Assembly (NCBI GenBank): GCA_029554865.1
Contig: JAKPUX010000056.1
Location: forward strand, 62,001 to 126,000
Reading direction: 5' to 3'
Source of the DNA: a bacterium
Lineage (GTDB): Bacteria; Zhuqueibacterota; Zhuqueibacteria; Residuimicrobiales; Residuimicrobiaceae
DNA length: 64,000 bases
Shown: piece after piece, positions 1 to 64,000 of the stretch
Layout: every line of letters begins with the position of its first letter
Position numbering within the stretch: the first letter of the stretch is position 1
Position numbers and translations under genes: made by a program
Notes under the pieces: model-generated
What the model was told of the DNA's origin: nothing
The model's input: the letters and a program-made list of their open reading frames with translations, nothing else
The model's database searches: none

Positions 1-1099
1 AGTGCAGCTTGACCGAGGCGACCTCGATCAGGGGCTGGGTCTGGGGGATGTAGATGCGGTCGATGTGGACCAGGGCCTGGGGCGAAGAAAACTGGCCCGC
101 TCCGACGAATCCCCCAAAATGGTCGCTGCGGCCGAAGGCGATATGCAGCCCCAGCTTCTCGTCGAGGAGGATCTCACCGACCGGTTCGACCCCAAAGTCA
201 GCGAGCACTCCGAATCCCAGCTCGGCGATATTGCCATAGGCCGGTTCGGCCAGGAGCCGCTCGTTCTCGACCCGGGCGGCCGGGCCGGAGCCGAAGGCGC
301 TGCGGGCGCGGTTCTTCTCCACATGGTAGAGGACGATCTCGCCGCCGAACTGGACCGGAAGTTCGCCGCGGGTGCGGCTCGGGGGCTCATTCTCCCCCTC
401 GTAGGGGACGATGTAGGCCTCGCCGCTGGGGAGATTGCCGACCATGCCCGCCTCGGGAAATCGGCCTGCGCTGATGTGGGTGGCGCGATAGCGCAGATCG
501 ATGTCAAAAAAGTAGTGGTCGATGCCGCGCACCAGGAAAAGGATGCTGGCGGATTCAGCCGGATCCAGTTTCTCCTTGAGCAGATTCAGCCGGCGCGCCA
601 CTTCGGCATAATCGATCTGCAGGGCGGGAATCATCTCAGCGGAAAAGCCGGGCATGGTCGCGGCCCGAAAACCGTGGCTCCGCGCCGCGATTTTCAGGGG
701 TGCGGTGGCCGAATATTCGGTGGGGGCGATGAAGAGCTGGCAGCCGGCAAAGAGGGCGGCGGTTTCGGTGCGGCCGGGACGGCCGCGCAGCCCCTGCGCC
801 GTCTCCGGCAGAGGCCCCTCGAGAAGGTAGCAGAATTCGGGCAGATCTCCGTTGTTGGTGCCGACCGCCTCATAGGCGACAAGCAGAACCTCCTCCAGCC
901 TGAGCTGGCTGGCGCCTGCGGCCAGGCTCGCTTTCATCTCGGCGGCAAAGTCGCGGCGGGTCCGCCAGGGCTCATTATCGGCCTCGCGGGCGGAGGGGAG
1001 ATCGACCAGAACGGCCAGCTTCCGGTCCTGCGGCAGCGGCGGAAACACCGATGAAACGAGACTGATCAGCTGCGCTGAGGTCAGCTTGTGCGGCGCCAT
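1..1099 (-). CDS. M29-type (thermophilic metalloprotease/leucyl aminopeptidase-like) aminopeptidase, C-terminus truncated by window edge
   Basis: Reverse-strand reading from ATG at 1099 is open to position 1: MAPHKLTSAQLISLVSSVFPPLPQDRKLAVLVDLPS...; motifs NLPSGEAYIVPYEGE, GNIAELGFGV, ILLDEKLGLHIAFGRSDHFGG resemble M29 aminopeptidases. Not in the ORF track because it is incomplete. Confidence 0.75.
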   Translation of the reverse strand, partial: MAPHKLTSAQLISLVSSVFPPLPQDRKLAVLVDLPSAREADNEPWRTRRDFAAEMKASLAAGASQLRLEEVLLVAYEAVGTNNGDLPEFCYLLEGPLPETAQGLRGRPGRTETAALFAGCQLFIAPTEYSATAPLKIAARSHGFRAATMPGFSAEMIPALQIDYAEVARRLNLLKEKLDPAESASILFLVRGIDHYFFDIDLRYRATHISAGRFPEAGMVGNLPSGEAYIVPYEGENEPPSRTRGELPVQFGGEIVLYHVEKNRARSAFGSGPAARVENERLLAEPAYGNIAELGFGVLADFGVEPVGEILLDEKLGLHIAFGRSDHFGGFVGAGQFSSPQALVHIDRIYIPQTQPLIEVASVKLH

Positions 1100-1203
1100 A
1101 CTTTTCCTGTTCTGTCAGTGCTCTGGATGCAGAATTGTTATAACTTAGCCGCAAATTGCCATAAAAACAAGAATTTTTTTACCCAAAATGCGCCGGAATT
1201 GAA

Positions 1204-1283
1204 GAGTGGGGGTGCCGGTGCGCAGGGCCAGGTGTCAGGTGAGAGCCAGAGTTCAATTCAGGAGTGGGGGTGCCGGTGCGCAG
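1204..1283. repeat. Two copies of GAGTGGGGGTGCCGGTGCGCAGGG (58-bp spacing) flanking CCAGGTGTCAGGTGAGAGCCAGA; same family as 50482-50615
   Basis: Copies start at 1204 and 1262; the core matches the reverse complement of the 50.5 kb array. Confidence 0.7.
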
Positions 1284-1449
1284 GGTGCACCCGCACAGGG
1301 GGCTGAGTTGATTATCTGCTTGCGCGGAATCCATATTATCGCTATTTTCATGCGTGGGACGGCTTTAACCGCACACGCTCCTGATCCGGCCCGTCGTCCT
1401 GCCGCAAATGACCCGACTTACCAGTCTTTTTTCATAGTGGAGGTTCCCC

Positions 1450-2592
1450 ATGAAAGATCAGATCAGCCGCAGAGGTTTTCTCAGGGATGCCGCGGCCGCA
1501 GGGCTGCTCCTCGGCGCCGCCAGCTTGCCGGCCTCTGCCCCGGCCCAGGACAAGGAGAAGAAAGAGGAACCAGCCATCCGTCATCGCACCCTCGGCAAAA
1601 CCGGCCTGGAGATGACCATCCTCGGCTATGGGGCCATGCGCACCTCCGATCCCGCCGTCATCCGGCAGGCCATCGATATGGGCATCAACAACATCGATAC
1701 CGCACGCGGCTATATGGACGGCCACAACGAGGAGATCGTCGCCAAGGCCGTCGGCGAACTGCGCAAGCGGGTGGTCATCACCACCAAGATCCGCGTCGGC
1801 ACCAAAGAACGGATGAGCGCCGACCTCGACGCCAGCCTCGCCGCCCTCAATACCGATTATATCGATATCCTGCTCCTGCACGGTCTCAAACGCGACGAGG
1901 AGGTGCTGAACGAGGAGTGGATCGGCATGCTGACCGAGGCCAAAAAAGCGGGCAAGGTGCGCTTCGCCGGCTTTTCGACCCACAACAACATGGCCGGAAC
2001 CCTGCGTGCGGCCGTCAAGGGCGGCTTTTTCGATGTCGTCCTCACCGCCTACAATTTCAAGAGCGAACCCGATCTCACCAAGGCGATCGCCGAGGCTGCC
2101 AAGGCCGGCATCGGCATCATCGCCATGAAAACCCAGGCCGGCGGCTATACCGACGCCGGCATGGGCGGCCTTAATCCCCACCAGGCCGCCCTCAAGTGGG
2201 TGCTCGAGGACCAGAACGTCGCCTGCGCTATCCCGGCGATGGTCACCTTCGACCAGCTCAACGAAAATTTCCGGGTGATGGGCTCCCACTTTGGCTGGAT
2301 GGATCGTAAAACCCTCCACCGCTACGGCCGCGTGATCGACGACCGCCTCTGCCGCTTCTGCAACCGCTGCGCGGAACAGTGCACGCATGGCGTCGCCATC
2401 AGCGATATCCAGCGCTGCCTGATGTACGCGGAGGGCTACCACGACCAATCCCTCGCCCTCTCCTCCTACACCGCCCTGGGCCGGGAAGCCGATCTCAGCG
2501 CCTGCCGGAGCTGCTCCGGCTGCACCGTGCATTGCCCAAACGGGGTCAACATCGCCGCCAATCTGCAGCGCGCCATGCAGCTTTTCGCCTGA
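1450..2592 (+). CDS. Tat-exported aldo/keto reductase with C-terminal ferredoxin-like 4Fe-4S region
   Basis: Twin-arginine leader SRRGFLRDAAAAGLLLG; AKR barrel (RTLGKTGLEMTILGYGAMR, NNIDTARGY); Cys clusters CRFCNRCAEQC and CRSCSGCTVHCP. Confidence 0.9.
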   Translation: MKDQISRRGFLRDAAAAGLLLGAASLPASAPAQDKEKKEEPAIRHRTLGKTGLEMTILGYGAMRTSDPAVIRQAIDMGINNIDTARGYMDGHNEEIVAKAVGELRKRVVITTKIRVGTKERMSADLDASLAALNTDYIDILLLHGLKRDEEVLNEEWIGMLTEAKKAGKVRFAGFSTHNNMAGTLRAAVKGGFFDVVLTAYNFKSEPDLTKAIAEAAKAGIGIIAMKTQAGGYTDAGMGGLNPHQAALKWVLEDQNVACAIPAMVTFDQLNENFRVMGSHFGWMDRKTLHRYGRVIDDRLCRFCNRCAEQCTHGVAISDIQRCLMYAEGYHDQSLALSSYTALGREADLSACRSCSGCTVHCPNGVNIAANLQRAMQLFA

Positions 2593-2601
2593 GGCAACGT
2601 G

Positions 2602-3477
2602 ATGAAAAGAATACTTTTTCTCCTCCTCGCTCTCTGCGCGCTCTGCGCTGCCCAAGAGATGCCCCTGACCGACCGCCTGCCCCTGCCTGCGAGCGGAAGC
2701 GGTTGGCGCTTTGACATTGAGCCGCAGAGCTACCTGCCGGACAATCTCTTCGAGTATATCAACGGCGAGGCCGAGCTGTACAACGACTATCATTTTGCCG
2801 GAATGGCCACCGCCGCCTATATCCGCGGGGATGATATGAACATGACCTACTCGGTCGATATCAGCGACATGGGCACCCCCCTGGACGCATTCGGCCTCTA
2901 CAGCCGCCATCGTTCGCCGGAGCTCGAGTACGCTGCCATCGGAGAGGAGGCCACGGTCTCGGAACTGAACATCCGCTTCTTCAAGGGGCGCTATTTCGTC
3001 CAGATCAACGCCGGCTCCTTCGAAGAGGCGGTGCGGGAGGAGATGTTGCGCACGGCGAACGCCATCGCCGAAACCCTGCCTGTGGCGCCAATGCCGCGCG
3101 AACTCGCTCTCCTTCCGCAGGAAAACCAGCTGCCCCATTCCCTGGTCTACTACACCCGGGGCATGCTCGGCCAGTCCCTCTTCCCGGCAGGGTTGATGGC
3201 AAAATTCGTTGTGGCGTCTGATACCGTGGGAGCCTTTCTCGTCCTCACCTCCTCCGCCGGCGAGTCACTGCCGGCTTTCCAGGGCTTTTCCGCCAGTCTG
3301 AAGGAGCGGGGCAGCCTGCTCGCCGAAAGCCCGGGCCGGATCGAGGTGGAGACGCCTTACCAGGGTCGCATTCTGGCGCTGCACCATCTGCACTGGATTG
3401 TAGGGGTAATGGGGTATAAGGAGAGAGAGACCGCGGAGAGGCTTGCGGCCGGACTGATCGCCAACCTGGGCGAGTGA
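2602..3477 (+). CDS. Secreted hypothetical protein, DUF6599-like
   Basis: Signal peptide MKRILFLLLALCALCAA; LFEYINGEAELYNDYHF motif typical of this family. Confidence 0.65.
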   Translation: MKRILFLLLALCALCAAQEMPLTDRLPLPASGSGWRFDIEPQSYLPDNLFEYINGEAELYNDYHFAGMATAAYIRGDDMNMTYSVDISDMGTPLDAFGLYSRHRSPELEYAAIGEEATVSELNIRFFKGRYFVQINAGSFEEAVREEMLRTANAIAETLPVAPMPRELALLPQENQLPHSLVYYTRGMLGQSLFPAGLMAKFVVASDTVGAFLVLTSSAGESLPAFQGFSASLKERGSLLAESPGRIEVETPYQGRILALHHLHWIVGVMGYKERETAERLAAGLIANLGE

Positions 3478-4715
3478 TGAAGGTATTGATCGTCAACACC
3501 CTCTGGGGTGGTCATCCGGGCGGCATCGACCGCTACATATCCCAAATCATCCACATGCTCCACCGCGCCGGCGAGCGTACGGCGATGGTCTATGGCCGCC
3601 GCCGGGGCGAGCCCATGGAGCGGAACCTCCCCCTCGAGGGCGAAGAAGCCTTGCCGGGGCTGGAAAGGGCTCCGGAGGAAAAAAATAACCGGGTTGCCGA
3701 AAGGCTGCTTACGCTGGCCGCCGGAATGCAGCCCGATGTCGTCTTTGTGCAGGACATCGCCCACGCACCCGCCCTCTCCGCCCTGTGCCGCTCTTTCCCC
3801 GTCGTGAGCATGTTCCATGATTACCGACCCATCTGCCTCAAGGATACCCGCCGCGACTATTTCGCCAGACGCCTCTGTGAACACCCGCTTGGCTGGCGCT
3901 GCCTGCTCAAGGGCCACTTTATCCGTCGGCCTGCCTCCGGCTCACACCTGCCCCGTCTGGCCAGCCTGCAGGAGGCGCAGCGGCTCCTCAATGCCTACCA
4001 GGGCTGCCATCATGCTCTCACCGCCAGCGAATTCGTCCGCAGCGCCTATCTGCTCAACGGCTTCGCCCCCCACCGCATCGCCACCCTGCCTCTCTTCACC
4101 CCGGAGAACGGTTTTGATCCGGCCGGCTCCTATCCCCGGGAAAAGATCCTCCTTTTCGTCGGCCGCCTTACCGACCGCTACAAGGGGGCGGACCTGCTCC
4201 TCGAGGTGATGGAGCGCTGCCGGGCCGAAATCCGCCTCCATATCGTCGGCGGCGGCCGCTACACGGCGCGGATCAAATCCCTGTGCGCCAAAAAGGAGCT
4301 TGGCCACCGGGTCAAGTTGATGGGCTGGATGGAGGGGGAGGCATTGCAGCGGGCCTACCGTCAGGCGATGGCGGTGGTGATGCCCTCGCTCTGGGCGGAA
4401 CCCTTCGGGCTGGTGGGGCTGGAGGCGATGGCCAACGGCACCCCGGTCGTCGCTTTCGATGTGGGGGGCATCCCGCAGTGGCTGCGGGAGAATGTCACCG
4501 GATTTCTTGTCCCCTGGCTGGACACAGCCGCGATGGCGGAACGCATCGACCGGCTGGCGGGAAATCCGGTCCTGGTCCGGCAACTGGGCCTCGCCGGACA
4601 CCATCATGTGCGCAGCGAGTTTTCCGAGTCCGCCTATCTGGAGGGCCTCATGAGCGCCTTCAGGCTGGCTATCTCCCGCTTCCACGAGGAGAGAGGCGGG
4701 TCACTCCCCTCCTGA
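3477..4715 (+). CDS. Glycosyltransferase family 4 (GT-B)
   Basis: MKVLIVNTLWGGHPGG...; LLFVGRLTDRYKGADLLLE; PSLWAEPFGLVGLEAMANGTPVVAFDVGG (EX7E region). Confidence 0.85.
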   Translation: MKVLIVNTLWGGHPGGIDRYISQIIHMLHRAGERTAMVYGRRRGEPMERNLPLEGEEALPGLERAPEEKNNRVAERLLTLAAGMQPDVVFVQDIAHAPALSALCRSFPVVSMFHDYRPICLKDTRRDYFARRLCEHPLGWRCLLKGHFIRRPASGSHLPRLASLQEAQRLLNAYQGCHHALTASEFVRSAYLLNGFAPHRIATLPLFTPENGFDPAGSYPREKILLFVGRLTDRYKGADLLLEVMERCRAEIRLHIVGGGRYTARIKSLCAKKELGHRVKLMGWMEGEALQRAYRQAMAVVMPSLWAEPFGLVGLEAMANGTPVVAFDVGGIPQWLRENVTGFLVPWLDTAAMAERIDRLAGNPVLVRQLGLAGHHHVRSEFSESAYLEGLMSAFRLAISRFHEERGGSLPS

Positions 4716-6221
4716 ATCATCCCCCCGCTGTTGGTACCATACCTCTGGCCGCGTCTGCCAGCCGGTCAAGGGCCAGAACAGACACGGCCGGGTAAAGATT
4801 GTTTCGCCCTCTCCATACCCCCCCTTAATCTCCCGAGCAAGCCAGTCGTCGTTGGTGATGATCACCTCAAATCGCCGCCTTGCCAGGGCGGTGTCGATCT
4901 CGTCAACCAGCCTCCTCCGTCCGGGTTCATCCTTTCCGCGCAAAACATCATCCAGGGCGCAGCGGTGCGCACAGCCGCTCTTGCCGGCCATGCGGCTGAG
5001 ATAACCGTGGCTGGGGAACCAGACCTCCCCCTCCACTGCGGCGATGCGGCCCACGAGCGCCTCACCGGCCGCCCGGTCTGCGGGGGCGGGCAGATGATGG
5101 CATGGATTGTAAAGCAGAAGCAGGAGTTGGAGCAGGGCGGCCGCCCAGGGCAGCAGAGGCCGCACAGCCCGGGCGAACCAGCGCTGAACGGCCAGAGCGA
5201 AGAGTATGGCCAGAGCAGCGTGAGCCGGCATGGCGACGTTGTGAAAGGCCCCGGAGGGGACGCTCGCCAGCCAGGGACCGCCGATTAGCCCTGCCGCTGC
5301 AGCCAGCCAGAAGAGCCGGGGCCCGTGTAACCGGCCGGGCCCGAGGAAAAGCGAGAGCCCCGCAGCAAGGGTGGCGATGGGAAAGGGCTTGAAGAAATAG
5401 TCGATCCAGAAATGGTGGACCCGCCACCAGACCGGCACATGCTGGCCGGGCAGATAGAAGAGGTAGTAGAAGAGCCAGCCATCGCTTGCCCTTTGCAGGG
5501 TCCAGAGGCCGCCGCCCAGGAGGATGAGCCAGGCGGCGGGGACAAGCCATCGCCGCGGCCCCTCGCCGAAGAGAATCAGCCAAACCATCACCGGCAGGGT
5601 GATGATCAGGGCGGTCTGCTTGCAGAAAAAAGCAAGGACGAGCAGGATAGCCGCGCCGAGCCCCCCGGCGAGGGTGCGGCTGCACCTCAGCAGGCAGAGG
5701 CCGGCCAGCAGAAGCAGCAGAAAGAGAGAATCGACCCGCGCCAGGCCAAACCAGAAACCGCTGACCGGATAACTGGCCAGATAAAGCGTCCCCGCCAAAA
5801 GCCCGGCGTGACGGGATCCGCTCTCCCGGGCGGTCCACTGCCCGATGATGAACACAGTGAGCAGGAGGGCGAGGGTCGATATGCCCCGCAGCAGGGCCAG
5901 GCCGGGGCCGAAGAGGCGGCCGAGGAGGACAGCGAGATGGAAATAGAGCGGCGGATAGCTGAAGGGGGTGAAATCGAGAGCGGGCGGGCCGTAGAGCCTG
6001 CCGCCCTCGAGCAGGCGGTGGACATGATCGAGCATCCCCCCCTCCATCCACTCCAGCTCGAAGGGCCAGGGGATATGACGCCAGGCCAGAAAGAGAAATG
6101 CAGCAAGGAAATAAAAGCCGGCGATCCAGAGGGCGGCGCCGGTCACCCTTCCTGCAAGGGTGCTCCGGAAAAACAACTCTCCTCCCGCGTCGGTATCCGG
6201 CTGTTCCGGCGCAGGGTTCAT
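4701..6221 (-). CDS. GT-C type polytopic membrane glycosyltransferase-like protein
   Basis: Multiple TM segments; WPFELEWMEGGMLDHVHRLLEG and FTPFSYPPLYFHLAVLLG as in GT39-like proteins; 3' end overlaps the convergent GT4 gene. Confidence 0.7.
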   Translation of the reverse strand: MNPAPEQPDTDAGGELFFRSTLAGRVTGAALWIAGFYFLAAFLFLAWRHIPWPFELEWMEGGMLDHVHRLLEGGRLYGPPALDFTPFSYPPLYFHLAVLLGRLFGPGLALLRGISTLALLLTVFIIGQWTARESGSRHAGLLAGTLYLASYPVSGFWFGLARVDSLFLLLLLAGLCLLRCSRTLAGGLGAAILLVLAFFCKQTALIITLPVMVWLILFGEGPRRWLVPAAWLILLGGGLWTLQRASDGWLFYYLFYLPGQHVPVWWRVHHFWIDYFFKPFPIATLAAGLSLFLGPGRLHGPRLFWLAAAAGLIGGPWLASVPSGAFHNVAMPAHAALAILFALAVQRWFARAVRPLLPWAAALLQLLLLLYNPCHHLPAPADRAAGEALVGRIAAVEGEVWFPSHGYLSRMAGKSGCAHRCALDDVLRGKDEPGRRRLVDEIDTALARRRFEVIITNDDWLAREIKGGYGEGETIFTRPCLFWPLTGWQTRPEVWYQQRGDDSGGE

Positions 6222-7774
6222 GGCCCGTTCCGCCTGAAGAGGAGCAGATTTTTGTCCCTGCGCAGGGGAAAGGTGCGAACGAGCTGAAAAGAGCCATCCG
6301 CCTGCATGTGCGCGTAGAGGGCGCGATGGACAGGATCCATCCCCTCGTCGCCGGGTTCCTGCCGGTCGTTGAGCGCGATCCAGACCGGCCTCTGCGCCAG
6401 GATAAAATCGGCATAGCCGGCGAAATCCCCGCTCTTCCAGAAGCCCGGGATCTGCTTGTTGGTGAGCCCGATCATGTCGATGACGGGCAGATTGGAGTAC
6501 CAGCCGATGGCGCCGATCTCATTGACCACCAGTTTCTCCCCCGGCCGGGCGTGCTCGCGGAGCCAGAGTCCGACCGCGCGGTGGGGCCGGCTGTGCATGG
6601 CGGGATTGATTTTCTCCCCGCTCGCCAACTCCTCATCGGCATAATAAAAGGTGACCAGGTTGAAGAGGATGGGCAGGCTCAGCCAGAGCCACAGGCGCCT
6701 CCCCTTGTCGCTGCGCCGCTGCAGGGCGCTGGCAAATGCCTGCACCCCGGCCCAGGCGAAGAGGCCGATCACCGGCAGGGCCGGCACGTAAAAGCGGCCG
6801 AAGCTCATCCAGTCCGAGCCGCTGAACCAGATGAAGAAGAGCAGGCAGCCGAGCACAGCGGCGGGCGCGAGATCGCGGCGGCTGAGCAGGAAAAGGGCGT
6901 AAAAGAGGGCGAAGATCAGCACCCACTCGTTCCAGGCGAAGCTCTGGTAGAGATAGTTGATGAAGGTCTGGGTGTGCCACATGGCATAGTGCAAAAGACC
7001 CCAGTGGGTCTTGATCTTGGCGTTGAAGGTATTGGGGAGCAGGGCGCCGTAATAGTGCCAGCGCCACAGGGTGGTGAGGGCGAGGCCGGCTGCCGGGAGG
7101 AGAGGATAGAGCCACCACTTCCCTGCGCCTTGCCCTCCACTGCGCTTGACAGGCAGGCGCTGCAGAAAGCCCATGACTCCTGCCTTCCCCTCCTGCCAGC
7201 CTGGCCACACGCAGAGGGTCAGGGGCAGGATGAAAAGCATCCCCTCCGGCCGGGTGATGAGCAGGGTGGTGCACACCAGAGCGGCGCGGCCCGGCTTTTT
7301 TTGTACAAGAAACCAGATCAGCAGGAGCAGCTGCAGGGTGTAAAAAAGCGTCTCCAGTCCCGAGACAGCGTAATAGACAAATCCGGTGCAGGTGGCGAGC
7401 CAGGCCCCGAAGAGCAGGACGACCGGCCCGGAGGCGCGGAAATGGCGGCGGAGCAGCAGCATGGCCAGGAGGAGGGCGCCGAGGCCGCAGCCCGCGCCGA
7501 TGAGCTTGGAGGCCGCTTCTGCGTCCCATCCCATGGCGATGGCTGGTGAAAGCAGCAGGACCCAGAGCAGGTTGCTATAGCCCTCCACCCTTTCGCCGGG
7601 ATTGAAGACCAGGCCGTGCCCCTCGACGAAATGGCGGGCGTAGCGGTAGCTGATAAAGGCGTCGTCGAGCGTGGCGGGCCAGAGGGTGGCCGCCAGCAGG
7701 GCGAAGAGGAGAAGAATGGCCAGGACCCCGGTTCTGAAGCCGGGCAGCCGGTTCATTCGGGCGCTCAGGTTCAC
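6218..7774 (-). CDS. GT-C type membrane protein (ArnT/GT39-like)
   Basis: DDAFISYRYARHFVEGHGLVFNPGERVEGYSNLLWVLLL; multiple TM helices; ATGA overlap with the next gene. Confidence 0.75.
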   Translation of the reverse strand: MNLSARMNRLPGFRTGVLAILLLFALLAATLWPATLDDAFISYRYARHFVEGHGLVFNPGERVEGYSNLLWVLLLSPAIAMGWDAEAASKLIGAGCGLGALLLAMLLLRRHFRASGPVVLLFGAWLATCTGFVYYAVSGLETLFYTLQLLLLIWFLVQKKPGRAALVCTTLLITRPEGMLFILPLTLCVWPGWQEGKAGVMGFLQRLPVKRSGGQGAGKWWLYPLLPAAGLALTTLWRWHYYGALLPNTFNAKIKTHWGLLHYAMWHTQTFINYLYQSFAWNEWVLIFALFYALFLLSRRDLAPAAVLGCLLFFIWFSGSDWMSFGRFYVPALPVIGLFAWAGVQAFASALQRRSDKGRRLWLWLSLPILFNLVTFYYADEELASGEKINPAMHSRPHRAVGLWLREHARPGEKLVVNEIGAIGWYSNLPVIDMIGLTNKQIPGFWKSGDFAGYADFILAQRPVWIALNDRQEPGDEGMDPVHRALYAHMQADGSFQLVRTFPLRRDKNLLLFRRNGP

Positions 7775-9030
7775 TGTACCATCCTGAGGATAGTTTCCCG
7801 CATCTGATAGCGGAGATTGTGCAAATCACTGAAAGGCCAGCGCCGGCGGTCATTGATATCGTACTGGAGCGTCGACCGGTAGACCGGCTGGGTGAAACAG
7901 GCCTGCACCTCCCCGTTGATGTGGAGCCAGGAGAGGAGCAGCAGGGATGCCAAAATGATGACCTGCGGCCGCAGGTGCGGGGCCTTGCGCAGCAGTCGTC
8001 CGATGGCCAGCACAGCCATGGCCGCGACCGTGAGGGTCGGCACGCCGAGGAGGCGCGGCGAGGCGTCGAGCATGTTGGGCAGGGCGCCGATGGCGGTGAA
8101 AACCAGGAGCAGAAGGCCGCCGCGGCCCAAGGGAACGAGCAGAGTGCGCCGCTTCCAGAACATGCCTGCGAGAAGGCCGAGCGCGAGCAGCATCAGCAGT
8201 GCGGTAAGCCAACTCGGCATCAGGAAGAGGGGATAGAGGGTCGAAAGCAGGGCCTCGCCATAGCGGATAGCCATGCCGGCGATCCCCGCCAGGGGGCGGG
8301 CCGCCACCCAGGGATTCTCCGAAAAGCCCCTCTCCCCCACCGTGCGCGCGCCGAGCACGATCGCGCGCCAGACGAAATAGGCCGCTCCGAGCGCCAGATG
8401 GGGCAGGAGCACTCCCATAGCCTGCCGGCGCGGCAGGGGGCGCATGATCAGAAGCCAGGCGGCGATGAGCAGGGGCAGAGTAACGCTGATCTCCTTGCTG
8501 CCATAAGCCAGTGCGGCCATGAGCAGGGAGAGACCAATCCGGCCGGCGCGGCCATGCGGCTGTGCGGCCGCCGACTGTACAAGATAGAAGGCGGTGAGCA
8601 TAAAAACAAGCGCAAAAAGATCGATTTGCGCCGATATCCAGGTGATGATCGCCCCGTTGCCGGGCAGGGCCAGCCAGAGCAGGGCGCATAACAGGGCCGT
8701 CAACGCCCCGACCCCGAAGGCTCGCAGGATGCGCTGATAGAGCCCGATGATGAGGGCGGTGAGGAGGAGATTGATCAGATGGTAACCCCAGCCCGCGCCG
8801 CCGAAGAGGAGATGCTCCCCGGTGAAAAAGAAATTGATCAGAGGCCGGTAAAATCGCTCCGACCACGGCTGATACCATTTGCTCATCAGCTCGGCCAGCG
8901 GCCAGTTCCTGATGAGCAAAAGATCGTCATAGGTCAGCCCGAATGCAAGGGTTCCGCCGTACAACGCCGCGACCAAAAGGGCGCCCAGCCACCACCCGCT
9001 TCCTCGTCTGCCTTCAAGCCACTCTTCCAT
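7771..9030 (-). CDS. Polytopic membrane protein, GT-C/TMTC-like
   Basis: Early TM segment followed by LTYDDLLLIRNWP...; RFYRPLINFFFTGEHLLFGGAGWGYHLINLLLTALIIGLY; many TM segments. Confidence 0.65.
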   Translation of the reverse strand: MEEWLEGRRGSGWWLGALLVAALYGGTLAFGLTYDDLLLIRNWPLAELMSKWYQPWSERFYRPLINFFFTGEHLLFGGAGWGYHLINLLLTALIIGLYQRILRAFGVGALTALLCALLWLALPGNGAIITWISAQIDLFALVFMLTAFYLVQSAAAQPHGRAGRIGLSLLMAALAYGSKEISVTLPLLIAAWLLIMRPLPRRQAMGVLLPHLALGAAYFVWRAIVLGARTVGERGFSENPWVAARPLAGIAGMAIRYGEALLSTLYPLFLMPSWLTALLMLLALGLLAGMFWKRRTLLVPLGRGGLLLLVFTAIGALPNMLDASPRLLGVPTLTVAAMAVLAIGRLLRKAPHLRPQVIILASLLLLSWLHINGEVQACFTQPVYRSTLQYDINDRRRWPFSDLHNLRYQMRETILRMVQ

Positions 9031-9048
9031 CTCAATGCGGATTCCTGA

Positions 9049-10083
9049 TTACAGGTGAAAGGCCCCGGTGATGCGATGCGAATTGCCAAGGTCGCTGCCG
9101 ACAAAGGCATAATCCAGGCTGAATCCTGCCAGGTCGAGGCCGGCCCCAGCGGTCAGCTCGCTGCGATAATAGCCGCCCCGTACGCTGAGCAGGTTGAAGA
9201 AGGTGAGCTCTCCGCCGGCGCAATCGCCCTCTTCATTCCAGAAGAGGCGGTCGTAGGCGGCGGTGATGCGCAGGCGCAGGGCCGGGAGGGTATGGGAGAG
9301 GGCAAGGCCGGCCTGGAGGCCGCGGCCGATCTCGTCCTTGTGGTTGGAGGCTGTATTCCAGCTCATCTGCGTGCGCGAGAGATCGCGGACGGAGGCCCCC
9401 AGGCTCAACCAGGTGCGCGGCTCGGGCTCGTCCACCCAGCCGGGCATCAAGCGCACCAGCACGCCCGCATCCAGCCCCTGGCCGCTGCCGGAATAGCTGT
9501 CGAGGGCCTGATGGATGTATTTGCCGGTCACCCCGAAGGCGATCTCGGTCGGGATCACGGTGCCGGCGAGGTCGCCGCCAATGGCCAGATCGAGGAGCAT
9601 GCTGCGGCGGAAGGTCAGAAAGAGGGCATCCTCCTTGTCGGAGAACCAGCCCGTGGCCTCGCCGGTGGAGCGGTTGACCCCGGTGGTATAGCGGTCATAG
9701 CGGCTGCCGAGCAGGGCGTCATACCGGGGGATATCATCAACCCCGAGACGGATCCAGTTGATGCTGACGCTGGTCTGTGCGTTGAAGACGAGATGAGCCC
9801 CGGCGGTGTTGTACTGCGCCAGCCCCTCAAAGATCGGCATGTGCTCGACCTGCAGGGCCAGGGCTCCTCGCCCGGGCGATCCGGCCGGATTCCAGTAGCT
9901 GGCGCTGGCGTCATTGGCGACGGCGACATAGGCCCCACCCATGGCCATAGCCCTTGCCCCCACACCGATGCGGGTGAAATCCGCCGCATAATCCCCCGCC
10001 CTGAGGGCGGTCACACCGAAGAAGATCAGTGCCAGACCAATCAGCCTGCCGATGCGCTTTCTGGAAGGAGTTGTCGTTGCCAT
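9049..10083 (-). CDS. PorV/PorQ-family outer-membrane beta-barrel protein
   Basis: AGDYAADFTRIGVGARAMAMGGAYVAVANDASASYWNPAG motif of PorV/UPF0164-like proteins; signal peptide. Confidence 0.8.
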   Translation of the reverse strand: MATTTPSRKRIGRLIGLALIFFGVTALRAGDYAADFTRIGVGARAMAMGGAYVAVANDASASYWNPAGSPGRGALALQVEHMPIFEGLAQYNTAGAHLVFNAQTSVSINWIRLGVDDIPRYDALLGSRYDRYTTGVNRSTGEATGWFSDKEDALFLTFRRSMLLDLAIGGDLAGTVIPTEIAFGVTGKYIHQALDSYSGSGQGLDAGVLVRLMPGWVDEPEPRTWLSLGASVRDLSRTQMSWNTASNHKDEIGRGLQAGLALSHTLPALRLRITAAYDRLFWNEEGDCAGGELTFFNLLSVRGGYYRSELTAGAGLDLAGFSLDYAFVGSDLGNSHRITGAFHL

Positions 10084-10101
10084 GCGCGAAGCCCTTTCTC
10101 C

Positions 10102-13100
10102 TTACTGCAATTTGGCCATTTTTTCAATGCGTTCGATGCGCTGCTCGCCCTGTTCGGCGACGAATTTGAGATAGTAGACGCCGTTGGCAACCTCGTTGCC
10201 ATCGTCATCTGTGCCGTCCCAGTCCACCTCCATGTAGCCGGTCACTCCCTGCAGTTCGAAAGAGCGGATGAGCCGCCCCGAAACCGTATAGATGCCCAGC
10301 TGCGCGCGGTTGGCGGTCTCGGAGAGATTGAAGGCGATGGTGGTCTCCTGAGGGAAGGGATTGGGATGGTTGGCCAGGCTGACCAGGCTGAACACCCCCT
10401 CGACGTGGAAGGCCGCCTCCAGCATGGCACTATTGCCGTTGATGTCCTGCACCTCGATCTGCATGGTGTGGCTGCCGGTCTCAAGGGTCGGGGCGAAGGT
10501 CAGGGTGAGGGAGCGCCGCGAGCCGGAGTTCTGAAAAAGGGTATACCCGGCCGGATCGACCTGCTGATGATCGAGCAGAAGGCGGATGCCTGCGCCGGCG
10601 AGATCAAAACCGGTCGCATCCTCCATGTAGGCCGAGAAGAGGGGATTGCGCGAGACCACATCCCCGTCGGCAAAGTTCTGCCCGCCGACGCTGAGGGTGA
10701 TCACCGGGGCCTCCGCATCCTGGCTGGCCAGGAGGCTGAAGGCGCGCAGGGAGGCAGGCAGCGCGGCTGTCACTGTCCCCTGCGTGGAATCGATCACCGA
10801 CTGGAGGCCGTGCCAGGTGTTCGACCTGGCATTCCAGCCGTAGATGCGCAGGCTGCTGTTGCGGACCAGCGACCGGGCGGCGGCATCCTGGGGATCGAAG
10901 AGGGCAACCACCCCGATCTCCTTGACCGGGGCCACGGAGGTATCGGCAAAGCTGTAGCGGTAGAGCATCGGGCCCGAAGAGAAGCGGAATTTAACCGGCA
11001 ACAGACCGGACCAGGCTGCCGCTCGGACCTGGGTTTCGTCCCACCCCTGGCTCCAGTTCAGCATCGCCGTCTGGGCCACAGCCCCGGCCGGGATTTCGAT
11101 ATAACCGTTGCTCTCGGGCAGATAGATGGGTCCGCTGCTGCCGGTGGCGGCCGTGACGATGCGTGATACCGCCAGGGTGATGTTGTTGTTTTCGTTGCTC
11201 TCCTCGATCTGGTTGTCGGCATCGGACTGGAACCAGAATTTGCGCTCTCCCGCATTGGGATTGCTCCAGAGGATGGTGAGCACCGAATCGCTGTTGGCTG
11301 GAACCGAGGTCACCTGCAGCTTGTCCCCCACCGGCTTGTAGGTAGAGGCGTTCAATCCTTCGGTCACCAGAACGTGGAAGGGGCCCGAGGGTTTGTCGCC
11401 GCCGTTTTTGATGCGGAAATCGATGCGCGCCGGGCTCCCTCCGTAGATGCGGATCGAAGTCGGATCGATCGAGAGGTCGGGCCGGAAGCCGACGGTGGCG
11501 TAGGTGATGGCGCCAACAATCTTTTCGCCGTTGCCCGCAGTCACCACGCTCTGGTAATAAAAGCGCGAGCCCTCGTTCTGTTTGCGGCCCTCGGGCGTGC
11601 GCCAGATATTATCGCCCTGGCGCACCAGGGCGATGTTTTGCCACTCGACTGCATTGGCGGAGAGATTGAGGGTCACACCCGCCACCCCGCCGCGATTGCG
11701 CAGGGCGGTTTCATCGACCGTCACCGCAAAATAAAAGGGCTCCTGGTGAACCGGCGCGGAGGGATCGGTATTGATCTGCACCATGGCATGGTTCGCCACA
11801 GATACGGTCGCCGCTGCTGCCGCATCCTCCCGCGCATCGGAAGCGAAGACCCGGACAGTCGCCTCGCCGTTCCTCCACAGGGAGATATTTTCATTGGTCA
11901 GGGTGAGGAGGTCGCACTCCCAGGCGCCGTTCTGCAGGGGCACCACTTTGCGCACCAGGGTTGAGTCGTCCTCGTTGGCGAGGGTCACCACGGCGCTCCC
12001 GGTGCTGATTCTGCTCGCCCGGCCGCTGACGCGGATGGTCTCGCCGACCAGGTAGGCGCTGCGCGAGGGTTGAATGGTGACCTCCTCCTCCGAAATATGG
12101 TAGTTCAGACCGGGATCACCGAGCAGGACGAAATGGCGGAGATTGTCCCAGTAGCCGTTGGTCCTTTCGATCAGGAAGAGCTTGCCGAGGGTGACAATCT
12201 CGCCCATGCGCCGCGCCTGAGCGGCAAAAATGGCATTGAAGAGGGCGATGTCGAGGTAATAATCCCCGTCGGCCGAGGCCTTGGCCGCGGAACCGAAGTG
12301 GGCCACTGCGCCGCGGTCGCGGGCGAGCACCAGTTCCATCCCCAGCGAGGGCATCTCGGGATTGTCGAAATGGCCGACGAAACAGGTCATGCTGAAGACG
12401 GCGGGATAGCGATTCCGGTTGCTGAGGCGCTTGACGTCCTCGATCTTGAAAAGTTCGTTGTCGAAATAGACCCCGCCGCCGCCGTGGCCGATGAAATTGA
12501 CCAGGCTCTGACCCGTATTGATCATCTCGGCAAGGGTCTCGGTGTTGCCGTAATGGACCGATCCCTGCAGGGTGGTCAGCCGGTTTATGGTGATCCGTTT
12601 CGGTGTATAGCGGGCGACCAGCTCGTTGGCATCACGAATGAAGCGACCGCCGTCGCCTTCGGCATAGACCATGCCGATGCTGCGGCGCCACTCGTCGATC
12701 ACCGGCTGCTGCTCATAATCGATGGTCTTGTTGACCATAATGTCGGCCTGATCCGCGCTGCTGACGGGAAAGCGGCCGATGTAGAGGTCGGGCAGGATGT
12801 CATTGCCGCTGACAGCGACCAGGGCATTGTCCGATGAGGTCATGCCCCAGGAGTTGGTATAGACCATCAGGGTCGGGACGTAGCTTCTGAGATTGAGTTT
12901 CTCGGCGGCCCGCTTGTTCATATAGTGGGTAGTGGTGCCGAAGAGCAGCACATGCAAGGGGGCAGGACGAGTCCAGTTGAAATAGGCATAGGAAATAAAG
13001 TCGCGCAGGGCATTGGGATCATAGATGCCGTCGTTGAATTCGTCGTAGATATCCTGGATGTCGACCACGGCCGTACGCAGCCCCTCCGCGGCGCGGTGTT

Positions 13101-14949
13101 GGGCCAGACGCTGCGCCTGAGCGGCGAAATCGGCATGGGTGACGATGATATAATCGGCGCCGTTTGCGGGCGAACGCAGGGCGGAAGGCCGGTCGAGGGT
13201 GATGGAGGCCACCGTCCGAAGCCGGTTGCGGCCGACAAAATAGAGGTTGCGCGGGGCCTCGGCCTGGTAGCCGAGATGGCAGCTCCAGCCGCTCCCGCGC
13301 TGCTTCATCCGGTACCCGGTCAGGATCTGGCCCTCCTCGGTGAAGGCGTAGATCTGATTGGTGCTGAAGCCATCGATACGCACCAGGCGCTGTCCGCTCG
13401 CGGGCAGAAGCACGCGCAGAGAGTCCTCGCTGGCGACCAGCTTGCCGGTGAAATTGAGCTTGACATAGTTGACCAGAATCCGGTCGATTGCAACCCCCTT
13501 GATGTCCAGCGGCAGATTGAAGCGCAGAACATTGTTCTGGGAGAGGAGGGCCGGCTTCTCGATTCTCTGCTGGAGGGTGACCGCGGTCTGGTTGTCCCAG
13601 TAGGCCTCCGCGACCTGCTGCTGATTGAGATAGAGGCGCACATGATGGTCGGGATTGGCCTGATAGATGTGGGTCAATCCGAGCATGTTCACGGTCAGAT
13701 CCAGGGGCGTGCCGGGGATAAGATGGTCGACCGGCAGCGGCAGGCTGAATTCATAATCCGGAGAAGCGGGCGCCCAGTACCAATGGTCGAGATTGGGGTC
13801 GTTGTTGTCCAGGGTGCGCTCGTAGATCAGATCGCGCTCGAGATGGAGCTGAAACTCGCCGCTTGCCAGGGTGTCGGCAACATTCTGCGGCGGAGAGGAG
13901 GGCGACTCGGCAAAACGGGCGCCCACGCTGCCCTCCCAGGAGAGCCAGTAAACGGCGTTGTCGGAATACTGGCTGTATTGAAAGGTCTGTGCGCTGTTAT
14001 GGCGGCCGATGAAGACAATCCGGTCCTCCTCATCGAAGGTGCCGTCGCTCCCCCCCTCGACCAGAATGGCGACACTTCGACCGCGATGAGTCAGGGAGAG
14101 GGCGCCGGGTGAGATGGCGCTCAGGGAGACCCCTGCGCCGGCCACCTCGCGGCCGGTGATGGCATAGACCCCGTCCTGCCCCAGTTCGATGCGCAGACGC
14201 TGCGCCTCGCCCCCGGGCTGCACGGATTTGGCCAGGGCGGCCTGGTCACCGCTGATGGTGCGCCACTTTTTGCTCTCCTCATAGTTGGCCAGGGTCGAGG
14301 CCAGCTGAGCCTCAACCGCCACCGGCTCGGCGGAGGCGGGGCTGATCCGCGCCAGCGAGGCCGCAGCAGAGCCGCTCTCGCTCTCAATGTCGAGACGCAG
14401 GCGGAGTTTACGCACAATCTGCAGCGACTGTTGGCGGCTGGCGTAGCGCACAGGACGAAGATAGACCTGCACCAGCCGCTGGCTGCGGAACATCCCGTCC
14501 ATACCCAGCTCGGCAGTCCGGGCCGGATACCACCCCTCCAGTTCCGCCAGCGGCAGCGCGGCTCGCTCCCGCCCTTCGGAATCGACGACGCTGTAGACCG
14601 GCTTGTCCGCAAGCCGAAGGGCACCAGAGCTGCGCGTTGCGCTCTCCTCGGCAAGAAGGGTAAGGCGGACCTGCCCCGCAGCGGGCACCCCGAAGAGCAC
14701 GCTGGTCACCGGCAGACGGGGAAGATTGAACTGGTCGGTATAGGTCGCGCCCTCGAGGGTGACATCGGTGATCCACTGGCCGCCGCTCAGCTTTTGGGCG
14801 ACGCTGACCGAATCAAAAACAATATCATAGACCAGCGCCTTGTCGGACGACTCCACGACGGTGCAGCGGTAGGGCATCTGCGCAGCAGCCAGCACTGCGT
14901 GCGCCCATATCAGCAGCAGGCCGGGGAGCACCCGGATCATCTTCTTCAT
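10102..14949 (-). CDS. Gingipain-type C25 peptidase, PorU-like T9SS sortase, with CARDB-like and C-terminal FlgD-like/T9SS sorting domains
   Basis: Catalytic motifs NFIGHGGGGVYF and SMTCFVGHFDNP; CARDB-like PDLSIDPTSIRIYGGSPARIDFRIKNGGDKPSGPF; C-terminal NHPNPFPQETTIAFNLSETANRAQLGIYTVSGRLIRSF...VYYLKFVAEQGEQRIERIEKMAKLQ. Start taken at MKKMIRVLPG. Confidence 0.85.
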   Translation of the reverse strand: MKKMIRVLPGLLLIWAHAVLAAAQMPYRCTVVESSDKALVYDIVFDSVSVAQKLSGGQWITDVTLEGATYTDQFNLPRLPVTSVLFGVPAAGQVRLTLLAEESATRSSGALRLADKPVYSVVDSEGRERAALPLAELEGWYPARTAELGMDGMFRSQRLVQVYLRPVRYASRQQSLQIVRKLRLRLDIESESGSAAASLARISPASAEPVAVEAQLASTLANYEESKKWRTISGDQAALAKSVQPGGEAQRLRIELGQDGVYAITGREVAGAGVSLSAISPGALSLTHRGRSVAILVEGGSDGTFDEEDRIVFIGRHNSAQTFQYSQYSDNAVYWLSWEGSVGARFAESPSSPPQNVADTLASGEFQLHLERDLIYERTLDNNDPNLDHWYWAPASPDYEFSLPLPVDHLIPGTPLDLTVNMLGLTHIYQANPDHHVRLYLNQQQVAEAYWDNQTAVTLQQRIEKPALLSQNNVLRFNLPLDIKGVAIDRILVNYVKLNFTGKLVASEDSLRVLLPASGQRLVRIDGFSTNQIYAFTEEGQILTGYRMKQRGSGWSCHLGYQAEAPRNLYFVGRNRLRTVASITLDRPSALRSPANGADYIIVTHADFAAQAQRLAQHRAAEGLRTAVVDIQDIYDEFNDGIYDPNALRDFISYAYFNWTRPAPLHVLLFGTTTHYMNKRAAEKLNLRSYVPTLMVYTNSWGMTSSDNALVAVSGNDILPDLYIGRFPVSSADQADIMVNKTIDYEQQPVIDEWRRSIGMVYAEGDGGRFIRDANELVARYTPKRITINRLTTLQGSVHYGNTETLAEMINTGQSLVNFIGHGGGGVYFDNELFKIEDVKRLSNRNRYPAVFSMTCFVGHFDNPEMPSLGMELVLARDRGAVAHFGSAAKASADGDYYLDIALFNAIFAAQARRMGEIVTLGKLFLIERTNGYWDNLRHFVLLGDPGLNYHISEEEVTIQPSRSAYLVGETIRVSGRASRISTGSAVVTLANEDDSTLVRKVVPLQNGAWECDLLTLTNENISLWRNGEATVRVFASDAREDAAAAATVSVANHAMVQINTDPSAPVHQEPFYFAVTVDETALRNRGGVAGVTLNLSANAVEWQNIALVRQGDNIWRTPEGRKQNEGSRFYYQSVVTAGNGEKIVGAITYATVGFRPDLSIDPTSIRIYGGSPARIDFRIKNGGDKPSGPFHVLVTEGLNASTYKPVGDKLQVTSVPANSDSVLTILWSNPNAGERKFWFQSDADNQIEESNENNNITLAVSRIVTAATGSSGPIYLPESNGYIEIPAGAVAQTAMLNWSQGWDETQVRAAAWSGLLPVKFRFSSGPMLYRYSFADTSVAPVKEIGVVALFDPQDAAARSLVRNSSLRIYGWNARSNTWHGLQSVIDSTQGTVTAALPASLRAFSLLASQDAEAPVITLSVGGQNFADGDVVSRNPLFSAYMEDATGFDLAGAGIRLLLDHQQVDPAGYTLFQNSGSRRSLTLTFAPTLETGSHTMQIEVQDINGNSAMLEAAFHVEGVFSLVSLANHPNPFPQETTIAFNLSETANRAQLGIYTVSGRLIRSFELQGVTGYMEVDWDGTDDDGNEVANGVYYLKFVAEQGEQRIERIEKMAKLQ

Positions 14950-14991
14950 GCCGTTTCCTTTCTCTCTCCGCATCCTGTCGGTCCTCTTGCT

Positions 14992-15273
14992 CTATTCCGG
15001 TTCCCGGTCTGAGAGCCGCTGGCTGAGCTCCTGCAGCTCGTTCAGCAGCTCCATGCTCAACTCGGATAATTTCTTGCCATAGTGCCAGATGCGCTCCATC
15101 AGCACCGCCTCCTCGGGGGTCAGGCGCGACTGCATCTCATCGCTAAAGATGTTGATGTAGCCGAGGAGGCCCTGGGCGGCGGAACGCAGCTCATGACCCA
15201 GCCGGCGCTGCCGCTCGGAAAGCGGCAGCGGGTTTGCGCCGGTGGGCGCTTTGTTTTGCTCGGCGTCATGCAC
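14992..15273 (-). CDS. Small standalone HisKA (DHp)-like protein lacking a catalytic domain
   Basis: 93 aa; H-box-like RLGHELRSAAQGLLGYINIFSDEM followed by a second helix EEAVLMERIWHYGKKLSELSMELLNELQEL. Confidence 0.5.
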   Translation of the reverse strand: MHDAEQNKAPTGANPLPLSERQRRLGHELRSAAQGLLGYINIFSDEMQSRLTPEEAVLMERIWHYGKKLSELSMELLNELQELSQRLSDREPE

Positions 15274-16522
15274 TGCCAGGCATCCTCTCTTCGGGTTCAG
15301 GCCGCGGCGGCCGGACGAGAGTCAGGCCGTAGGCGGCCATCATGATAATAAAGTGGTCCAGGGGCAGTCGCAGCCGGACCTTGATGATCATCACGGCGTG
15401 CACCGCCGTGTAGGCCAGGGCGTAGTAGAAAAAGAGGGCCATCCTCTTCTTCAACTGCGGCGGAGCCTTGATATATCCCCAAAAGGTCAAAATCAGCAGG
15501 GGCAGAAAGGTGATCAGCCCCAGGATCCGGACCAGTTCCCCCCTGCTGAGATAGGAGGCGGTCACCGGCGAGGGATCAAGGCGCCAGAAAAACAGCCCCT
15601 TGAGCAGGGTTCGCTTCGCAAAGGCTCCGGGCTCGGCTGCGATGTAGGCGCGGGCTGTCGCGCTGAAGAGCGAGTCGGCATAGAGCTCCGATCCCGAACG
15701 GATGATGCGCTCATCCATTGCCGGGGGTGTGGGCACGCCGCAGGGGGCCTCGATATCAGCGGCCGGATTGTTGCCGAGCCAGAGATTATAACCGCCGTTC
15801 GTCGCCAGCAGCGGCCTGCCCAGCTTGTGCTGGTTGCGCACCATCCAGGGGGCCAGGAGCAGAAGCATACCGGCGAGAAAGCATCCGGCCAGCCTGAGCT
15901 TCTCCCCCCTGCTGCCGGAGGCGTGACGTAAATGCCACACCACTGTGGCGCCGGCAAGGACAATCGCGGTGGTGACGGTGAGAACCGCCCAGCCCCAGAC
16001 CATTCCGCCAAAGAACATCATCTTGTTATTATTGGTATTTACAGCTTCCATGTACATCCAGGCGCCGAGTACCAGGAGCATACTGTAAAGGGTAGTGGCT
16101 AAAATCGTGCCAGGCAGGAAGATGAAATAGGGATAGAGAGCGCAGCCTGCAGCGGCGAGCAGCGCCGCGGAGGATCCGAAGAGCATGCGGCTGAAAAAGG
16201 CGACGAAAACGATGGTGGCCAGGCTGATCACGAGCTGGGCGAGGCGGACCTGCGCGGGCCCGGTCAGACCGGCCATGCGCAGGGCGGCGAGCCAGAGGGG
16301 ATAACCGGCCGGGATGACGGCCGTCGGCTTGCCATCGGCAAGCACATAGCCCGCACCCCCGGTCAGGTTGGCGGCGAGGAGCAGGTTTTTCTGCTCGTCG
16401 CTGTAGACGACGCGCTGGTCGAGACGGGCGATGAGCAAAAAGCGGGCGATAAAGGCGCCCGCCAGTATCATGAAGAAGAGCTGGGTGCGGCGGTTTTTCC
16501 GCAATCCGGACATGGTCGGCAA
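15266..16522 (-). CDS. GT-C type membrane glycosyltransferase-like protein
   Basis: SDEQKNLLLAANLTGGAGYVLADGKPTAVIPAGYPLWLAALR; multiple TM segments. Confidence 0.7.
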   Translation of the reverse strand: MPTMSGLRKNRRTQLFFMILAGAFIARFLLIARLDQRVVYSDEQKNLLLAANLTGGAGYVLADGKPTAVIPAGYPLWLAALRMAGLTGPAQVRLAQLVISLATIVFVAFFSRMLFGSSAALLAAAGCALYPYFIFLPGTILATTLYSMLLVLGAWMYMEAVNTNNNKMMFFGGMVWGWAVLTVTTAIVLAGATVVWHLRHASGSRGEKLRLAGCFLAGMLLLLAPWMVRNQHKLGRPLLATNGGYNLWLGNNPAADIEAPCGVPTPPAMDERIIRSGSELYADSLFSATARAYIAAEPGAFAKRTLLKGLFFWRLDPSPVTASYLSRGELVRILGLITFLPLLILTFWGYIKAPPQLKKRMALFFYYALAYTAVHAVMIIKVRLRLPLDHFIIMMAAYGLTLVRPPRPEPEERMPGSA

Positions 16523-16543
16523 ATCGTTCTCCTCTGCGGCTGA

Positions 16544-17569
16544 CTAGTGTCTCTCGGTATAACTGTAAAGTCCGTGCTCCTCAGTCCCGATATAAACCAC
16601 GCCGGGGTCGCCGTTGGCGACCTGGAGGGCAGTGATAGCGACGCCAGCCGGCATTTCCAGCGACATCTTGCTCCAGGTGGCGCCGCGGTCGGTGCTGCGA
16701 AAGACCGAGGTGGTATTGGCCAGGTAGAGCCGGTCTCGCAGCCGTGGATGGGTGACGACAGCCACGCCCCTCCCCTGTCCCTGCGCACCATAGGCGTACT
16801 TCCAGCTCTGCCCGGCATCCTGCGAGGTGTAGAAATCGCCGTTGACGGTGACAGCGCAGATCAGGCCGGAGTCGGCCCCGATATAGGCGAACTGGACCGG
16901 ACTGTCGTAATAGGTTCCGCTGGCCTCCACCCCGCTGTTGGCGTAATACCACCGTGCTCCAGCGTCGGTCGTGCGCGCAAAGCCGGTGTAGAGCAGTCCC
17001 GCCAACAGGGTCGCCGGATTGCCCGGCAGGCTGGTGACGGCGTGGATCAGGCGGCTGTTGAGGAAGGTGTTGGTCCATTTTTCCTCGCCGCCCCCCTTGC
17101 GGTAGATGCCGGTCGCAGTTGCGAGCCAGATGGTCTCATCGCGCTGATTGACGAGGTGGATATCATTGACCAGGGTGTTGGCCACCTCACCCTTGAGGTT
17201 GGTCCAGCTCTCCCCACCGTCGTCGCTGCGGCTGATGCCGAATCCCGTACTGCCGCAGTAAAGGCGCTGGGGATTGTCGGCGACGATCTCCACTGATTTG
17301 ATATCACGGCTGTTCAGCCCGGTGGTGATGGAATGCCAGTTGGAGCCGCCATCTGTGCTCTTGTAAAGGCCGTCGAAGAGGCCGACATAGAGAGTGGCGG
17401 GGTGGTCGGGATGGACGGCGATGCACTGCACCTTGCGGTCCGTCACCTGCAGAGGAAGCGCACGCCAGCCCTTTTCTTCGACTTTCGGCGTGACGGGATC
17501 TTTTTCGCAGCCGGCGCACCCCATCAGGAGCACGAGTGCGGCCTGAAACAGCGGGACAACCTTGCGCAT
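16544..17569 (-). CDS. Lipoprotein with BNR/YCF48-like beta-propeller repeats
   Basis: Lipobox LLMGCAGC; repeats LYKSTDGGSNWHSI, ISRSDDGGESWTNL, FRSTDRGATWSKM. Confidence 0.8.
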   Translation of the reverse strand: MRKVVPLFQAALVLLMGCAGCEKDPVTPKVEEKGWRALPLQVTDRKVQCIAVHPDHPATLYVGLFDGLYKSTDGGSNWHSITTGLNSRDIKSVEIVADNPQRLYCGSTGFGISRSDDGGESWTNLKGEVANTLVNDIHLVNQRDETIWLATATGIYRKGGGEEKWTNTFLNSRLIHAVTSLPGNPATLLAGLLYTGFARTTDAGARWYYANSGVEASGTYYDSPVQFAYIGADSGLICAVTVNGDFYTSQDAGQSWKYAYGAQGQGRGVAVVTHPRLRDRLYLANTTSVFRSTDRGATWSKMSLEMPAGVAITALQVANGDPGVVYIGTEEHGLYSYTERH

Positions 17570-17579
17570 CTTCTTCTCC

Positions 17580-18875
17580 TTACCTGATTACCTGATTGCA
17601 ATTGAGACCGCCCAGCTCGAACTTGCGCAGCGAAAGGGCGAGAGCAGTCCTGGCCTCGGCCAGATGCGGGAGCGGCTGCGGCCGGTTGAAAACCCGGGCG
17701 TAAGCGGCCAGAAGCGGCGGATGGGTGTGGACCCAGGCCAGTTCGTTGATCACCCGCTGCCGCCCGTAGGCGCCCATATCAGCGCGCATCTGCGGATTGT
17801 CGAGCAAAACATTGATTTTCTGGGCAAAATGACGGACATCATTGGGCCGTGCATAGAGAGCGGCGCGACGGGCCGAGTAGTGAATCTCCTTGAGATCAAA
17901 GGCGACGATCGGCCTGGCGAAGACCATATATTCGAGTATCTTGTTCATGGTGGAGTTGTTGGCCCATTCCGACCAGGGATCAGGATCGACACAGACATCA
18001 GCGGTGGAGAGATAGCGGGCCAGTTCCTCATCGCTGATCCGGCCGGTGAAATGGAGATAACCGGTCATCCCCATCTCCGCGCTCATCCGCTTCAGATCCT
18101 CGACGGCCGGGCCGCCGCCGATCAGAACGAAAGTGACATCATGCCGATGCAGGGTGCGGTGAAGATAGTGGGCCGAGCGCAGCAGATAATCGACCCCGTC
18201 CTGCTGGCACATCTCTCCGAGATAGCAGACCAGGAAGGGGCGATCGCGCCGCAGCTCCGGGGCGGGCGCAACCGGGTGTAGCCGGCTGAGGTCCGGACCC
18301 GTGCGCACGACAAAGACATCCTCCGCCTTTTTATGGCCGCGCTCCAGGGCGATGTCGCGGTAGGACTCGTTGGTGACCAGGACCACCCGGGCGGTCTTGA
18401 GGGTCAATTTTTCCAGGAGGAGCAGGGCATGGTAGAGCAGCCCGCGCCGGCCCCGAAACTTGGCTGAGAACATCTCGGGTGAAAGATCGTGATGATCAAA
18501 GATGAACTCCTTGCCGACCAGCTTGTAGAGCAGGCCGAGGAGGAAATAGGTGTCGGGCGGATTGCAGGCCTGCAGAACGTCAAAACCTTCCCGGCGCAGC
18601 ACCCGCAGCGAAAGGCGTGCTGTCTGCAGCCAGGCGTAGATGAACTCGGCTGCGTAGCCCAGCACCCCTCTCGCCTCAAAGGGGATGCGGTAGCGGTGGA
18701 TCTGAATGTTGTCGATGACTTCATGCACCTTCGGGTACTCCCGGGAGGTGGGGCAGATCACCGAAACCTGGTAGCCGTTATCGCGCAGGGTGGTCGCCTC
18801 GAGCCAGACCCGGCGGTCAAGCGGCACCGGCAGGTTCTGGACGACGATCAAAATCCTACCAGCAGATTCCTTCAT
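17580..18875 (-). CDS. Glycosyltransferase family 4, WbuB-like
   Basis: ILIVVQNLPVPLDRRVWLEATTLRDNGYQVSVICP...; FDHHDLSPEMFSAKF; VDPDPWSEWANNSTMNKILEYMVFARPIVAFD. Confidence 0.85.
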   Translation of the reverse strand: MKESAGRILIVVQNLPVPLDRRVWLEATTLRDNGYQVSVICPTSREYPKVHEVIDNIQIHRYRIPFEARGVLGYAAEFIYAWLQTARLSLRVLRREGFDVLQACNPPDTYFLLGLLYKLVGKEFIFDHHDLSPEMFSAKFRGRRGLLYHALLLLEKLTLKTARVVLVTNESYRDIALERGHKKAEDVFVVRTGPDLSRLHPVAPAPELRRDRPFLVCYLGEMCQQDGVDYLLRSAHYLHRTLHRHDVTFVLIGGGPAVEDLKRMSAEMGMTGYLHFTGRISDEELARYLSTADVCVDPDPWSEWANNSTMNKILEYMVFARPIVAFDLKEIHYSARRAALYARPNDVRHFAQKINVLLDNPQMRADMGAYGRQRVINELAWVHTHPPLLAAYARVFNRPQPLPHLAEARTALALSLRKFELGGLNCNQVIR

Positions 18876-20172
18876 AATTGACCTCTTTGATATGAGTGTG
18901 CCTGCCGTTTTTCAGTCCCGACAGGTCGATGATTTTATGGCCGTTGCGCAGATCGCCCAGCACCCTCTCGTGCTCCTGGCCATTATTGCCGATGACGACG
19001 ACTTCGGAACGGGCGAGCAGTTCTTCCATGGAACTGCACATCAGCTTGGCGATATGGGGCACCTCGCGTTCAATGTACTCCTTGTTGGCGCCCATGAGCC
19101 GCGCCATCGAGACATTGCGGTCGTAGATGCGCACCTCGTAGCCCTTGCCCACCAATTCCTCGACCAGGGCCACGACCGGGCTTTCGCGCAGATCGTCGGT
19201 GCCGTGTTTGAAGCTCAACCCGAGCACACCAATGCGCTTGCGGCCGCAGGCCTTGACGAGCCGGAGGGCGTGCTGGAGATGCTCCTCATTGCTCTCGAGC
19301 GCCGAATTGAGCATGGGAATGGCGACGTCATCCTGCCGGGCCCGGTGAGTCAGGGCGCGCAGATCCTTGGGCAGGCAGGAGCCGCCGAAAGCGAACCCCG
19401 GCTTGAGATACAAGGGCGAGATGTTAAGCTTGGTATCCTGGGTGAAGACATTCATGACCACACGGCTGTCGACCTGAAAATTCTTGCACATCCGGCCGAT
19501 CTCGTTGGCAAAGGCCACCTTGACGGCATGAAAGGCGTTGTCCGCATATTTTATCATCGAGGCCTCACCCGGGGCCAGCTGGAAGAGCGGAGCGGGCAGG
19601 CTGGAGTAGAGCGCCGAGAGCAGATCCGCCGACTCCTGATCAAAGACCCCGATCACGGTCTTGGGGGGATGGTAAAAATCATGGACCGAACTCCCCTCGC
19701 GCAGGAATTCGGGATTGAGGGCGAAGCCGAAATCGCTGCCTGCATGCATGCCGCTTGCCGCCTCGAGCGCCGGAATGGCCATCTCTTCGGCTACGCCCGG
19801 CAGGACGGTGCTGCGCAGGACGACCGTGATGCGATGGCCCGCGCTGCGCAGCAGCCGGCCAATATCGGTGCAGACCCGGTTGACGTAATCCAGATGGAGG
19901 CTGCCATTGCCGTTGCTCGGCGTGCCGACGCAGATGAAAACCAGATCGCGGTCCGAAAGATCGGGCGCGGTGGTTGCTCTGAGGCGGCCGGCCTGACGCT
20001 GGGCCAGGATCAGCTCCTCCAGCCCCTCCTCGACGATGGGAGAGAGCCCCTCATTGATCAGACGCACCTTATGGGCGTTGATATCGACGCCGATGACGTC
20101 ATGCCCCATCTCGGCCAGACAGGCTGCCGAGACGCACCCCACATATCCCAAGCCGAAAATGCTGATCTTCAT
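18856..20172 (-). CDS. UDP-glucose/GDP-mannose dehydrogenase family, closest in pattern to GDP-mannose 6-dehydrogenase (AlgD)
   Basis: MKISIFGLGYVGCVSAACLAEMGHDVIGVDIN; SPIVEEGLEELI; catalytic Cys motif FAFGGSCLPKDLRAL. Start set at MKIS. Confidence 0.85.
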   Translation of the reverse strand: MKISIFGLGYVGCVSAACLAEMGHDVIGVDINAHKVRLINEGLSPIVEEGLEELILAQRQAGRLRATTAPDLSDRDLVFICVGTPSNGNGSLHLDYVNRVCTDIGRLLRSAGHRITVVLRSTVLPGVAEEMAIPALEAASGMHAGSDFGFALNPEFLREGSSVHDFYHPPKTVIGVFDQESADLLSALYSSLPAPLFQLAPGEASMIKYADNAFHAVKVAFANEIGRMCKNFQVDSRVVMNVFTQDTKLNISPLYLKPGFAFGGSCLPKDLRALTHRARQDDVAIPMLNSALESNEEHLQHALRLVKACGRKRIGVLGLSFKHGTDDLRESPVVALVEELVGKGYEVRIYDRNVSMARLMGANKEYIEREVPHIAKLMCSSMEELLARSEVVVIGNNGQEHERVLGDLRNGHKIIDLSGLKNGRHTHIKEVNYEGICW

Positions 20173-20201
20173 AGGGAACGGACCTCCAGAAACCACTCCA
20201 A

Positions 20202-21161
20202 TTACACACCAGGCTGCAGCCGTGAACCGTAAAAGCTCCGGCGCAGATGATAGCCATAGATCGCCCTGAGCAGCCGCTGTGAAGCAGCGCAGCCGATTCG
20301 TCGACCGCAGCCCGCCAGGACAGTCAGCGGCCGGACCGACGCCCCGTTGACCAGCAGGGTCTTGAGGCGATAGCGGCGGCGTTCGGCCGGGGTGAGACCC
20401 GCGTCGTAGAGCCCGAATCGCCGGGCCAGCTCCGTGCCCATTTCCGGCTGCAGGGCGTGCCAGCGCGCCACCGCCTCTCCATAGAGCGCGCCCTTGCGCA
20501 GATACTCCTCCAGGCGGAGGGGATGATGATGCACAGCGAGGGTATCGCTGTGGTAGAAAAAACGCATGCCTCTCCTGGCCAGCCGGTAGGCCAGCTCGAG
20601 ATCCTCCGCCGCCGGCAGGCGCTCCTCAAAGCCGTGAATCTCCAGCAGTGCGCTGCGAGGCATCGAGCTGTTGGCCGTGCGGTAGCGGCGGAAGTCGATC
20701 TCGCCCGTGCGGGCATCGCCGGCCGCCAGCCGCAGCTCATGCCAGCGCGCCTGCTTCGGTCCCATCAGCTCGGCGGACATTTCGATCCGGCCCAGATGGC
20801 ATTCAGCGCCCCGGGCGCGGCTGTGCAGCTCAAGATGGCGGCGCAGCAGGGAAGGCGAAGGGATGGTGTCCGCGTCGAGAAAGAGGATGATCTCCCCGCG
20901 GCTGGCCGCCAGGGCGCGGTTGCGCGCTGCCGCCGCGCCCTCTCCCCCGCCCTGCAGCGAGATGAGCGTGAAGGGAGTCTTGCCGGCCTGTTCGCGCAGA
21001 TGGTCCATGGTGCCGTCGCTGCTGCCGTCGTCGACGACAATCACCTCAAAGTGTTCGGGCGCCAGCTCCTGCTTGCAGAGGCCATCGAGCACGCGCCGCA
21101 GCACATCGAGCCGGTCGCGCGCCGGGATGACTACCGAAAGATGCAGCGGTCGGGAGTTCAT
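20202..21161 (-). CDS. Glycosyltransferase family 2
   Basis: MNSRPLHLSVVIPARDRLDVLRRVLDGL; VIVVDDGSSDGT; ILFLDADTIPSPSLL. Confidence 0.85.
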   Translation of the reverse strand: MNSRPLHLSVVIPARDRLDVLRRVLDGLCKQELAPEHFEVIVVDDGSSDGTMDHLREQAGKTPFTLISLQGGGEGAAAARNRALAASRGEIILFLDADTIPSPSLLRRHLELHSRARGAECHLGRIEMSAELMGPKQARWHELRLAAGDARTGEIDFRRYRTANSSMPRSALLEIHGFEERLPAAEDLELAYRLARRGMRFFYHSDTLAVHHHPLRLEEYLRKGALYGEAVARWHALQPEMGTELARRFGLYDAGLTPAERRRYRLKTLLVNGASVRPLTVLAGCGRRIGCAASQRLLRAIYGYHLRRSFYGSRLQPGV

Positions 21162-22612
21162 GCCATCTCCTCCCTGCACTGCGGCCAGGCCGCCCGCCAG
21201 AGCTGACGGAGGTCGCTGCGGTCGATCGCCTGCAGCAGCCACAGGGCCGTGAGATAGACACTGCCGCCGGCGGCGGCGCGCAAAAAGAAATTCATCCCCT
21301 GCGAAAAAAGCAGGGTCAGGGCGAGCAGGGCGGCCGAGGCGAGCAGGGCCAGGGTGCGGCGGTCCGGGCGCAGGGGATAGAGCAGGGTGTGCACCGACCC
21401 GAGCTCGACGACAGCGAAAACCGCCGAGCCCGCCACCATTGCCGCCGCCCCGCCAATTGCCGAGAACCTGGGGATCAGCAGCAGATTGACGATGACCACC
21501 GTCGCTGCGGCCAGAAAATTGGCCATGAGATCACGCCCCTGACGATGATGGCTGACCAGGGTGTAGGCCAGGACCGGAATGACACCGTAGGGCACCACCA
21601 TCCACGCCAGCCAGCGCAGAACCGGTATCGCCGGAGCCATGGCCGGGCCATAGAGAAAAAGAATCACCGGCTCCGCCAGCAGGCTGAGCACCAGGGCCGC
21701 ACCGATGAAGAGCATGAGCAGATAGTGCAGCGCACGGCGCAGCAGCCGGCTGTAAAGCGCGCGATCCCGGCGGGCGAGGCGCGCGGCAACCGGAAAGAGG
21801 GCCTGGCTGAAGGCGACTGCGAAGAGAAGTACATAGCTGATCAGCTTGTAGGCGGCCGAATAGTAGCCCGCTGCTGTCTCCCCCTCAAGCCAGGTGATCA
21901 GCACCACCGTGATCGACCAGAAGAGGGCGTTGAAAAAGGCAATCGAGAGAAAAAGCGGCACCTGCTGCAGCAGATAGGCGGTCATTCCCCGCTCCAGACG
22001 CCAGATGGGCCGGGCCACCCTGCTGCCGGCGAGATGATAAAGCAGCACTGCGGCGGCCACCTTGCTCAGGGCCAGAGCCGCGACAACGGCCATGATGCCC
22101 CTGCCGGCAAGAAGCAGGCCGAGACCGAGAAGTATGAGGATGGCGTTTTCCGCCAGCGTGCCCATGCTGATGAACTGCATCTTTTCGGCGGCCGTGAGCA
22201 TGGCGCGGCTCCAGTAGGCGAGACAGGTAAAGGGCAGCAGGAACGCCAGGAGGATGACAATGCGCAGGGTCCCGGGATCGGGGCGGATCAGCCACGCCGC
22301 ACCAGCCATCAGCACTCCTCCCGCCGCCGAGCTCGCCAGCCCGATGATCAACATGTGGCCGAAATAGGCGGCCGCCGTGGCGGGATTCTGCGCCGCATCC
22401 CGCGTCAGCACCGAGGAGAGACCGAGGCTGGAGACCAGCTCGAAAAAGCCCATCAAGGCGAGGGCGAAAGAGATCGCCCCGAAAGTGCCGGCGCCGAGAT
22501 AGCGGGCGAGCAGGATCCAGAACAGCGCGGAGCCGAGCCGGGCGACGACATCCGCCAGCGAGCGCCAGACCGTATTTTTAATCAGGGTTTGCAGCATCCG
22601 CCGTCTCTTCAA
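21158..22612 (-). CDS. Wzx-like polysaccharide flippase (MOP superfamily)
   Basis: NTVWRSLADVVARLGSALFWILLARYLGAGTFGAISFALALMGFFELVSSLGLSSVLTRDAA; about 12 TM segments. Confidence 0.85.
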   Translation of the reverse strand: MKRRRMLQTLIKNTVWRSLADVVARLGSALFWILLARYLGAGTFGAISFALALMGFFELVSSLGLSSVLTRDAAQNPATAAAYFGHMLIIGLASSAAGGVLMAGAAWLIRPDPGTLRIVILLAFLLPFTCLAYWSRAMLTAAEKMQFISMGTLAENAILILLGLGLLLAGRGIMAVVAALALSKVAAAVLLYHLAGSRVARPIWRLERGMTAYLLQQVPLFLSIAFFNALFWSITVVLITWLEGETAAGYYSAAYKLISYVLLFAVAFSQALFPVAARLARRDRALYSRLLRRALHYLLMLFIGAALVLSLLAEPVILFLYGPAMAPAIPVLRWLAWMVVPYGVIPVLAYTLVSHHRQGRDLMANFLAAATVVIVNLLLIPRFSAIGGAAAMVAGSAVFAVVELGSVHTLLYPLRPDRRTLALLASAALLALTLLFSQGMNFFLRAAAGGSVYLTALWLLQAIDRSDLRQLWRAAWPQCREEMA

Positions 22613-23429
22613 CAGTGATTCCGCCGGATTTCCCGGCGACGATCAGCAAGCCATTGCCATCTCGATTGACGCTGAAATAGTCGATGGCCATGAGCAAAAG
22701 CACAAAGGGGTGCACCAGCACCAGATAAAAGGGGAACAAGACGAGAAACAGGGAACTGAACTGCACCGCCGTGACCAGATCATAGGCCAGCCGCCCGCAG
22801 GGGCCATAGCTGAGCTCACGCCGGGTCACCTCGAATCCGCACTGCCCCAGCCGCGAGGCAAGCAGTTCCGGGGTATAATAGCGGACATGGCCGTGGGGAA
22901 GCTCGCCGCCCGCAGCCCTGGTCATCGCCGCGATTCTGCGTTCGAGGGATTTCAGCACCCGCCGCTCGGAAAGGGGCACATAGATGAGCAGGGACCCCCG
23001 CTCGCGCAGCAGGGCGTGGAAACGCTGCAGCAGGGCGAGATCATCGGGGATGTGCTCGAGCACGCTGCAGCAAAGAATGAGATCCACCGCTCCGCCCAGA
23101 TCATCCCGGGTGATGTCGCCGGCGCGGACCTGCACCCGCTCCAGACCGAGACGCTGAAAAAAATCCGCCAGGTCCGCGGCCTGCTCCGCATCCTGCTCGA
23201 CCGCCTCGATGCGCAGGGCGGGTGCACGCCGGGCGAGGGCATAGGTGTGTTGGCCCATGCCGCACCCCGCATCGAGGGCGCTGGACATGTCCCCCCGGGC
23301 GGCGAGCAGACGGCGCATCGCCCTGGCGATGTACCATTCGCGCAGGGTGGTGAGGTGTATAAGGGCGTATCCCGCCCGGCGCCGCCAGAGGCTGCGGCCG
23401 ATCAGGCGTGAGATCTGCTTGGAATTCAT
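22578..23429 (-). CDS. Class I SAM-dependent methyltransferase
   Basis: SALDAGCGMGQHTYALARR motif I; DLILCCSVLEHIPDDLALLQRFHALLRERGSLLI. Confidence 0.85.
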   Translation of the reverse strand: MNSKQISRLIGRSLWRRRAGYALIHLTTLREWYIARAMRRLLAARGDMSSALDAGCGMGQHTYALARRAPALRIEAVEQDAEQAADLADFFQRLGLERVQVRAGDITRDDLGGAVDLILCCSVLEHIPDDLALLQRFHALLRERGSLLIYVPLSERRVLKSLERRIAAMTRAAGGELPHGHVRYYTPELLASRLGQCGFEVTRRELSYGPCGRLAYDLVTAVQFSSLFLVLFPFYLVLVHPFVLLLMAIDYFSVNRDGNGLLIVAGKSGGITVEETADAANPD

Positions 23430-23430
23430 C

Positions 23431-24930
23431 TCAGCTTTTCTTCCCGGCAAGTTCGACGGCCTGATCCCGCCAGCTCCTGTCCAGATGGATCAGGGCTTCG
23501 GTGATGGCCGCGATGGTCCAGAAAAGGTACATCAGGGTCAGACTTGATTTATAGCCGTCGGCCAGGCTGGCGAGCAGAAAGCAGACGACACTGACAAAGA
23601 GCCCGACCGCGATCTCGCGGAAAAATTTCACCCGGCACTTCATCGCCGTCATTGTGCGCACCAGCAGGGCCGCGAGCAGCCAGAGAAAGGCTGCAAAGCC
23701 AATAAGGCCGATTTCAGCGAGGATGAGCAGATAATTATTGTGCACCACTGCGACCTTGGTGAAGGGGTCTTCAATGCGCCAGTATTCCCGGATATAACTG
23801 TCATAGTTATTCACCCCCACACCAAGCACCGGATGATCGTTGATGATCTCCAGCGCGACGCGTGCTGTGGTCAGACGCGATTTGGCCGAACCGTGGTCGT
23901 CGCCGGTCAGCCGGTTGTAAACGGTCTCTCCGTAAAAGAATGCCAGACCGGCGACGAGCAGCAGCGCCATCCCGATCCGCTTCAGGGTGCGCAGGGTGAC
24001 CAGATTTCTCATCAGTATAAAAACCATCCCCGCCATCATGGCGACCAGAAAAGCCCCCCAGACGCTGCGCGACTGGGTGAGGATCAGGGCGACCAGGCCG
24101 CCCATGGCGGCGAGCAGGGAGAGCAGAAACATCTTGCGCTCCCGGGTGGTAAGCATCAGGATCGAGGCGATGGGCAGGATGAAACCGAGATAGCGGGCGA
24201 AGCCATTGACGTTTCCTACCGTACCGCCGGGACGCAGAACCATTCGCGCTTCCCGCTTGTAGGCGACAAAATTGCTCAACTCCTCAGTGCCGACCAGCCC
24301 CAGGGCCGATCCGCTGTAGTACTGTGCCACCATGACCCCCGACTCCATCACCAGACCGAAGAGCAAGGCCGTGACCACCAGCCCCACATCCCGGTTGTCG
24401 CGGATGTTATTGGCCAGATAGAGAAAAAAGATCAACATCTTGCCATACATGGCGATGTCGAAGAGGCTCAGGGTGATATTGCGCGCCGCAAGTATGGAAA
24501 AACTGCTCATGATGATCAGCGCCAGGGTCGGCAGGGTGATCGCCGGAAACCACTGGATGCGCTCACGGTTGCGTTCGTGCACCGCCGTCACCAGCCACTG
24601 CACCAGCAGGATGAAGAGAAGGATCTCTGTCGTCCCGATGGCGATGCCGCTGTGGCCGGAGATGCTGCGCTGGTAGAAAAACTTGTAGTCCAGGCCGAGG
24701 GGGATCAGAAAGAGCATCCACCACATCACAAACCGGCGGAAATCCGGGACGATGGCGAGCACGAAGGGCATGAGCAGGCCGATGAAAGCGTACATCGACC
24801 AGCCCGCGCGCAGGCCCCAGATGAACCAGGCGGCGCTGGAGACACCCACCGCGATGGCCGCCAGGATGAGCAGATTGATGATCTGCCGTAAGATGGATCG
24901 TTCTTCATTATTCACGCTGTAGGAATTCAT
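23431..24930 (-). CDS. O-antigen ligase/polymerase-like (Wzy/WaaL family) membrane protein
   Basis: ILTQSRSVWGAFLVAMMAGMVFIL and ILGVGVNNYDSYIREYWRIEDPFTKVAVVHNNYLLILAEIGLIGF. Confidence 0.85.
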   Translation of the reverse strand: MNSYSVNNEERSILRQIINLLILAAIAVGVSSAAWFIWGLRAGWSMYAFIGLLMPFVLAIVPDFRRFVMWWMLFLIPLGLDYKFFYQRSISGHSGIAIGTTEILLFILLVQWLVTAVHERNRERIQWFPAITLPTLALIIMSSFSILAARNITLSLFDIAMYGKMLIFFLYLANNIRDNRDVGLVVTALLFGLVMESGVMVAQYYSGSALGLVGTEELSNFVAYKREARMVLRPGGTVGNVNGFARYLGFILPIASILMLTTRERKMFLLSLLAAMGGLVALILTQSRSVWGAFLVAMMAGMVFILMRNLVTLRTLKRIGMALLLVAGLAFFYGETVYNRLTGDDHGSAKSRLTTARVALEIINDHPVLGVGVNNYDSYIREYWRIEDPFTKVAVVHNNYLLILAEIGLIGFAAFLWLLAALLVRTMTAMKCRVKFFREIAVGLFVSVVCFLLASLADGYKSSLTLMYLFWTIAAITEALIHLDRSWRDQAVELAGKKS

Positions 24931-24969
24931 ACCCGTACTGCACCTTTTTGATTATGCCCGCTCCAGGCC

Positions 24970-25944
24970 CTAGACGAGACGGTTATAAAAACCGTCCGGG
25001 ATGGTGATCTTTTGCCGGTTCAGGGCGACCCCGAGCAGGTTGGCCTGGGCGACCGACAGCTTGCGCTTTGCATTCTGGGCCACCTCCCAGCGGGTTTGTC
25101 CGGCGCGCACGACCAGGATCACCCCATCGGAGAGGGCTGAAAGGGAGAGTGCGTCGACATAATTGAGCACAGCGGGGGCATCGATGATGACGTAGCGGAA
25201 CTCCTCCCGCCAGCTCTTGACCAGTTCGCGCAGTTCCTCGGAGCCGACGATGTCGGCCGGCTTGCCCTTGGCCGCCCCTGCGGTGATGATGTGCAGGTCG
25301 CCCTGGCTGAGACACCGGGTCAGCTTGCGCCAGTCCCGCTTCTCTTCGATGATCTCCGCCAGCCCCTCATCCTGTTCGATCCCGAAAAAGCGGTGGAGGG
25401 CGGGATTATAGAGATTGGCGTCGACCAGGAGGACGCCGCCCTTTTTGATCGCCTGAATCAGGGCCTCGGCCGCCTCTTTCTGGATATAGTCGGTGAACCG
25501 GGATTGAAAAATCTCCTCGCCGGCCCGCTGCTCCTGCACGGCATCTTCAGACGTGCTCGCGGATTCCGCCGGAGCGTCCTGCTCCGGTGCATCCGCCAGG
25601 GCAAGCTCCGAACCGGCGATAAAGTCGCTCCCGGCCGCCTCAGCCTGCACCCTTTCGGCCAGCCCCTTCTCCATACCGCCGGAGAGCAGAAAGGCGAGCA
25701 GGGTGGCGATGGTCGAAGAGCCCTCGCCCGAGATCGAGCTGGCGATGGTGAGAACGCGCATCTGGCTGCGCTGTCCGGCGATGCGGATGTATTCGCGCAG
25801 ATCGTAAAAATCGGAGAGGATCTCCTCCGGCAGGCTGCAGGGCAGGATGCCGGTTTGGCCGGACTCTTCCCCGGCCGGCCAGGGCGGAGCGGCTATGCCC
25901 TCTTTGGCGTCAATTTTTTCCAGTTCATCGAAAATAGCACTCAT
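24970..25944 (-). CDS. BY-kinase/CpsD-like P-loop protein with degenerate Walker A and acidic insertion
   Basis: LTIASSISGEGSSTIATLLAFLL (Lys replaced by Ser); GGVLLVDANLYNPALHRFFG (Walker A'); EFRYVIIDAPAVLNYVDA (Walker B). Confidence 0.75.
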   Translation of the reverse strand: MSAIFDELEKIDAKEGIAAPPWPAGEESGQTGILPCSLPEEILSDFYDLREYIRIAGQRSQMRVLTIASSISGEGSSTIATLLAFLLSGGMEKGLAERVQAEAAGSDFIAGSELALADAPEQDAPAESASTSEDAVQEQRAGEEIFQSRFTDYIQKEAAEALIQAIKKGGVLLVDANLYNPALHRFFGIEQDEGLAEIIEEKRDWRKLTRCLSQGDLHIITAGAAKGKPADIVGSEELRELVKSWREEFRYVIIDAPAVLNYVDALSLSALSDGVILVVRAGQTRWEVAQNAKRKLSVAQANLLGVALNRQKITIPDGFYNRLV

Positions 25945-25983
25945 GGGAACACCTCATCGTTTTCGGAAAAAATTAATAATTTA

Positions 25984-27081
25984 CTAAAAAATCGAAAGTT
26001 CACCCAGGTCGAGGCCGTCAAACCCCGCGGCGAATTCCAGTTCCACCGCCGGCTCGACGCGGGGGCGCCGCCGGGCAGGCAGCGGTTCGCTCTGTTCATC
26101 AGCTGGGGCAGCGGCCTCACCGGTAGCAGGGGCGGAACAGATTTCCGCGGCGCGCTCAATAATCTCGGCTGCGGCAGCTGCGCTGCCGGCGGGAGGCACC
26201 CAGCTCTCCCCTTCCGGTGCGGCATTCTCGCTCTTTTCCGCCTGGCCGGGGTCGCCAGCCGGCCCCGCCTCGGCCGTCATCACCTTGTCTTCCTGCACCA
26301 GATCGAGGATCAGGGCTGCGTCGATCTGCCTGACCTTCTGTGCGGCCGCCGCCATCAGTGCATTGTCACACACCTGATTGATCAGGCGGGGGATGCCGTC
26401 GCTGACCTCGAAGATGACCTGTAGGGCTGCCTCGGTAAAGATCTCCTGCTTGCGCGCCCCTGCCACCTTGAGCCGATGCCGGATATAGGCCGAGGTATCG
26501 GCCTCATTGAGCCGGTGCAGGGTCGCCTTCAGGCTGATGCGCTGCTTGAGCTGCACCAGGGCCGGATCGTTGAGATAGCGGTCGAGCTGGGGCTGCCCGC
26601 TGAGGATGACCTGCAGCAGCTTCTGGCTTGCGGTCTCCAGGTTGGAGAGCTGGCGGATCTCCTCGAGCACCTCGGGTTTGAGGTTCTGGGCCTCGTCAAT
26701 GATCAGGATCGAAAAGCGCCCCTGCTGGTATTCGCGGATCAGAAAGGTGTAGAGCTCGATGAGCAGGTCGCCGAGGTCCTCCCCCTTGGGCGTGAAGCCG
26801 AAATCGCGGCAGATATAGCGGAGCAGCTCGCGCGAGTTCATCGTGGTATTGAAAACCCAGGCGAACTGCACCCTGTCGTTAAAACCCTTGAGGAGGGTGC
26901 GGATGAGCATACTCTTGCCGAGGCCGGGCTCGCCGATGATGGCATTGATGCCGCGCCGGCTGGCGACCGAGGTCATGATGCGGTCGAGCGCCTCCTGATG
27001 CACCGCGCTCTTGTAGAGAAAACGCGGATCCGGGGTGGTGGCAAAGGGCTCTTCGCGCAGATGGAAATGTTTTAGGTACAT
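25984..27081 (-). CDS. ExeA/GspA-like AAA ATPase, similar to ATPases of exosortase-linked EPS loci
   Basis: YLKHFHLREEPFATTPDPRFLYKSAVHQEAL; Walker A IIGEPGLGKSMLIRTLL; Walker B ILIIDEAQNL; VILSGQPQLDRYLNDPALVQLKQRI. Confidence 0.85.
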   Translation of the reverse strand: MYLKHFHLREEPFATTPDPRFLYKSAVHQEALDRIMTSVASRRGINAIIGEPGLGKSMLIRTLLKGFNDRVQFAWVFNTTMNSRELLRYICRDFGFTPKGEDLGDLLIELYTFLIREYQQGRFSILIIDEAQNLKPEVLEEIRQLSNLETASQKLLQVILSGQPQLDRYLNDPALVQLKQRISLKATLHRLNEADTSAYIRHRLKVAGARKQEIFTEAALQVIFEVSDGIPRLINQVCDNALMAAAAQKVRQIDAALILDLVQEDKVMTAEAGPAGDPGQAEKSENAAPEGESWVPPAGSAAAAAEIIERAAEICSAPATGEAAAPADEQSEPLPARRRPRVEPAVELEFAAGFDGLDLGELSIF

Positions 27082-27105
27082 GGTTTCCTCGTCAGATCTT
27101 CGGGA

Positions 27106-27351
27106 TCAATCGTGGTGTTTGGATGCTAGTTCACTCTTCTTGCCGGCCAGGGCGGCTGGCTTTTCGGCGCCGAACAACTCATCAACCGGGACGCCAAAAA
27201 TCTCCGCCGCTTTGCGCTTGAACTCCAGAGTGGCCTCGACGCGATTGTTCTCCACCATGGAGAGATAGGTCGCGCTGCATCCGAGCAGGAAGGCCAGCTC
27301 ATACTGCTTGAGTTCCGCTTCCCAGCGTTTGATTTTCAACATATTTTTCAT
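27106..27351 (-). CDS. Small XRE-family HTH protein
   Basis: RWEAELKQYELAFLLGCSATYLSMVENNRVEATLEFKRKAAEIFGVPVDELF. Confidence 0.8.
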   Translation of the reverse strand: MKNMLKIKRWEAELKQYELAFLLGCSATYLSMVENNRVEATLEFKRKAAEIFGVPVDELFGAEKPAALAGKKSELASKHHD

Positions 27352-27431
27352 TTCCTGATCTCCATTATCTTGGTCAACAGCTTCCGTTGCTTCGCCATCC
27401 AGCGTTCATCTTGCTGTTTTGACACCGCTGT

Positions 27432-28892
27432 CTACTCTTCGGCGCCCGCTTCATCACCGGGACGCGATGGATTTTGCTTGCCCATCGGGGTCTTGAAATC
27501 ACCGATCGTGGCGAGAATCGGCAGCCCCAGGCAATTATGGACATCATCGGCACTGTTGACCGAGTGGTCGAAATACTCCATGAAAAAGGCCACACCCAGG
27601 GCGACCACGAGCCCGAGCAGCAGGCCGAGGGCGATCCAGAGGGGACGGTTGGGGCTGACCGGACGCTGCGGCACCGCGGCCGCTTCAAGCACCTTCACCT
27701 GCACCAGGTACTCCTGGCGGTTGGCGGCCAGTCTGGCCTGCTCGCGCTGACGGAGCAGCATCGAATAGACCGACTTGAGATCATCGATGCCGATAGTCAG
27801 CCGGCCGAGATCGTACTCCTTGCGCGAGAGATCGGTGACGTTGTAGGCGACCTGCGCCATGCTGCCGGCCAGGGCCCGCTCCTCCGCCTGTTTGGCCTTG
27901 ATGTCGATCTCCTCGCCCTGGATCAGTTCCTTGACCGCCTGATCGATCTTTTTCTTGTTCTCATCGATCTGGGCCAGGACCGAAGCCAGCTCGGGATGGT
28001 TGGAGGTGTATTTCTGCTCAAGACTGCTCTTCCTGATCTCGAGGCCGAGCAGGCTCTTGCTCAATTCGTTGACGTAGAGGTAGCGTCCGCCCGCGTTGCC
28101 GCTCTCGGTGTTGGGAATGACGATCTCGCCGCCGCCGGTGAGCTGTTCGCGGATCACCTTGAGTCTGGCCTCTTTGGAGAGACGCTCGGTGCGCACCTCG
28201 GTCAGCCGCTTGTCGTAATCGGCGAGGGTTTCGAACAGGATCGAGGACTGATGGTCGACGGAGAGCACCCTCTCGCGCGCCTTGTACTCCATCCCCTTCT
28301 TCTCCAGCTCGTCGATCTGGGCGCTGACCTGCTGGATCTGCTTGTCAAAGTATTCACTTTCGCGCTCATCACGCTCCAGCGCAGGCCGCTGCTTGATATA
28401 TTGTTCGACCACCTGGCTGACGATGCTGGCAGCGAGGGCGGGATTGCGGCTTTCATAGCTCACCCGCAGAACGTTGGAGTCCTTTTCACGCTCGACCTCG
28501 AGGTCGGTGCCCAGCAGTTCAATGGCGCGATCGCGGTCAGAGGGGGTGGGCTCTGCGGCCGAACCCTTCCTGCGGTCCAGCCCCAGTGCCGCCACCACCG
28601 GCTCGAGAATGCTGCGCATGCGCATGATGATGGGCTCGGAGCTGAGGCGCTCGTAGTAGGATTTGTCATGAATCTGGATGAGGCTCAGCAGATGCTCTTT
28701 TTCAATGTCGAGCTGATAATTGATCATCAGCCGGGCGTTGGCGCGATAGGTCGGCGGCACCAGAAACGCCGCGATGGTGATCACCCCGACGATGGCGAGA
28801 AAGAGGAACAGAACGACTCGCCCTCGTTTTTGCAGTACGCCCATGAAACTTTGCGGCGACATGGGGCTGTCATACTTGCTGTACTGAATCAT
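27432..28892 (-). CDS. Wzz/GNVR-type polysaccharide chain-length determinant
   Basis: N-terminal TM VVLFLFLAIVGVITIAAFLVPPTYRANARLMI; coiled coil; C-terminal PQRPVSPNRPLWIALGLLLGLVVALGVAFFMEYFDHSV. Confidence 0.9.
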   Translation of the reverse strand: MIQYSKYDSPMSPQSFMGVLQKRGRVVLFLFLAIVGVITIAAFLVPPTYRANARLMINYQLDIEKEHLLSLIQIHDKSYYERLSSEPIIMRMRSILEPVVAALGLDRRKGSAAEPTPSDRDRAIELLGTDLEVEREKDSNVLRVSYESRNPALAASIVSQVVEQYIKQRPALERDERESEYFDKQIQQVSAQIDELEKKGMEYKARERVLSVDHQSSILFETLADYDKRLTEVRTERLSKEARLKVIREQLTGGGEIVIPNTESGNAGGRYLYVNELSKSLLGLEIRKSSLEQKYTSNHPELASVLAQIDENKKKIDQAVKELIQGEEIDIKAKQAEERALAGSMAQVAYNVTDLSRKEYDLGRLTIGIDDLKSVYSMLLRQREQARLAANRQEYLVQVKVLEAAAVPQRPVSPNRPLWIALGLLLGLVVALGVAFFMEYFDHSVNSADDVHNCLGLPILATIGDFKTPMGKQNPSRPGDEAGAEE

Positions 28893-28923
28893 GGTACTCT
28901 CCTCGTGCTTGCTGAATGATGGC

Positions 28924-29826
28924 TCACCGCAGTCCGCGGTACCAGTAGAAATAGCGCGTCCAGGAATCGAACGGCGGCAGAACAACGTCATAGACCTGTG
29001 AGACAAAGGCATTGACATCGGCAATAAAAGTGCGCGGCACGTAGATAATGTCGTTGCCCATCACCGGCAGGTCGTTTTCAATGCCACCCTTCATCGAGGT
29101 GTAGGAGAGATCGATACGTGTGGCTTCGGCGCGCTGTTCGCCATCCATGCGGATGAGGATGACACTGCCCATCTTGGCGCTCTTTTTCGGGCCGCCGGCA
29201 GATGCGATCGCACGCAGCAGAGTCATGCCCTTGGCGACATCCATGCTCCCCGGGTGGTCCACCTCGCCGGCGACATAACATTTCTGGCCGCCGAATTCCC
29301 GGACGATGACGGTGACATCGGGGTGGACGAGAAGCTGGGCATAGGCCGCGGTCACCACCGAATCGAGTTCGGCCGGCGACAACCCGAGGGCATCGAGCTC
29401 GCCGACGCCCTGCAGGGAGATGCGGCCATCCGGACGGATCGAGACCGTCTCGTTGTATTCGGGGCTGGCCAGAAACTTGATGTCGATGACGTCGCCAAAA
29501 CCGAGGCGATAGACCATACCGGGCACGTAGGCCCGGGCCGGCTCAGCTTTGGCCTCGACGATCTGCGGACTCGGGGCACTTTTTTCAGGCTGAACCTGCT
29601 GCTGTTCTTTCGCCTTGGTGCTCTTCCTGACCACCTTGGTGCGCTTCTGTACCCTCTCCTTCCCGGCCTCAGCCTCCCTGGCCGGGGCTGATGCGACAAT
29701 CACCTTGTTGCTGCCGTCGATCTCCGCGGTTGAATGCGGACGCACGCTGCAGCCTGATATCATCACCGTGAAGAGCATGGCCACACCAGCGGCGGGCCAT
29801 CTGCGGCGAAACCATTTATCTTTCAT
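28924..29826 (-). CDS. Wza-like polysaccharide export lipoprotein (Poly_export/SLBB)
   Basis: Lipobox VMISGCS; YRLGFGDVIDIKFLASPEYNETVSIRPDGRISLQGVGELDALGLSPAELDSVV; KCYVAGEVDHPGSMDVAKGMTLLRAIASAGG. Confidence 0.9.
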   Translation of the reverse strand: MKDKWFRRRWPAAGVAMLFTVMISGCSVRPHSTAEIDGSNKVIVASAPAREAEAGKERVQKRTKVVRKSTKAKEQQQVQPEKSAPSPQIVEAKAEPARAYVPGMVYRLGFGDVIDIKFLASPEYNETVSIRPDGRISLQGVGELDALGLSPAELDSVVTAAYAQLLVHPDVTVIVREFGGQKCYVAGEVDHPGSMDVAKGMTLLRAIASAGGPKKSAKMGSVILIRMDGEQRAEATRIDLSYTSMKGGIENDLPVMGNDIIYVPRTFIADVNAFVSQVYDVVLPPFDSWTRYFYWYRGLR

Positions 29827-29863
29827 TTGATCCTCACACAATTAGAAATTGAACTGCTGCTTG

Positions 29864-32800
29864 TCAGTTGCTCATTGTCTGAATGCGGCCGGGGACGGCA
29901 GGGCGCCTGCCAATGACATGCTCGGGTTCCGGCTTGACCAGAGCCACATACATGCGTCCCGAGCTTGAACCGCCATTGCCGCCCAGTTCCACGGCGCCGG
30001 CGGGGAACTCCTTCTCATAGACATGCAGGGCAGCGAGATCACTGGTGCTGATCGCCAGGCCGGTATCCCTCCAGCCCGAGAGCCAGGCGGGAAGCGATGC
30101 AGCCCCGGCATCGAACGCCACATAGACGGTCGAGGGCTGGTGCAGGGTGAAGGAGACCAGACGGTCGCTGCTGATCTGGCGGTCGCTGTCGGCACTTTTA
30201 AGCCAGAGCAGGTTCTGCAGGACCGCCGGTATATCGAGCAGGGTGAAAGTGCGATCGACGTAATAGGTGTCGCCGGTATGCAGCCAGCTCCATTGATACC
30301 CCGCCGGAGCGGTCAGATCGACCGTATAGCTGGTCTCCGGATGATACCCGCGCACGTTATTGGCGCCCATCCGGTTGGGAATCGCCGCCCGGTCGAGAAT
30401 ATTGCGGGCGATCAGGGTGTAGACCCGGTTGGCCTCATGCCGGCCGGTGGCCAGTTTGACCGACTCCCGGTCGGCCGCGAGGCGGGCGGAGAGAACCGGC
30501 AAGCCCTGCAGGATCTGGTAGTTCTGCGGCGATTCCGCAGAAGCCGCCTGCACCGGCTCGGAGAACCAGGCAATGATGGTGTCCGGCGCGGCAATCGTGA
30601 CCCGGCTCAGATAGGGGGGCTCAACATCGGCCAGGCTCTTGAAACGGCCGTTGGCGGCCCCTGCACTGCTGTTATCCGCATCATCGATGGCGTAGATCTC
30701 GTAAAAGTACTCGGTCCCTTCCTTGAGGTTGGCATCGCTGAAGCGGGTTTCGCTCTGCACTGCCAGCTCCACACCATCACGCAGGATGCGGTACCTGGCG
30801 GCCTGATCCCCGTCCGAGGCCGGCACGGGAGGCTGCCAGACCAGGGTAAGGCTCTGGTGGGTTGTACTCTCGATGCCCAACTCCCGCGGGACCTGCGGCG
30901 GTACGGTATCCCGATTGGTGGCTTCGCCAATGTAAAGGACCCAGTCGCCGCTGAAGGGCGGCGTCAGGGTGACGGTGCCGCCGAACTGCACCACAAAGGG
31001 AGCACTGTACTGGCCGGTGACCGGATTGAGCCATTTGGCCGGCAGGCTGCCAAGGTGCCCCGAAAGGTTGAGGGTCACCGCTCCGCCTGTGCTGTGATAG
31101 GCGAAATAGTTCCGGCCGGGGATGGCCATCAAATTGCCGGAGCTGATGAGCTCGTGATGAGGATCCATCTCCGACCAGGGGATCTCACCCATGAAGGTAT
31201 TGCAGTACTGGGCCCACTTTTGCTCCTCGGGCAGGGCATCGGGATCATAGCCGCCCTTGTCCGGGGCATAGGTGGTGAAAAATCCGGTGGTGTAATACCC
31301 GCCGTTGGAGATAATTTCCCAGATGGCGACCCGGCTGGGTCCATTGGGTCCCTCATCCTCCTCTTCGGGATAAAAATAACGCGGTTCACCGTTGACGACC
31401 GGCTTGTTGTAAATGCGGTCACGGCGGAGGTCGCGGACGTTGTAGGGGGTTTGCTGCATCACCGCACCGTGCCAGGCCAGGGGCGCAAAGGGAGCACTGC
31501 TGCCTCGGCCCGAGGGGTGGAGGGTGATGACGTGGTCATAGGGATCGAGCTGATAGATCAGCTGTCCCCAGTGCTCGTATTCCGAAATCGGACGGCCATA
31601 GTCGGCAATGATCTCTTCGTACTCGCCGGTGATCACCCAGACCACATTCTTGGCGGCATATCGCGAGACCAGATAACGGACGAATTTGTCGAACTGGGCC
31701 TCACTGAACTCGACATACTCCTGGGCCCAGGTGAAAAACATCACCGGCACGATACCCTTGCTGTTGGCATAATCGATGCGCTTGTCGATCCACTGAAAAT
31801 AGCCGGGGTTGAGGCGGTCGTAGTTTTTGGATTCAACTCCCTCCTCGAAGCAGGTGCCGCCCTCATTTTTCCAGAAGCCGAGGCCGTTGATGTAGCTCAC
31901 CACGATGGAGTGCATGGCGGTGTAGCCCTGCTCTGCACGCAGGTCGATATACTCCTTCCAGCGCCCCTCATAAGGAAATAACGAGGTGAAGCCGCGCCAG
32001 GAGGTATCCCCGCGCCAGAGCCAGGGCGTGCCGTCGTCATGCATAAAGGTGTAGGGCCGGGCGGGATTGAGTCGGACAAAGCCGTGCGCACCGCTCTCGA
32101 CGCACTGGAAGGATCCGGTGGCATTGAGCGAGGCCACCGGACTGGTGATCCGGTAGGTCCAGGTCCCCACCTCGGTCGGGGCGATGCGGACTTTGAAAAC
32201 ATCCCCGAGATCCCAAAAGCCGTTGATCTCCAAAGTCCTGGTCGGACCGGTAAAGACCCCCTTGAGGGTGACATCGCGGTAGCGGTTGGTCGTGGATGCA
32301 AGCCCGCTGGCGACCAGGGTGATGTCGATCGATTCGTAGCGTCCCACTGTGGCCGGATTGAGGCCGCGAGTGGTGAAGCTGCCGCTGAAGGCGCTGCTCA
32401 GGGCATTGCCGGCGTTGTCCTTGGCCGAGGCGGCAACCTGCACCGTGTAGGTGGTGTTGGGCTGGAGCAGAACGTTGGGCTGGAAATAGAGGGCATTGCC
32501 CACCCAGCTGACGCTGCCGGCCACCGCCGGCGAGATCGAGAAGGCGGCCTGGGCCGAGCTCTGATTCATGGGCTCGGAAAAATGGACGAGGATGTCCGCG
32601 TCCACCGCCGCGCCCTCGCCGCTTGACTGGGGATCCAGCCGCACCACCTCGGGCGGAGTGGCATCGGTGTAGCGGTAGAGCTTGAAATTGCTGTAGACAA
32701 TACCGATCGGCACCTGCAGTCCGCCGCTGCGCGAGAGCAGACCCGAGCCCAGCCGGATGCGATGGTCGGGCGGGGCATACTCTGCGCCGAAAGTCGAATA

Positions 32801-33463
32801 GTCCCAGGTCTTGAGCAGCACATCATCCATATACCACTGCATCTTGCCCCCTCCCCAGACCAGGCGGTGCCGGTAGGTGTGGCTTTTCTCCCACTCAAAG
32901 GGGCCGACAGCGGGATCCTCAAAGGCATGGGGATCGTCATCATAGCCGCCGTTGAAAGCCGCCACGTTGAGGCGCAGCTTCATCCGGCGCCACTTGTAGA
33001 GGTCCCCGGCGGTATAGCCGTAGATATGGATGTAACATTTGTAGGGATTGTGCCATTGTTGGACGCCGTACCAGCTGTTGTCCACATCCTCATCCCACAT
33101 GCTGAAAAGGTTGTAGTGGACATTTTCAGAATTTGGGACCTCGGCACCGTACCTGTCGTGATCAAGGTTGGGAAATACTTCCCTGCTGGCATAAATGCCC
33201 CGGACGTTGAATGAGATCTCGCCGGCTGCGCAGGTCGGGATAGAGTATTGAATATAGTCGAGGGCGGTCTGGGTCGTCCAGCCCTCGCTGCTCAACTTTC
33301 CGCCGCGCTGGGTGCCGGTTGTTCTGGCATTGGTGAGAGGGTCATCGATTTCCAGGATCTTGGTCACCGACTGTTCGGCGGCCGGGAGGGCCGCCGCCAG
33401 GATCAGGAGGAGCAGGATCACTCCCCGCAGCGAGTTTATGTTCAGAGCGTGCAGCTTCATCAT
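29864..33463 (-). CDS. Secreted multidomain protein: Big_5-like Ig domain, DUF5060, DUF4038/apiosidase-like GH domain, FN3
   Basis: FTGPTRTLEINGFWDLGDVFKVRIAPTEVGTWTYRI (DUF5060-like); FVRLNPARPYTFMHDDGTPWLWRGDTSWRGF...VVWVITGEYEEI (DUF4038-like); LVWQPPVPASDGDQAARYRILRDGVEL (FN3). Confidence 0.75.
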   Translation of the reverse strand: MMKLHALNINSLRGVILLLLILAAALPAAEQSVTKILEIDDPLTNARTTGTQRGGKLSSEGWTTQTALDYIQYSIPTCAAGEISFNVRGIYASREVFPNLDHDRYGAEVPNSENVHYNLFSMWDEDVDNSWYGVQQWHNPYKCYIHIYGYTAGDLYKWRRMKLRLNVAAFNGGYDDDPHAFEDPAVGPFEWEKSHTYRHRLVWGGGKMQWYMDDVLLKTWDYSTFGAEYAPPDHRIRLGSGLLSRSGGLQVPIGIVYSNFKLYRYTDATPPEVVRLDPQSSGEGAAVDADILVHFSEPMNQSSAQAAFSISPAVAGSVSWVGNALYFQPNVLLQPNTTYTVQVAASAKDNAGNALSSAFSGSFTTRGLNPATVGRYESIDITLVASGLASTTNRYRDVTLKGVFTGPTRTLEINGFWDLGDVFKVRIAPTEVGTWTYRITSPVASLNATGSFQCVESGAHGFVRLNPARPYTFMHDDGTPWLWRGDTSWRGFTSLFPYEGRWKEYIDLRAEQGYTAMHSIVVSYINGLGFWKNEGGTCFEEGVESKNYDRLNPGYFQWIDKRIDYANSKGIVPVMFFTWAQEYVEFSEAQFDKFVRYLVSRYAAKNVVWVITGEYEEIIADYGRPISEYEHWGQLIYQLDPYDHVITLHPSGRGSSAPFAPLAWHGAVMQQTPYNVRDLRRDRIYNKPVVNGEPRYFYPEEEDEGPNGPSRVAIWEIISNGGYYTTGFFTTYAPDKGGYDPDALPEEQKWAQYCNTFMGEIPWSEMDPHHELISSGNLMAIPGRNYFAYHSTGGAVTLNLSGHLGSLPAKWLNPVTGQYSAPFVVQFGGTVTLTPPFSGDWVLYIGEATNRDTVPPQVPRELGIESTTHQSLTLVWQPPVPASDGDQAARYRILRDGVELAVQSETRFSDANLKEGTEYFYEIYAIDDADNSSAGAANGRFKSLADVEPPYLSRVTIAAPDTIIAWFSEPVQAASAESPQNYQILQGLPVLSARLAADRESVKLATGRHEANRVYTLIARNILDRAAIPNRMGANNVRGYHPETSYTVDLTAPAGYQWSWLHTGDTYYVDRTFTLLDIPAVLQNLLWLKSADSDRQISSDRLVSFTLHQPSTVYVAFDAGAASLPAWLSGWRDTGLAISTSDLAALHVYEKEFPAGAVELGGNGGSSSGRMYVALVKPEPEHVIGRRPAVPGRIQTMSN

Positions 33464-33509
33464 ATCTCCTTGAGTCTGATTTGCAGGCCTGCGCGGATTC
33501 ATGCCGCTG

Positions 33510-34586
33510 CTACTTGGCCATGGTCATACGGCGCACCGCCTTGAAGCCGTTGATCTCGAGAGAATAAAAGTAGGTTCCGGTCGGCACCACGCTGCCGTTG
33601 GCGTCGCGGCCGTCCCACTCCATGCTGTACTGTCCGGCCATCTGGGACTGGTCCACCAGCGAACGAATAAGCTGGCCGCGGATGTTAAAGATCGCCAGCT
33701 TGACTTGGCCGTTATCCTTCAGGGTATAGCTGATGCTGGTTGAAGGATTGAAGGGGTTGGGATAGTTCTGCGCCAGCAGATACTCGGTCGGCTTGGCGAC
33801 GGCCACAGCCGTTCGCGGTCCGTTGAAGGTGATCTGGCCGTCCAGCGCGATATCCGCCAGCCAATAGTAATAGACCACCTGGTCGTCGATGCGATAATCG
33901 GTGAAGGTGTACTCGTGGCGGCTCTGCGAGTTCATCGCGCCCTCGATCATCTTTTCGGTGATGAGCTCCTTTTCCCCATGGGGCGACAGCGCGCGGTAGA
34001 GATGGAAACCGAGGTTGTTGGTCTCCGACTGGGTCACCCAGTTCACCTGGATCATGCCGGGAAACGAGGAGGCGGTGAACGAGGCGAGCTCGACCGGGGT
34101 GTGCATGGCCTGAGTCACCTGAAAGGTGCGGAAGTCGTGGCTGTTCATGTCGCTCGAAGGCAGGGTGAAGAGCTCCGAGCTGCCAAAGTGCACGGGCTCG
34201 CCGGGGACCACAGACGGACTGTTCCAGGCGCGCAGATAGACGACATTGCCGAGGGTGATCAGATCATCACTCCAGATGACACTGAACTTGCCCTCATCGG
34301 GGTTGAAGGGAAAACCGTAGCCGATGAAGGTGCTGTCGAGTATGGCATCATCCCCGGTGGCATTGCCGAGTGAGTCCGGATCTTCAGCGACACCGTTGGG
34401 CCCGGCCCAGACCAGCTGGACGAGGTCGCCGCTGAAGAGCATGACGTTGCCCTGCAGAAAGGTGGTGCCGTCGGCATCGAGGATGCCGGTGGTGGACATG
34501 GCTTCGAAAGTGCCCGCCGCAGCGGAGAAAGCCAGCGCCCCCAGCATGAGGACGGAAAGCAGGATGGCAAAAATTTGGCGTTTCAT
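33510..34586 (-). CDS. Secreted protein with C-terminal T9SS type A/FlgD-like sorting domain
   Basis: Signal peptide; NYPNPFNPSTSISYTLKDNGQVKLAIFNIRGQLIRSLVDQSQMAGQYSMEWDGRDANGSVVPTGTYFYSLEINGFKAVRRMTMAK. Confidence 0.85.
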   Translation of the reverse strand: MKRQIFAILLSVLMLGALAFSAAAGTFEAMSTTGILDADGTTFLQGNVMLFSGDLVQLVWAGPNGVAEDPDSLGNATGDDAILDSTFIGYGFPFNPDEGKFSVIWSDDLITLGNVVYLRAWNSPSVVPGEPVHFGSSELFTLPSSDMNSHDFRTFQVTQAMHTPVELASFTASSFPGMIQVNWVTQSETNNLGFHLYRALSPHGEKELITEKMIEGAMNSQSRHEYTFTDYRIDDQVVYYYWLADIALDGQITFNGPRTAVAVAKPTEYLLAQNYPNPFNPSTSISYTLKDNGQVKLAIFNIRGQLIRSLVDQSQMAGQYSMEWDGRDANGSVVPTGTYFYSLEINGFKAVRRMTMAK

Positions 34587-34611
34587 CTCATTTCTCCTTC
34601 AGACAGATGTA

Positions 34612-35892
34612 TTAAAGATTAGGCCGCGGATTGGGGTAGGTCCAGACCTTGGACGCATTGTTGCCCTTGATCCACAGAACATATCCGACACCGGGATTGA
34701 ATTGAATGGTCGAGGCGGCGAATCCGCTTTCGGTCAGCCAGGTGCCGTCCCAGCCGGTTCCGGTTCCACCCACCAGCCAGGCCACCTCGTAGCGGTTGCC
34801 AAGCCAGCGCATGATCTTGTCCGACACACCGCTGGAGGAACCGCCGGCGACGACACCATCGGCGGCGAGCTCGCTCTGGGCCAGGGTGACCGGAACCGGA
34901 TAGCAGGTGCCGATAAAGTTGGCGCCCTGCACCAGATTGATCACCCGGTTGGCCTCCTTGCTCACCTTGCCGGTGAAGGTCAGCACGGTATCGGGACTGG
35001 AGCTGCGCAGCAGCACCCAGAAAGAGTGGTCGGGATCGATCTTCATCGGGGAGGCCTGATCGCCGGCCTGGGTCATCCAGGTGCCGTCAAATGTGGTGCC
35101 GGTTCCCTCCACCAGCCAGGCGATCTCATAGTCTGTGCCGTTCCAGTAGAGGACCTTGTCGGCCTGGCCGGCATTGGCCGCTCCTGTGAGCTGGGTGCCG
35201 AGCACGCCGCCAACGCTGTTGTCCGCGGGCAAGAGGGGCATCGAGACCAGGTTCTGGCCCACCCGCAATCCCCGGCTGTAGACCCCGACCCGGTCGAAGG
35301 AATGCATCGGACTGGCCCCGGCATAGGCCTGCACAACGTAGTAGCGGCTGAAGGGCACGGTCCGGTAGTTGACCACGTCGGTATAAGAGGTTGCGGTCAG
35401 CTCGGCGACCGGACTCTGCAGCGTGAACCAGGGGGTGTCGGAGGCGTAGAGCCGGTAAAGGGTCGCACCCGCCAGGGCGCTCCAGCGGATCTGGATGCCC
35501 TCATCGAGGAGCGTGATGTAGATCTCCGCTGCGGTCACCGTGGCGGCGACCTCCGCGGAGGGAAGGCTTTCGTTGCCGTTCAAATCATAGGCCGTGACGA
35601 CCATGAAGTAGGTCTCGCCCTCCACCAGATTCTCGATGGTGTAGGAGGTGACATTGCCGACATCGACCATCTCCGAATAGACGGAGGGTTCGGTGCCGTA
35701 GTAGATGCGGTATCCGGACAGATCGGATTCCGTATTCGGATCCCAACTGACCAGCAGTCCGCCGGCAAAACTTGGGCTGGCAAGCATCAACAACAGCGCC
35801 AGCAGGCTGAGTGTGCGCCCAATGCGGGTAGAATGCCGGTCTTTCACATCCTTCTCAACGCCTCTTTGGGCATCTCTCGCATGTACGATCAT
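34612..35892 (-). CDS. Secreted fibronectin type III protein with two related C-terminal repeats
   Basis: LLVSWDPNTESDLSGYRIYYGTEP FN3; duplicated WNGTDYEIAWLVEGTGTTFDGTWMTQAG / WLGNRYEVAWLVGGTGTGWDGTWLTESG. Confidence 0.75.
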   Translation of the reverse strand: MIVHARDAQRGVEKDVKDRHSTRIGRTLSLLALLLMLASPSFAGGLLVSWDPNTESDLSGYRIYYGTEPSVYSEMVDVGNVTSYTIENLVEGETYFMVVTAYDLNGNESLPSAEVAATVTAAEIYITLLDEGIQIRWSALAGATLYRLYASDTPWFTLQSPVAELTATSYTDVVNYRTVPFSRYYVVQAYAGASPMHSFDRVGVYSRGLRVGQNLVSMPLLPADNSVGGVLGTQLTGAANAGQADKVLYWNGTDYEIAWLVEGTGTTFDGTWMTQAGDQASPMKIDPDHSFWVLLRSSSPDTVLTFTGKVSKEANRVINLVQGANFIGTCYPVPVTLAQSELAADGVVAGGSSSGVSDKIMRWLGNRYEVAWLVGGTGTGWDGTWLTESGFAASTIQFNPGVGYVLWIKGNNASKVWTYPNPRPNL

Positions 35893-36004
35893 GAATCTGC
35901 TCCTCTCCTTCTTTCAAGGCCTACTTCGGTTTTTTCAGGCGGCCCCTGCCGGCAGCCCCGACCCTCCGGCTGTGACATGAAATGCCGCCATTCACAACCC
36001 CTTA

Positions 36005-36021
36005 GGCATATGTCGTGCCAA
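36005..36021 (-). promoter_or_regulatory. Candidate sigma54 (-24/-12) promoter TTGGCACGACATATGCC
   Basis: Minus strand TTGGCACG-ACAT-ATGC; GG-N10-GC spacing intact; about 113 bp upstream of the 35892 start. Confidence 0.7.
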
Positions 36022-36072
36022 TCCCGGAGGGCCGCTGATGAATAAATTCTGCAGCGGCTTGATGGAGCCGTA

Positions 36073-36093
36073 AAATCTTTATATAATAGATTT
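36073..36093. promoter_or_regulatory. Candidate enhancer (UAS) palindrome AAATCT-TTATATAAT-AGATTT
   Basis: Perfect 6-bp arms, 9-bp AT spacer, about 52 bp upstream of the -24 box. Confidence 0.35.
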
Positions 36094-36432
36094 AAGCTGC
36101 GCGCTCATCCCTTTTTTAATAATTGTTTAGTAAATATTTTTTTCTGCAGGGAGGGCGCTGGATGGACAAAACCGCGGGGGCAGTGTTGCTTGAATGTCTC
36201 ACCCTGCGGTGAGGGGGTAGAGAGAAAAGTCGGAGTAACCAGGGATGGAAGCGGATGATGGGGGAAGATGAACAGGAAACGGGGCGCAAAGGAAGCTTCC
36301 GGGTGGACGGCCGGTATTCGGGAACCGGCGGCAGATGAGTGGCCGGTGGAGGAATACGCTGCGGCTGAGCGGCTGAACGAAAGGAGGACAAGGGTGCAGG
36401 TGCACAGCCGTCAACCCGGAAGTCACGCTATT

Positions 36433-36840
36433 CTAGTTAACGGGGAGGCCCTCTTTGTGGGCGATGATTTTTTCCATCACCGCTGCGATTTCCAGGGCTT
36501 CATCGCTCGAGCGCGGCTTGATGCTCTGGAAAGTCACCCCCTGTTCGGCTGCGGTCTTGCGGATGCGATAGGTAAAATCATCGGAGATGAGGATAACCGG
36601 CAGGCGCGGGCGCAGCCGGCGGATCACGGGGAGAATCTCCGTGCCGACCTGTCCGCTCATGTCGATGTCCACCAGCAGGAGATCAATCTCCTTCTCCAGC
36701 ATCTGCAGGATGGCATCCGCACCGCGCCGGACACATTCGACACGGTAGTCTGTCGCCAGTTGTGCGCGCAGCGTCTCTTCCAGATTCCGATCGCTCGTGG
36801 CGACGACGATCGTTCTGCCCAATTTGCGCGTTGTTTGCAT
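36433..36840 (-). CDS. Single-domain response-regulator receiver
   Basis: TIVVATSDRNLEETLRAQL...IDLLLVDIDMSGQVGTEILPVIRRLRPRLPVILIS...IKPRSSDE. Confidence 0.8.
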   Translation of the reverse strand: MQTTRKLGRTIVVATSDRNLEETLRAQLATDYRVECVRRGADAILQMLEKEIDLLLVDIDMSGQVGTEILPVIRRLRPRLPVILISDDFTYRIRKTAAEQGVTFQSIKPRSSDEALEIAAVMEKIIAHKEGLPVN

Positions 36841-36973
36841 AATCCTCGTTGCGCCTTTCGCCTAGTAGGTTACCCACACCTTTATGTTGCAGCTCCCTGC
36901 CAGAGGCCGCCTCCCTTTACCCCCAGGGAGGCAGACCTCTGCAGGGCTGCCGCTGATTTCAGCAGACAAACGA

Positions 36974-36988
36974 ACAACTTTTGTGCCA
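36974..36988 (-). promoter_or_regulatory. Weaker candidate sigma54 promoter TGGCACA-AAAG-TTGT
   Basis: Minus strand; correct spacing, -12 element TTGT instead of TTGC; about 135 bp upstream of the receiver gene. Confidence 0.35.
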
Positions 36989-37211
36989 GAATTTCAAAAA
37001 ACGGCGCTCTTTTTCGGTATTATTTATTAAGCAATTACGAGGATGTAACCGGAGGGGCAGACGATCGGGGCCGCCCTGTCCACAGAAATGTCACCTGAGC
37101 AGGGGCCGGAGACGGACACTATCTTTTATTTGACTGATTTTATTATACTTCTAATCGTTGCTTAAAATGGACAAACCCGGGCGTAAGCGTATCTGCTTTG
37201 TTACAATAAAT

Positions 37212-37238
37212 ACAAAACCCCGCCCTTCGGGGCGGGGT
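37212..37238 (-). terminator. Intrinsic terminator of the NtrC-type gene
   Basis: Minus strand ACCCCGCCC-CGAA-GGGCGGGGT followed by TTTTGTATTTA; perfect 9-bp stem just past the stop codon. Confidence 0.85.
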
Positions 37239-37252
37239 CAATCATGGCAGGA

Positions 37253-38746
37253 TTACTCCTCCTCGCTGTCGAGGAGCTCCTCCTCCTCTTCCTCGAGATC
37301 ATCGGGCGGCTCCTCCTCCCCGTTCTCCGCGGCGGCGACGCTGTTGCGCGGCCAGATGATGCCGTGCGCCTCGATGAGCCGGTAGATGGTCTTGCGGTTC
37401 AGCCCGGCCACCTTGGCCACCTTGGCGATGGTCTTGTATTTGTCAAGCAGATTCTCAAGGTACTGCTTTTCCCACTGCTTGATGATGGCTGCCTTGGCCT
37501 GCTTGAAATCCATATCCTCGGTAACCTGAACGAACATCTTTTTCTGATGGGGCAGAATCTCCTCCGGCAGGTCATCCAGGTCGAGTTCGCTCTTGCGCGC
37601 CAGGGCGACCATGTGCTCCATGACGTTCTGCAGCTGGCGCACATTGCCAGGCCAGTTGTGCTGCTGCAGGGCAAGGAGTGCATCACTCGAAATTGTCTCC
37701 ACCTCGACCGGACCGAACTGGCGGTACTGGCGCAGAAAATGGTAGACCAGCAGGGGGATGTCCTCGCGGCGTTCGCGCAGGGGGGGAATCGACAGCCGGA
37801 TGACCTGCAGGCGGTAAAAGAGATCCTCCCGCAGCCGCTTCTCCTTGACCAGCACATCTGGATCGCAGTTGGTGGCGCTGATGATGCGAACATCGATCTC
37901 GCGCTCCTTGACGCTCCCCAGCCGGCGCACCTTGTGGTCCTGCAGTACCCGCAGCAGCTTGTGCTGCAGGTCAAAGCTCACCTCCGACATCTCGTCAAGA
38001 AAGAGCGTCCCCTTGTCAGCGGTCTCGAAAAGCCCGGGCTTGTCGATGTTGGCCCCGGTGAAGGCCCCCTTGACATGGCCGAACAGCTCGCCCTCGAGCA
38101 GATTGTCGGGCAGGGCGCCGACAGCGACCGGCACAAAGGACTCATCCCTGCGCTGGCTGTGATAATGAATGCCCCGGGCGATGATCTCCTTGCCGGTGCC
38201 GGTCTCGCCGTAGATCATCACTGAGGCGTTGGTCGCCGCCACCCGCTTGGCCTTCTCGAAAAGAACGCGCATGACCTCGCTGCCCCCGATGGCCCCGTAA
38301 AAAAGGGTGTCGTCAGTCAGATCGAGACGGCTGCGCAGATAGGCGTTCTCACGCTGCATGCGCGCAAACTTTAAGCCGCGTTCGATCGGCAGCAGGATGT
38401 CATGGTGGGTCTCAACCTTCTGGATATAATCAAAGGCCCCCTTCTTGGTCGCCTCGACCACATCGGGGATGTGGCTGTAAGCGGTGTAGAGGATCACCAC
38501 CGCATCCGGATCGATGCGGCGCACCTCCTCCAGGACCTGGATTCCATCCTTGTGATTGGGCATATAGAGGTCCGAAAGAACCAGCAGGGGACGCTCCCGC
38601 GCGAAAAGGCGAATGCCGTCTTCGGCATTGGTGGCTGTAATGCAGCTGTACTGGCTCTTCTTGAGCATCTTGACCAGTGAATCGAGAACAGTGCGTTCAT
38701 CATCGATGACCAGAATGGAACGGTCACTGGTCTTCTTGTCATTCAT
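37253..38746 (-). CDS. NtrC-family sigma54-dependent response regulator with acidic C-terminal tail
   Basis: Receiver ILVIDDE...LSDLYMP...; AAA+ GETGTGKE and GAFTGA; Fis-type HTH TIAKVAKVAGLNRKTIYRLIEAHGI; tail PPDDLEEEEEELLDSEEE. Confidence 0.95.
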   Translation of the reverse strand: MNDKKTSDRSILVIDDERTVLDSLVKMLKKSQYSCITATNAEDGIRLFARERPLLVLSDLYMPNHKDGIQVLEEVRRIDPDAVVILYTAYSHIPDVVEATKKGAFDYIQKVETHHDILLPIERGLKFARMQRENAYLRSRLDLTDDTLFYGAIGGSEVMRVLFEKAKRVAATNASVMIYGETGTGKEIIARGIHYHSQRRDESFVPVAVGALPDNLLEGELFGHVKGAFTGANIDKPGLFETADKGTLFLDEMSEVSFDLQHKLLRVLQDHKVRRLGSVKEREIDVRIISATNCDPDVLVKEKRLREDLFYRLQVIRLSIPPLRERREDIPLLVYHFLRQYRQFGPVEVETISSDALLALQQHNWPGNVRQLQNVMEHMVALARKSELDLDDLPEEILPHQKKMFVQVTEDMDFKQAKAAIIKQWEKQYLENLLDKYKTIAKVAKVAGLNRKTIYRLIEAHGIIWPRNSVAAAENGEEEPPDDLEEEEEELLDSEEE

Positions 38747-38752
38747 TCCGTG

Positions 38753-39781
38753 CTATCCTTTCTTGACCATGTTCTTGGCGACGGGAAACAGCAGACGTGC
38801 CGTCGTGCCGCTGCCGGGCACACTCTCCAGTTCAAGGAAACCCTTGTAGCGGGCGGCGATGGTGTAACTGATCGGCAAACCCACACCCAGATGGTCTGTG
38901 GATTTGGTCGAATAAAAGGGTTCATAAATCCTCTTCATCTCGGCGGCCGCAATGCCCGCACCACTGTCGCTAATGGATACCGCGGCCATGCCGTCACTGC
39001 TCCCGCAGCGGATGATCACCTCTCCCCCCTCCGGCGAGGCCTCGACGGCGTTGCGCAGCAGATGGAGCAGACACTGCTCGAGGAGGATGTCATTGGCATA
39101 GATGAGTGAGGAGACAGGACCGGCGCTTACACTGATCTGCACCCCACGCGGAGCGGTGAGCAGCTGGATGACCTCCACAGCCTTTTCAAGCACCGCCTCG
39201 AGCTGAACCAGCTTGCCGCTGTTTCCCTCCTCACGGCTGAAGGATTCCAGGGCTTGCGTGACTCGGGAGATGGCGTAGACCTGCTCCTGCAGCTCGGCCA
39301 GCTCGGCTCGCACCCTGGACCACTCCGGGCCGGGCTCCTCCTCCAGAACCAGACAACCGATCCCGTTGAGGACAGCTGCAAGGGGATTGTTGAGCCGGGA
39401 GGCGAGCTTGTGGGCAAAGGTCGAGACCTCCTCCATCCGGCCGCCCAACTCCTGCTGGTGCTGCTGCCGCTTCTCCCGGGTGACATCCGTCAGCACGATG
39501 GTCGCCCCCTCGATCCGTTCCCCCTCGACCAGGGGCTCGGCCAGCCAATGCAGGGCCAGCAGCGGCGAGGGGAAGATCTTTTCACCGCCGGCGCTCCGGC
39601 CATGCCGGACCGCTTCGGCCAGGGCTTCGGCCGCGTCGCCCAGACCGAGGGCCTGCAGACGGCGATGGAGCTGCTGCCCGCTCTTGAGGCTCTCACCGAG
39701 GGTCCGCTCCAGCACATCCCCGAAACTGTGACGAAGGCGCAGCTGGCGGTCGACAATAAATTTTTGTACTCTTTCTTTCAC
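38753..39781 (-). CDS. Sensor histidine kinase with intact ATPase domain and atypical H-box
   Basis: FAHKLASRLNNPLAAVLNGI; N-box LLRNAVEASPEGG; G1 SDSGAGIAAAEM; G2 HLGVGLPISYTIAARYKG. Confidence 0.85.
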   Translation of the reverse strand: MKERVQKFIVDRQLRLRHSFGDVLERTLGESLKSGQQLHRRLQALGLGDAAEALAEAVRHGRSAGGEKIFPSPLLALHWLAEPLVEGERIEGATIVLTDVTREKRQQHQQELGGRMEEVSTFAHKLASRLNNPLAAVLNGIGCLVLEEEPGPEWSRVRAELAELQEQVYAISRVTQALESFSREEGNSGKLVQLEAVLEKAVEVIQLLTAPRGVQISVSAGPVSSLIYANDILLEQCLLHLLRNAVEASPEGGEVIIRCGSSDGMAAVSISDSGAGIAAAEMKRIYEPFYSTKSTDHLGVGLPISYTIAARYKGFLELESVPGSGTTARLLFPVAKNMVKKG

Positions 39782-39841
39782 TCAAACCTCTGCTTAAGGA
39801 TGCATGGCATGGGAGCATGAGCAAGGGCTGCGGCGGCGCCT

Positions 39842-41338
39842 TCAGACGGGCCGGGAGAGCAGCTTGCCCTCCGCGGCGAGCAGAATGACGATTTCCGTTG
39901 ATCCGTCATGAAGCCGGCGCATCCTGAAGCCTCCCCCCAGCTCGGCAATGATCGCATAAGCGAGGGCGAGGCGGAGATGGGCCGACCGCCAGGGCGGCTG
40001 GGAGGGGAGCGGTTCGCTCCATCCCGGCGCCGATCCGCTGAAGACCAGCCGCATCGCCAGACCGCCCTCCGCATCGGGCTCCACGGACAGACGAACGGAG
40101 CCGGCCGCGCCGGCCTGGTCCAGGGCGTGCAGGAGCAGGCCGGAGAGCCCTTTCTGCAGACGGATGCCGTCACAGGCCAGGGGCGGCAGCTCCTCGGGCA
40201 TCTCCAGCTCGATGCGGACATCCTTGTAGGGCCGCCGCCACTCCGCCACGAAGCGCGCATTCTTGATTAGTTCGGCCAGGTCGCACTCCTCGATCCGGCT
40301 CGAATCGTCCGATCCCATTGGCGCGATCTCCTCCAGGATGGTGTTGATCTCCTCGACCTGATGGGTGAAGAGGTCGATTGCGCCCTGGAATTTGTGCACT
40401 CCCCCAGGCTCATAAAGGTTGTCGTTGCGCAGCATGTCCAGCTCGCACATCAGGGCGGTGAGGGGATTACGGATGTCGTGCACGATCCGAGCGGTGAACT
40501 GGCAGAGGTTGGTCATCTGCAGGGCGAAAAGATTCTGTGCCCCCTCCCGTTCCGTGGAGAGTTCAGGCAGGGCCGCCACCAGGGCCAGGGTCAGCTCGGG
40601 ATTGGCCGGCAGGGGGGCGATCCAGAAATGGCAGGGTCCGGCCGCTTCACGCTCTCCGGAGACCAGCCTGCCTTCACCGTCCTGCAGGGAGGCGGCGAGG
40701 GCTGCCGCGGCCTGCGCGCGCACAGAGGCTGGCAGCATGGTCGAGAGCGGCCGGTCGAGGGCGTCGGCCGCGTAGACCGAGCGCCAGGCCGCGTTGACAT
40801 AGAGCACCGCGCCGTCGGCCGCCGCCGCGGCCACGGCAAAGGGCAGGGCATCCACCAGGGCGGAAAGCATGCGCACCATCGCCCGCTGTTCATCGGCGAC
40901 CAGCTGATTGAGGGGGTCCTCCCCCGCCGCGCCCGGCTCGCTTTGCCCGCCTCCCGCTTCATAAAAGCAGACTGCCGCACCCAGGAGACGCCCCTCGATG
41001 GCGAGGGGCGAGACCTCGATGCGGCAGTTGAGACGGGGATGACGCAGATGGAGCTGACGGTGCTTGCCCTTGACCAGGGTGAACTGGATCGCTTCGTGCA
41101 GCTCCGCGTCGTTGAGTCCGGGATGTTCAAAGAGGGAGAGGCCGAGCAGCCCCTGCCCCGGCACCCCGGTGAACCACTGCTGCCGGCTGTTGACCCACTG
41201 GATCCGCCCCTCCGCGTCGATGAAGATGATGCCGACGCTGATGTGCGTAAGCAGCTGGCCCGCCAGCAAGGTCATGAATGAAGAGGCGCCCGCCTGAGAA
41301 TCCATCGCGTTGATCACTATTCCGTTAAAAACCCGCAC
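39842..41338 (-). CDS. PAS-containing histidine kinase-like protein with canonical H-box but degenerate ATPase domain
   Basis: PAS-like GIIFIDAEGRIQWVNSRQQWF; H-box IVHDIRNPLTALMCELDML; C-terminal region lacks recognisable N and G1 boxes. Confidence 0.8.
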   Translation of the reverse strand: MRVFNGIVINAMDSQAGASSFMTLLAGQLLTHISVGIIFIDAEGRIQWVNSRQQWFTGVPGQGLLGLSLFEHPGLNDAELHEAIQFTLVKGKHRQLHLRHPRLNCRIEVSPLAIEGRLLGAAVCFYEAGGGQSEPGAAGEDPLNQLVADEQRAMVRMLSALVDALPFAVAAAAADGAVLYVNAAWRSVYAADALDRPLSTMLPASVRAQAAAALAASLQDGEGRLVSGEREAAGPCHFWIAPLPANPELTLALVAALPELSTEREGAQNLFALQMTNLCQFTARIVHDIRNPLTALMCELDMLRNDNLYEPGGVHKFQGAIDLFTHQVEEINTILEEIAPMGSDDSSRIEECDLAELIKNARFVAEWRRPYKDVRIELEMPEELPPLACDGIRLQKGLSGLLLHALDQAGAAGSVRLSVEPDAEGGLAMRLVFSGSAPGWSEPLPSQPPWRSAHLRLALAYAIIAELGGGFRMRRLHDGSTEIVILLAAEGKLLSRPV

Positions 41339-41409
41339 CGCTTCCCAACTGATGCCTCAGCAGCGAACACCTTGCCCGGGGAACGATTCTGACTGTGCTG
41401 TTCCGTCTA

Positions 41410-41438
41410 AATATAGCCAAAATGTCCCTTATGCGCAA
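41410..41438 (-). promoter_or_regulatory. Candidate sigma70-type promoter for the sensor kinase/NtrC genes
   Basis: Minus strand TTGCGC-17 bp-TATATT, in the AT-rich divergent intergenic region. Confidence 0.45.
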
Positions 41439-41628
41439 CATAATTTTTATTTATTTACTAAATATTTTATTTTTTCGCCATATTTGTGACATTTATGCCC
41501 CAATGACGTTGGCCCTGGCAGCCCGCCCCTTTTCTCTTGAATTCATTACAAAAAAAGTCTATCTTATTCCTGCCGCCTTGCTTCTCTTCGCCCTGGCCGG
41601 CGCTGCCCCTCCACATTCTTGCACAGGA

Positions 41629-42594
41629 GTGATTCTGCCGCCCCCGAAAACCTCATCCCCGCAGCGCACATGCATCGGCTGCCGCAGCTGCAAGCCTGCC
41701 GATGAGCTCATGCGCCTGGCCTACGATTCCGAGCAGGCCGTCCGCTTCGATCCGCGCCGTGAGCTGCCGGGCCGCGGCTGTCACCTCTGCCCCGACCAGC
41801 GCTGTCTCGAAAGCGCGCTGCGGAGCCGGGCTTTCGCCCGCGCCTATCGCCGCGCAGTTCCCGTATCAGCGCTTGCAGGACTGAAAGATGAGTTTGCCGC
41901 CGCTCGGACGGCCTGGATCGCCGCCTTCAGGCGGGGACGCCGCACCGCCCTGATCACAGAGCGCCTCGAATCCGCCTTCGGCGAACCCGTCTGGCAATCC
42001 GGTGAGGATCCCCTCGCCGCCCTCATCCTCACCGTGCTCTCGCAGAGCACCAACGACCGCAACCGCGACTTCGCCTTCCAGCGTCTGCGCACAGCCTTTC
42101 CCGATTGGGAGTCCGTGAGCAGAGCCCCGAGCACAGCCATCGCCGAAGCGATCCGCCCGGCCGGACTGGCCAACCAGAAGAGCGTGCGCATCCGCGACAT
42201 CCTGCACTGGGTCAAGGCCACCTACGGCGGCTTCGACCTCAGCCCCCTCTGCGGGCAGGACCCCCGCGAGGTCAGCGCGACCTTCATGCAGCTCAAGGGG
42301 ATCGGCATCAAGACCATCAGCGTGGTGCTGATGGTGGCCTGCGGCGCCAATGTCTTCCCCGTCGATACCCATGTCCACCGCATCTGCCAGCGCCTCGGCC
42401 TGGTGCCGCAGGGGCTGAGCGCTGAAAAGACCCATGAGCTCATGCAGCCCCTCGTCCCGCCGGGCAAGAGCTACTCCCTGCATATGAATTTTCTCAGGCT
42501 GGGCCGGACCATCTGCCAGGCGCGCAAGCCCCGCTGCGCCGAATGCCCGGTCGCCCTCTGGTGCCCCTCATCTTCCCTATTTGAAAGCGAATAA
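41629..42594 (+). CDS. YlxR (DUF448) domain fused to endonuclease III-like HhH-GPD DNA glycosylase/AP lyase
   Basis: RTCIGCRSCKPADELMRLAY...LPGRGCHLCPDQRCLESAL (YlxR); LTVLSQSTND, LKGIGIKTISVVL, FPVDTHVHRICQRLG, C-X6-C-X2-C-X5-C (EndoIII). The ORF opens at 41395; GTG 41629 is a plausible in-frame start. Confidence 0.85.
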   Translation: MILPPPKTSSPQRTCIGCRSCKPADELMRLAYDSEQAVRFDPRRELPGRGCHLCPDQRCLESALRSRAFARAYRRAVPVSALAGLKDEFAAARTAWIAAFRRGRRTALITERLESAFGEPVWQSGEDPLAALILTVLSQSTNDRNRDFAFQRLRTAFPDWESVSRAPSTAIAEAIRPAGLANQKSVRIRDILHWVKATYGGFDLSPLCGQDPREVSATFMQLKGIGIKTISVVLMVACGANVFPVDTHVHRICQRLGLVPQGLSAEKTHELMQPLVPPGKSYSLHMNFLRLGRTICQARKPRCAECPVALWCPSSSLFESE

Positions 42595-42597
42595 CCC

Positions 42598-45500
42598 ATG
42601 AAGCGCTTGATCACCCTCTTCCTGCTGGCGGCGGTCCTCTCCGCCTTTGCCGCCCCGATTGATGTCACCTTCCGTCACTACCCGACGGCCCCGACCGTGC
42701 AGCGCGCCTTCGTCCCCGGCAGCTTTAACAACTGGGGCCCTAACGCCAGCGGCGTCATCACCACCGGCGCCCCCTCCGAGATGGCCTGGGCCGACAGCCT
42801 CGGCTGCTACATCAAACAGTATACTCTCGAGACCGGCGTTACCTACAATTACAAGTTCCATGAGCACCTCAACGCCGCCGGATCGCAGTGGCAGTGGCTG
42901 CGCGATCCCCTCAATCCCCTTATCAACACCGCCGACAACAACAACTCTTTGCTCACCCCTGAGCCGATCATGCTCTTCGAGATCAGGCCGGCCGAGGGAG
43001 CCCTGATCACCGACCAGGGTGCCTGGCTCACCGCCGGGGCCTTCGCCGCCGCCGGCGATTCCCTGCTCCTTTCCGCCTCGACCATCATCATCGACGGCGC
43101 GGTGGCCTCCACCCTGGAAGGATGCTGGCTGGGCGGCCTGGGGCTGATCCATTACCCACTCCCTGCCCTGGCCAACGGCAGCCACAGCCTCACCATCCGC
43201 CTGGCTGCCCGCAGCGGGGCCGTCGTCGAGGAGACGGTCACCTTCTCGACCCTGACCGGGGATCTTTTCTTCATGACGCCCTCATGCGACAGCCTCCTGG
43301 CCGCGGAGAGGATCGTGCGCTGGAAGGTCAACCGCCCCTTCGAGCAGATCGCCGCCATCAGCCTGCGTCAGTCGGGCAAAGCCGCCGTCGATATCATGCC
43401 TGAGCCGGACGGGGAATACGCCCGCAGCGTCGCCTGCAGCCGCGGGGTCAACACCTTCGTGCTCAGCCTGACCGACCACGCCGGCGCGACCATCCACAGT
43501 GACACCCTCTTCCTGCGCTATCCCCTGCCGCAGCACCCGGTGCCCGGCGTCGCCCTCTCGCGCAGCGGGGACAAGATCAAAATTACCGGCAGCGCCCGCG
43601 ATCCGCAGAACAAACCGATGAGCTATCGCTGGTCCACTTCGGTGCTCAATCCGGCCCTCCTGCCGGGAGTTAATGGCAGCAGCGAACTGGTGCTGGAGAT
43701 CGATCCCCCCACACGGCCCGGGGATTACAGCCTCGAGCTCACCGCCACCGACGCCGACGGCCTCAGCAGCAGCGCCGAGTCCTTCTTCACCATCCTCGCC
43801 GACGGCAGCGTCGTTCTGCCCGGCTCCGCGACGGTGCCGCAGTGGGTGCGCGAGGCCCGCATCTACTGCATCTTCTTCAAGGCCTTCTCGGCAGGCGGAC
43901 GCATCGCCGAAGCCATCCCCCGCCTGGGCTATATCAAGGCGATGGGCTTCAACACCATCTGGGTGCTGCCGGTGATGGACGTCGAGGGTAATATTGACCA
44001 GGGCGCCAATATCGGCTACAACATTATCGATTTTTTCCATGTCGATCCGGACTACGGCACAGATGAGGATTTCCGGGAGTTCGTGCGGCGCGCCCACGAG
44101 GCCGGGCTGCGGGTGATCCTCGACGTCACCCCCAACCACTCCAGCCGCTCCCATCCCTGCGCCCTCGACGCCCGCGCCAATCGCAAATACAGCCGTTATT
44201 ACGATTTTTTTCAACACGAACCGATCAACCACGACACCAACGGCCTGGGGCAGTCGATCTCCGGCGATGGCATCGTCTATTACAGCGCTTTTTCCGATGC
44301 CCTGGTCAACTGGAACTGGAGCGACGCCGAGGCGCGCAGCTACATGCTCGAGGTCTACAAGTACTGGCTGCGCGAATTCGATATCGACGGCTTTCGCTTT
44401 GATGTCTGGTGGGGCCCCCACCGCCGTTACGGAGTTGGCGCCTTCGACAAGCCTCTGCGCCTCGCCCTGCGCACGGTCAAGTCGAATATCCTCCTGCTCG
44501 GCGAGACCGCGGGCACCGGCAGCGGCACGGAGGATAACTATGCCGACCAGGGCGGCGGCATGGACATGGGCTACGACTGGAACCTCTTCGGCGGCCTCAG
44601 CGCCTACCCCAATCCCGGCGCCCTGCAGATCCGCCTCTATAACTCCGGATTTCGTCCGGGACCCAACAGCTTTTTCCTCCGTTTCCTGGAGAACCATGAC
44701 GAGGACCGCGTCATCTACCGCTATGGCAGCGGTGAAAAGACCATCCCGGTCTCGACAGCCCTCTTCATGGCCACCGGCACCCCCCTGCTCTACGCCGGCC
44801 AGGAGGCCGGAATGGGCCTCTACGGCGGCACCCTCGACGCCCGCCGCCGCGGCACCATCAACTGGTCCGGTCTCTACGCCGCCATCCTGACCCCGCATTA
44901 TCAAAAACTGGCCCAGATCCGCGCCCAGTTCCCCGCCTTCCGCACCCAGTTCGAGGATAGCAACAGCGACGGCCGCATCATCGGCCCCGACGAGGATGTG
45001 CAGCGCCGCCTCGACCAGGGCAGCGCCACCAGCTACGTCATGGCCCGGCCCTGGCTCGACGCCAACGGCCTGGTGGTGATGAATTTCGCCGGCACCGCAC
45101 AGGAGTTTACCATAGCCCTCAAGGCCGGGGAGTGGATGCGTTTCAGCGCCGGATTTTCAGCGCAGGGGAGCTATTGGCTCAACAACCTCTACGACAATAC
45201 CAGCCGGCCGGTGAGCGGGGCGGAGCTCGACACCCTGAAGGTGAGCCTGCCACCTTATGGCGTGGCCATCTACACCATCGCCACCGCAGAGCAGCGGCTG
45301 GTGCTGCCCGACCTCGAGGTGGGCGTTGAGCACAAGAGCCCGGCGGAACTGCCGCAAGCATTCCACCTCGCCGGCAGCTGGCCCAATCCCTTCAACAGCG
45401 CCACCGCCATCCGCTTCACCCTGCACCAGGCGGAGCGGATCGAGGCGGAGATCTTTGACGCCCTCGGCCGGCGCGTGCGCAGCCTGACTGCGGCCGCCCT

Positions 45501-45633
45501 GCCGGCCGGCGAACATGAACTGCACTGGGACGGACGTAATCAGACGGGAATGCACTGCCCGAGCGGCCTCTACTTCCTCAGGCTGCGCCACGGCAGCCAG
45601 ACCGCCGTCCACAAGATGGCCCTGGTGCGCTGA
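42598..45633 (+). CDS. GH13 alpha-amylase family enzyme with N-terminal CBM48-like region and C-terminal T9SS sorting domain
   Basis: VPGSFNNWGPN; DVTPNHSSRSHP, IDGFRFDVWWG, LLLGETAG, RFLENHDEDR; C-terminal GSWPNPFNSATAIRFTLHQAERIEAEIFDALGRRVRSL. Confidence 0.9.
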   Translation: MKRLITLFLLAAVLSAFAAPIDVTFRHYPTAPTVQRAFVPGSFNNWGPNASGVITTGAPSEMAWADSLGCYIKQYTLETGVTYNYKFHEHLNAAGSQWQWLRDPLNPLINTADNNNSLLTPEPIMLFEIRPAEGALITDQGAWLTAGAFAAAGDSLLLSASTIIIDGAVASTLEGCWLGGLGLIHYPLPALANGSHSLTIRLAARSGAVVEETVTFSTLTGDLFFMTPSCDSLLAAERIVRWKVNRPFEQIAAISLRQSGKAAVDIMPEPDGEYARSVACSRGVNTFVLSLTDHAGATIHSDTLFLRYPLPQHPVPGVALSRSGDKIKITGSARDPQNKPMSYRWSTSVLNPALLPGVNGSSELVLEIDPPTRPGDYSLELTATDADGLSSSAESFFTILADGSVVLPGSATVPQWVREARIYCIFFKAFSAGGRIAEAIPRLGYIKAMGFNTIWVLPVMDVEGNIDQGANIGYNIIDFFHVDPDYGTDEDFREFVRRAHEAGLRVILDVTPNHSSRSHPCALDARANRKYSRYYDFFQHEPINHDTNGLGQSISGDGIVYYSAFSDALVNWNWSDAEARSYMLEVYKYWLREFDIDGFRFDVWWGPHRRYGVGAFDKPLRLALRTVKSNILLLGETAGTGSGTEDNYADQGGGMDMGYDWNLFGGLSAYPNPGALQIRLYNSGFRPGPNSFFLRFLENHDEDRVIYRYGSGEKTIPVSTALFMATGTPLLYAGQEAGMGLYGGTLDARRRGTINWSGLYAAILTPHYQKLAQIRAQFPAFRTQFEDSNSDGRIIGPDEDVQRRLDQGSATSYVMARPWLDANGLVVMNFAGTAQEFTIALKAGEWMRFSAGFSAQGSYWLNNLYDNTSRPVSGAELDTLKVSLPPYGVAIYTIATAEQRLVLPDLEVGVEHKSPAELPQAFHLAGSWPNPFNSATAIRFTLHQAERIEAEIFDALGRRVRSLTAAALPAGEHELHWDGRNQTGMHCPSGLYFLRLRHGSQTAVHKMALVR

Positions 45634-45687
45634 CAGGAGGCTGCAGCGGATGCAGCAGCAGATCAGAAAACCGGGAGGGTGCTGAAG

Positions 45688-47793
45688 ATGAGTTATCACC
45701 GCCTGCTGAGGCCATGGGCCGCAACGATGCTGCTCATCCTGGCGGCCCTGGCAGGCGCCCAGACCTGGACCGCCGACAACGGCAACGGTTCTTTCACCAA
45801 TCCCCTTTTTTATGAGGAGTTCTCCGATCCCGATATCATTCGCGTCGGGGATGACTATTACCTCACCGGCACCACCATGCACGCCATGCCGGGCCTCCCC
45901 GTTCTCCATTCGCGCGACCTGGTCAACTGGAAGCTGCTCGGTTATGCCGCCGAACGCCTCAACCTCGGCCCGGAGCTGCGCTTCGAAGAGGGCCGCGAAG
46001 CCTACGGACAGGGCATCTGGGCCCCCTGCTTCCGCTACCATGCGGGCACCTTTTACATCTTTGCCAACGTCAACGGCCATGGCACCCAGCTCTATACCGC
46101 CAACACTCCCGCCGGTCCCTGGCGTCATCAGACCATGCGCGCCGCCCTCCACGACGTTTCCGTGCTCTTTGATGATGACGGCAAGGTCTACGCCGTCTGG
46201 GGCTACGACGAACTGCACATGGCCCAGCTGACTCCAGATCTGCTCGATATCGTGCCCGGGACCGAAAGAGTGGTCGTCGCGCGCGGCAGCGGCGCCGGCG
46301 AGGGCTGCCACTTTTACAAGATTGACGGCCGCTACTTCATCACCAGCACCAATTACGATCCGGTCTGCTACCAGGTCTGCCTGCGCGCCGAGGCTCCCTA
46401 TGGGCCCTACGAGCTGCGCGTGATCAGCGCGGAGGAGAATCTCGGCGTCGGCACCGGCTGGCGCTTATGGAATACCCGCGAGGGGCCGCCGTTCGCCCTG
46501 CAGCCGCCCATTGAAAATTTTGTCGGCTGCATCCCCATGCATCAGGGGGGCATCATCCGGATCCAGTCGGGTGAATGGTGGGGATGGTCGATGCTGGACC
46601 ACAATTCGGTCGGACGCGTCACCGCGCTCTCCCCGGTGACCTGGGTGGAGGGCTGGCCCCTCTTCGGCCTTCCGGGCAACCTGACCCGCACCCCGCGCAC
46701 CTGGATAAAGCCCAACACCGGTTTCTCCTCCCCGCCTTCAGCTCCCTTTGAGCGCAATGACGAGTTCAGCGGCCCCAGGCTGAAAAACGGCTGGCAGTGG
46801 AACCATCACCCGGTCGAGGAAAAATGGTCACTCACCGAGCGGCAAGGCTTCCTCCGCCTGCACGCCCTGCCCGCTGAAGATTTCTGGCGCGCCCGCAACA
46901 GCCTCACCCAGCGCGGCATCGGCCCGGAATCGATCGCCACCGCCGAACTGGATCCCGCCGGTCTGCAAGCCGGCGATGTCGCCGGTCTGGCGCTGCTCAA
47001 CCTGCCCTGGGCCTGGATCGGCATCGCCAGGCTGGAGGAGGGAATGGAACTGCAGTTCTGCAACCAGCAGGCACTCGAGCTGCTGCGCGTCCCGGTCACA
47101 GCGAAGAAAGTCTGGCTGCGCGCCCACTGCAATTTCGATACCGATACCGGCAGGTTCGCCTACAGCCTCGATGGCAGCCGCTTTACGGAGATCGGCGGGG
47201 AAATCATCATGCCCTACCAGCTCAAGACCTTTCAGGGGGTGCGCTATGCCCTTTTCTGTTATACGACGCGCGGAGAAGAGGGCGGCTGGGCCGATTTCGA
47301 CCGCTTCACAGTGACCGAGCCGCGCTGCCAGGGACTCACCCGTCCCATTCCCCACGGCCGGCTCATCACCCTCACCAGTCTGGCCGACAGCACCGTGCTG
47401 GTCAACTGGCGCAATCATCTCCGGCCGGTCGAGCGCACCAGCCCCTTTGCCGCCGGGGATGCCTCCCTCTTCAGGGTGCTCGACCGCGGCCAGGGGCGCA
47501 TCGCCCTGCAGTCGACCGCCACAGGCGGCTACGTCACCGTCAAGGGCGAGGCCGGGCTGGCCGAGGTGCGCATCGAGGCCGCCGAGCAGGGCGAGGCCTC
47601 ACTCTTTCAGTGGGTGGACATGCTCCGGGGCGATCTGATGCTGCTGTCCCTGCACAGTCATCGCTATCTCTTCGCCGATCCGGAGGCGCGCAGTCTCTGT
47701 TCGGCCGATGCCCGCAGCGCCCGGCCCGACCGCAGGGATGGCTCCTGCTTCAGCTGGCAACTCGCTGCGGAAAATCAGCAAGCGCGGGAGTGA
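45688..47793 (+). CDS. GH43-like secreted glycoside hydrolase with C-terminal concanavalin-like domain
   Basis: NPLFYEEFSDPDIIRVGDDYYLTGTTMHAMPGLPVLHSRDLVNWKLLGYA; GIWAPCFRYHAGTFYIF; GEGCHFYKIDGRYFI. Confidence 0.85.
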   Translation: MSYHRLLRPWAATMLLILAALAGAQTWTADNGNGSFTNPLFYEEFSDPDIIRVGDDYYLTGTTMHAMPGLPVLHSRDLVNWKLLGYAAERLNLGPELRFEEGREAYGQGIWAPCFRYHAGTFYIFANVNGHGTQLYTANTPAGPWRHQTMRAALHDVSVLFDDDGKVYAVWGYDELHMAQLTPDLLDIVPGTERVVVARGSGAGEGCHFYKIDGRYFITSTNYDPVCYQVCLRAEAPYGPYELRVISAEENLGVGTGWRLWNTREGPPFALQPPIENFVGCIPMHQGGIIRIQSGEWWGWSMLDHNSVGRVTALSPVTWVEGWPLFGLPGNLTRTPRTWIKPNTGFSSPPSAPFERNDEFSGPRLKNGWQWNHHPVEEKWSLTERQGFLRLHALPAEDFWRARNSLTQRGIGPESIATAELDPAGLQAGDVAGLALLNLPWAWIGIARLEEGMELQFCNQQALELLRVPVTAKKVWLRAHCNFDTDTGRFAYSLDGSRFTEIGGEIIMPYQLKTFQGVRYALFCYTTRGEEGGWADFDRFTVTEPRCQGLTRPIPHGRLITLTSLADSTVLVNWRNHLRPVERTSPFAAGDASLFRVLDRGQGRIALQSTATGGYVTVKGEAGLAEVRIEAAEQGEASLFQWVDMLRGDLMLLSLHSHRYLFADPEARSLCSADARSARPDRRDGSCFSWQLAAENQQARE

Positions 47794-48917
47794 AGGAGCT
47801 CACCCTGAGAAAAGGCCGCCAAAGTGTCGATCCGAAAAAAAGGTTTCCGACGGGCAAAGTAGAAATTGCGCGCCGGAGTGCTCCGGGCGCAGTGGATGCA
47901 TCCGCGCAGGGGGAATCCCTTGCTCTTCCGATCGCTGCCTTCCAGTCCCGGGCCGCCAGCGCGCCCCGGGCTCCGGGCGTCTATCTGATGAAGGACGGCG
48001 ACGGCCGCATCCTCTATGTCGGCAAATCAATCGATATCCGCAGCCGTCTGCGCCAGCATGCCGCATCGCTGCGCGCCGGCTATGGGGAGCGCAATTACCG
48101 CTGGATCCGGCAGGTCCGCGAGCTCTCCTGGCTGGAGACCAACTCTGAACTCTACGCCCTGCTGCTCGAGGACCAGCTCATCAAGGCGCACTGGCCGGCG
48201 GGCAATGTGCGCCAGAAGGAGTATCTCGAATACGCCTGGCTTGCCTTCTCCGTAGAAGCCCTGCCGCGTCTGCAGGTGATCGATGCCCGGCAGCGCGGTC
48301 AATTCGACGCCGTTTTCGGCCCCTTCCATGACCTCTATCATGCCCGCGACATGGCCGATCTGGTGAAGATGCGCTTCCGTCTGCGCACCTGCGCAGCAGT
48401 GCGCGCGGAGGGATGTTTGCAGGGCGAGATGCGCAAATGTTCCGCCCCCTGCCGCACTGCGGAGGCTGCCGAACGCTATCGCGGCACCGTCGCCCGCGCA
48501 GCCGCATCGCTACAGCGTCATGATCCCTGGTTCTTCCGGTTCATCGATTACACCATCCTCCGCTGCAGCCGCAACCGGGAATTCGAGAGGGCAGCCTGGC
48601 TGCACGCCATGCGTCACCGCTACTGCGCCCTGATCCGGCGCCAGGATTTCATCGAACATTTCAAACGCCATGGTCTGGTTGTGCGGGAGGGCGGGCGATG
48701 GGAGAATACATTTTACTTTCTGCATGGCCGGATGATCCGGCGCGAGGGGGGAGAGCTCCTGGCAGGGGAGGCTCCGGCGGAGGAAGGAGGATTGAGCGAG
48801 TGGCAGATCATCGACCGCGCCCAGGTGATCTGGGCATGGCTGCAGGGAGGGCGGATTTCAGGCGCGGCGGCTGTGATCGATGCCCGCTTTTTCCGCGCAG
48901 AGATAGCCGATAGGTAA
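47790..48917 (+). CDS. UvrC N-terminal-like/Cho-like GIY-YIG endonuclease
   Basis: RAPGVYLMKDGDGRILYVGKSIDIRSRLRQH; FGPFHDLYHARDMADLVKMRFRLRTC...CLQGEMRKCSAPC; no UvrC C-terminal RNase H or HhH region. Start uncertain (GTG 47790 overlaps the previous stop). Confidence 0.8.
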   Translation: MKELTLRKGRQSVDPKKRFPTGKVEIARRSAPGAVDASAQGESLALPIAAFQSRAASAPRAPGVYLMKDGDGRILYVGKSIDIRSRLRQHAASLRAGYGERNYRWIRQVRELSWLETNSELYALLLEDQLIKAHWPAGNVRQKEYLEYAWLAFSVEALPRLQVIDARQRGQFDAVFGPFHDLYHARDMADLVKMRFRLRTCAAVRAEGCLQGEMRKCSAPCRTAEAAERYRGTVARAAASLQRHDPWFFRFIDYTILRCSRNREFERAAWLHAMRHRYCALIRRQDFIEHFKRHGLVVREGGRWENTFYFLHGRMIRREGGELLAGEAPAEEGGLSEWQIIDRAQVIWAWLQGGRISGAAAVIDARFFRAEIADR

Positions 48918-48922
48918 GAGCA

Positions 48923-49942
48923 TTACCCTGCCGGCGCCTGATAACGCGGGATGCCCCAACTGATGTTCATGGTGGAGGGAGCGACGGAGCGCAGCCAGCG
49001 CTCGCTCAGAGCGCTGAGGAGAGCCGCCGGAATGGAAGCGGCCGGGCGGAGGCGGACGATGGCCTCCGCATCGAGAGCAGCGATTTGCCGGATCAGCTGC
49101 GCCCTCACCTCTTCGAGGGTGGCGGCTGAACCATCGACGGTCAGGTCGATCATCGGCCGCGCCGGCAAGGGCATGAAGCGATGACGAATCCCGCCGCCGG
49201 GAGCCAGCTCGATGATCAGATAGCCCTTCTCCTCCTCCCGCTCTGCAAAGGAGGTGCGCTCGATCGAGCCGGGGTAAAAGACCGGCGCGTTCAGCCTCCT
49301 GCCGGCGAGATCGCGGGTCAGCACCTGGTGGCGATGGATGTGGCCGCTCAGGACCGCATCAAATCCCGCCGGAATATCCCGCCCCCTGATCGCCTCCTCG
49401 CCGCTGCGAAAGGTATAATTCTGCACCCCCACCTGCGCCCCTTCCACCGCCTGGTGCATGCACAGCAGCCGGATATCAGCCGAGCAATCACGCCATCCGC
49501 TCTTCTCCACCTCAGGGACGAACAGGCCCGCCGGATTATGCCGAATGCAGGGTAGCCCCGTCACGGCAATGCGAAGGCCGCGCAAGGTCAGGACGAGGGT
49601 GAGGGGATGGTCAAAGATGGCAATCTGCGGATGGCTTTCGAGTAGCGAGCAGGGAATGTTGGAGCGCTCGTGATTGCCCGGTACAATGCAGACCGGGACA
49701 CCGAGATCGGCAATCTGCAGCAGGGGCGCAAAAGCCGATTCGATGATCGACGGATGGACCCGGCTGCGGAAAAACATGTCGCCGCCATGGACAACGAGGT
49801 CGACTTTTCCAGCGGCTGCCGGCTGCAGGGCGGCTGTGTAGTTGGCGTAAAAATCATCCCCCCGCCTCCGCCTCTGGATGCGGGGCCGCAGCGGGGTATC
49901 GATGCCGAGATGGGTGTCGGCGAGGAAGAGGATCCGGATCAA
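48923..49942 (-). CDS. SbcD/Mre11-like metallophosphoesterase
   Basis: ILFLADTHLG; VHGGDMFFRS; VPGNHERS; LSGHIHRHQVL. Confidence 0.85.
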   Translation of the reverse strand: MIRILFLADTHLGIDTPLRPRIQRRRRGDDFYANYTAALQPAAAGKVDLVVHGGDMFFRSRVHPSIIESAFAPLLQIADLGVPVCIVPGNHERSNIPCSLLESHPQIAIFDHPLTLVLTLRGLRIAVTGLPCIRHNPAGLFVPEVEKSGWRDCSADIRLLCMHQAVEGAQVGVQNYTFRSGEEAIRGRDIPAGFDAVLSGHIHRHQVLTRDLAGRRLNAPVFYPGSIERTSFAEREEEKGYLIIELAPGGGIRHRFMPLPARPMIDLTVDGSAATLEEVRAQLIRQIAALDAEAIVRLRPAASIPAALLSALSERWLRSVAPSTMNISWGIPRYQAPAG

Positions 49943-50373
49943 TTCCCCTGCTCCCTCTGCACCACATGCTCGAGGTAGAACTTTTTAAAGGCCTCATGGA
50001 TTTCGTCGCGCACCCTGCGGAAAGCGGCCAGCTTTTCCTCTTCAGTGCCCTCAACCGCTGCAGGGTCATCAAAGCCGATGTGCAGCTCCTGCTTGACCTC
50101 GCCGAGGAAGACCGGACAGCTCTCGCGGGCGTTGTCACAGACTGTGATAACGTAGTGGAAGGGCAGATGGGTAAAGATCGCGACCGATTTGGGACGGGCT
50201 TGCGAGATATCGATGTGCTTCTCGGCCATCACCTCAACGGCGAGGGGATGGACCGTGGCGGCCGGTTCAGTGCCGGCGGATTCGACCTCGAGGGCGGGAT
50301 TGAAATGCTTCAGGAAGGCCTCGGCCATCTGGCTGCGGCAGGAATTGCCGGTGCAGAGGATCAGGATGCGCAT
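49939..50373 (-). CDS. Arsenate reductase / low-MW protein tyrosine phosphatase family
   Basis: MRILILCTGNSCRSQMAEAFLKHF (CX5R loop); VITVCDNARESCPVF; ATG overlap with the metallophosphoesterase gene. Confidence 0.85.
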   Translation of the reverse strand: MRILILCTGNSCRSQMAEAFLKHFNPALEVESAGTEPAATVHPLAVEVMAEKHIDISQARPKSVAIFTHLPFHYVITVCDNARESCPVFLGEVKQELHIGFDDPAAVEGTEEEKLAAFRRVRDEIHEAFKKFYLEHVVQREQGN

Positions 50374-50481
50374 GACGGGATCTCCTTCAGGATAGTGTCG
50401 TTTGCAGGTGCCGGGCGAACGCCAGTGCCTGTTTAAGGTAAGAGAAAAAATCATCAAATGCAAGCGGTTGGGAAGCAGGGT

Positions 50482-50615
50482 ACCCCCGAAATCTGGCTCT
50501 TACCCGACACCTGGCGCCGCTTGCCCCCCCGAATCTGGCTCCTACCCGACACCTGGCGCCACTTGCCCCTTGAATCTGGCTCCTGCCCGACACCTGGCGC
50601 CACTTGCCCCCACCC
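50482..50615. repeat. Three direct copies of a 41-42 bp unit, (G)AATCTGGCTCYTRCCCGACACCTGGCGCCRCTTGCCCC
   Basis: AATCTGGC starts at 50490, 50532 and 50573. Confidence 0.85.
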
Positions 50616-50637
50616 CCCCCTGCTAATTCCAGCATAC

Positions 50638-50670
50638 CCTCGGCCTGTGCCCTGGCTGAGGATTCTTTTT
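50638..50670 (+). terminator. Candidate terminator-like hairpin downstream of the repeat array
   Basis: CCTCGGCC-8 nt-GGCTGAGG (one G:U) then ATTCTTTTT. Confidence 0.4.
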
Positions 50671-50795
50671 ACATGCGTTTTCTCACCTGCAGCCCATTAT
50701 TTTTTTCATCAATAGCATCCGGGTTAAACTCGGATTTTCATGGGTATCAAGGTTTTGCAGGGAGAAGCGAGTGGTGAAAATAGTGGATAAAGTAC

Positions 50796-50824
50796 TTGAC
50801 ATTCTGCCTCGAAATGGTTAGGTT
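50796..50824 (+). promoter_or_regulatory. Candidate sigma70 promoter for the GntR gene
   Basis: TTGACA-17 bp-TAGGTT. Confidence 0.35.
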
Positions 50825-50838
50825 ACAAAAGATATCAG

Positions 50839-50856
50839 ATATAACATGTCATACAA
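50839..50856. promoter_or_regulatory. Candidate autoregulatory GntR/FCD operator ATATAACATGTCATACAA
   Basis: Imperfect inverted repeat (6 of 8 pairs) centred on CA|TG between the promoter candidate and the proposed GTG start. Confidence 0.3.
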
Positions 50857-50873
50857 GTAGCCAGGGGACTGCT

Positions 50874-51620
50874 GTGGAAGAACTCTTCGGAAAAATCGGA
50901 AAAAGCCTTACCCTGAGTCAGGAGATCGAACTGCGCATCGAGGATTCGATACGCCAGAAAAAGCTCGAGCCCGGCCAGAAACTGCCCAGCGAGAAGGAAC
51001 TCGGGGTGATCTTTGGCGTCAGTCGTACAGCGGTGCGCGAAGCCCTGCGCATGCTGAGCGCGCGAGGACTGCTCCATGTCCGCAAGGGCGACGGCGTCTA
51101 TGTCAACTCCTTCTCCTCCTCGCTCGCCAGCAAATCCATGAGCCTCTATCTCGAGCTGCAATTCGACACCGATTCGATTCTTCATCTGGTCCATCTCCGT
51201 CAGCTTATCGAGCCCAACCTCGCCCGTCTGGCCGCCCAAAAGCGCAGCGAGGAAGATTTGGTTCGCTTCAGGCTAAATCTTGCCGCTTTCTCCGACCGCA
51301 CCCAGGACGCCGACCAGCTCGCCCGTCTGGATGTCGAGTTTCATACCCTTATCGTCACCTCCAGTCACAATCCTCTCATCCCGCTCATCATGGATCCCAT
51401 TTTCAGCATGCTCCCCCGCGTCAAGACTCTGATCGTCAATCATCTGCAAAAGACTCATAGCGATAACGCCCCCAACTACCATCAGAAAATATATGACATG
51501 ATCCGCCTCCAGGATGGAGAGGGCGCCTTTTCGGCGATGCAGGAACATCTGAAAATCGCTGAACGGGACTCCCTCCTGCTCGCCCAATGGATGAAAGAGA
51601 ACCAGGTCAGTCCGAACTGA
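50874..51620 (+). CDS. GntR family regulator, FadR/FCD subfamily
   Basis: IELRIEDSIRQKKLEPGQKLPSEKELGVIFGVSRTAVREALRMLSARGLLHVRKGDGVYV; FCD-like C-terminal helices. Start moved from TTG 50796 to GTG 50874, preceded by GGGGA. Confidence 0.85.
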   Translation: MEELFGKIGKSLTLSQEIELRIEDSIRQKKLEPGQKLPSEKELGVIFGVSRTAVREALRMLSARGLLHVRKGDGVYVNSFSSSLASKSMSLYLELQFDTDSILHLVHLRQLIEPNLARLAAQKRSEEDLVRFRLNLAAFSDRTQDADQLARLDVEFHTLIVTSSHNPLIPLIMDPIFSMLPRVKTLIVNHLQKTHSDNAPNYHQKIYDMIRLQDGEGAFSAMQEHLKIAERDSLLLAQWMKENQVSPN

Positions 51621-51685
51621 CTGCAGCGTACCACTTTAGGAAAACCTGTACGCAGGTATTGTACGGTTTGATACGGAGGTCCCTG

Positions 51686-54559
51686 ATGCTCCATCGAATC
51701 AAAGCCCCCCTTGGCTCTGTTGCCCTGCTGCTGATATGCTTACTGTCCTTCCCCCTGCGCGCAGGGGAGACGGGCAAGATCGCGGGCTCGGTCAAGGACA
51801 AACAGAACGGTCAATCCCTGCCCGGCGCCAACGTGATGATCACCGCAGTATGGCAGGGCGATCGGGTTGCCGCCCTCGAAAGACCGACTGGGGCGGTCAG
51901 CGACACGCAAGGGCAATATTTCATCCTCAACCTCCCCCCCGGATATTATAACGTCAGGATTTCCTACATCGGCTACATTCAACAGCTTCACGAAAAGGTT
52001 CAGGTCAAGATTGACAAAACCACCCGCCTCGATTTCGCCCTCGAGGCGACCGCTCTCGCCGGGGAGCAGGTTGTCGTCACCGCCTACCGGCCCGACAAGG
52101 TGGAAAAGGATCTCACCGCCACCAAGCTGACCTACGATGTCGGCGAGGTGATCAGCATCGCCGGGGTGGAGAGCATCGCCGACATCCTCGAGCTGCAGGC
52201 TGACGTGGTCGATGATCATTTCCGCGGTGGACGCGTCGGCGAGTCCACCTACCTGATCGGCGGCGCAGCCATCGTCAATCCGCTCAGCAACGAGCGCGCC
52301 TTCCTGCCCATCGTCACCGCTCTGGAGCAGGTTGAGGTCTATACCAGCGGCTTCAGCGCCGAGTACGGCAATGCCCAATCGGGCGTGGTCAACATGGTAG
52401 CCAAAGAAGGAAAAAGCAGCTGGGATTCACGCATGGAATTCTCCTCGACCCTGCCCTATTACAAGAGTTGGGGCGGGAGCCCTTACTCACCCGAAAATCT
52501 CGATTATTTCCATCTGCTCTATGATCCCGAGGAGTGGCTCAAGGACAACCCCCTCCTGCCCGGTCATCCCCTCTGGGAGAACGGTTACGGGGTCGCCAAA
52601 TATCTGCCGCCGCGCATCGTCTGGCCCCCCAATCCCCTCAACCACCAGGACTCCCTGCGCATGGCCCTTATCGGGCGCAATCTCTGGCTGCAGTCGGTAC
52701 GCGACGTCGGCCTCGAATCCAGGGCCATGGACTACCGCTTCGACTTTACCGCCGGCGGCCCCGTCGCCAAAAACACCCAGATGTTTGTGGCCATGCGTCA
52801 GAGCATGATCTCGCCCCTGGTACCGACTCCGAACCCGGATCTGGAGCGGCAGATGCTCGGCAATCTCACCTGGCAGCCCTCGGCCGACGACAAGCTCAAA
52901 CTCTCCGTTATGTACGATTTCTCCTTCCTGAACTATCTCGACAGCAACTGGGAACGCTGGATCTTCGACCGCACCCTCAGCGTGACCAAAAAGACCAACA
53001 GTTCCCTGCAGTACGGCCTGGAATGGCGCCACCTCTTTTCGCCCGCCAGCTATGGCGATTTCAACTTCAAGGTTCTCGATGTCCGGCAACGGGACCGCAT
53101 CGAGCTCCTGACCGATGATCAGTATCTGGACGATTACGGCAACAACCGCAATTGGGTGGACTATACTGCCCCTTCCAATCAGCGGGTGGGCCGCCCGAAT
53201 GACGACCGCGGCAGCCAGAAGACGCGCACCTGGTCCCTGACCAGCAGCTACACCAGCCAGATCAACCGCTACAACCTGCTCAAGAGCGGCCTGCAGTTCT
53301 ACTACTACGATCTCGATGTCGACTATCAGTATAACGCGACCAACCCCCAGAACCTCCAGAATCTGACCTTCCGCTCCTTCCCTTTCGAGGGCGCCCTTTA
53401 TCTGCAGGATAAAATGGAGTTTGAGGGGCTGATCGCCAACATAGGTCTGCGCTTCGATTTCTATGACCTCAACACCCGCTACTATCTCGACAAGTTCTAC
53501 CCCCTCCGCGATCCGGAAAAAACCGAAAAGACCGGTCTCTTCACCCGGCTGCAGCCGCGCATCGGCATCTCCTTTCCGGTCTCCGAGTACTCGGTTTTTC
53601 ACCTCAACTACGGCACCTTCACCCAGCGGCCTAATTTCTATCAGCTCTTTTACAACGAGATCAACGACGACGGCGGCATTGTGACCCTCTACACCCTCGG
53701 CAATCCTGAACTCAAACCCGAGAACACCCAGGCCTATGATATCGGTATCGTCCGCAGCCTCGCCGGCGGCTTTCAAATCGATGTCAGCGCCTATTACAAG
53801 GATGTCAAGAACCTGGTCGAGTCGGCCTTTTACAAGACCGAGGGCGGAGAATCCTACCGCACCTACATCAACCGTGACTATGCCGACATCAAGGGCTTTC
53901 ATGTCAATTTCGAGCGCGTCACCGGCTCCCTGCGCGGCTACCTGCGCTACAATTATGAGGAGGCTAAGGGCAAGAACAGCAATCCCGACAACCTCGCCGT
54001 GCCGGTTACCTTTTTCAATTACACACCCTCGGAGGAGGAACTGGCCGATCTCGCCGAACAGCGCTTTCCAGAGGATGTCTTTCTCGATTACGACCGCAAG
54101 CACAAGATGGTCATTAATCTACGCTACCTCACGGGCAAGGAGTCCGGCTTCGAGATCCTGGGATTCCGCCCCCTGGCCAATCTCTCGGTCAGCAACACCT
54201 TCCGCTACTATACCGGCCGGCCCTACACCCTGCCTCCCTCTCTCGATCCCTTCGGCCAGGCCCTGAAGTTCAGCAAGAGGACCCCTGACGAGCGCGACTG
54301 GCGCATTCGCCTGGAGAAGCGCTTCGGCTCCGGCCGCAGCAGCCTTACCGCCTACGTTGAAGGCTTTAACATGCTCAATCAGAAGACCTGGAGCTACAGC
54401 CGCACCTTCAACCACGGCCGCAACACCGTGCGCTGGCACACCGATCGCGCCAACATCCTGACTGATGACGAATTCGCCCCCTACGTCACCGGACAGGAGC
54501 TCTATCTCCTGACCAACGAGCCCCGCCATTTCCGGATGGGGATGATCTTCCATTTTTAG
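51686..54559 (+). CDS. TonB-dependent receptor with N-terminal CarboxypepD_reg-like domain
   Basis: GKIAGSVKDKQNGQSLPGANVMIT...; plug SIADILELQADVVDD...TYLIGGAAIVNP; FSAEYGNAQSGVVNMVAKEG; C-terminal beta-barrel strands ending FRMGMIFHF. Confidence 0.9.
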   Translation: MLHRIKAPLGSVALLLICLLSFPLRAGETGKIAGSVKDKQNGQSLPGANVMITAVWQGDRVAALERPTGAVSDTQGQYFILNLPPGYYNVRISYIGYIQQLHEKVQVKIDKTTRLDFALEATALAGEQVVVTAYRPDKVEKDLTATKLTYDVGEVISIAGVESIADILELQADVVDDHFRGGRVGESTYLIGGAAIVNPLSNERAFLPIVTALEQVEVYTSGFSAEYGNAQSGVVNMVAKEGKSSWDSRMEFSSTLPYYKSWGGSPYSPENLDYFHLLYDPEEWLKDNPLLPGHPLWENGYGVAKYLPPRIVWPPNPLNHQDSLRMALIGRNLWLQSVRDVGLESRAMDYRFDFTAGGPVAKNTQMFVAMRQSMISPLVPTPNPDLERQMLGNLTWQPSADDKLKLSVMYDFSFLNYLDSNWERWIFDRTLSVTKKTNSSLQYGLEWRHLFSPASYGDFNFKVLDVRQRDRIELLTDDQYLDDYGNNRNWVDYTAPSNQRVGRPNDDRGSQKTRTWSLTSSYTSQINRYNLLKSGLQFYYYDLDVDYQYNATNPQNLQNLTFRSFPFEGALYLQDKMEFEGLIANIGLRFDFYDLNTRYYLDKFYPLRDPEKTEKTGLFTRLQPRIGISFPVSEYSVFHLNYGTFTQRPNFYQLFYNEINDDGGIVTLYTLGNPELKPENTQAYDIGIVRSLAGGFQIDVSAYYKDVKNLVESAFYKTEGGESYRTYINRDYADIKGFHVNFERVTGSLRGYLRYNYEEAKGKNSNPDNLAVPVTFFNYTPSEEELADLAEQRFPEDVFLDYDRKHKMVINLRYLTGKESGFEILGFRPLANLSVSNTFRYYTGRPYTLPPSLDPFGQALKFSKRTPDERDWRIRLEKRFGSGRSSLTAYVEGFNMLNQKTWSYSRTFNHGRNTVRWHTDRANILTDDEFAPYVTGQELYLLTNEPRHFRMGMIFHF

Positions 54560-54592
54560 TCCCGACCGGTCGGGCCAACCTTCGAGGAGCTT

Positions 54593-56824
54593 ATGAAGAA
54601 TATCTCTCTCTTGATCCTAGCTGCCGGATTTCTGGGGCTGCTGCTGCTGCCGGCCGGGGCGCAGGAGCTGGAATTCATGATCCACAGCCGCGGCATGCTC
54701 CATGAAACCGTATTCAATTCAGGCGACATCGGCCGTCCCTGGACCACCGGGGACGAAGGCAACAAAACCACCACCCCTCTGATGGAATGGCCTTCCCGTT
54801 CTGCAACCATGGTGCAGGGGACGCGCTACAGCGGCCAGCACAACATCATCGGCGCCGGAGTGTATATGGCCGCCAATCCCGACGGCCAGCCGGGCATGGA
54901 GAGCCGCCGTTATGCCCTTTGCGGCGCCGTCGGCACCGGCGCCGGTTCGGAGACCATCATCGGGCGCTGGAGTTACCCCCTCGGCATGGAACGGATCGAG
55001 AATTTCCCGCTTCTTCCGGACGGCAGCCTTAACCCGGAATACAATCCCGACGAGGCGGAGGAGATCATCACCGCCTCCTGGGCGACCCCGCTCGGAGTGA
55101 CCGTCACCCGCACCTCGCGGGCCTGGAGCTACCCCGATTACGACGACATGATCATCTACGAATATGAGCTGGAATACACCGGCGACACCGACGGCAATCC
55201 GGCCACTATCGAGCAGAGCGCCGTGCTCAAGGACTTTATGGCCCTCTTCATCTACGGCTTCGCCCCCTCGATGTACGGCTATCAGCGCCATTATCAGGAG
55301 TGGAAATACGAGAGCGGCATGTATCGCGGCGACCAGAACAATTTTTGGGATCCGGACTATTGGCTCTCTTTCAACATGAATCTGCGCACCAACATCAGCG
55401 ACGAGGCCCTTTTCGCCAAGCGTGAGCCCAACAAGGAGCTCTTTCTCGAATTCGCCCGCACCGGCAAGAACGGCGGCGGACTGTGCAGCCCCCAGGCTCC
55501 TGGTTTCTGCATGCTGTATTATGACACCAGCCATCTGGCCTTTGTTGATACCATCGAGAGTGCGCGCAATGAATCGGAAGCCGTCGCCGTCCTGCGCACC
55601 ACTCTCGGCAAGTATTATGAACTCGACGAGAACAACCACATCAAGCAGCCCTGGTCCAACAAGGTGAGCACCGGCAACACCCGCAGCAGCAAGATGGTGG
55701 TGGATGCGATCAATCCCGACAAGCGCTGGAGCGGGGTTTACAGCGAGGGCAGCACCACCTGGCCCAATCCCCCGAGCGCCCGCTGGATCGGCCGCGCCGC
55801 CTATAACTACCGTCAGAGTTCAGATGCGGCGCAAAAGCACATCGTCTTCGGGCCCTATACCCTGCGACCTGGCGACAGGCTTGAATTCTCTCTGGCCGAG
55901 GTGGTGGGTTATGGCGCAGCGCCGGGCAAGGTGGTCGAGGGCGGCCAGGCTCTGGTGCAGTGGTCGGCCACCCCCTCCTGGAACCGCCGCGTCACCTTCG
56001 CCGGCGAAGTGGTCACCGAACACTATCTCGACGATTTCGGCTATCCCGATTACATCAATTCGGAGGTCATCACCGTGACCGATGTGGCGCACAAGGCCTT
56101 CCAGGCCTATCTCGGCGCCGACTCGATCGCCCTACCGGTCTGGCCGGAGGAGAATCCCCGCGACGGCGACTATCGCATTCCGGTCCCCGTGCCCGCCCCG
56201 GTGATCATGGTCGAGAACACCAGCATCGGCCAGGTGCGCCTCACCTGGAAGGATGGTCCGGACCGTTTCACCCATCCCCGCCTGACGGGCGCCTTGCGCG
56301 AGTACCGCATCTACCGCAGCGACGCCGGTATGGGCCCCTGGGCCCTGCTCGCCACCCTCCCCGCCGGGCAGACCACCGGCTCAGGACTGTATGAATATAT
56401 CGACGCCGATCCGGTCTTCAAGCTCGGCGAGCGGCGGTACTACTCGGTGGTCTCTGTGAATGACCAGGGCCACAGCAGCGGCCGCACCAACATCACCCGG
56501 CACGACAAGAATGTCGCCTCTGTCGCCAAACTGGGCGAGGTTTTTGTCGCTCCCAATCCCTTCAATATCGAATCGGGATTCGGCGGCAAGACCGGCGCCG
56601 AGGACAAGATCGGCTTTTACGGCCTGCCCGAAAGATGCACCATCCGCATCTTCTCCTATGCCGGCCAACTCATCCAGACCATCGAGCACAACGAGCCGGT
56701 CTATACCACGGCCTGGTTTCAGGTCACCCGCAACGAACAGGAGATCGCCTCCGGGATCTATCTATACGTGATCACCACGCCCGGAGGCGACAGGGTGAGC
56801 GGCAAGTTCATCATCGTCAAATGA
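54593..56824 (+). CDS. Secreted protein with C-terminal FlgD/T9SS-like domain
   Basis: Signal peptide; FN3-like GQVRLTWKDGPDRFTHPRLTGALREYRIYRSDAG; C-terminal VFVAPNPFNIESGFGG...RIFSYAGQLIQTIEH...ASGIYLYVITTPGGDRVSGKFIIVK. Confidence 0.75.
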   Translation: MKNISLLILAAGFLGLLLLPAGAQELEFMIHSRGMLHETVFNSGDIGRPWTTGDEGNKTTTPLMEWPSRSATMVQGTRYSGQHNIIGAGVYMAANPDGQPGMESRRYALCGAVGTGAGSETIIGRWSYPLGMERIENFPLLPDGSLNPEYNPDEAEEIITASWATPLGVTVTRTSRAWSYPDYDDMIIYEYELEYTGDTDGNPATIEQSAVLKDFMALFIYGFAPSMYGYQRHYQEWKYESGMYRGDQNNFWDPDYWLSFNMNLRTNISDEALFAKREPNKELFLEFARTGKNGGGLCSPQAPGFCMLYYDTSHLAFVDTIESARNESEAVAVLRTTLGKYYELDENNHIKQPWSNKVSTGNTRSSKMVVDAINPDKRWSGVYSEGSTTWPNPPSARWIGRAAYNYRQSSDAAQKHIVFGPYTLRPGDRLEFSLAEVVGYGAAPGKVVEGGQALVQWSATPSWNRRVTFAGEVVTEHYLDDFGYPDYINSEVITVTDVAHKAFQAYLGADSIALPVWPEENPRDGDYRIPVPVPAPVIMVENTSIGQVRLTWKDGPDRFTHPRLTGALREYRIYRSDAGMGPWALLATLPAGQTTGSGLYEYIDADPVFKLGERRYYSVVSVNDQGHSSGRTNITRHDKNVASVAKLGEVFVAPNPFNIESGFGGKTGAEDKIGFYGLPERCTIRIFSYAGQLIQTIEHNEPVYTTAWFQVTRNEQEIASGIYLYVITTPGGDRVSGKFIIVK

Positions 56825-56920
56825 GGGAATGACGTTGCGGGTACAGGCAGCGCATAGCGATCCCTGCTTGTCTCTCCCGATTTTTGTCTGAACCAGTCGT
56901 CCTATTCGCGAGGTTCAACC

Positions 56921-57949
56921 ATGAACGGCAAGATCACAAGACTCCTTTTTGTTTTCCTCATGACAGCAGGGCCGATCCTGGCCTTCGAGAAGGTCGGCAC
57001 CACCGCCTTCCAGTTTCTCAAGGTGCCGGCCAGTGCGCGCGGCTGCGCCATGGGCGAGGCCTTCTCCGCCGCGGCCGATCATTCCGATGCTGCCTTTTTC
57101 AATCCCGCGGCCCTGACCCGCATCCGAAAGATGGATATTTCTTTCGATTATATGGACTATTTCCTCGACATCTCCCACGTCGCCGTCTCGGGCGCCTGGA
57201 GCGTACCCAATCTCGGCACCTTCGGCCTGCACGCCATCGCCACTGATATCGGCTCCATCCGCGTCACCTCGGTGGAGGCGCTCGATTTTTACGACGGCGT
57301 CTACCTCGGTTACACCGGCGAGACCATAGAACCGGGCTCGGCTCTGATCGGCGCCTCCTTCGCCCGCGACCTGACCGACAAGTTTGCCTTCGGCCTCTCG
57401 GCCAAATATGCCCGCGAAGATCTCGGCGTGCGCAGCGCCGGCACCCTCCTCTTCGACGGCGGTCTGACCTACGACACCGGTTTCATGGGGCTGCAGATCG
57501 CTGCAGCCATCCGCCATTTCGGTCCCGAGGTGAAATTTTATGATCAGGTCAGCCTGCCCCGCTACGACGCTTCGACTGACTCGACCTACTACCAGCGCTA
57601 CAACGGCAAGGGCTACCCCCTGCCGCAGACCTTCAATATCGGCATGGCCGCCTGGCTGATCTCGGCCAGCGGTCATTCCCTCATCCATTCCCGAAATCAG
57701 ACCCTGCTGCTGGCCTTCGACCTGGTGCAGCCGCGGGACTATGATCAGCAGTACAACTTTGGACTGGAGTACGGCTTTGAAGGGCTGCTTTTCCTGCGCG
57801 CGGGCTACAAGCTGAATTACGACACCGAAGGCCTCTCCCTCGGCTTCGGACTAGCCTGGAACCGGATGCGCATCGATTATGCCTACAGCGATTATGGCGC
57901 CTGGCTCGATGCCGTCCATCGCTTCACCTTTGGATTTGTCGTCAACTGA
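56921..57949 (+). CDS. PorV/PorQ-family outer-membrane protein
   Basis: FEKVGTTAFQFLKVPASARGCAMGEAFSAAADHSDAAFFNPAALTRI. Confidence 0.85.
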   Translation: MNGKITRLLFVFLMTAGPILAFEKVGTTAFQFLKVPASARGCAMGEAFSAAADHSDAAFFNPAALTRIRKMDISFDYMDYFLDISHVAVSGAWSVPNLGTFGLHAIATDIGSIRVTSVEALDFYDGVYLGYTGETIEPGSALIGASFARDLTDKFAFGLSAKYAREDLGVRSAGTLLFDGGLTYDTGFMGLQIAAAIRHFGPEVKFYDQVSLPRYDASTDSTYYQRYNGKGYPLPQTFNIGMAAWLISASGHSLIHSRNQTLLLAFDLVQPRDYDQQYNFGLEYGFEGLLFLRAGYKLNYDTEGLSLGFGLAWNRMRIDYAYSDYGAWLDAVHRFTFGFVVN

Positions 57950-58026
57950 AGCCGGCATGCCGCCGGTTTACACCCCTCCGCACGCCCGCGGGTGCGGAAT
58001 CCCCTTGCCAGAGGAGCGATCCTGAT

Positions 58027-59502
58027 ATGTTCAGAAAAACAACCTTGATTTTCCTTCTTTTCGCCGCGGCTGCGCCGGCCCAGCACCGCGGTGACAACCT
58101 GGCTTTCCAGGGGCTGCCGCTCAATCAGCCCCCCGGTGTCAGGGCCCTCGCCCTCGGCGCCGCCTTCACCGCCCAGAGCGGCGACCCCGGCGCACTCTGG
58201 TTCAATCCCGCCGGCCTGGCCGGAATCGAGAAGCCCCAGATCTCCCTCTCCCTCAGTCATGCCACCCCCCGCTGGCGCGAGAACCAGGTCTACCGGCCCA
58301 ACCGCATGTTCTGGACCCTCGCCTTTTACCTTGAGGGGCTCTACACCCCCGATCCCGCCGACAACGGCATCTGGGATTTTGAGCTGGCCCAGGACTCCTC
58401 CTACCGCATCGATGAACCTGCGCTCGGCCTCGAACCCTTCAGCGCGGCGGCAGCCGACTGGCAGCGTGATCTGAAGCGCTCCGGCCTCCAGCAGATTTCG
58501 GCCGCGTGGCCCCTGCGGATCTCCAGCCAGAAAGTGCTCGTCTCAGCCGGATATGCCCGCAGCGCCATCGACGATTTCGACCGTAACGATACCTTCCTTG
58601 ATCCCCACATTGGCTACGACGAATATGGCACCGTGCCGCGTGTGGTAAACGACACCGTGCGTTTTTCATGGTCGCGTTTTTTACGGCAGAGGGAAGGGGA
58701 TCTCCATACCTTCACCGCCGGCCTGGCCTGGGCGCCTCTTGACCGGATCCAGCTGGGTCTCTCCGCCGCCCTACTCGACGGACAATCGGAGGATTTACAG
58801 TATCTCCGCCGGGTTGGCTGGTTCGACATCGCCAAGGATAACCGCTTTCGCTTCGCCTACGACACCCTCGATGTCGTGACCCGGGGAACTTCCGACTATC
58901 GCGCCCTACAGTACACTCTTGGTGCACTTGTAAAGCTGGAGAGGTTCAGCCTCGGCCTCCAGGTCAAGATGCCCTGTACCATCAGCCGGAAATGGCGCGC
59001 CTCCACGGTCACAACCACAGCCGGCGGGCCGGAAGCGATGGCAACGGCCGGCACAGCCGATTTCCGCCACCCGGTCTCCTATGCCTTCGGAGCCGCGTTT
59101 CAGCCCATCGACCCTTTCCGCCTTTTTCTGGACTATCAGTTCACCCCTTACAGTCAGGGTGGGATCGATCTCACTGCCGATGATCCGACCAACCGCGTGC
59201 TTCCGGACCAGAGCGACCTCCGCTGCGGCATCTCCTGGCAGCCACTGCCCTTTCTGGAACTGCTGGCAGGCTTCCGGCAGACCACCGCGCTCTTTGTCCC
59301 CGACGGCGCCGCCATAAAGGACCGCGGTCCCTCGGCCGACACCTGGTCCCTGGGAACCGCCATCACCCTGGCCCGTTATGGCCGTCTGGAACTCGCCATG
59401 GCGAGCAGGAAAATGAATTACTACGACTCGTATTACAGCAATGCCAATTACGTCACCGAGACCTTCAGCAATCTGGTGGCCGGCTATACTTACCAATTTT
59501 AG
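58027..59502 (+). CDS. FadL/PorV-like outer-membrane beta-barrel protein
   Basis: PPGVRALALGAAFTAQSGDPGALWFNPAGLAGIEKPQISLS; ends TFSNLVAGYTYQF. Confidence 0.75.
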   Translation: MFRKTTLIFLLFAAAAPAQHRGDNLAFQGLPLNQPPGVRALALGAAFTAQSGDPGALWFNPAGLAGIEKPQISLSLSHATPRWRENQVYRPNRMFWTLAFYLEGLYTPDPADNGIWDFELAQDSSYRIDEPALGLEPFSAAAADWQRDLKRSGLQQISAAWPLRISSQKVLVSAGYARSAIDDFDRNDTFLDPHIGYDEYGTVPRVVNDTVRFSWSRFLRQREGDLHTFTAGLAWAPLDRIQLGLSAALLDGQSEDLQYLRRVGWFDIAKDNRFRFAYDTLDVVTRGTSDYRALQYTLGALVKLERFSLGLQVKMPCTISRKWRASTVTTTAGGPEAMATAGTADFRHPVSYAFGAAFQPIDPFRLFLDYQFTPYSQGGIDLTADDPTNRVLPDQSDLRCGISWQPLPFLELLAGFRQTTALFVPDGAAIKDRGPSADTWSLGTAITLARYGRLELAMASRKMNYYDSYYSNANYVTETFSNLVAGYTYQF

Positions 59503-59513
59503 GAGGCAGCAAG

Positions 59514-61172
59514 ATGAAACTTGGCAATGTGATGGCCATCCTGTTGATGGCCGCTCTCGCACTCGCTAGCGCCGCCCAAGCGAGCAAGATCGAGGTGGAC
59601 ACCCAGTACGATTTCAAGCTGGCCCTCGACTATGTCTTCACCGCCAGGGTGGACACCATCCTCCTGGTCACCAGCGGCGGGATCTACACCACCGCCGATA
59701 CCATGCACCTGCAGATCAAAAAGCCCGTGGTCATAATGGCCAAGCCGGGGCTCGCCGAGAAACCGGTCTTCCGTCACGGCGATCTCGATTCCAGCGTCAT
59801 CGAGATCTTCCGCATCCACGATGACGTCATCTTCCAGGGCATCATCTTTGACGGCTATAACGCCAAACGTCCAATGAAATACGGCCTGCGTGTCGGCCAC
59901 GGTCCGGCCACCCAGATCCCGCGCATCTTCGCCCGCGAGGGGTTGAACATCACCATCCGCGACTGCGAGTTCCGGGACTTTTTCCCGCCCAACTGGGAGA
60001 ATGATGCGGGTGGAAATGCCTTTTATTTTCTCGCCCCGGCCTCCGGCGAGCCGGTCATCAAGGCGGGGAATGTAAAAATCGAAAACTGCACCTTCCGCAA
60101 CATCGGCGACGAGGCCATCCGCATCGCCGAGACCGAAAAATACAAGGTGACCCGTGCGCTGGACAGCCTGATCGTGCGCAACTGCACCTTTAAAAATGTC
60201 TTCGCCGAATGCGTCCGTTTCTATGCCGACACCGACACCTCGTCGGCGGACGCCTATGTGCTGATCGAGCACCTCACCGTCGACAGCTGCGGAACGCGCA
60301 TGGCCTATTTCAAGAACAACAAGAATGTTATCTTTCGCGACATCCTCGTCACCAACAGCCACCTGCCCAAGCCCTACCGGGCGGAACGCGCCGATTATGT
60401 CGTCCAGGTGCAGCTTCCGGGTTCGACGATCAGCCATATCGACACCCTCAACCTGATCTTTGCAGTCCCCTACTCGAGCCGCATCAGCGCCAGCAAGGGG
60501 GGCAAGGTGAATGGTGCCACCATCTATGCCTTCGATCCCCTCTACCGCAATACTTTGGCCGGCGATTACACCTTGTTGGCGGATTCGCCCGCCTACGGCA
60601 GCGCCCACGACGGCCAGGCCCTGGGCGATCTGCGCTGGGCGACCCAGACGGCCACGCGCGTGCCCTTTCTCCTCACCATCGAGGGCATGGGAACGGTGCT
60701 CTGCGATCCGCCCCTGATCGCCCCCAACTATCCCACCGGCACCACCGTCACTCTCACTGCCGTGCCTGATTCAGCCTGGCAGTTCGCCGGCTGGAGCGGA
60801 GCGATAACCGGAGCGGCCAATCCGGCGACAGTTACGGTCAATGGGTCGACCAGCATAGCTGTCAAATTTGAGCAGTCCACCGGCGTCGCCGCCGCCCCGC
60901 TCCAACCTGCCGTCTACGCCCTGGCGCAGAACTGTCCCAATCCCTTCAATGCCTCGACGACTCTTAACTTTTCGCTCGAACGCGAGGGGATGACCTCCCT
61001 GGTGCTCTACAACATGCTCGGGCAGAAGCTGCGCACCCTCCTGGAGAAAAAACTGACAGCAGGGGCGCACTCCCTGAACTTCGATGCCGCCGATCTCCCC
61101 TCAGGGATTTACCTTTACCAGCTGCGCTCCGGCAGCTTTCAGGCCACCCGTAAATTCATTTTGATGAAGTGA
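59514..61172 (+). CDS. Right-handed beta-helix surface protein with InlB-B-repeat-like domain and T9SS sorting domain
   Basis: NVKIENCTFRNIGDEAIRIAE; TVTLTAVPDSAWQFAGWSGAITGAANPATVTVNGSTSIAVKFE; NCPNPFNASTTLNFSLEREGMTSLVLYNMLGQKLRTLLE. Confidence 0.85.
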   Translation: MKLGNVMAILLMAALALASAAQASKIEVDTQYDFKLALDYVFTARVDTILLVTSGGIYTTADTMHLQIKKPVVIMAKPGLAEKPVFRHGDLDSSVIEIFRIHDDVIFQGIIFDGYNAKRPMKYGLRVGHGPATQIPRIFAREGLNITIRDCEFRDFFPPNWENDAGGNAFYFLAPASGEPVIKAGNVKIENCTFRNIGDEAIRIAETEKYKVTRALDSLIVRNCTFKNVFAECVRFYADTDTSSADAYVLIEHLTVDSCGTRMAYFKNNKNVIFRDILVTNSHLPKPYRAERADYVVQVQLPGSTISHIDTLNLIFAVPYSSRISASKGGKVNGATIYAFDPLYRNTLAGDYTLLADSPAYGSAHDGQALGDLRWATQTATRVPFLLTIEGMGTVLCDPPLIAPNYPTGTTVTLTAVPDSAWQFAGWSGAITGAANPATVTVNGSTSIAVKFEQSTGVAAAPLQPAVYALAQNCPNPFNASTTLNFSLEREGMTSLVLYNMLGQKLRTLLEKKLTAGAHSLNFDAADLPSGIYLYQLRSGSFQATRKFILMK

Positions 61173-61206
61173 GCCATAGCATCCTAATCATCAAATCCAG
61201 GAGAAA

Positions 61207-64000
61207 ATGATGAAAAAAACTCTTTATCTCTCCCTCTTCCTGCTGCTGGCGCTGCTGTTGACGGCCGGGGGCGCTCCGGCGCAGATCCTTTATCAAGTGG
61301 CTGCCGGCGAGAACACCCTCAACGCCGCCATCGAGGCGGCCGCCTCGGGCGACATCATCGAGCTGACCGACAGCGGCGGTCTCTACAGCTACAACGGCAG
61401 CGACAAGATGTACATCACCAAGAGCCTCACCATCCGCGCGGCTGAGGGACTGGCGGAGAAACCGATTATTCGCAATATCACCCCGGCGGCCGGCAGTCCG
61501 CGCATCTTTGAGATTCGCAAGGGCGGCAATCTACACCTCAAGGGATTGAACCTCGACGGTCGTGCGGAAGAAGGGGGCGCCGCCTTTGTCAAGAACATCA
61601 TCCGCTCTGAGGATGTCGCCGCTGCGGCCGACTCTTTCCACTTTGTCCTCAAGGTCGAGGATTGCTGGCTGCACGATTCCAAAGAGTCCTTGCTGCGCGG
61701 GCACATGTTCACCACAGCCGACACCATCCTCTTCCGCGACTGCATCTTCCGCAACGCCTACAACGAGGCCATTGTCCTGCGCGAACGCACCAATGAGGCC
61801 CCGGAAGTCAAATATCTCGAACTGGAGAACTGCACCTTTGCCAAAATCGGCCGTGAAGCCCTCTACGTCGAGTACACCAATCCGGTGGTCCGGATCAACC
61901 ACTGCACCTTTGATTCGGTTTCCTATCGCGAGAACAAGCGCATTCTCAATCCCAAGGGAGTTACCGATGTCGAAGTGAAGAATTCTATCTTTTCCAACCA
62001 GGGCGGCACTTTCTCCACCTCGGTCGAGCTCTTCGGCACCTCGACGATCGCCTACTGCGATACCTTCAATGTCGCAGCGGTCAAGCTGAATGACACCGCA
62101 GCCATTGGCGCCGGCATGCTGGACGCCGATCCCCTCTACACCGATGCTGCCGCCTGGGATTTCACCCTGCTGCCTGGCTCGCCTGTGCTGGCCATGGCCG
62201 ACGACGGCGAAGCCATGGGCGATCTGCGCTGGGCGCCCAGACCGGTCGGACCCGTCGTTCATCAGGTCGCTGCCGGCGAAAACACCCTCAACGCCGCCAT
62301 CGAGGCCGCCGCCTCGGGTGACATCATCGAGCTGACCGACAGCGGCGGGCTCTACAGTTACAACGGCAGCGACAAGATGTACATCACCAAAACCCTCACC
62401 ATTCGCGCGGCGGCAGGGCTGGCGGAGAAACCGATTATTCGCAATATCACCCCGGCGGCCGGTAGTCCGCGCATCTTTGAGATTCGCGCCGGCGGCAGCC
62501 TCCACCTCATGGGATTAAACCTCGATGGCCGCGCCGAAGAGGGTGGCGCCGCCTTTGTCAAAAACATCATCCGCTCGGAGGATGTCGCTGCCGCAGCCGA
62601 CTCCTTCCATTTTACTCTCAAGGTCGAGGATTGCTGGCTGCACGATTCCAAGGAATCCCTTCTGCGCGGCCATCAGTTCACCATTGCCGACACCATCCTC
62701 TTCCGCGACTGCATCTTCCGCAACGCCTACAACGAGGCCATCGTCCTGCGCGAGCGCACCAACGAGGCTCCGGAAGTCAAATATCTCGAACTGGAGAACT
62801 GCACCTTCGTCAAGATCGGACGCGAAGCCATCTACGTCGAGTACACCAATCCGGTGATCCGGATCAACCACTGCACCTTTGATTCGGTCTCCTACCGCGA
62901 GAACAAGCGCATCCTCTATCCCAGGGATGTCCAGGACGTTCAGATCAAGAACTGCATCTTTTCCAACCAGGGCGGCACCGCCTCGGCCTCGGTCGAGATC
63001 TACGGCGCCTCCTCGCTGAGCTACTCCGACCTTTTCAACACCAAGATCGCCAAGCTCAACGGCAGTGAGATCACCGGCAGCAACAACCTGGCGGTCGATC
63101 CCCTCTATTACAATCCGGCGGCCTTTGATTACCGGCTGGCAGTGAACTCGCCGGTCCGCGGCGCCGCCGACGACGGCCGGGCGATGGGGGATCTGCGCTG
63201 GGAGGTCTCTCCCGACCAACGCCTGCTCACCGTGCTGACCGAGGGCAAGGGTGTGGTCACTCTCGATCCTCCGGGCGGGGCCTATGCACCCGGAACGGTG
63301 GTGACCCTGACCGCTGTGCCGGAAGCCGGCTGGAAGCTGGCTGGCTGGGAGGGTGTGCTCATCTTCCCGCCGGACAATCCTGTCGCCACCATCACCATGG
63401 ACAGCGATAAGACCGTCAAAGCCAAATTCGAGAACCTGGCTCCGCGGGTCGCGGTGACGGTCGATACCCTCGGCCTCGGCCATGTTGTGCTCGATCCCGC
63501 ACCGGTCGAAGGCAAATACTTCCAGGGCGATCTGGTCACCCTGACGGCGGTGCCCCAGGCCGACTGGAGATTTGTCGAGTGGCTGGGCGATCTGACCGGC
63601 ATAGTCAATCCGGTCCAGGTGTCGATCGACTCCGCCATGCACATCACCGCCTCGTTCGCCAGCACCTTCACCCAGTTCGCCCTCACCCTGACTGTTGAGG
63701 GCAAGGGGTCGGTTGTGGCGGACCCCGCCCCCATTCTCGGCACCTATGACAGCAGTACGGTGGTCACCCTCACCGCTACGGCTGTGCAGGGATGGGAGTT
63801 CAGCGGCTGGAGCGGGGACTTGACCGGGAATGAGAATCCCGCCAGCGTGACCATGGACGCACCCAGGGCCGTGACTGCCACCTTTGCCGAAAAGGCCTTC
63901 ACCCGCCGGGCGCTGGAGATCGACGCGAGCTGGGATCTCTATGACGCGGTCGAGTTCGCCAACAACAACAGCACCATCGACAGCCTGGTGCTCATCACCA
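61207..64000 (+). CDS. Large beta-helix surface protein with tandemly duplicated beta-helix domain and InlB-B-repeat-like modules, truncated by window end
   Basis: ATG 61207: MMKKTLYLSLFLLLALLLTAGGAPAQILYQVAAGENTLNAAIEAAASGDIIELTDSGGLYSYNGSDK...; translation open to the window end. Missing from the ORF track because it is incomplete. Confidence 0.85.
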   Translation, partial: MMKKTLYLSLFLLLALLLTAGGAPAQILYQVAAGENTLNAAIEAAASGDIIELTDSGGLYSYNGSDKMYITKSLTIRAAEGLAEKPIIRNITPAAGSPRIFEIRKGGNLHLKGLNLDGRAEEGGAAFVKNIIRSEDVAAAADSFHFVLKVEDCWLHDSKESLLRGHMFTTADTILFRDCIFRNAYNEAIVLRERTNEAPEVKYLELENCTFAKIGREALYVEYTNPVVRINHCTFDSVSYRENKRILNPKGVTDVEVKNSIFSNQGGTFSTSVELFGTSTIAYCDTFNVAAVKLNDTAAIGAGMLDADPLYTDAAAWDFTLLPGSPVLAMADDGEAMGDLRWAPRPVGPVVHQVAAGENTLNAAIEAAASGDIIELTDSGGLYSYNGSDKMYITKTLTIRAAAGLAEKPIIRNITPAAGSPRIFEIRAGGSLHLMGLNLDGRAEEGGAAFVKNIIRSEDVAAAADSFHFTLKVEDCWLHDSKESLLRGHQFTIADTILFRDCIFRNAYNEAIVLRERTNEAPEVKYLELENCTFVKIGREAIYVEYTNPVIRINHCTFDSVSYRENKRILYPRDVQDVQIKNCIFSNQGGTASASVEIYGASSLSYSDLFNTKIAKLNGSEITGSNNLAVDPLYYNPAAFDYRLAVNSPVRGAADDGRAMGDLRWEVSPDQRLLTVLTEGKGVVTLDPPGGAYAPGTVVTLTAVPEAGWKLAGWEGVLIFPPDNPVATITMDSDKTVKAKFENLAPRVAVTVDTLGLGHVVLDPAPVEGKYFQGDLVTLTAVPQADWRFVEWLGDLTGIVNPVQVSIDSAMHITASFASTFTQFALTLTVEGKGSVVADPAPILGTYDSSTVVTLTATAVQGWEFSGWSGDLTGNENPASVTMDAPRAVTATFAEKAFTRRALEIDASWDLYDAVEFANNNSTIDSLVLIT
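61301..63202 (+). repeat. Two in-frame tandem copies with 969-bp period (323 codons)
   Basis: CTGCCGGCGA at 61301 and 62270; GATCTGCGCTGGG at 62221 and 63190; both offsets are 969 bp. Confidence 0.9.

Follow-up and report, generated by a model that had tools for sequence, protein, structure and literature searches.

Both of the protein families considered here are known ones. The YlxR protein of Bacillus subtilis, now characterised as RnpM, binds the RNA of RNase P and, nonspecifically, DNA, and has a modulating effect on RNase P in vitro (PMC11898665; PMC6200986), and a passage of PMC12475003 cites the involvement of a cyanobacterial homologue in tRNA maturation. The usual but not obligatory site of its gene is between nusA and infB. 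A likely precedent for YlxR sharing one polypeptide with the protein of an adjacent gene is NCBIfam PRK09190/NF006622, a 227-aa RNA-binding protein which we take to be a fusion of YlxR with L7Ae. Gene fusion and conserved neighbourhood are together a classic hint that two proteins cooperate. The second family is that of the HhH-GPD DNA glycosylases, including canonical endonuclease III (Nth, TIGR01083) and the EndoIII-1 of Deinococcus radiodurans (DR2438; PDB 4UNF, 8A5C, 8A5F; NF053634), which is mostly monofunctional, weaker than EndoIII-2 and able to process single-stranded DNA as well (PMC9268735, PMC10523315).

In the window, that is the whole 64,000-nucleotide stretch that was analysed, the two families are joined in one gene (Table 1). 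The most probable reading, to which we assign a probability of about 0.75, is a genuine fusion of RnpM (YlxR) with an EndoIII-1-type glycosylase, of single origin, in which each half would keep its ancestral job. No description of a YlxR-glycosylase fusion was found in the full-text literature searched, and within that literature the view of the preliminary description, that the fusion seems uncharacterised, holds. Both halves belong to known families; their combination is new as far as that literature reaches.

Table 1. Features of the fused gene and its neighbours in the window.
Feature	Position	Strand	Basis or remark
NtrC-type sigma-54 response regulator, divergent operon	37253..38746	-	gene order comparison
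Second histidine kinase (HATPase), divergent operon	38753..39781	-	gene order comparison
PAS histidine kinase, divergent from the fusion	39842..41338	-	gene order comparison; neighbour conserved across the order
Fused gene, ylxR(rnpM)-endoIII1-like glycosylase, probable extent	41629..42594	+	ORF, Pfam, GC3, motifs; ORF begins at 41395
YlxR/RnpM domain (PF04296), six Cys	41665..41868	+	Pfam; motifs RTCIGCR (first base 41665) and GRGCHLC (first base 41770)
Linker, C-terminal YlxR helix into glycosylase N-terminal helix	41869..41970	+	sequence and predicted structure; in-frame ATG/GTG/TTG absent
HhH-GPD DNA glycosylase domain, EndoIII-1 (DR2438) type	41971..42591	+	PF00730, PDB match, Foldseek
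Catalytic lysine (GIGIKT)	42310..42312	+	alignments
Catalytic aspartate (VDTH)	42364..42366	+	alignments
[4Fe-4S] loop C-x6-C-x2-C-x5-C	42514..42564	+	sequence motif; Cys codons begin at 42514, 42535, 42544 and 42562
Secreted alpha-amylase-family protein	42598..45633	+	starts 3 bp past the fusion stop; next gene in 4/4 fused genomes

The open reading frame (41395-42594, forward strand) runs through 399 codons without interruption, and its translation contains both domains in a single frame, as the preliminary description had claimed. Each lies far above its Pfam cut-off: YlxR (PF04296) at residues 91-158 of the frame (E 2e-20, 72.9 bits, cut-off 26.9) and HhH-GPD (PF00730) at residues 213-356 (E 4.5e-13, 49.9 bits, cut-off 26.2). 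The complete YlxR motifs, the catalytic Lys and Asp and the Fe-S cysteine set named at that stage were all located. As to the extent first given for the gene, the stop end stands, whereas the first 78 or so codons (41395-41628) are probably non-coding. Their GC3 is 0.42, versus 0.73-0.87 further downstream, and homologues begin only about 14-20 residues ahead of the YlxR motif, so the translated protein is probably of about 320 aa. The real start probably lies near 41629-41635 (GTG, or CTG behind AGGAG), its exact position being inferred. Upstream, the divergent kinase/kinase/NtrC operon (37253-41338, reverse strand) accompanies ylxR throughout the family and its sister families, and the reason for this pairing is not obvious. 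Downstream, the alpha-amylase-family protein bears a FlgD/Por-type C-terminal domain, and its gene is followed in the window by a GH43 gene.

The glycosylase half possesses the catalytic lysine and the [4Fe-4S] cysteine pattern by which bifunctional EndoIII-type enzymes are recognised, and shares the HhH-GPD fold, the Lys/Asp pair and the Fe-S loop with canonical Nth. By sequence and fold, however, it is nearest to Deinococcus EndoIII-1, which has these catalytic residues and the Fe-S loop in common with it: this enzyme is the top PDB sequence match (E 2.7e-42), the best three Foldseek matches are all EndoIII-1 structures, and NF053634 is the top-scoring NCBIfam model with 147.3 bits. Since the cut-off of this equivalog is 400, the substrate may differ. 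The score against TIGR01083 is 91.1 bits, far under the cut-off of 211.7, and the PDB match and the NCBIfam scores rule out an identity as canonical Nth; the earlier label of an endonuclease III-type enzyme is thus right for the HhH-GPD domain with its Lys, Asp and Fe-S residues, but the type is that of DR2438. Deinococcus EndoIII-1 has no YlxR domain, and its unusual loop residues Arg61 and Tyr100 are replaced by Ser and Leu in the fused protein, so that the activity need not match that of EndoIII-1. A separate canonical Nth scoring above the TIGR01083 cut-off is encoded in four of the six genomes of the family (G049, G050, G051 and G053). The preliminary description had suggested looking for a canonical nth and a second ylxR in the genome of the window; no such Nth was found in this genome (G000) or in G052, drafts that are 94% and 90% complete, at which its absence is not certain. 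The fused glycosylase may accordingly be the main EndoIII-like enzyme in these two genomes. The remaining HhH-GPD proteins of G000 are MutY and a MagIII-like protein.

The YlxR half resembles RnpM in being a complete domain with both signature motifs and in its single genomic copy. Against the RnpM equivalog model NF047356, with a cut-off of 80 bits, the window protein scores 57.8 bits (E 8e-16) and the other fused proteins 57-68 bits, so it is not certain that they modulate RNase P. Among PDB sequences there is only a weak match, to 1G2R (E 0.24). The search for a second canonical ylxR in G000 found none, the fused copy being the sole YlxR of the genome, and nusA and infB are adjacent, separated by 63 bp with no ylxR between them; the order rimP-nusA-infB-ylxP-rbfA-truB (gene names inferred from order and sequence) is otherwise intact. 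These observations indicate that the fused YlxR is the relocated sole copy, and rule out an additional one. Of the initial portrayal of YlxR as a nucleic-acid-binding protein encoded between nusA and infB, the binding thus stands, now specified by the work on RnpM, while the position does not apply at this locus, where the gene is linked to the glycosylase.

The identical fusion occurs in three further assemblies (G051, G052 and G053) that represent two further genera. The family of the window genome (f1) comprises six genomes, namely these four and two of genus g2 (G049 and G050), and the flanking gene order is conserved around the fusion in all four. An artefact of assembly or base calling that merged two adjacent genes has to be weighed, given that G000 is a draft of 408 contigs, that all four fused genomes are fragmented (220 to about 550 contigs) and that genus g2 holds two separate genes at the same spot. 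Yet the joined frame and the spacer length are repeated in four separate genomes, and protein-like constraint spans the junction. Interruption of the frame by a stop or frameshift between the two domains had been named at the outset as the finding that would overturn the fusion; it was looked for, and the frame is intact in four independent assemblies. Because three other assemblies carry the same fusion, chance and artefact are excluded; the artefact reading is barely credible. In searches of plasmids and phages, the matches listed concern the glycosylase half only, and none of them covers 80% of the query; a contig search restricted to close relatives found one order-level relative.

Purifying constraint acts on both domains. 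For the pair G052/G053, dN is 0.36 in the YlxR half and 0.14 in the glycosylase half, with dS saturated (>1.3), so that dN/dS ratios are approximate only. In the phylum survey ylxR was undetected in 24 of 82 genomes, some of which keep an EndoIII-1-type glycosylase (e.g. G039, G040, G042), and ylxR has thus seemingly been lost repeatedly. This frequent absence speaks for a neutral compaction of the operon, in which the halves are independent and one of them, most likely YlxR, may drift to loss; YlxR also evolves faster than the other half, and its scores are somewhat lower when it is fused. The fused YlxR nevertheless retains its motifs, its dN/dS stays well under 1 across three genera, and the ratio of YlxR to glycosylase rates follows the same pattern as in unfused pairs. 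Neutral compaction is regarded as rather unlikely.

The origin of the fusion can be followed in the gene order of the relatives. The gene after ylxR is ylxQ (L7Ae) in sister families and other classes; next comes, often with an antisense queT in between, the same glycosylase. Among the 25 genomes that have both ylxR and the glycosylase, 20 carry them on a single contig and strand, no more than 1 kb apart. A profile model left ylxQ undetected in all six genomes of the family (6/6), whereas the same model finds it adjoining ylxR in three other families of this order (f2, f3 and f4). In contrast to the YlxR-L7Ae fusion, where the partner binds RNA, YlxR is here joined to a DNA glycosylase in a family without a detected ylxQ. 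In genus g2 the two genes lie in different frames, abutting in G049 and overlapping in G050, where the ATG of the glycosylase falls within the last part of ylxR. In the IF2 tree the fused genomes group together as a single clade (97/94), with g2 as sister (family support 92/91). In the single-gene tree of the glycosylase the fused proteins are not one clade, G051 being placed elsewhere with weak support; this tree is too low in signal for dating the fusion, and IF2 was used instead. The single IF2 clade makes one fusion event the simplest account, and the sequences suggest, most simply, that the fusion arose once, in a Calditrichota family. As the outgroups are unfused, the polarity is that of fusion and not of a later split in g2. 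Loss of the intervening gene(s) between ylxR and the glycosylase would have been followed by a frame-changing indel or a stop loss that joined two full-length proteins. The fusion is fully accounted for by a merger of two genes that lay next to each other across the phylum beforehand, so the link from RNA binding or transcription to base excision repair that the preliminary description inferred, like any functional coupling, is compatible with it but not required. In the unfused relatives an alkyltransferase-like (PF01035) gene, with the usual PCHR cysteine replaced (PWHR), lies on the opposite strand after the glycosylase (L075:6618-6947, L076:5934-6269), and the two form a small DNA-repair cluster.

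The YlxR motif and the FGxP motif of the glycosylase are spaced almost constantly, by 104, 104, 104 and 103 residues in the four fused proteins. In-frame ATG, GTG or TTG codons between the domains were sought, and none is present in three of the four fused genes (G000, G052 and G053), so the glycosylase is apparently produced only as part of the fusion. Internal initiation, by which the glycosylase would also be made alone and the fusion would be only part of the output, could use starts at rare codons, and G051 has a single in-frame TTG near the domain boundary; with the usual starts missing from the other three genes, this explanation is highly improbable. When the window protein and that of G051, the most divergent fused protein, were modelled with AlphaFold, pTM reached 0.90 and 0.89 and pLDDT 95 and 94, with a helical linker in both; the two input alignments have rows in common, and the arrangement is judged from pTM and pLDDT. 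With one domain of 75 residues in a protein of 320, such values suggest a fixed arrangement of the two domains. The predicted arrangement leaves coupling of the halves possible without demonstrating it.

According to the favoured reading of a fusion with ancestral functions, the N-terminal domain would perform the RnpM job of the cell (binding of RNase P RNA, modulation of RNase P, nonspecific binding of DNA). The C-terminal domain would act as a glycosylase like EndoIII-1, for the most part monofunctional, and remove bases that are oxidised or damaged in other ways. The fusion would set a 1:1 stoichiometry of both halves, and YlxR may lend the glycosylase extra affinity for nucleic acid. Allosteric or RNA-directed coupling of the halves is possible and unneeded to explain the fusion. 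A new, coupled function would go further: the RnpM domain would direct the glycosylase towards DNA that is transcribed or rich in RNA, or else RNA or RNase P would regulate the glycosylase, resulting in an RNA-linked or nucleoid-targeted base excision repair. Consistent with such a function are the binding of both RNase P RNA and DNA by YlxR of B. subtilis (PMC11898665, PMC6200986), the action of EndoIII-1 on single-stranded DNA (PMC9268735, PMC10523315), the one confident two-domain arrangement predicted for two divergent fused proteins, the constant linker length and a linkage of ylxR with the glycosylase that is older in the phylum than the fusion. On the other hand, a neighbourhood that has simply been frozen can account for both linkage and fusion, the rate at which YlxR evolves is not lower in the fused state, and the linked genomes hold unrelated neighbours too (queT). 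A physical coupling, in which the fused protein would tie RNase P or RNA metabolism to base excision repair and its RnpM domain would position or regulate the glycosylase where DNA is transcribed or bound by RNA, is doubtful, and a coupled function of either wording is held to be distinctly unlikely.

The cellular role of RnpM is still being worked out, and in the literature searched no connection of RnpM with DNA repair was found. A sole RnpM that is fused to a glycosylase and kept over three genera, with the unfused state retained as well, offers a system in which to ask about a DNA-side function of RnpM. If the coupling were true, the older ylxR-glycosylase pair in Calditrichota would represent this functional link between genes that are still separate; if the halves are independent, the locus would be a clean case of fusion by operon erosion.
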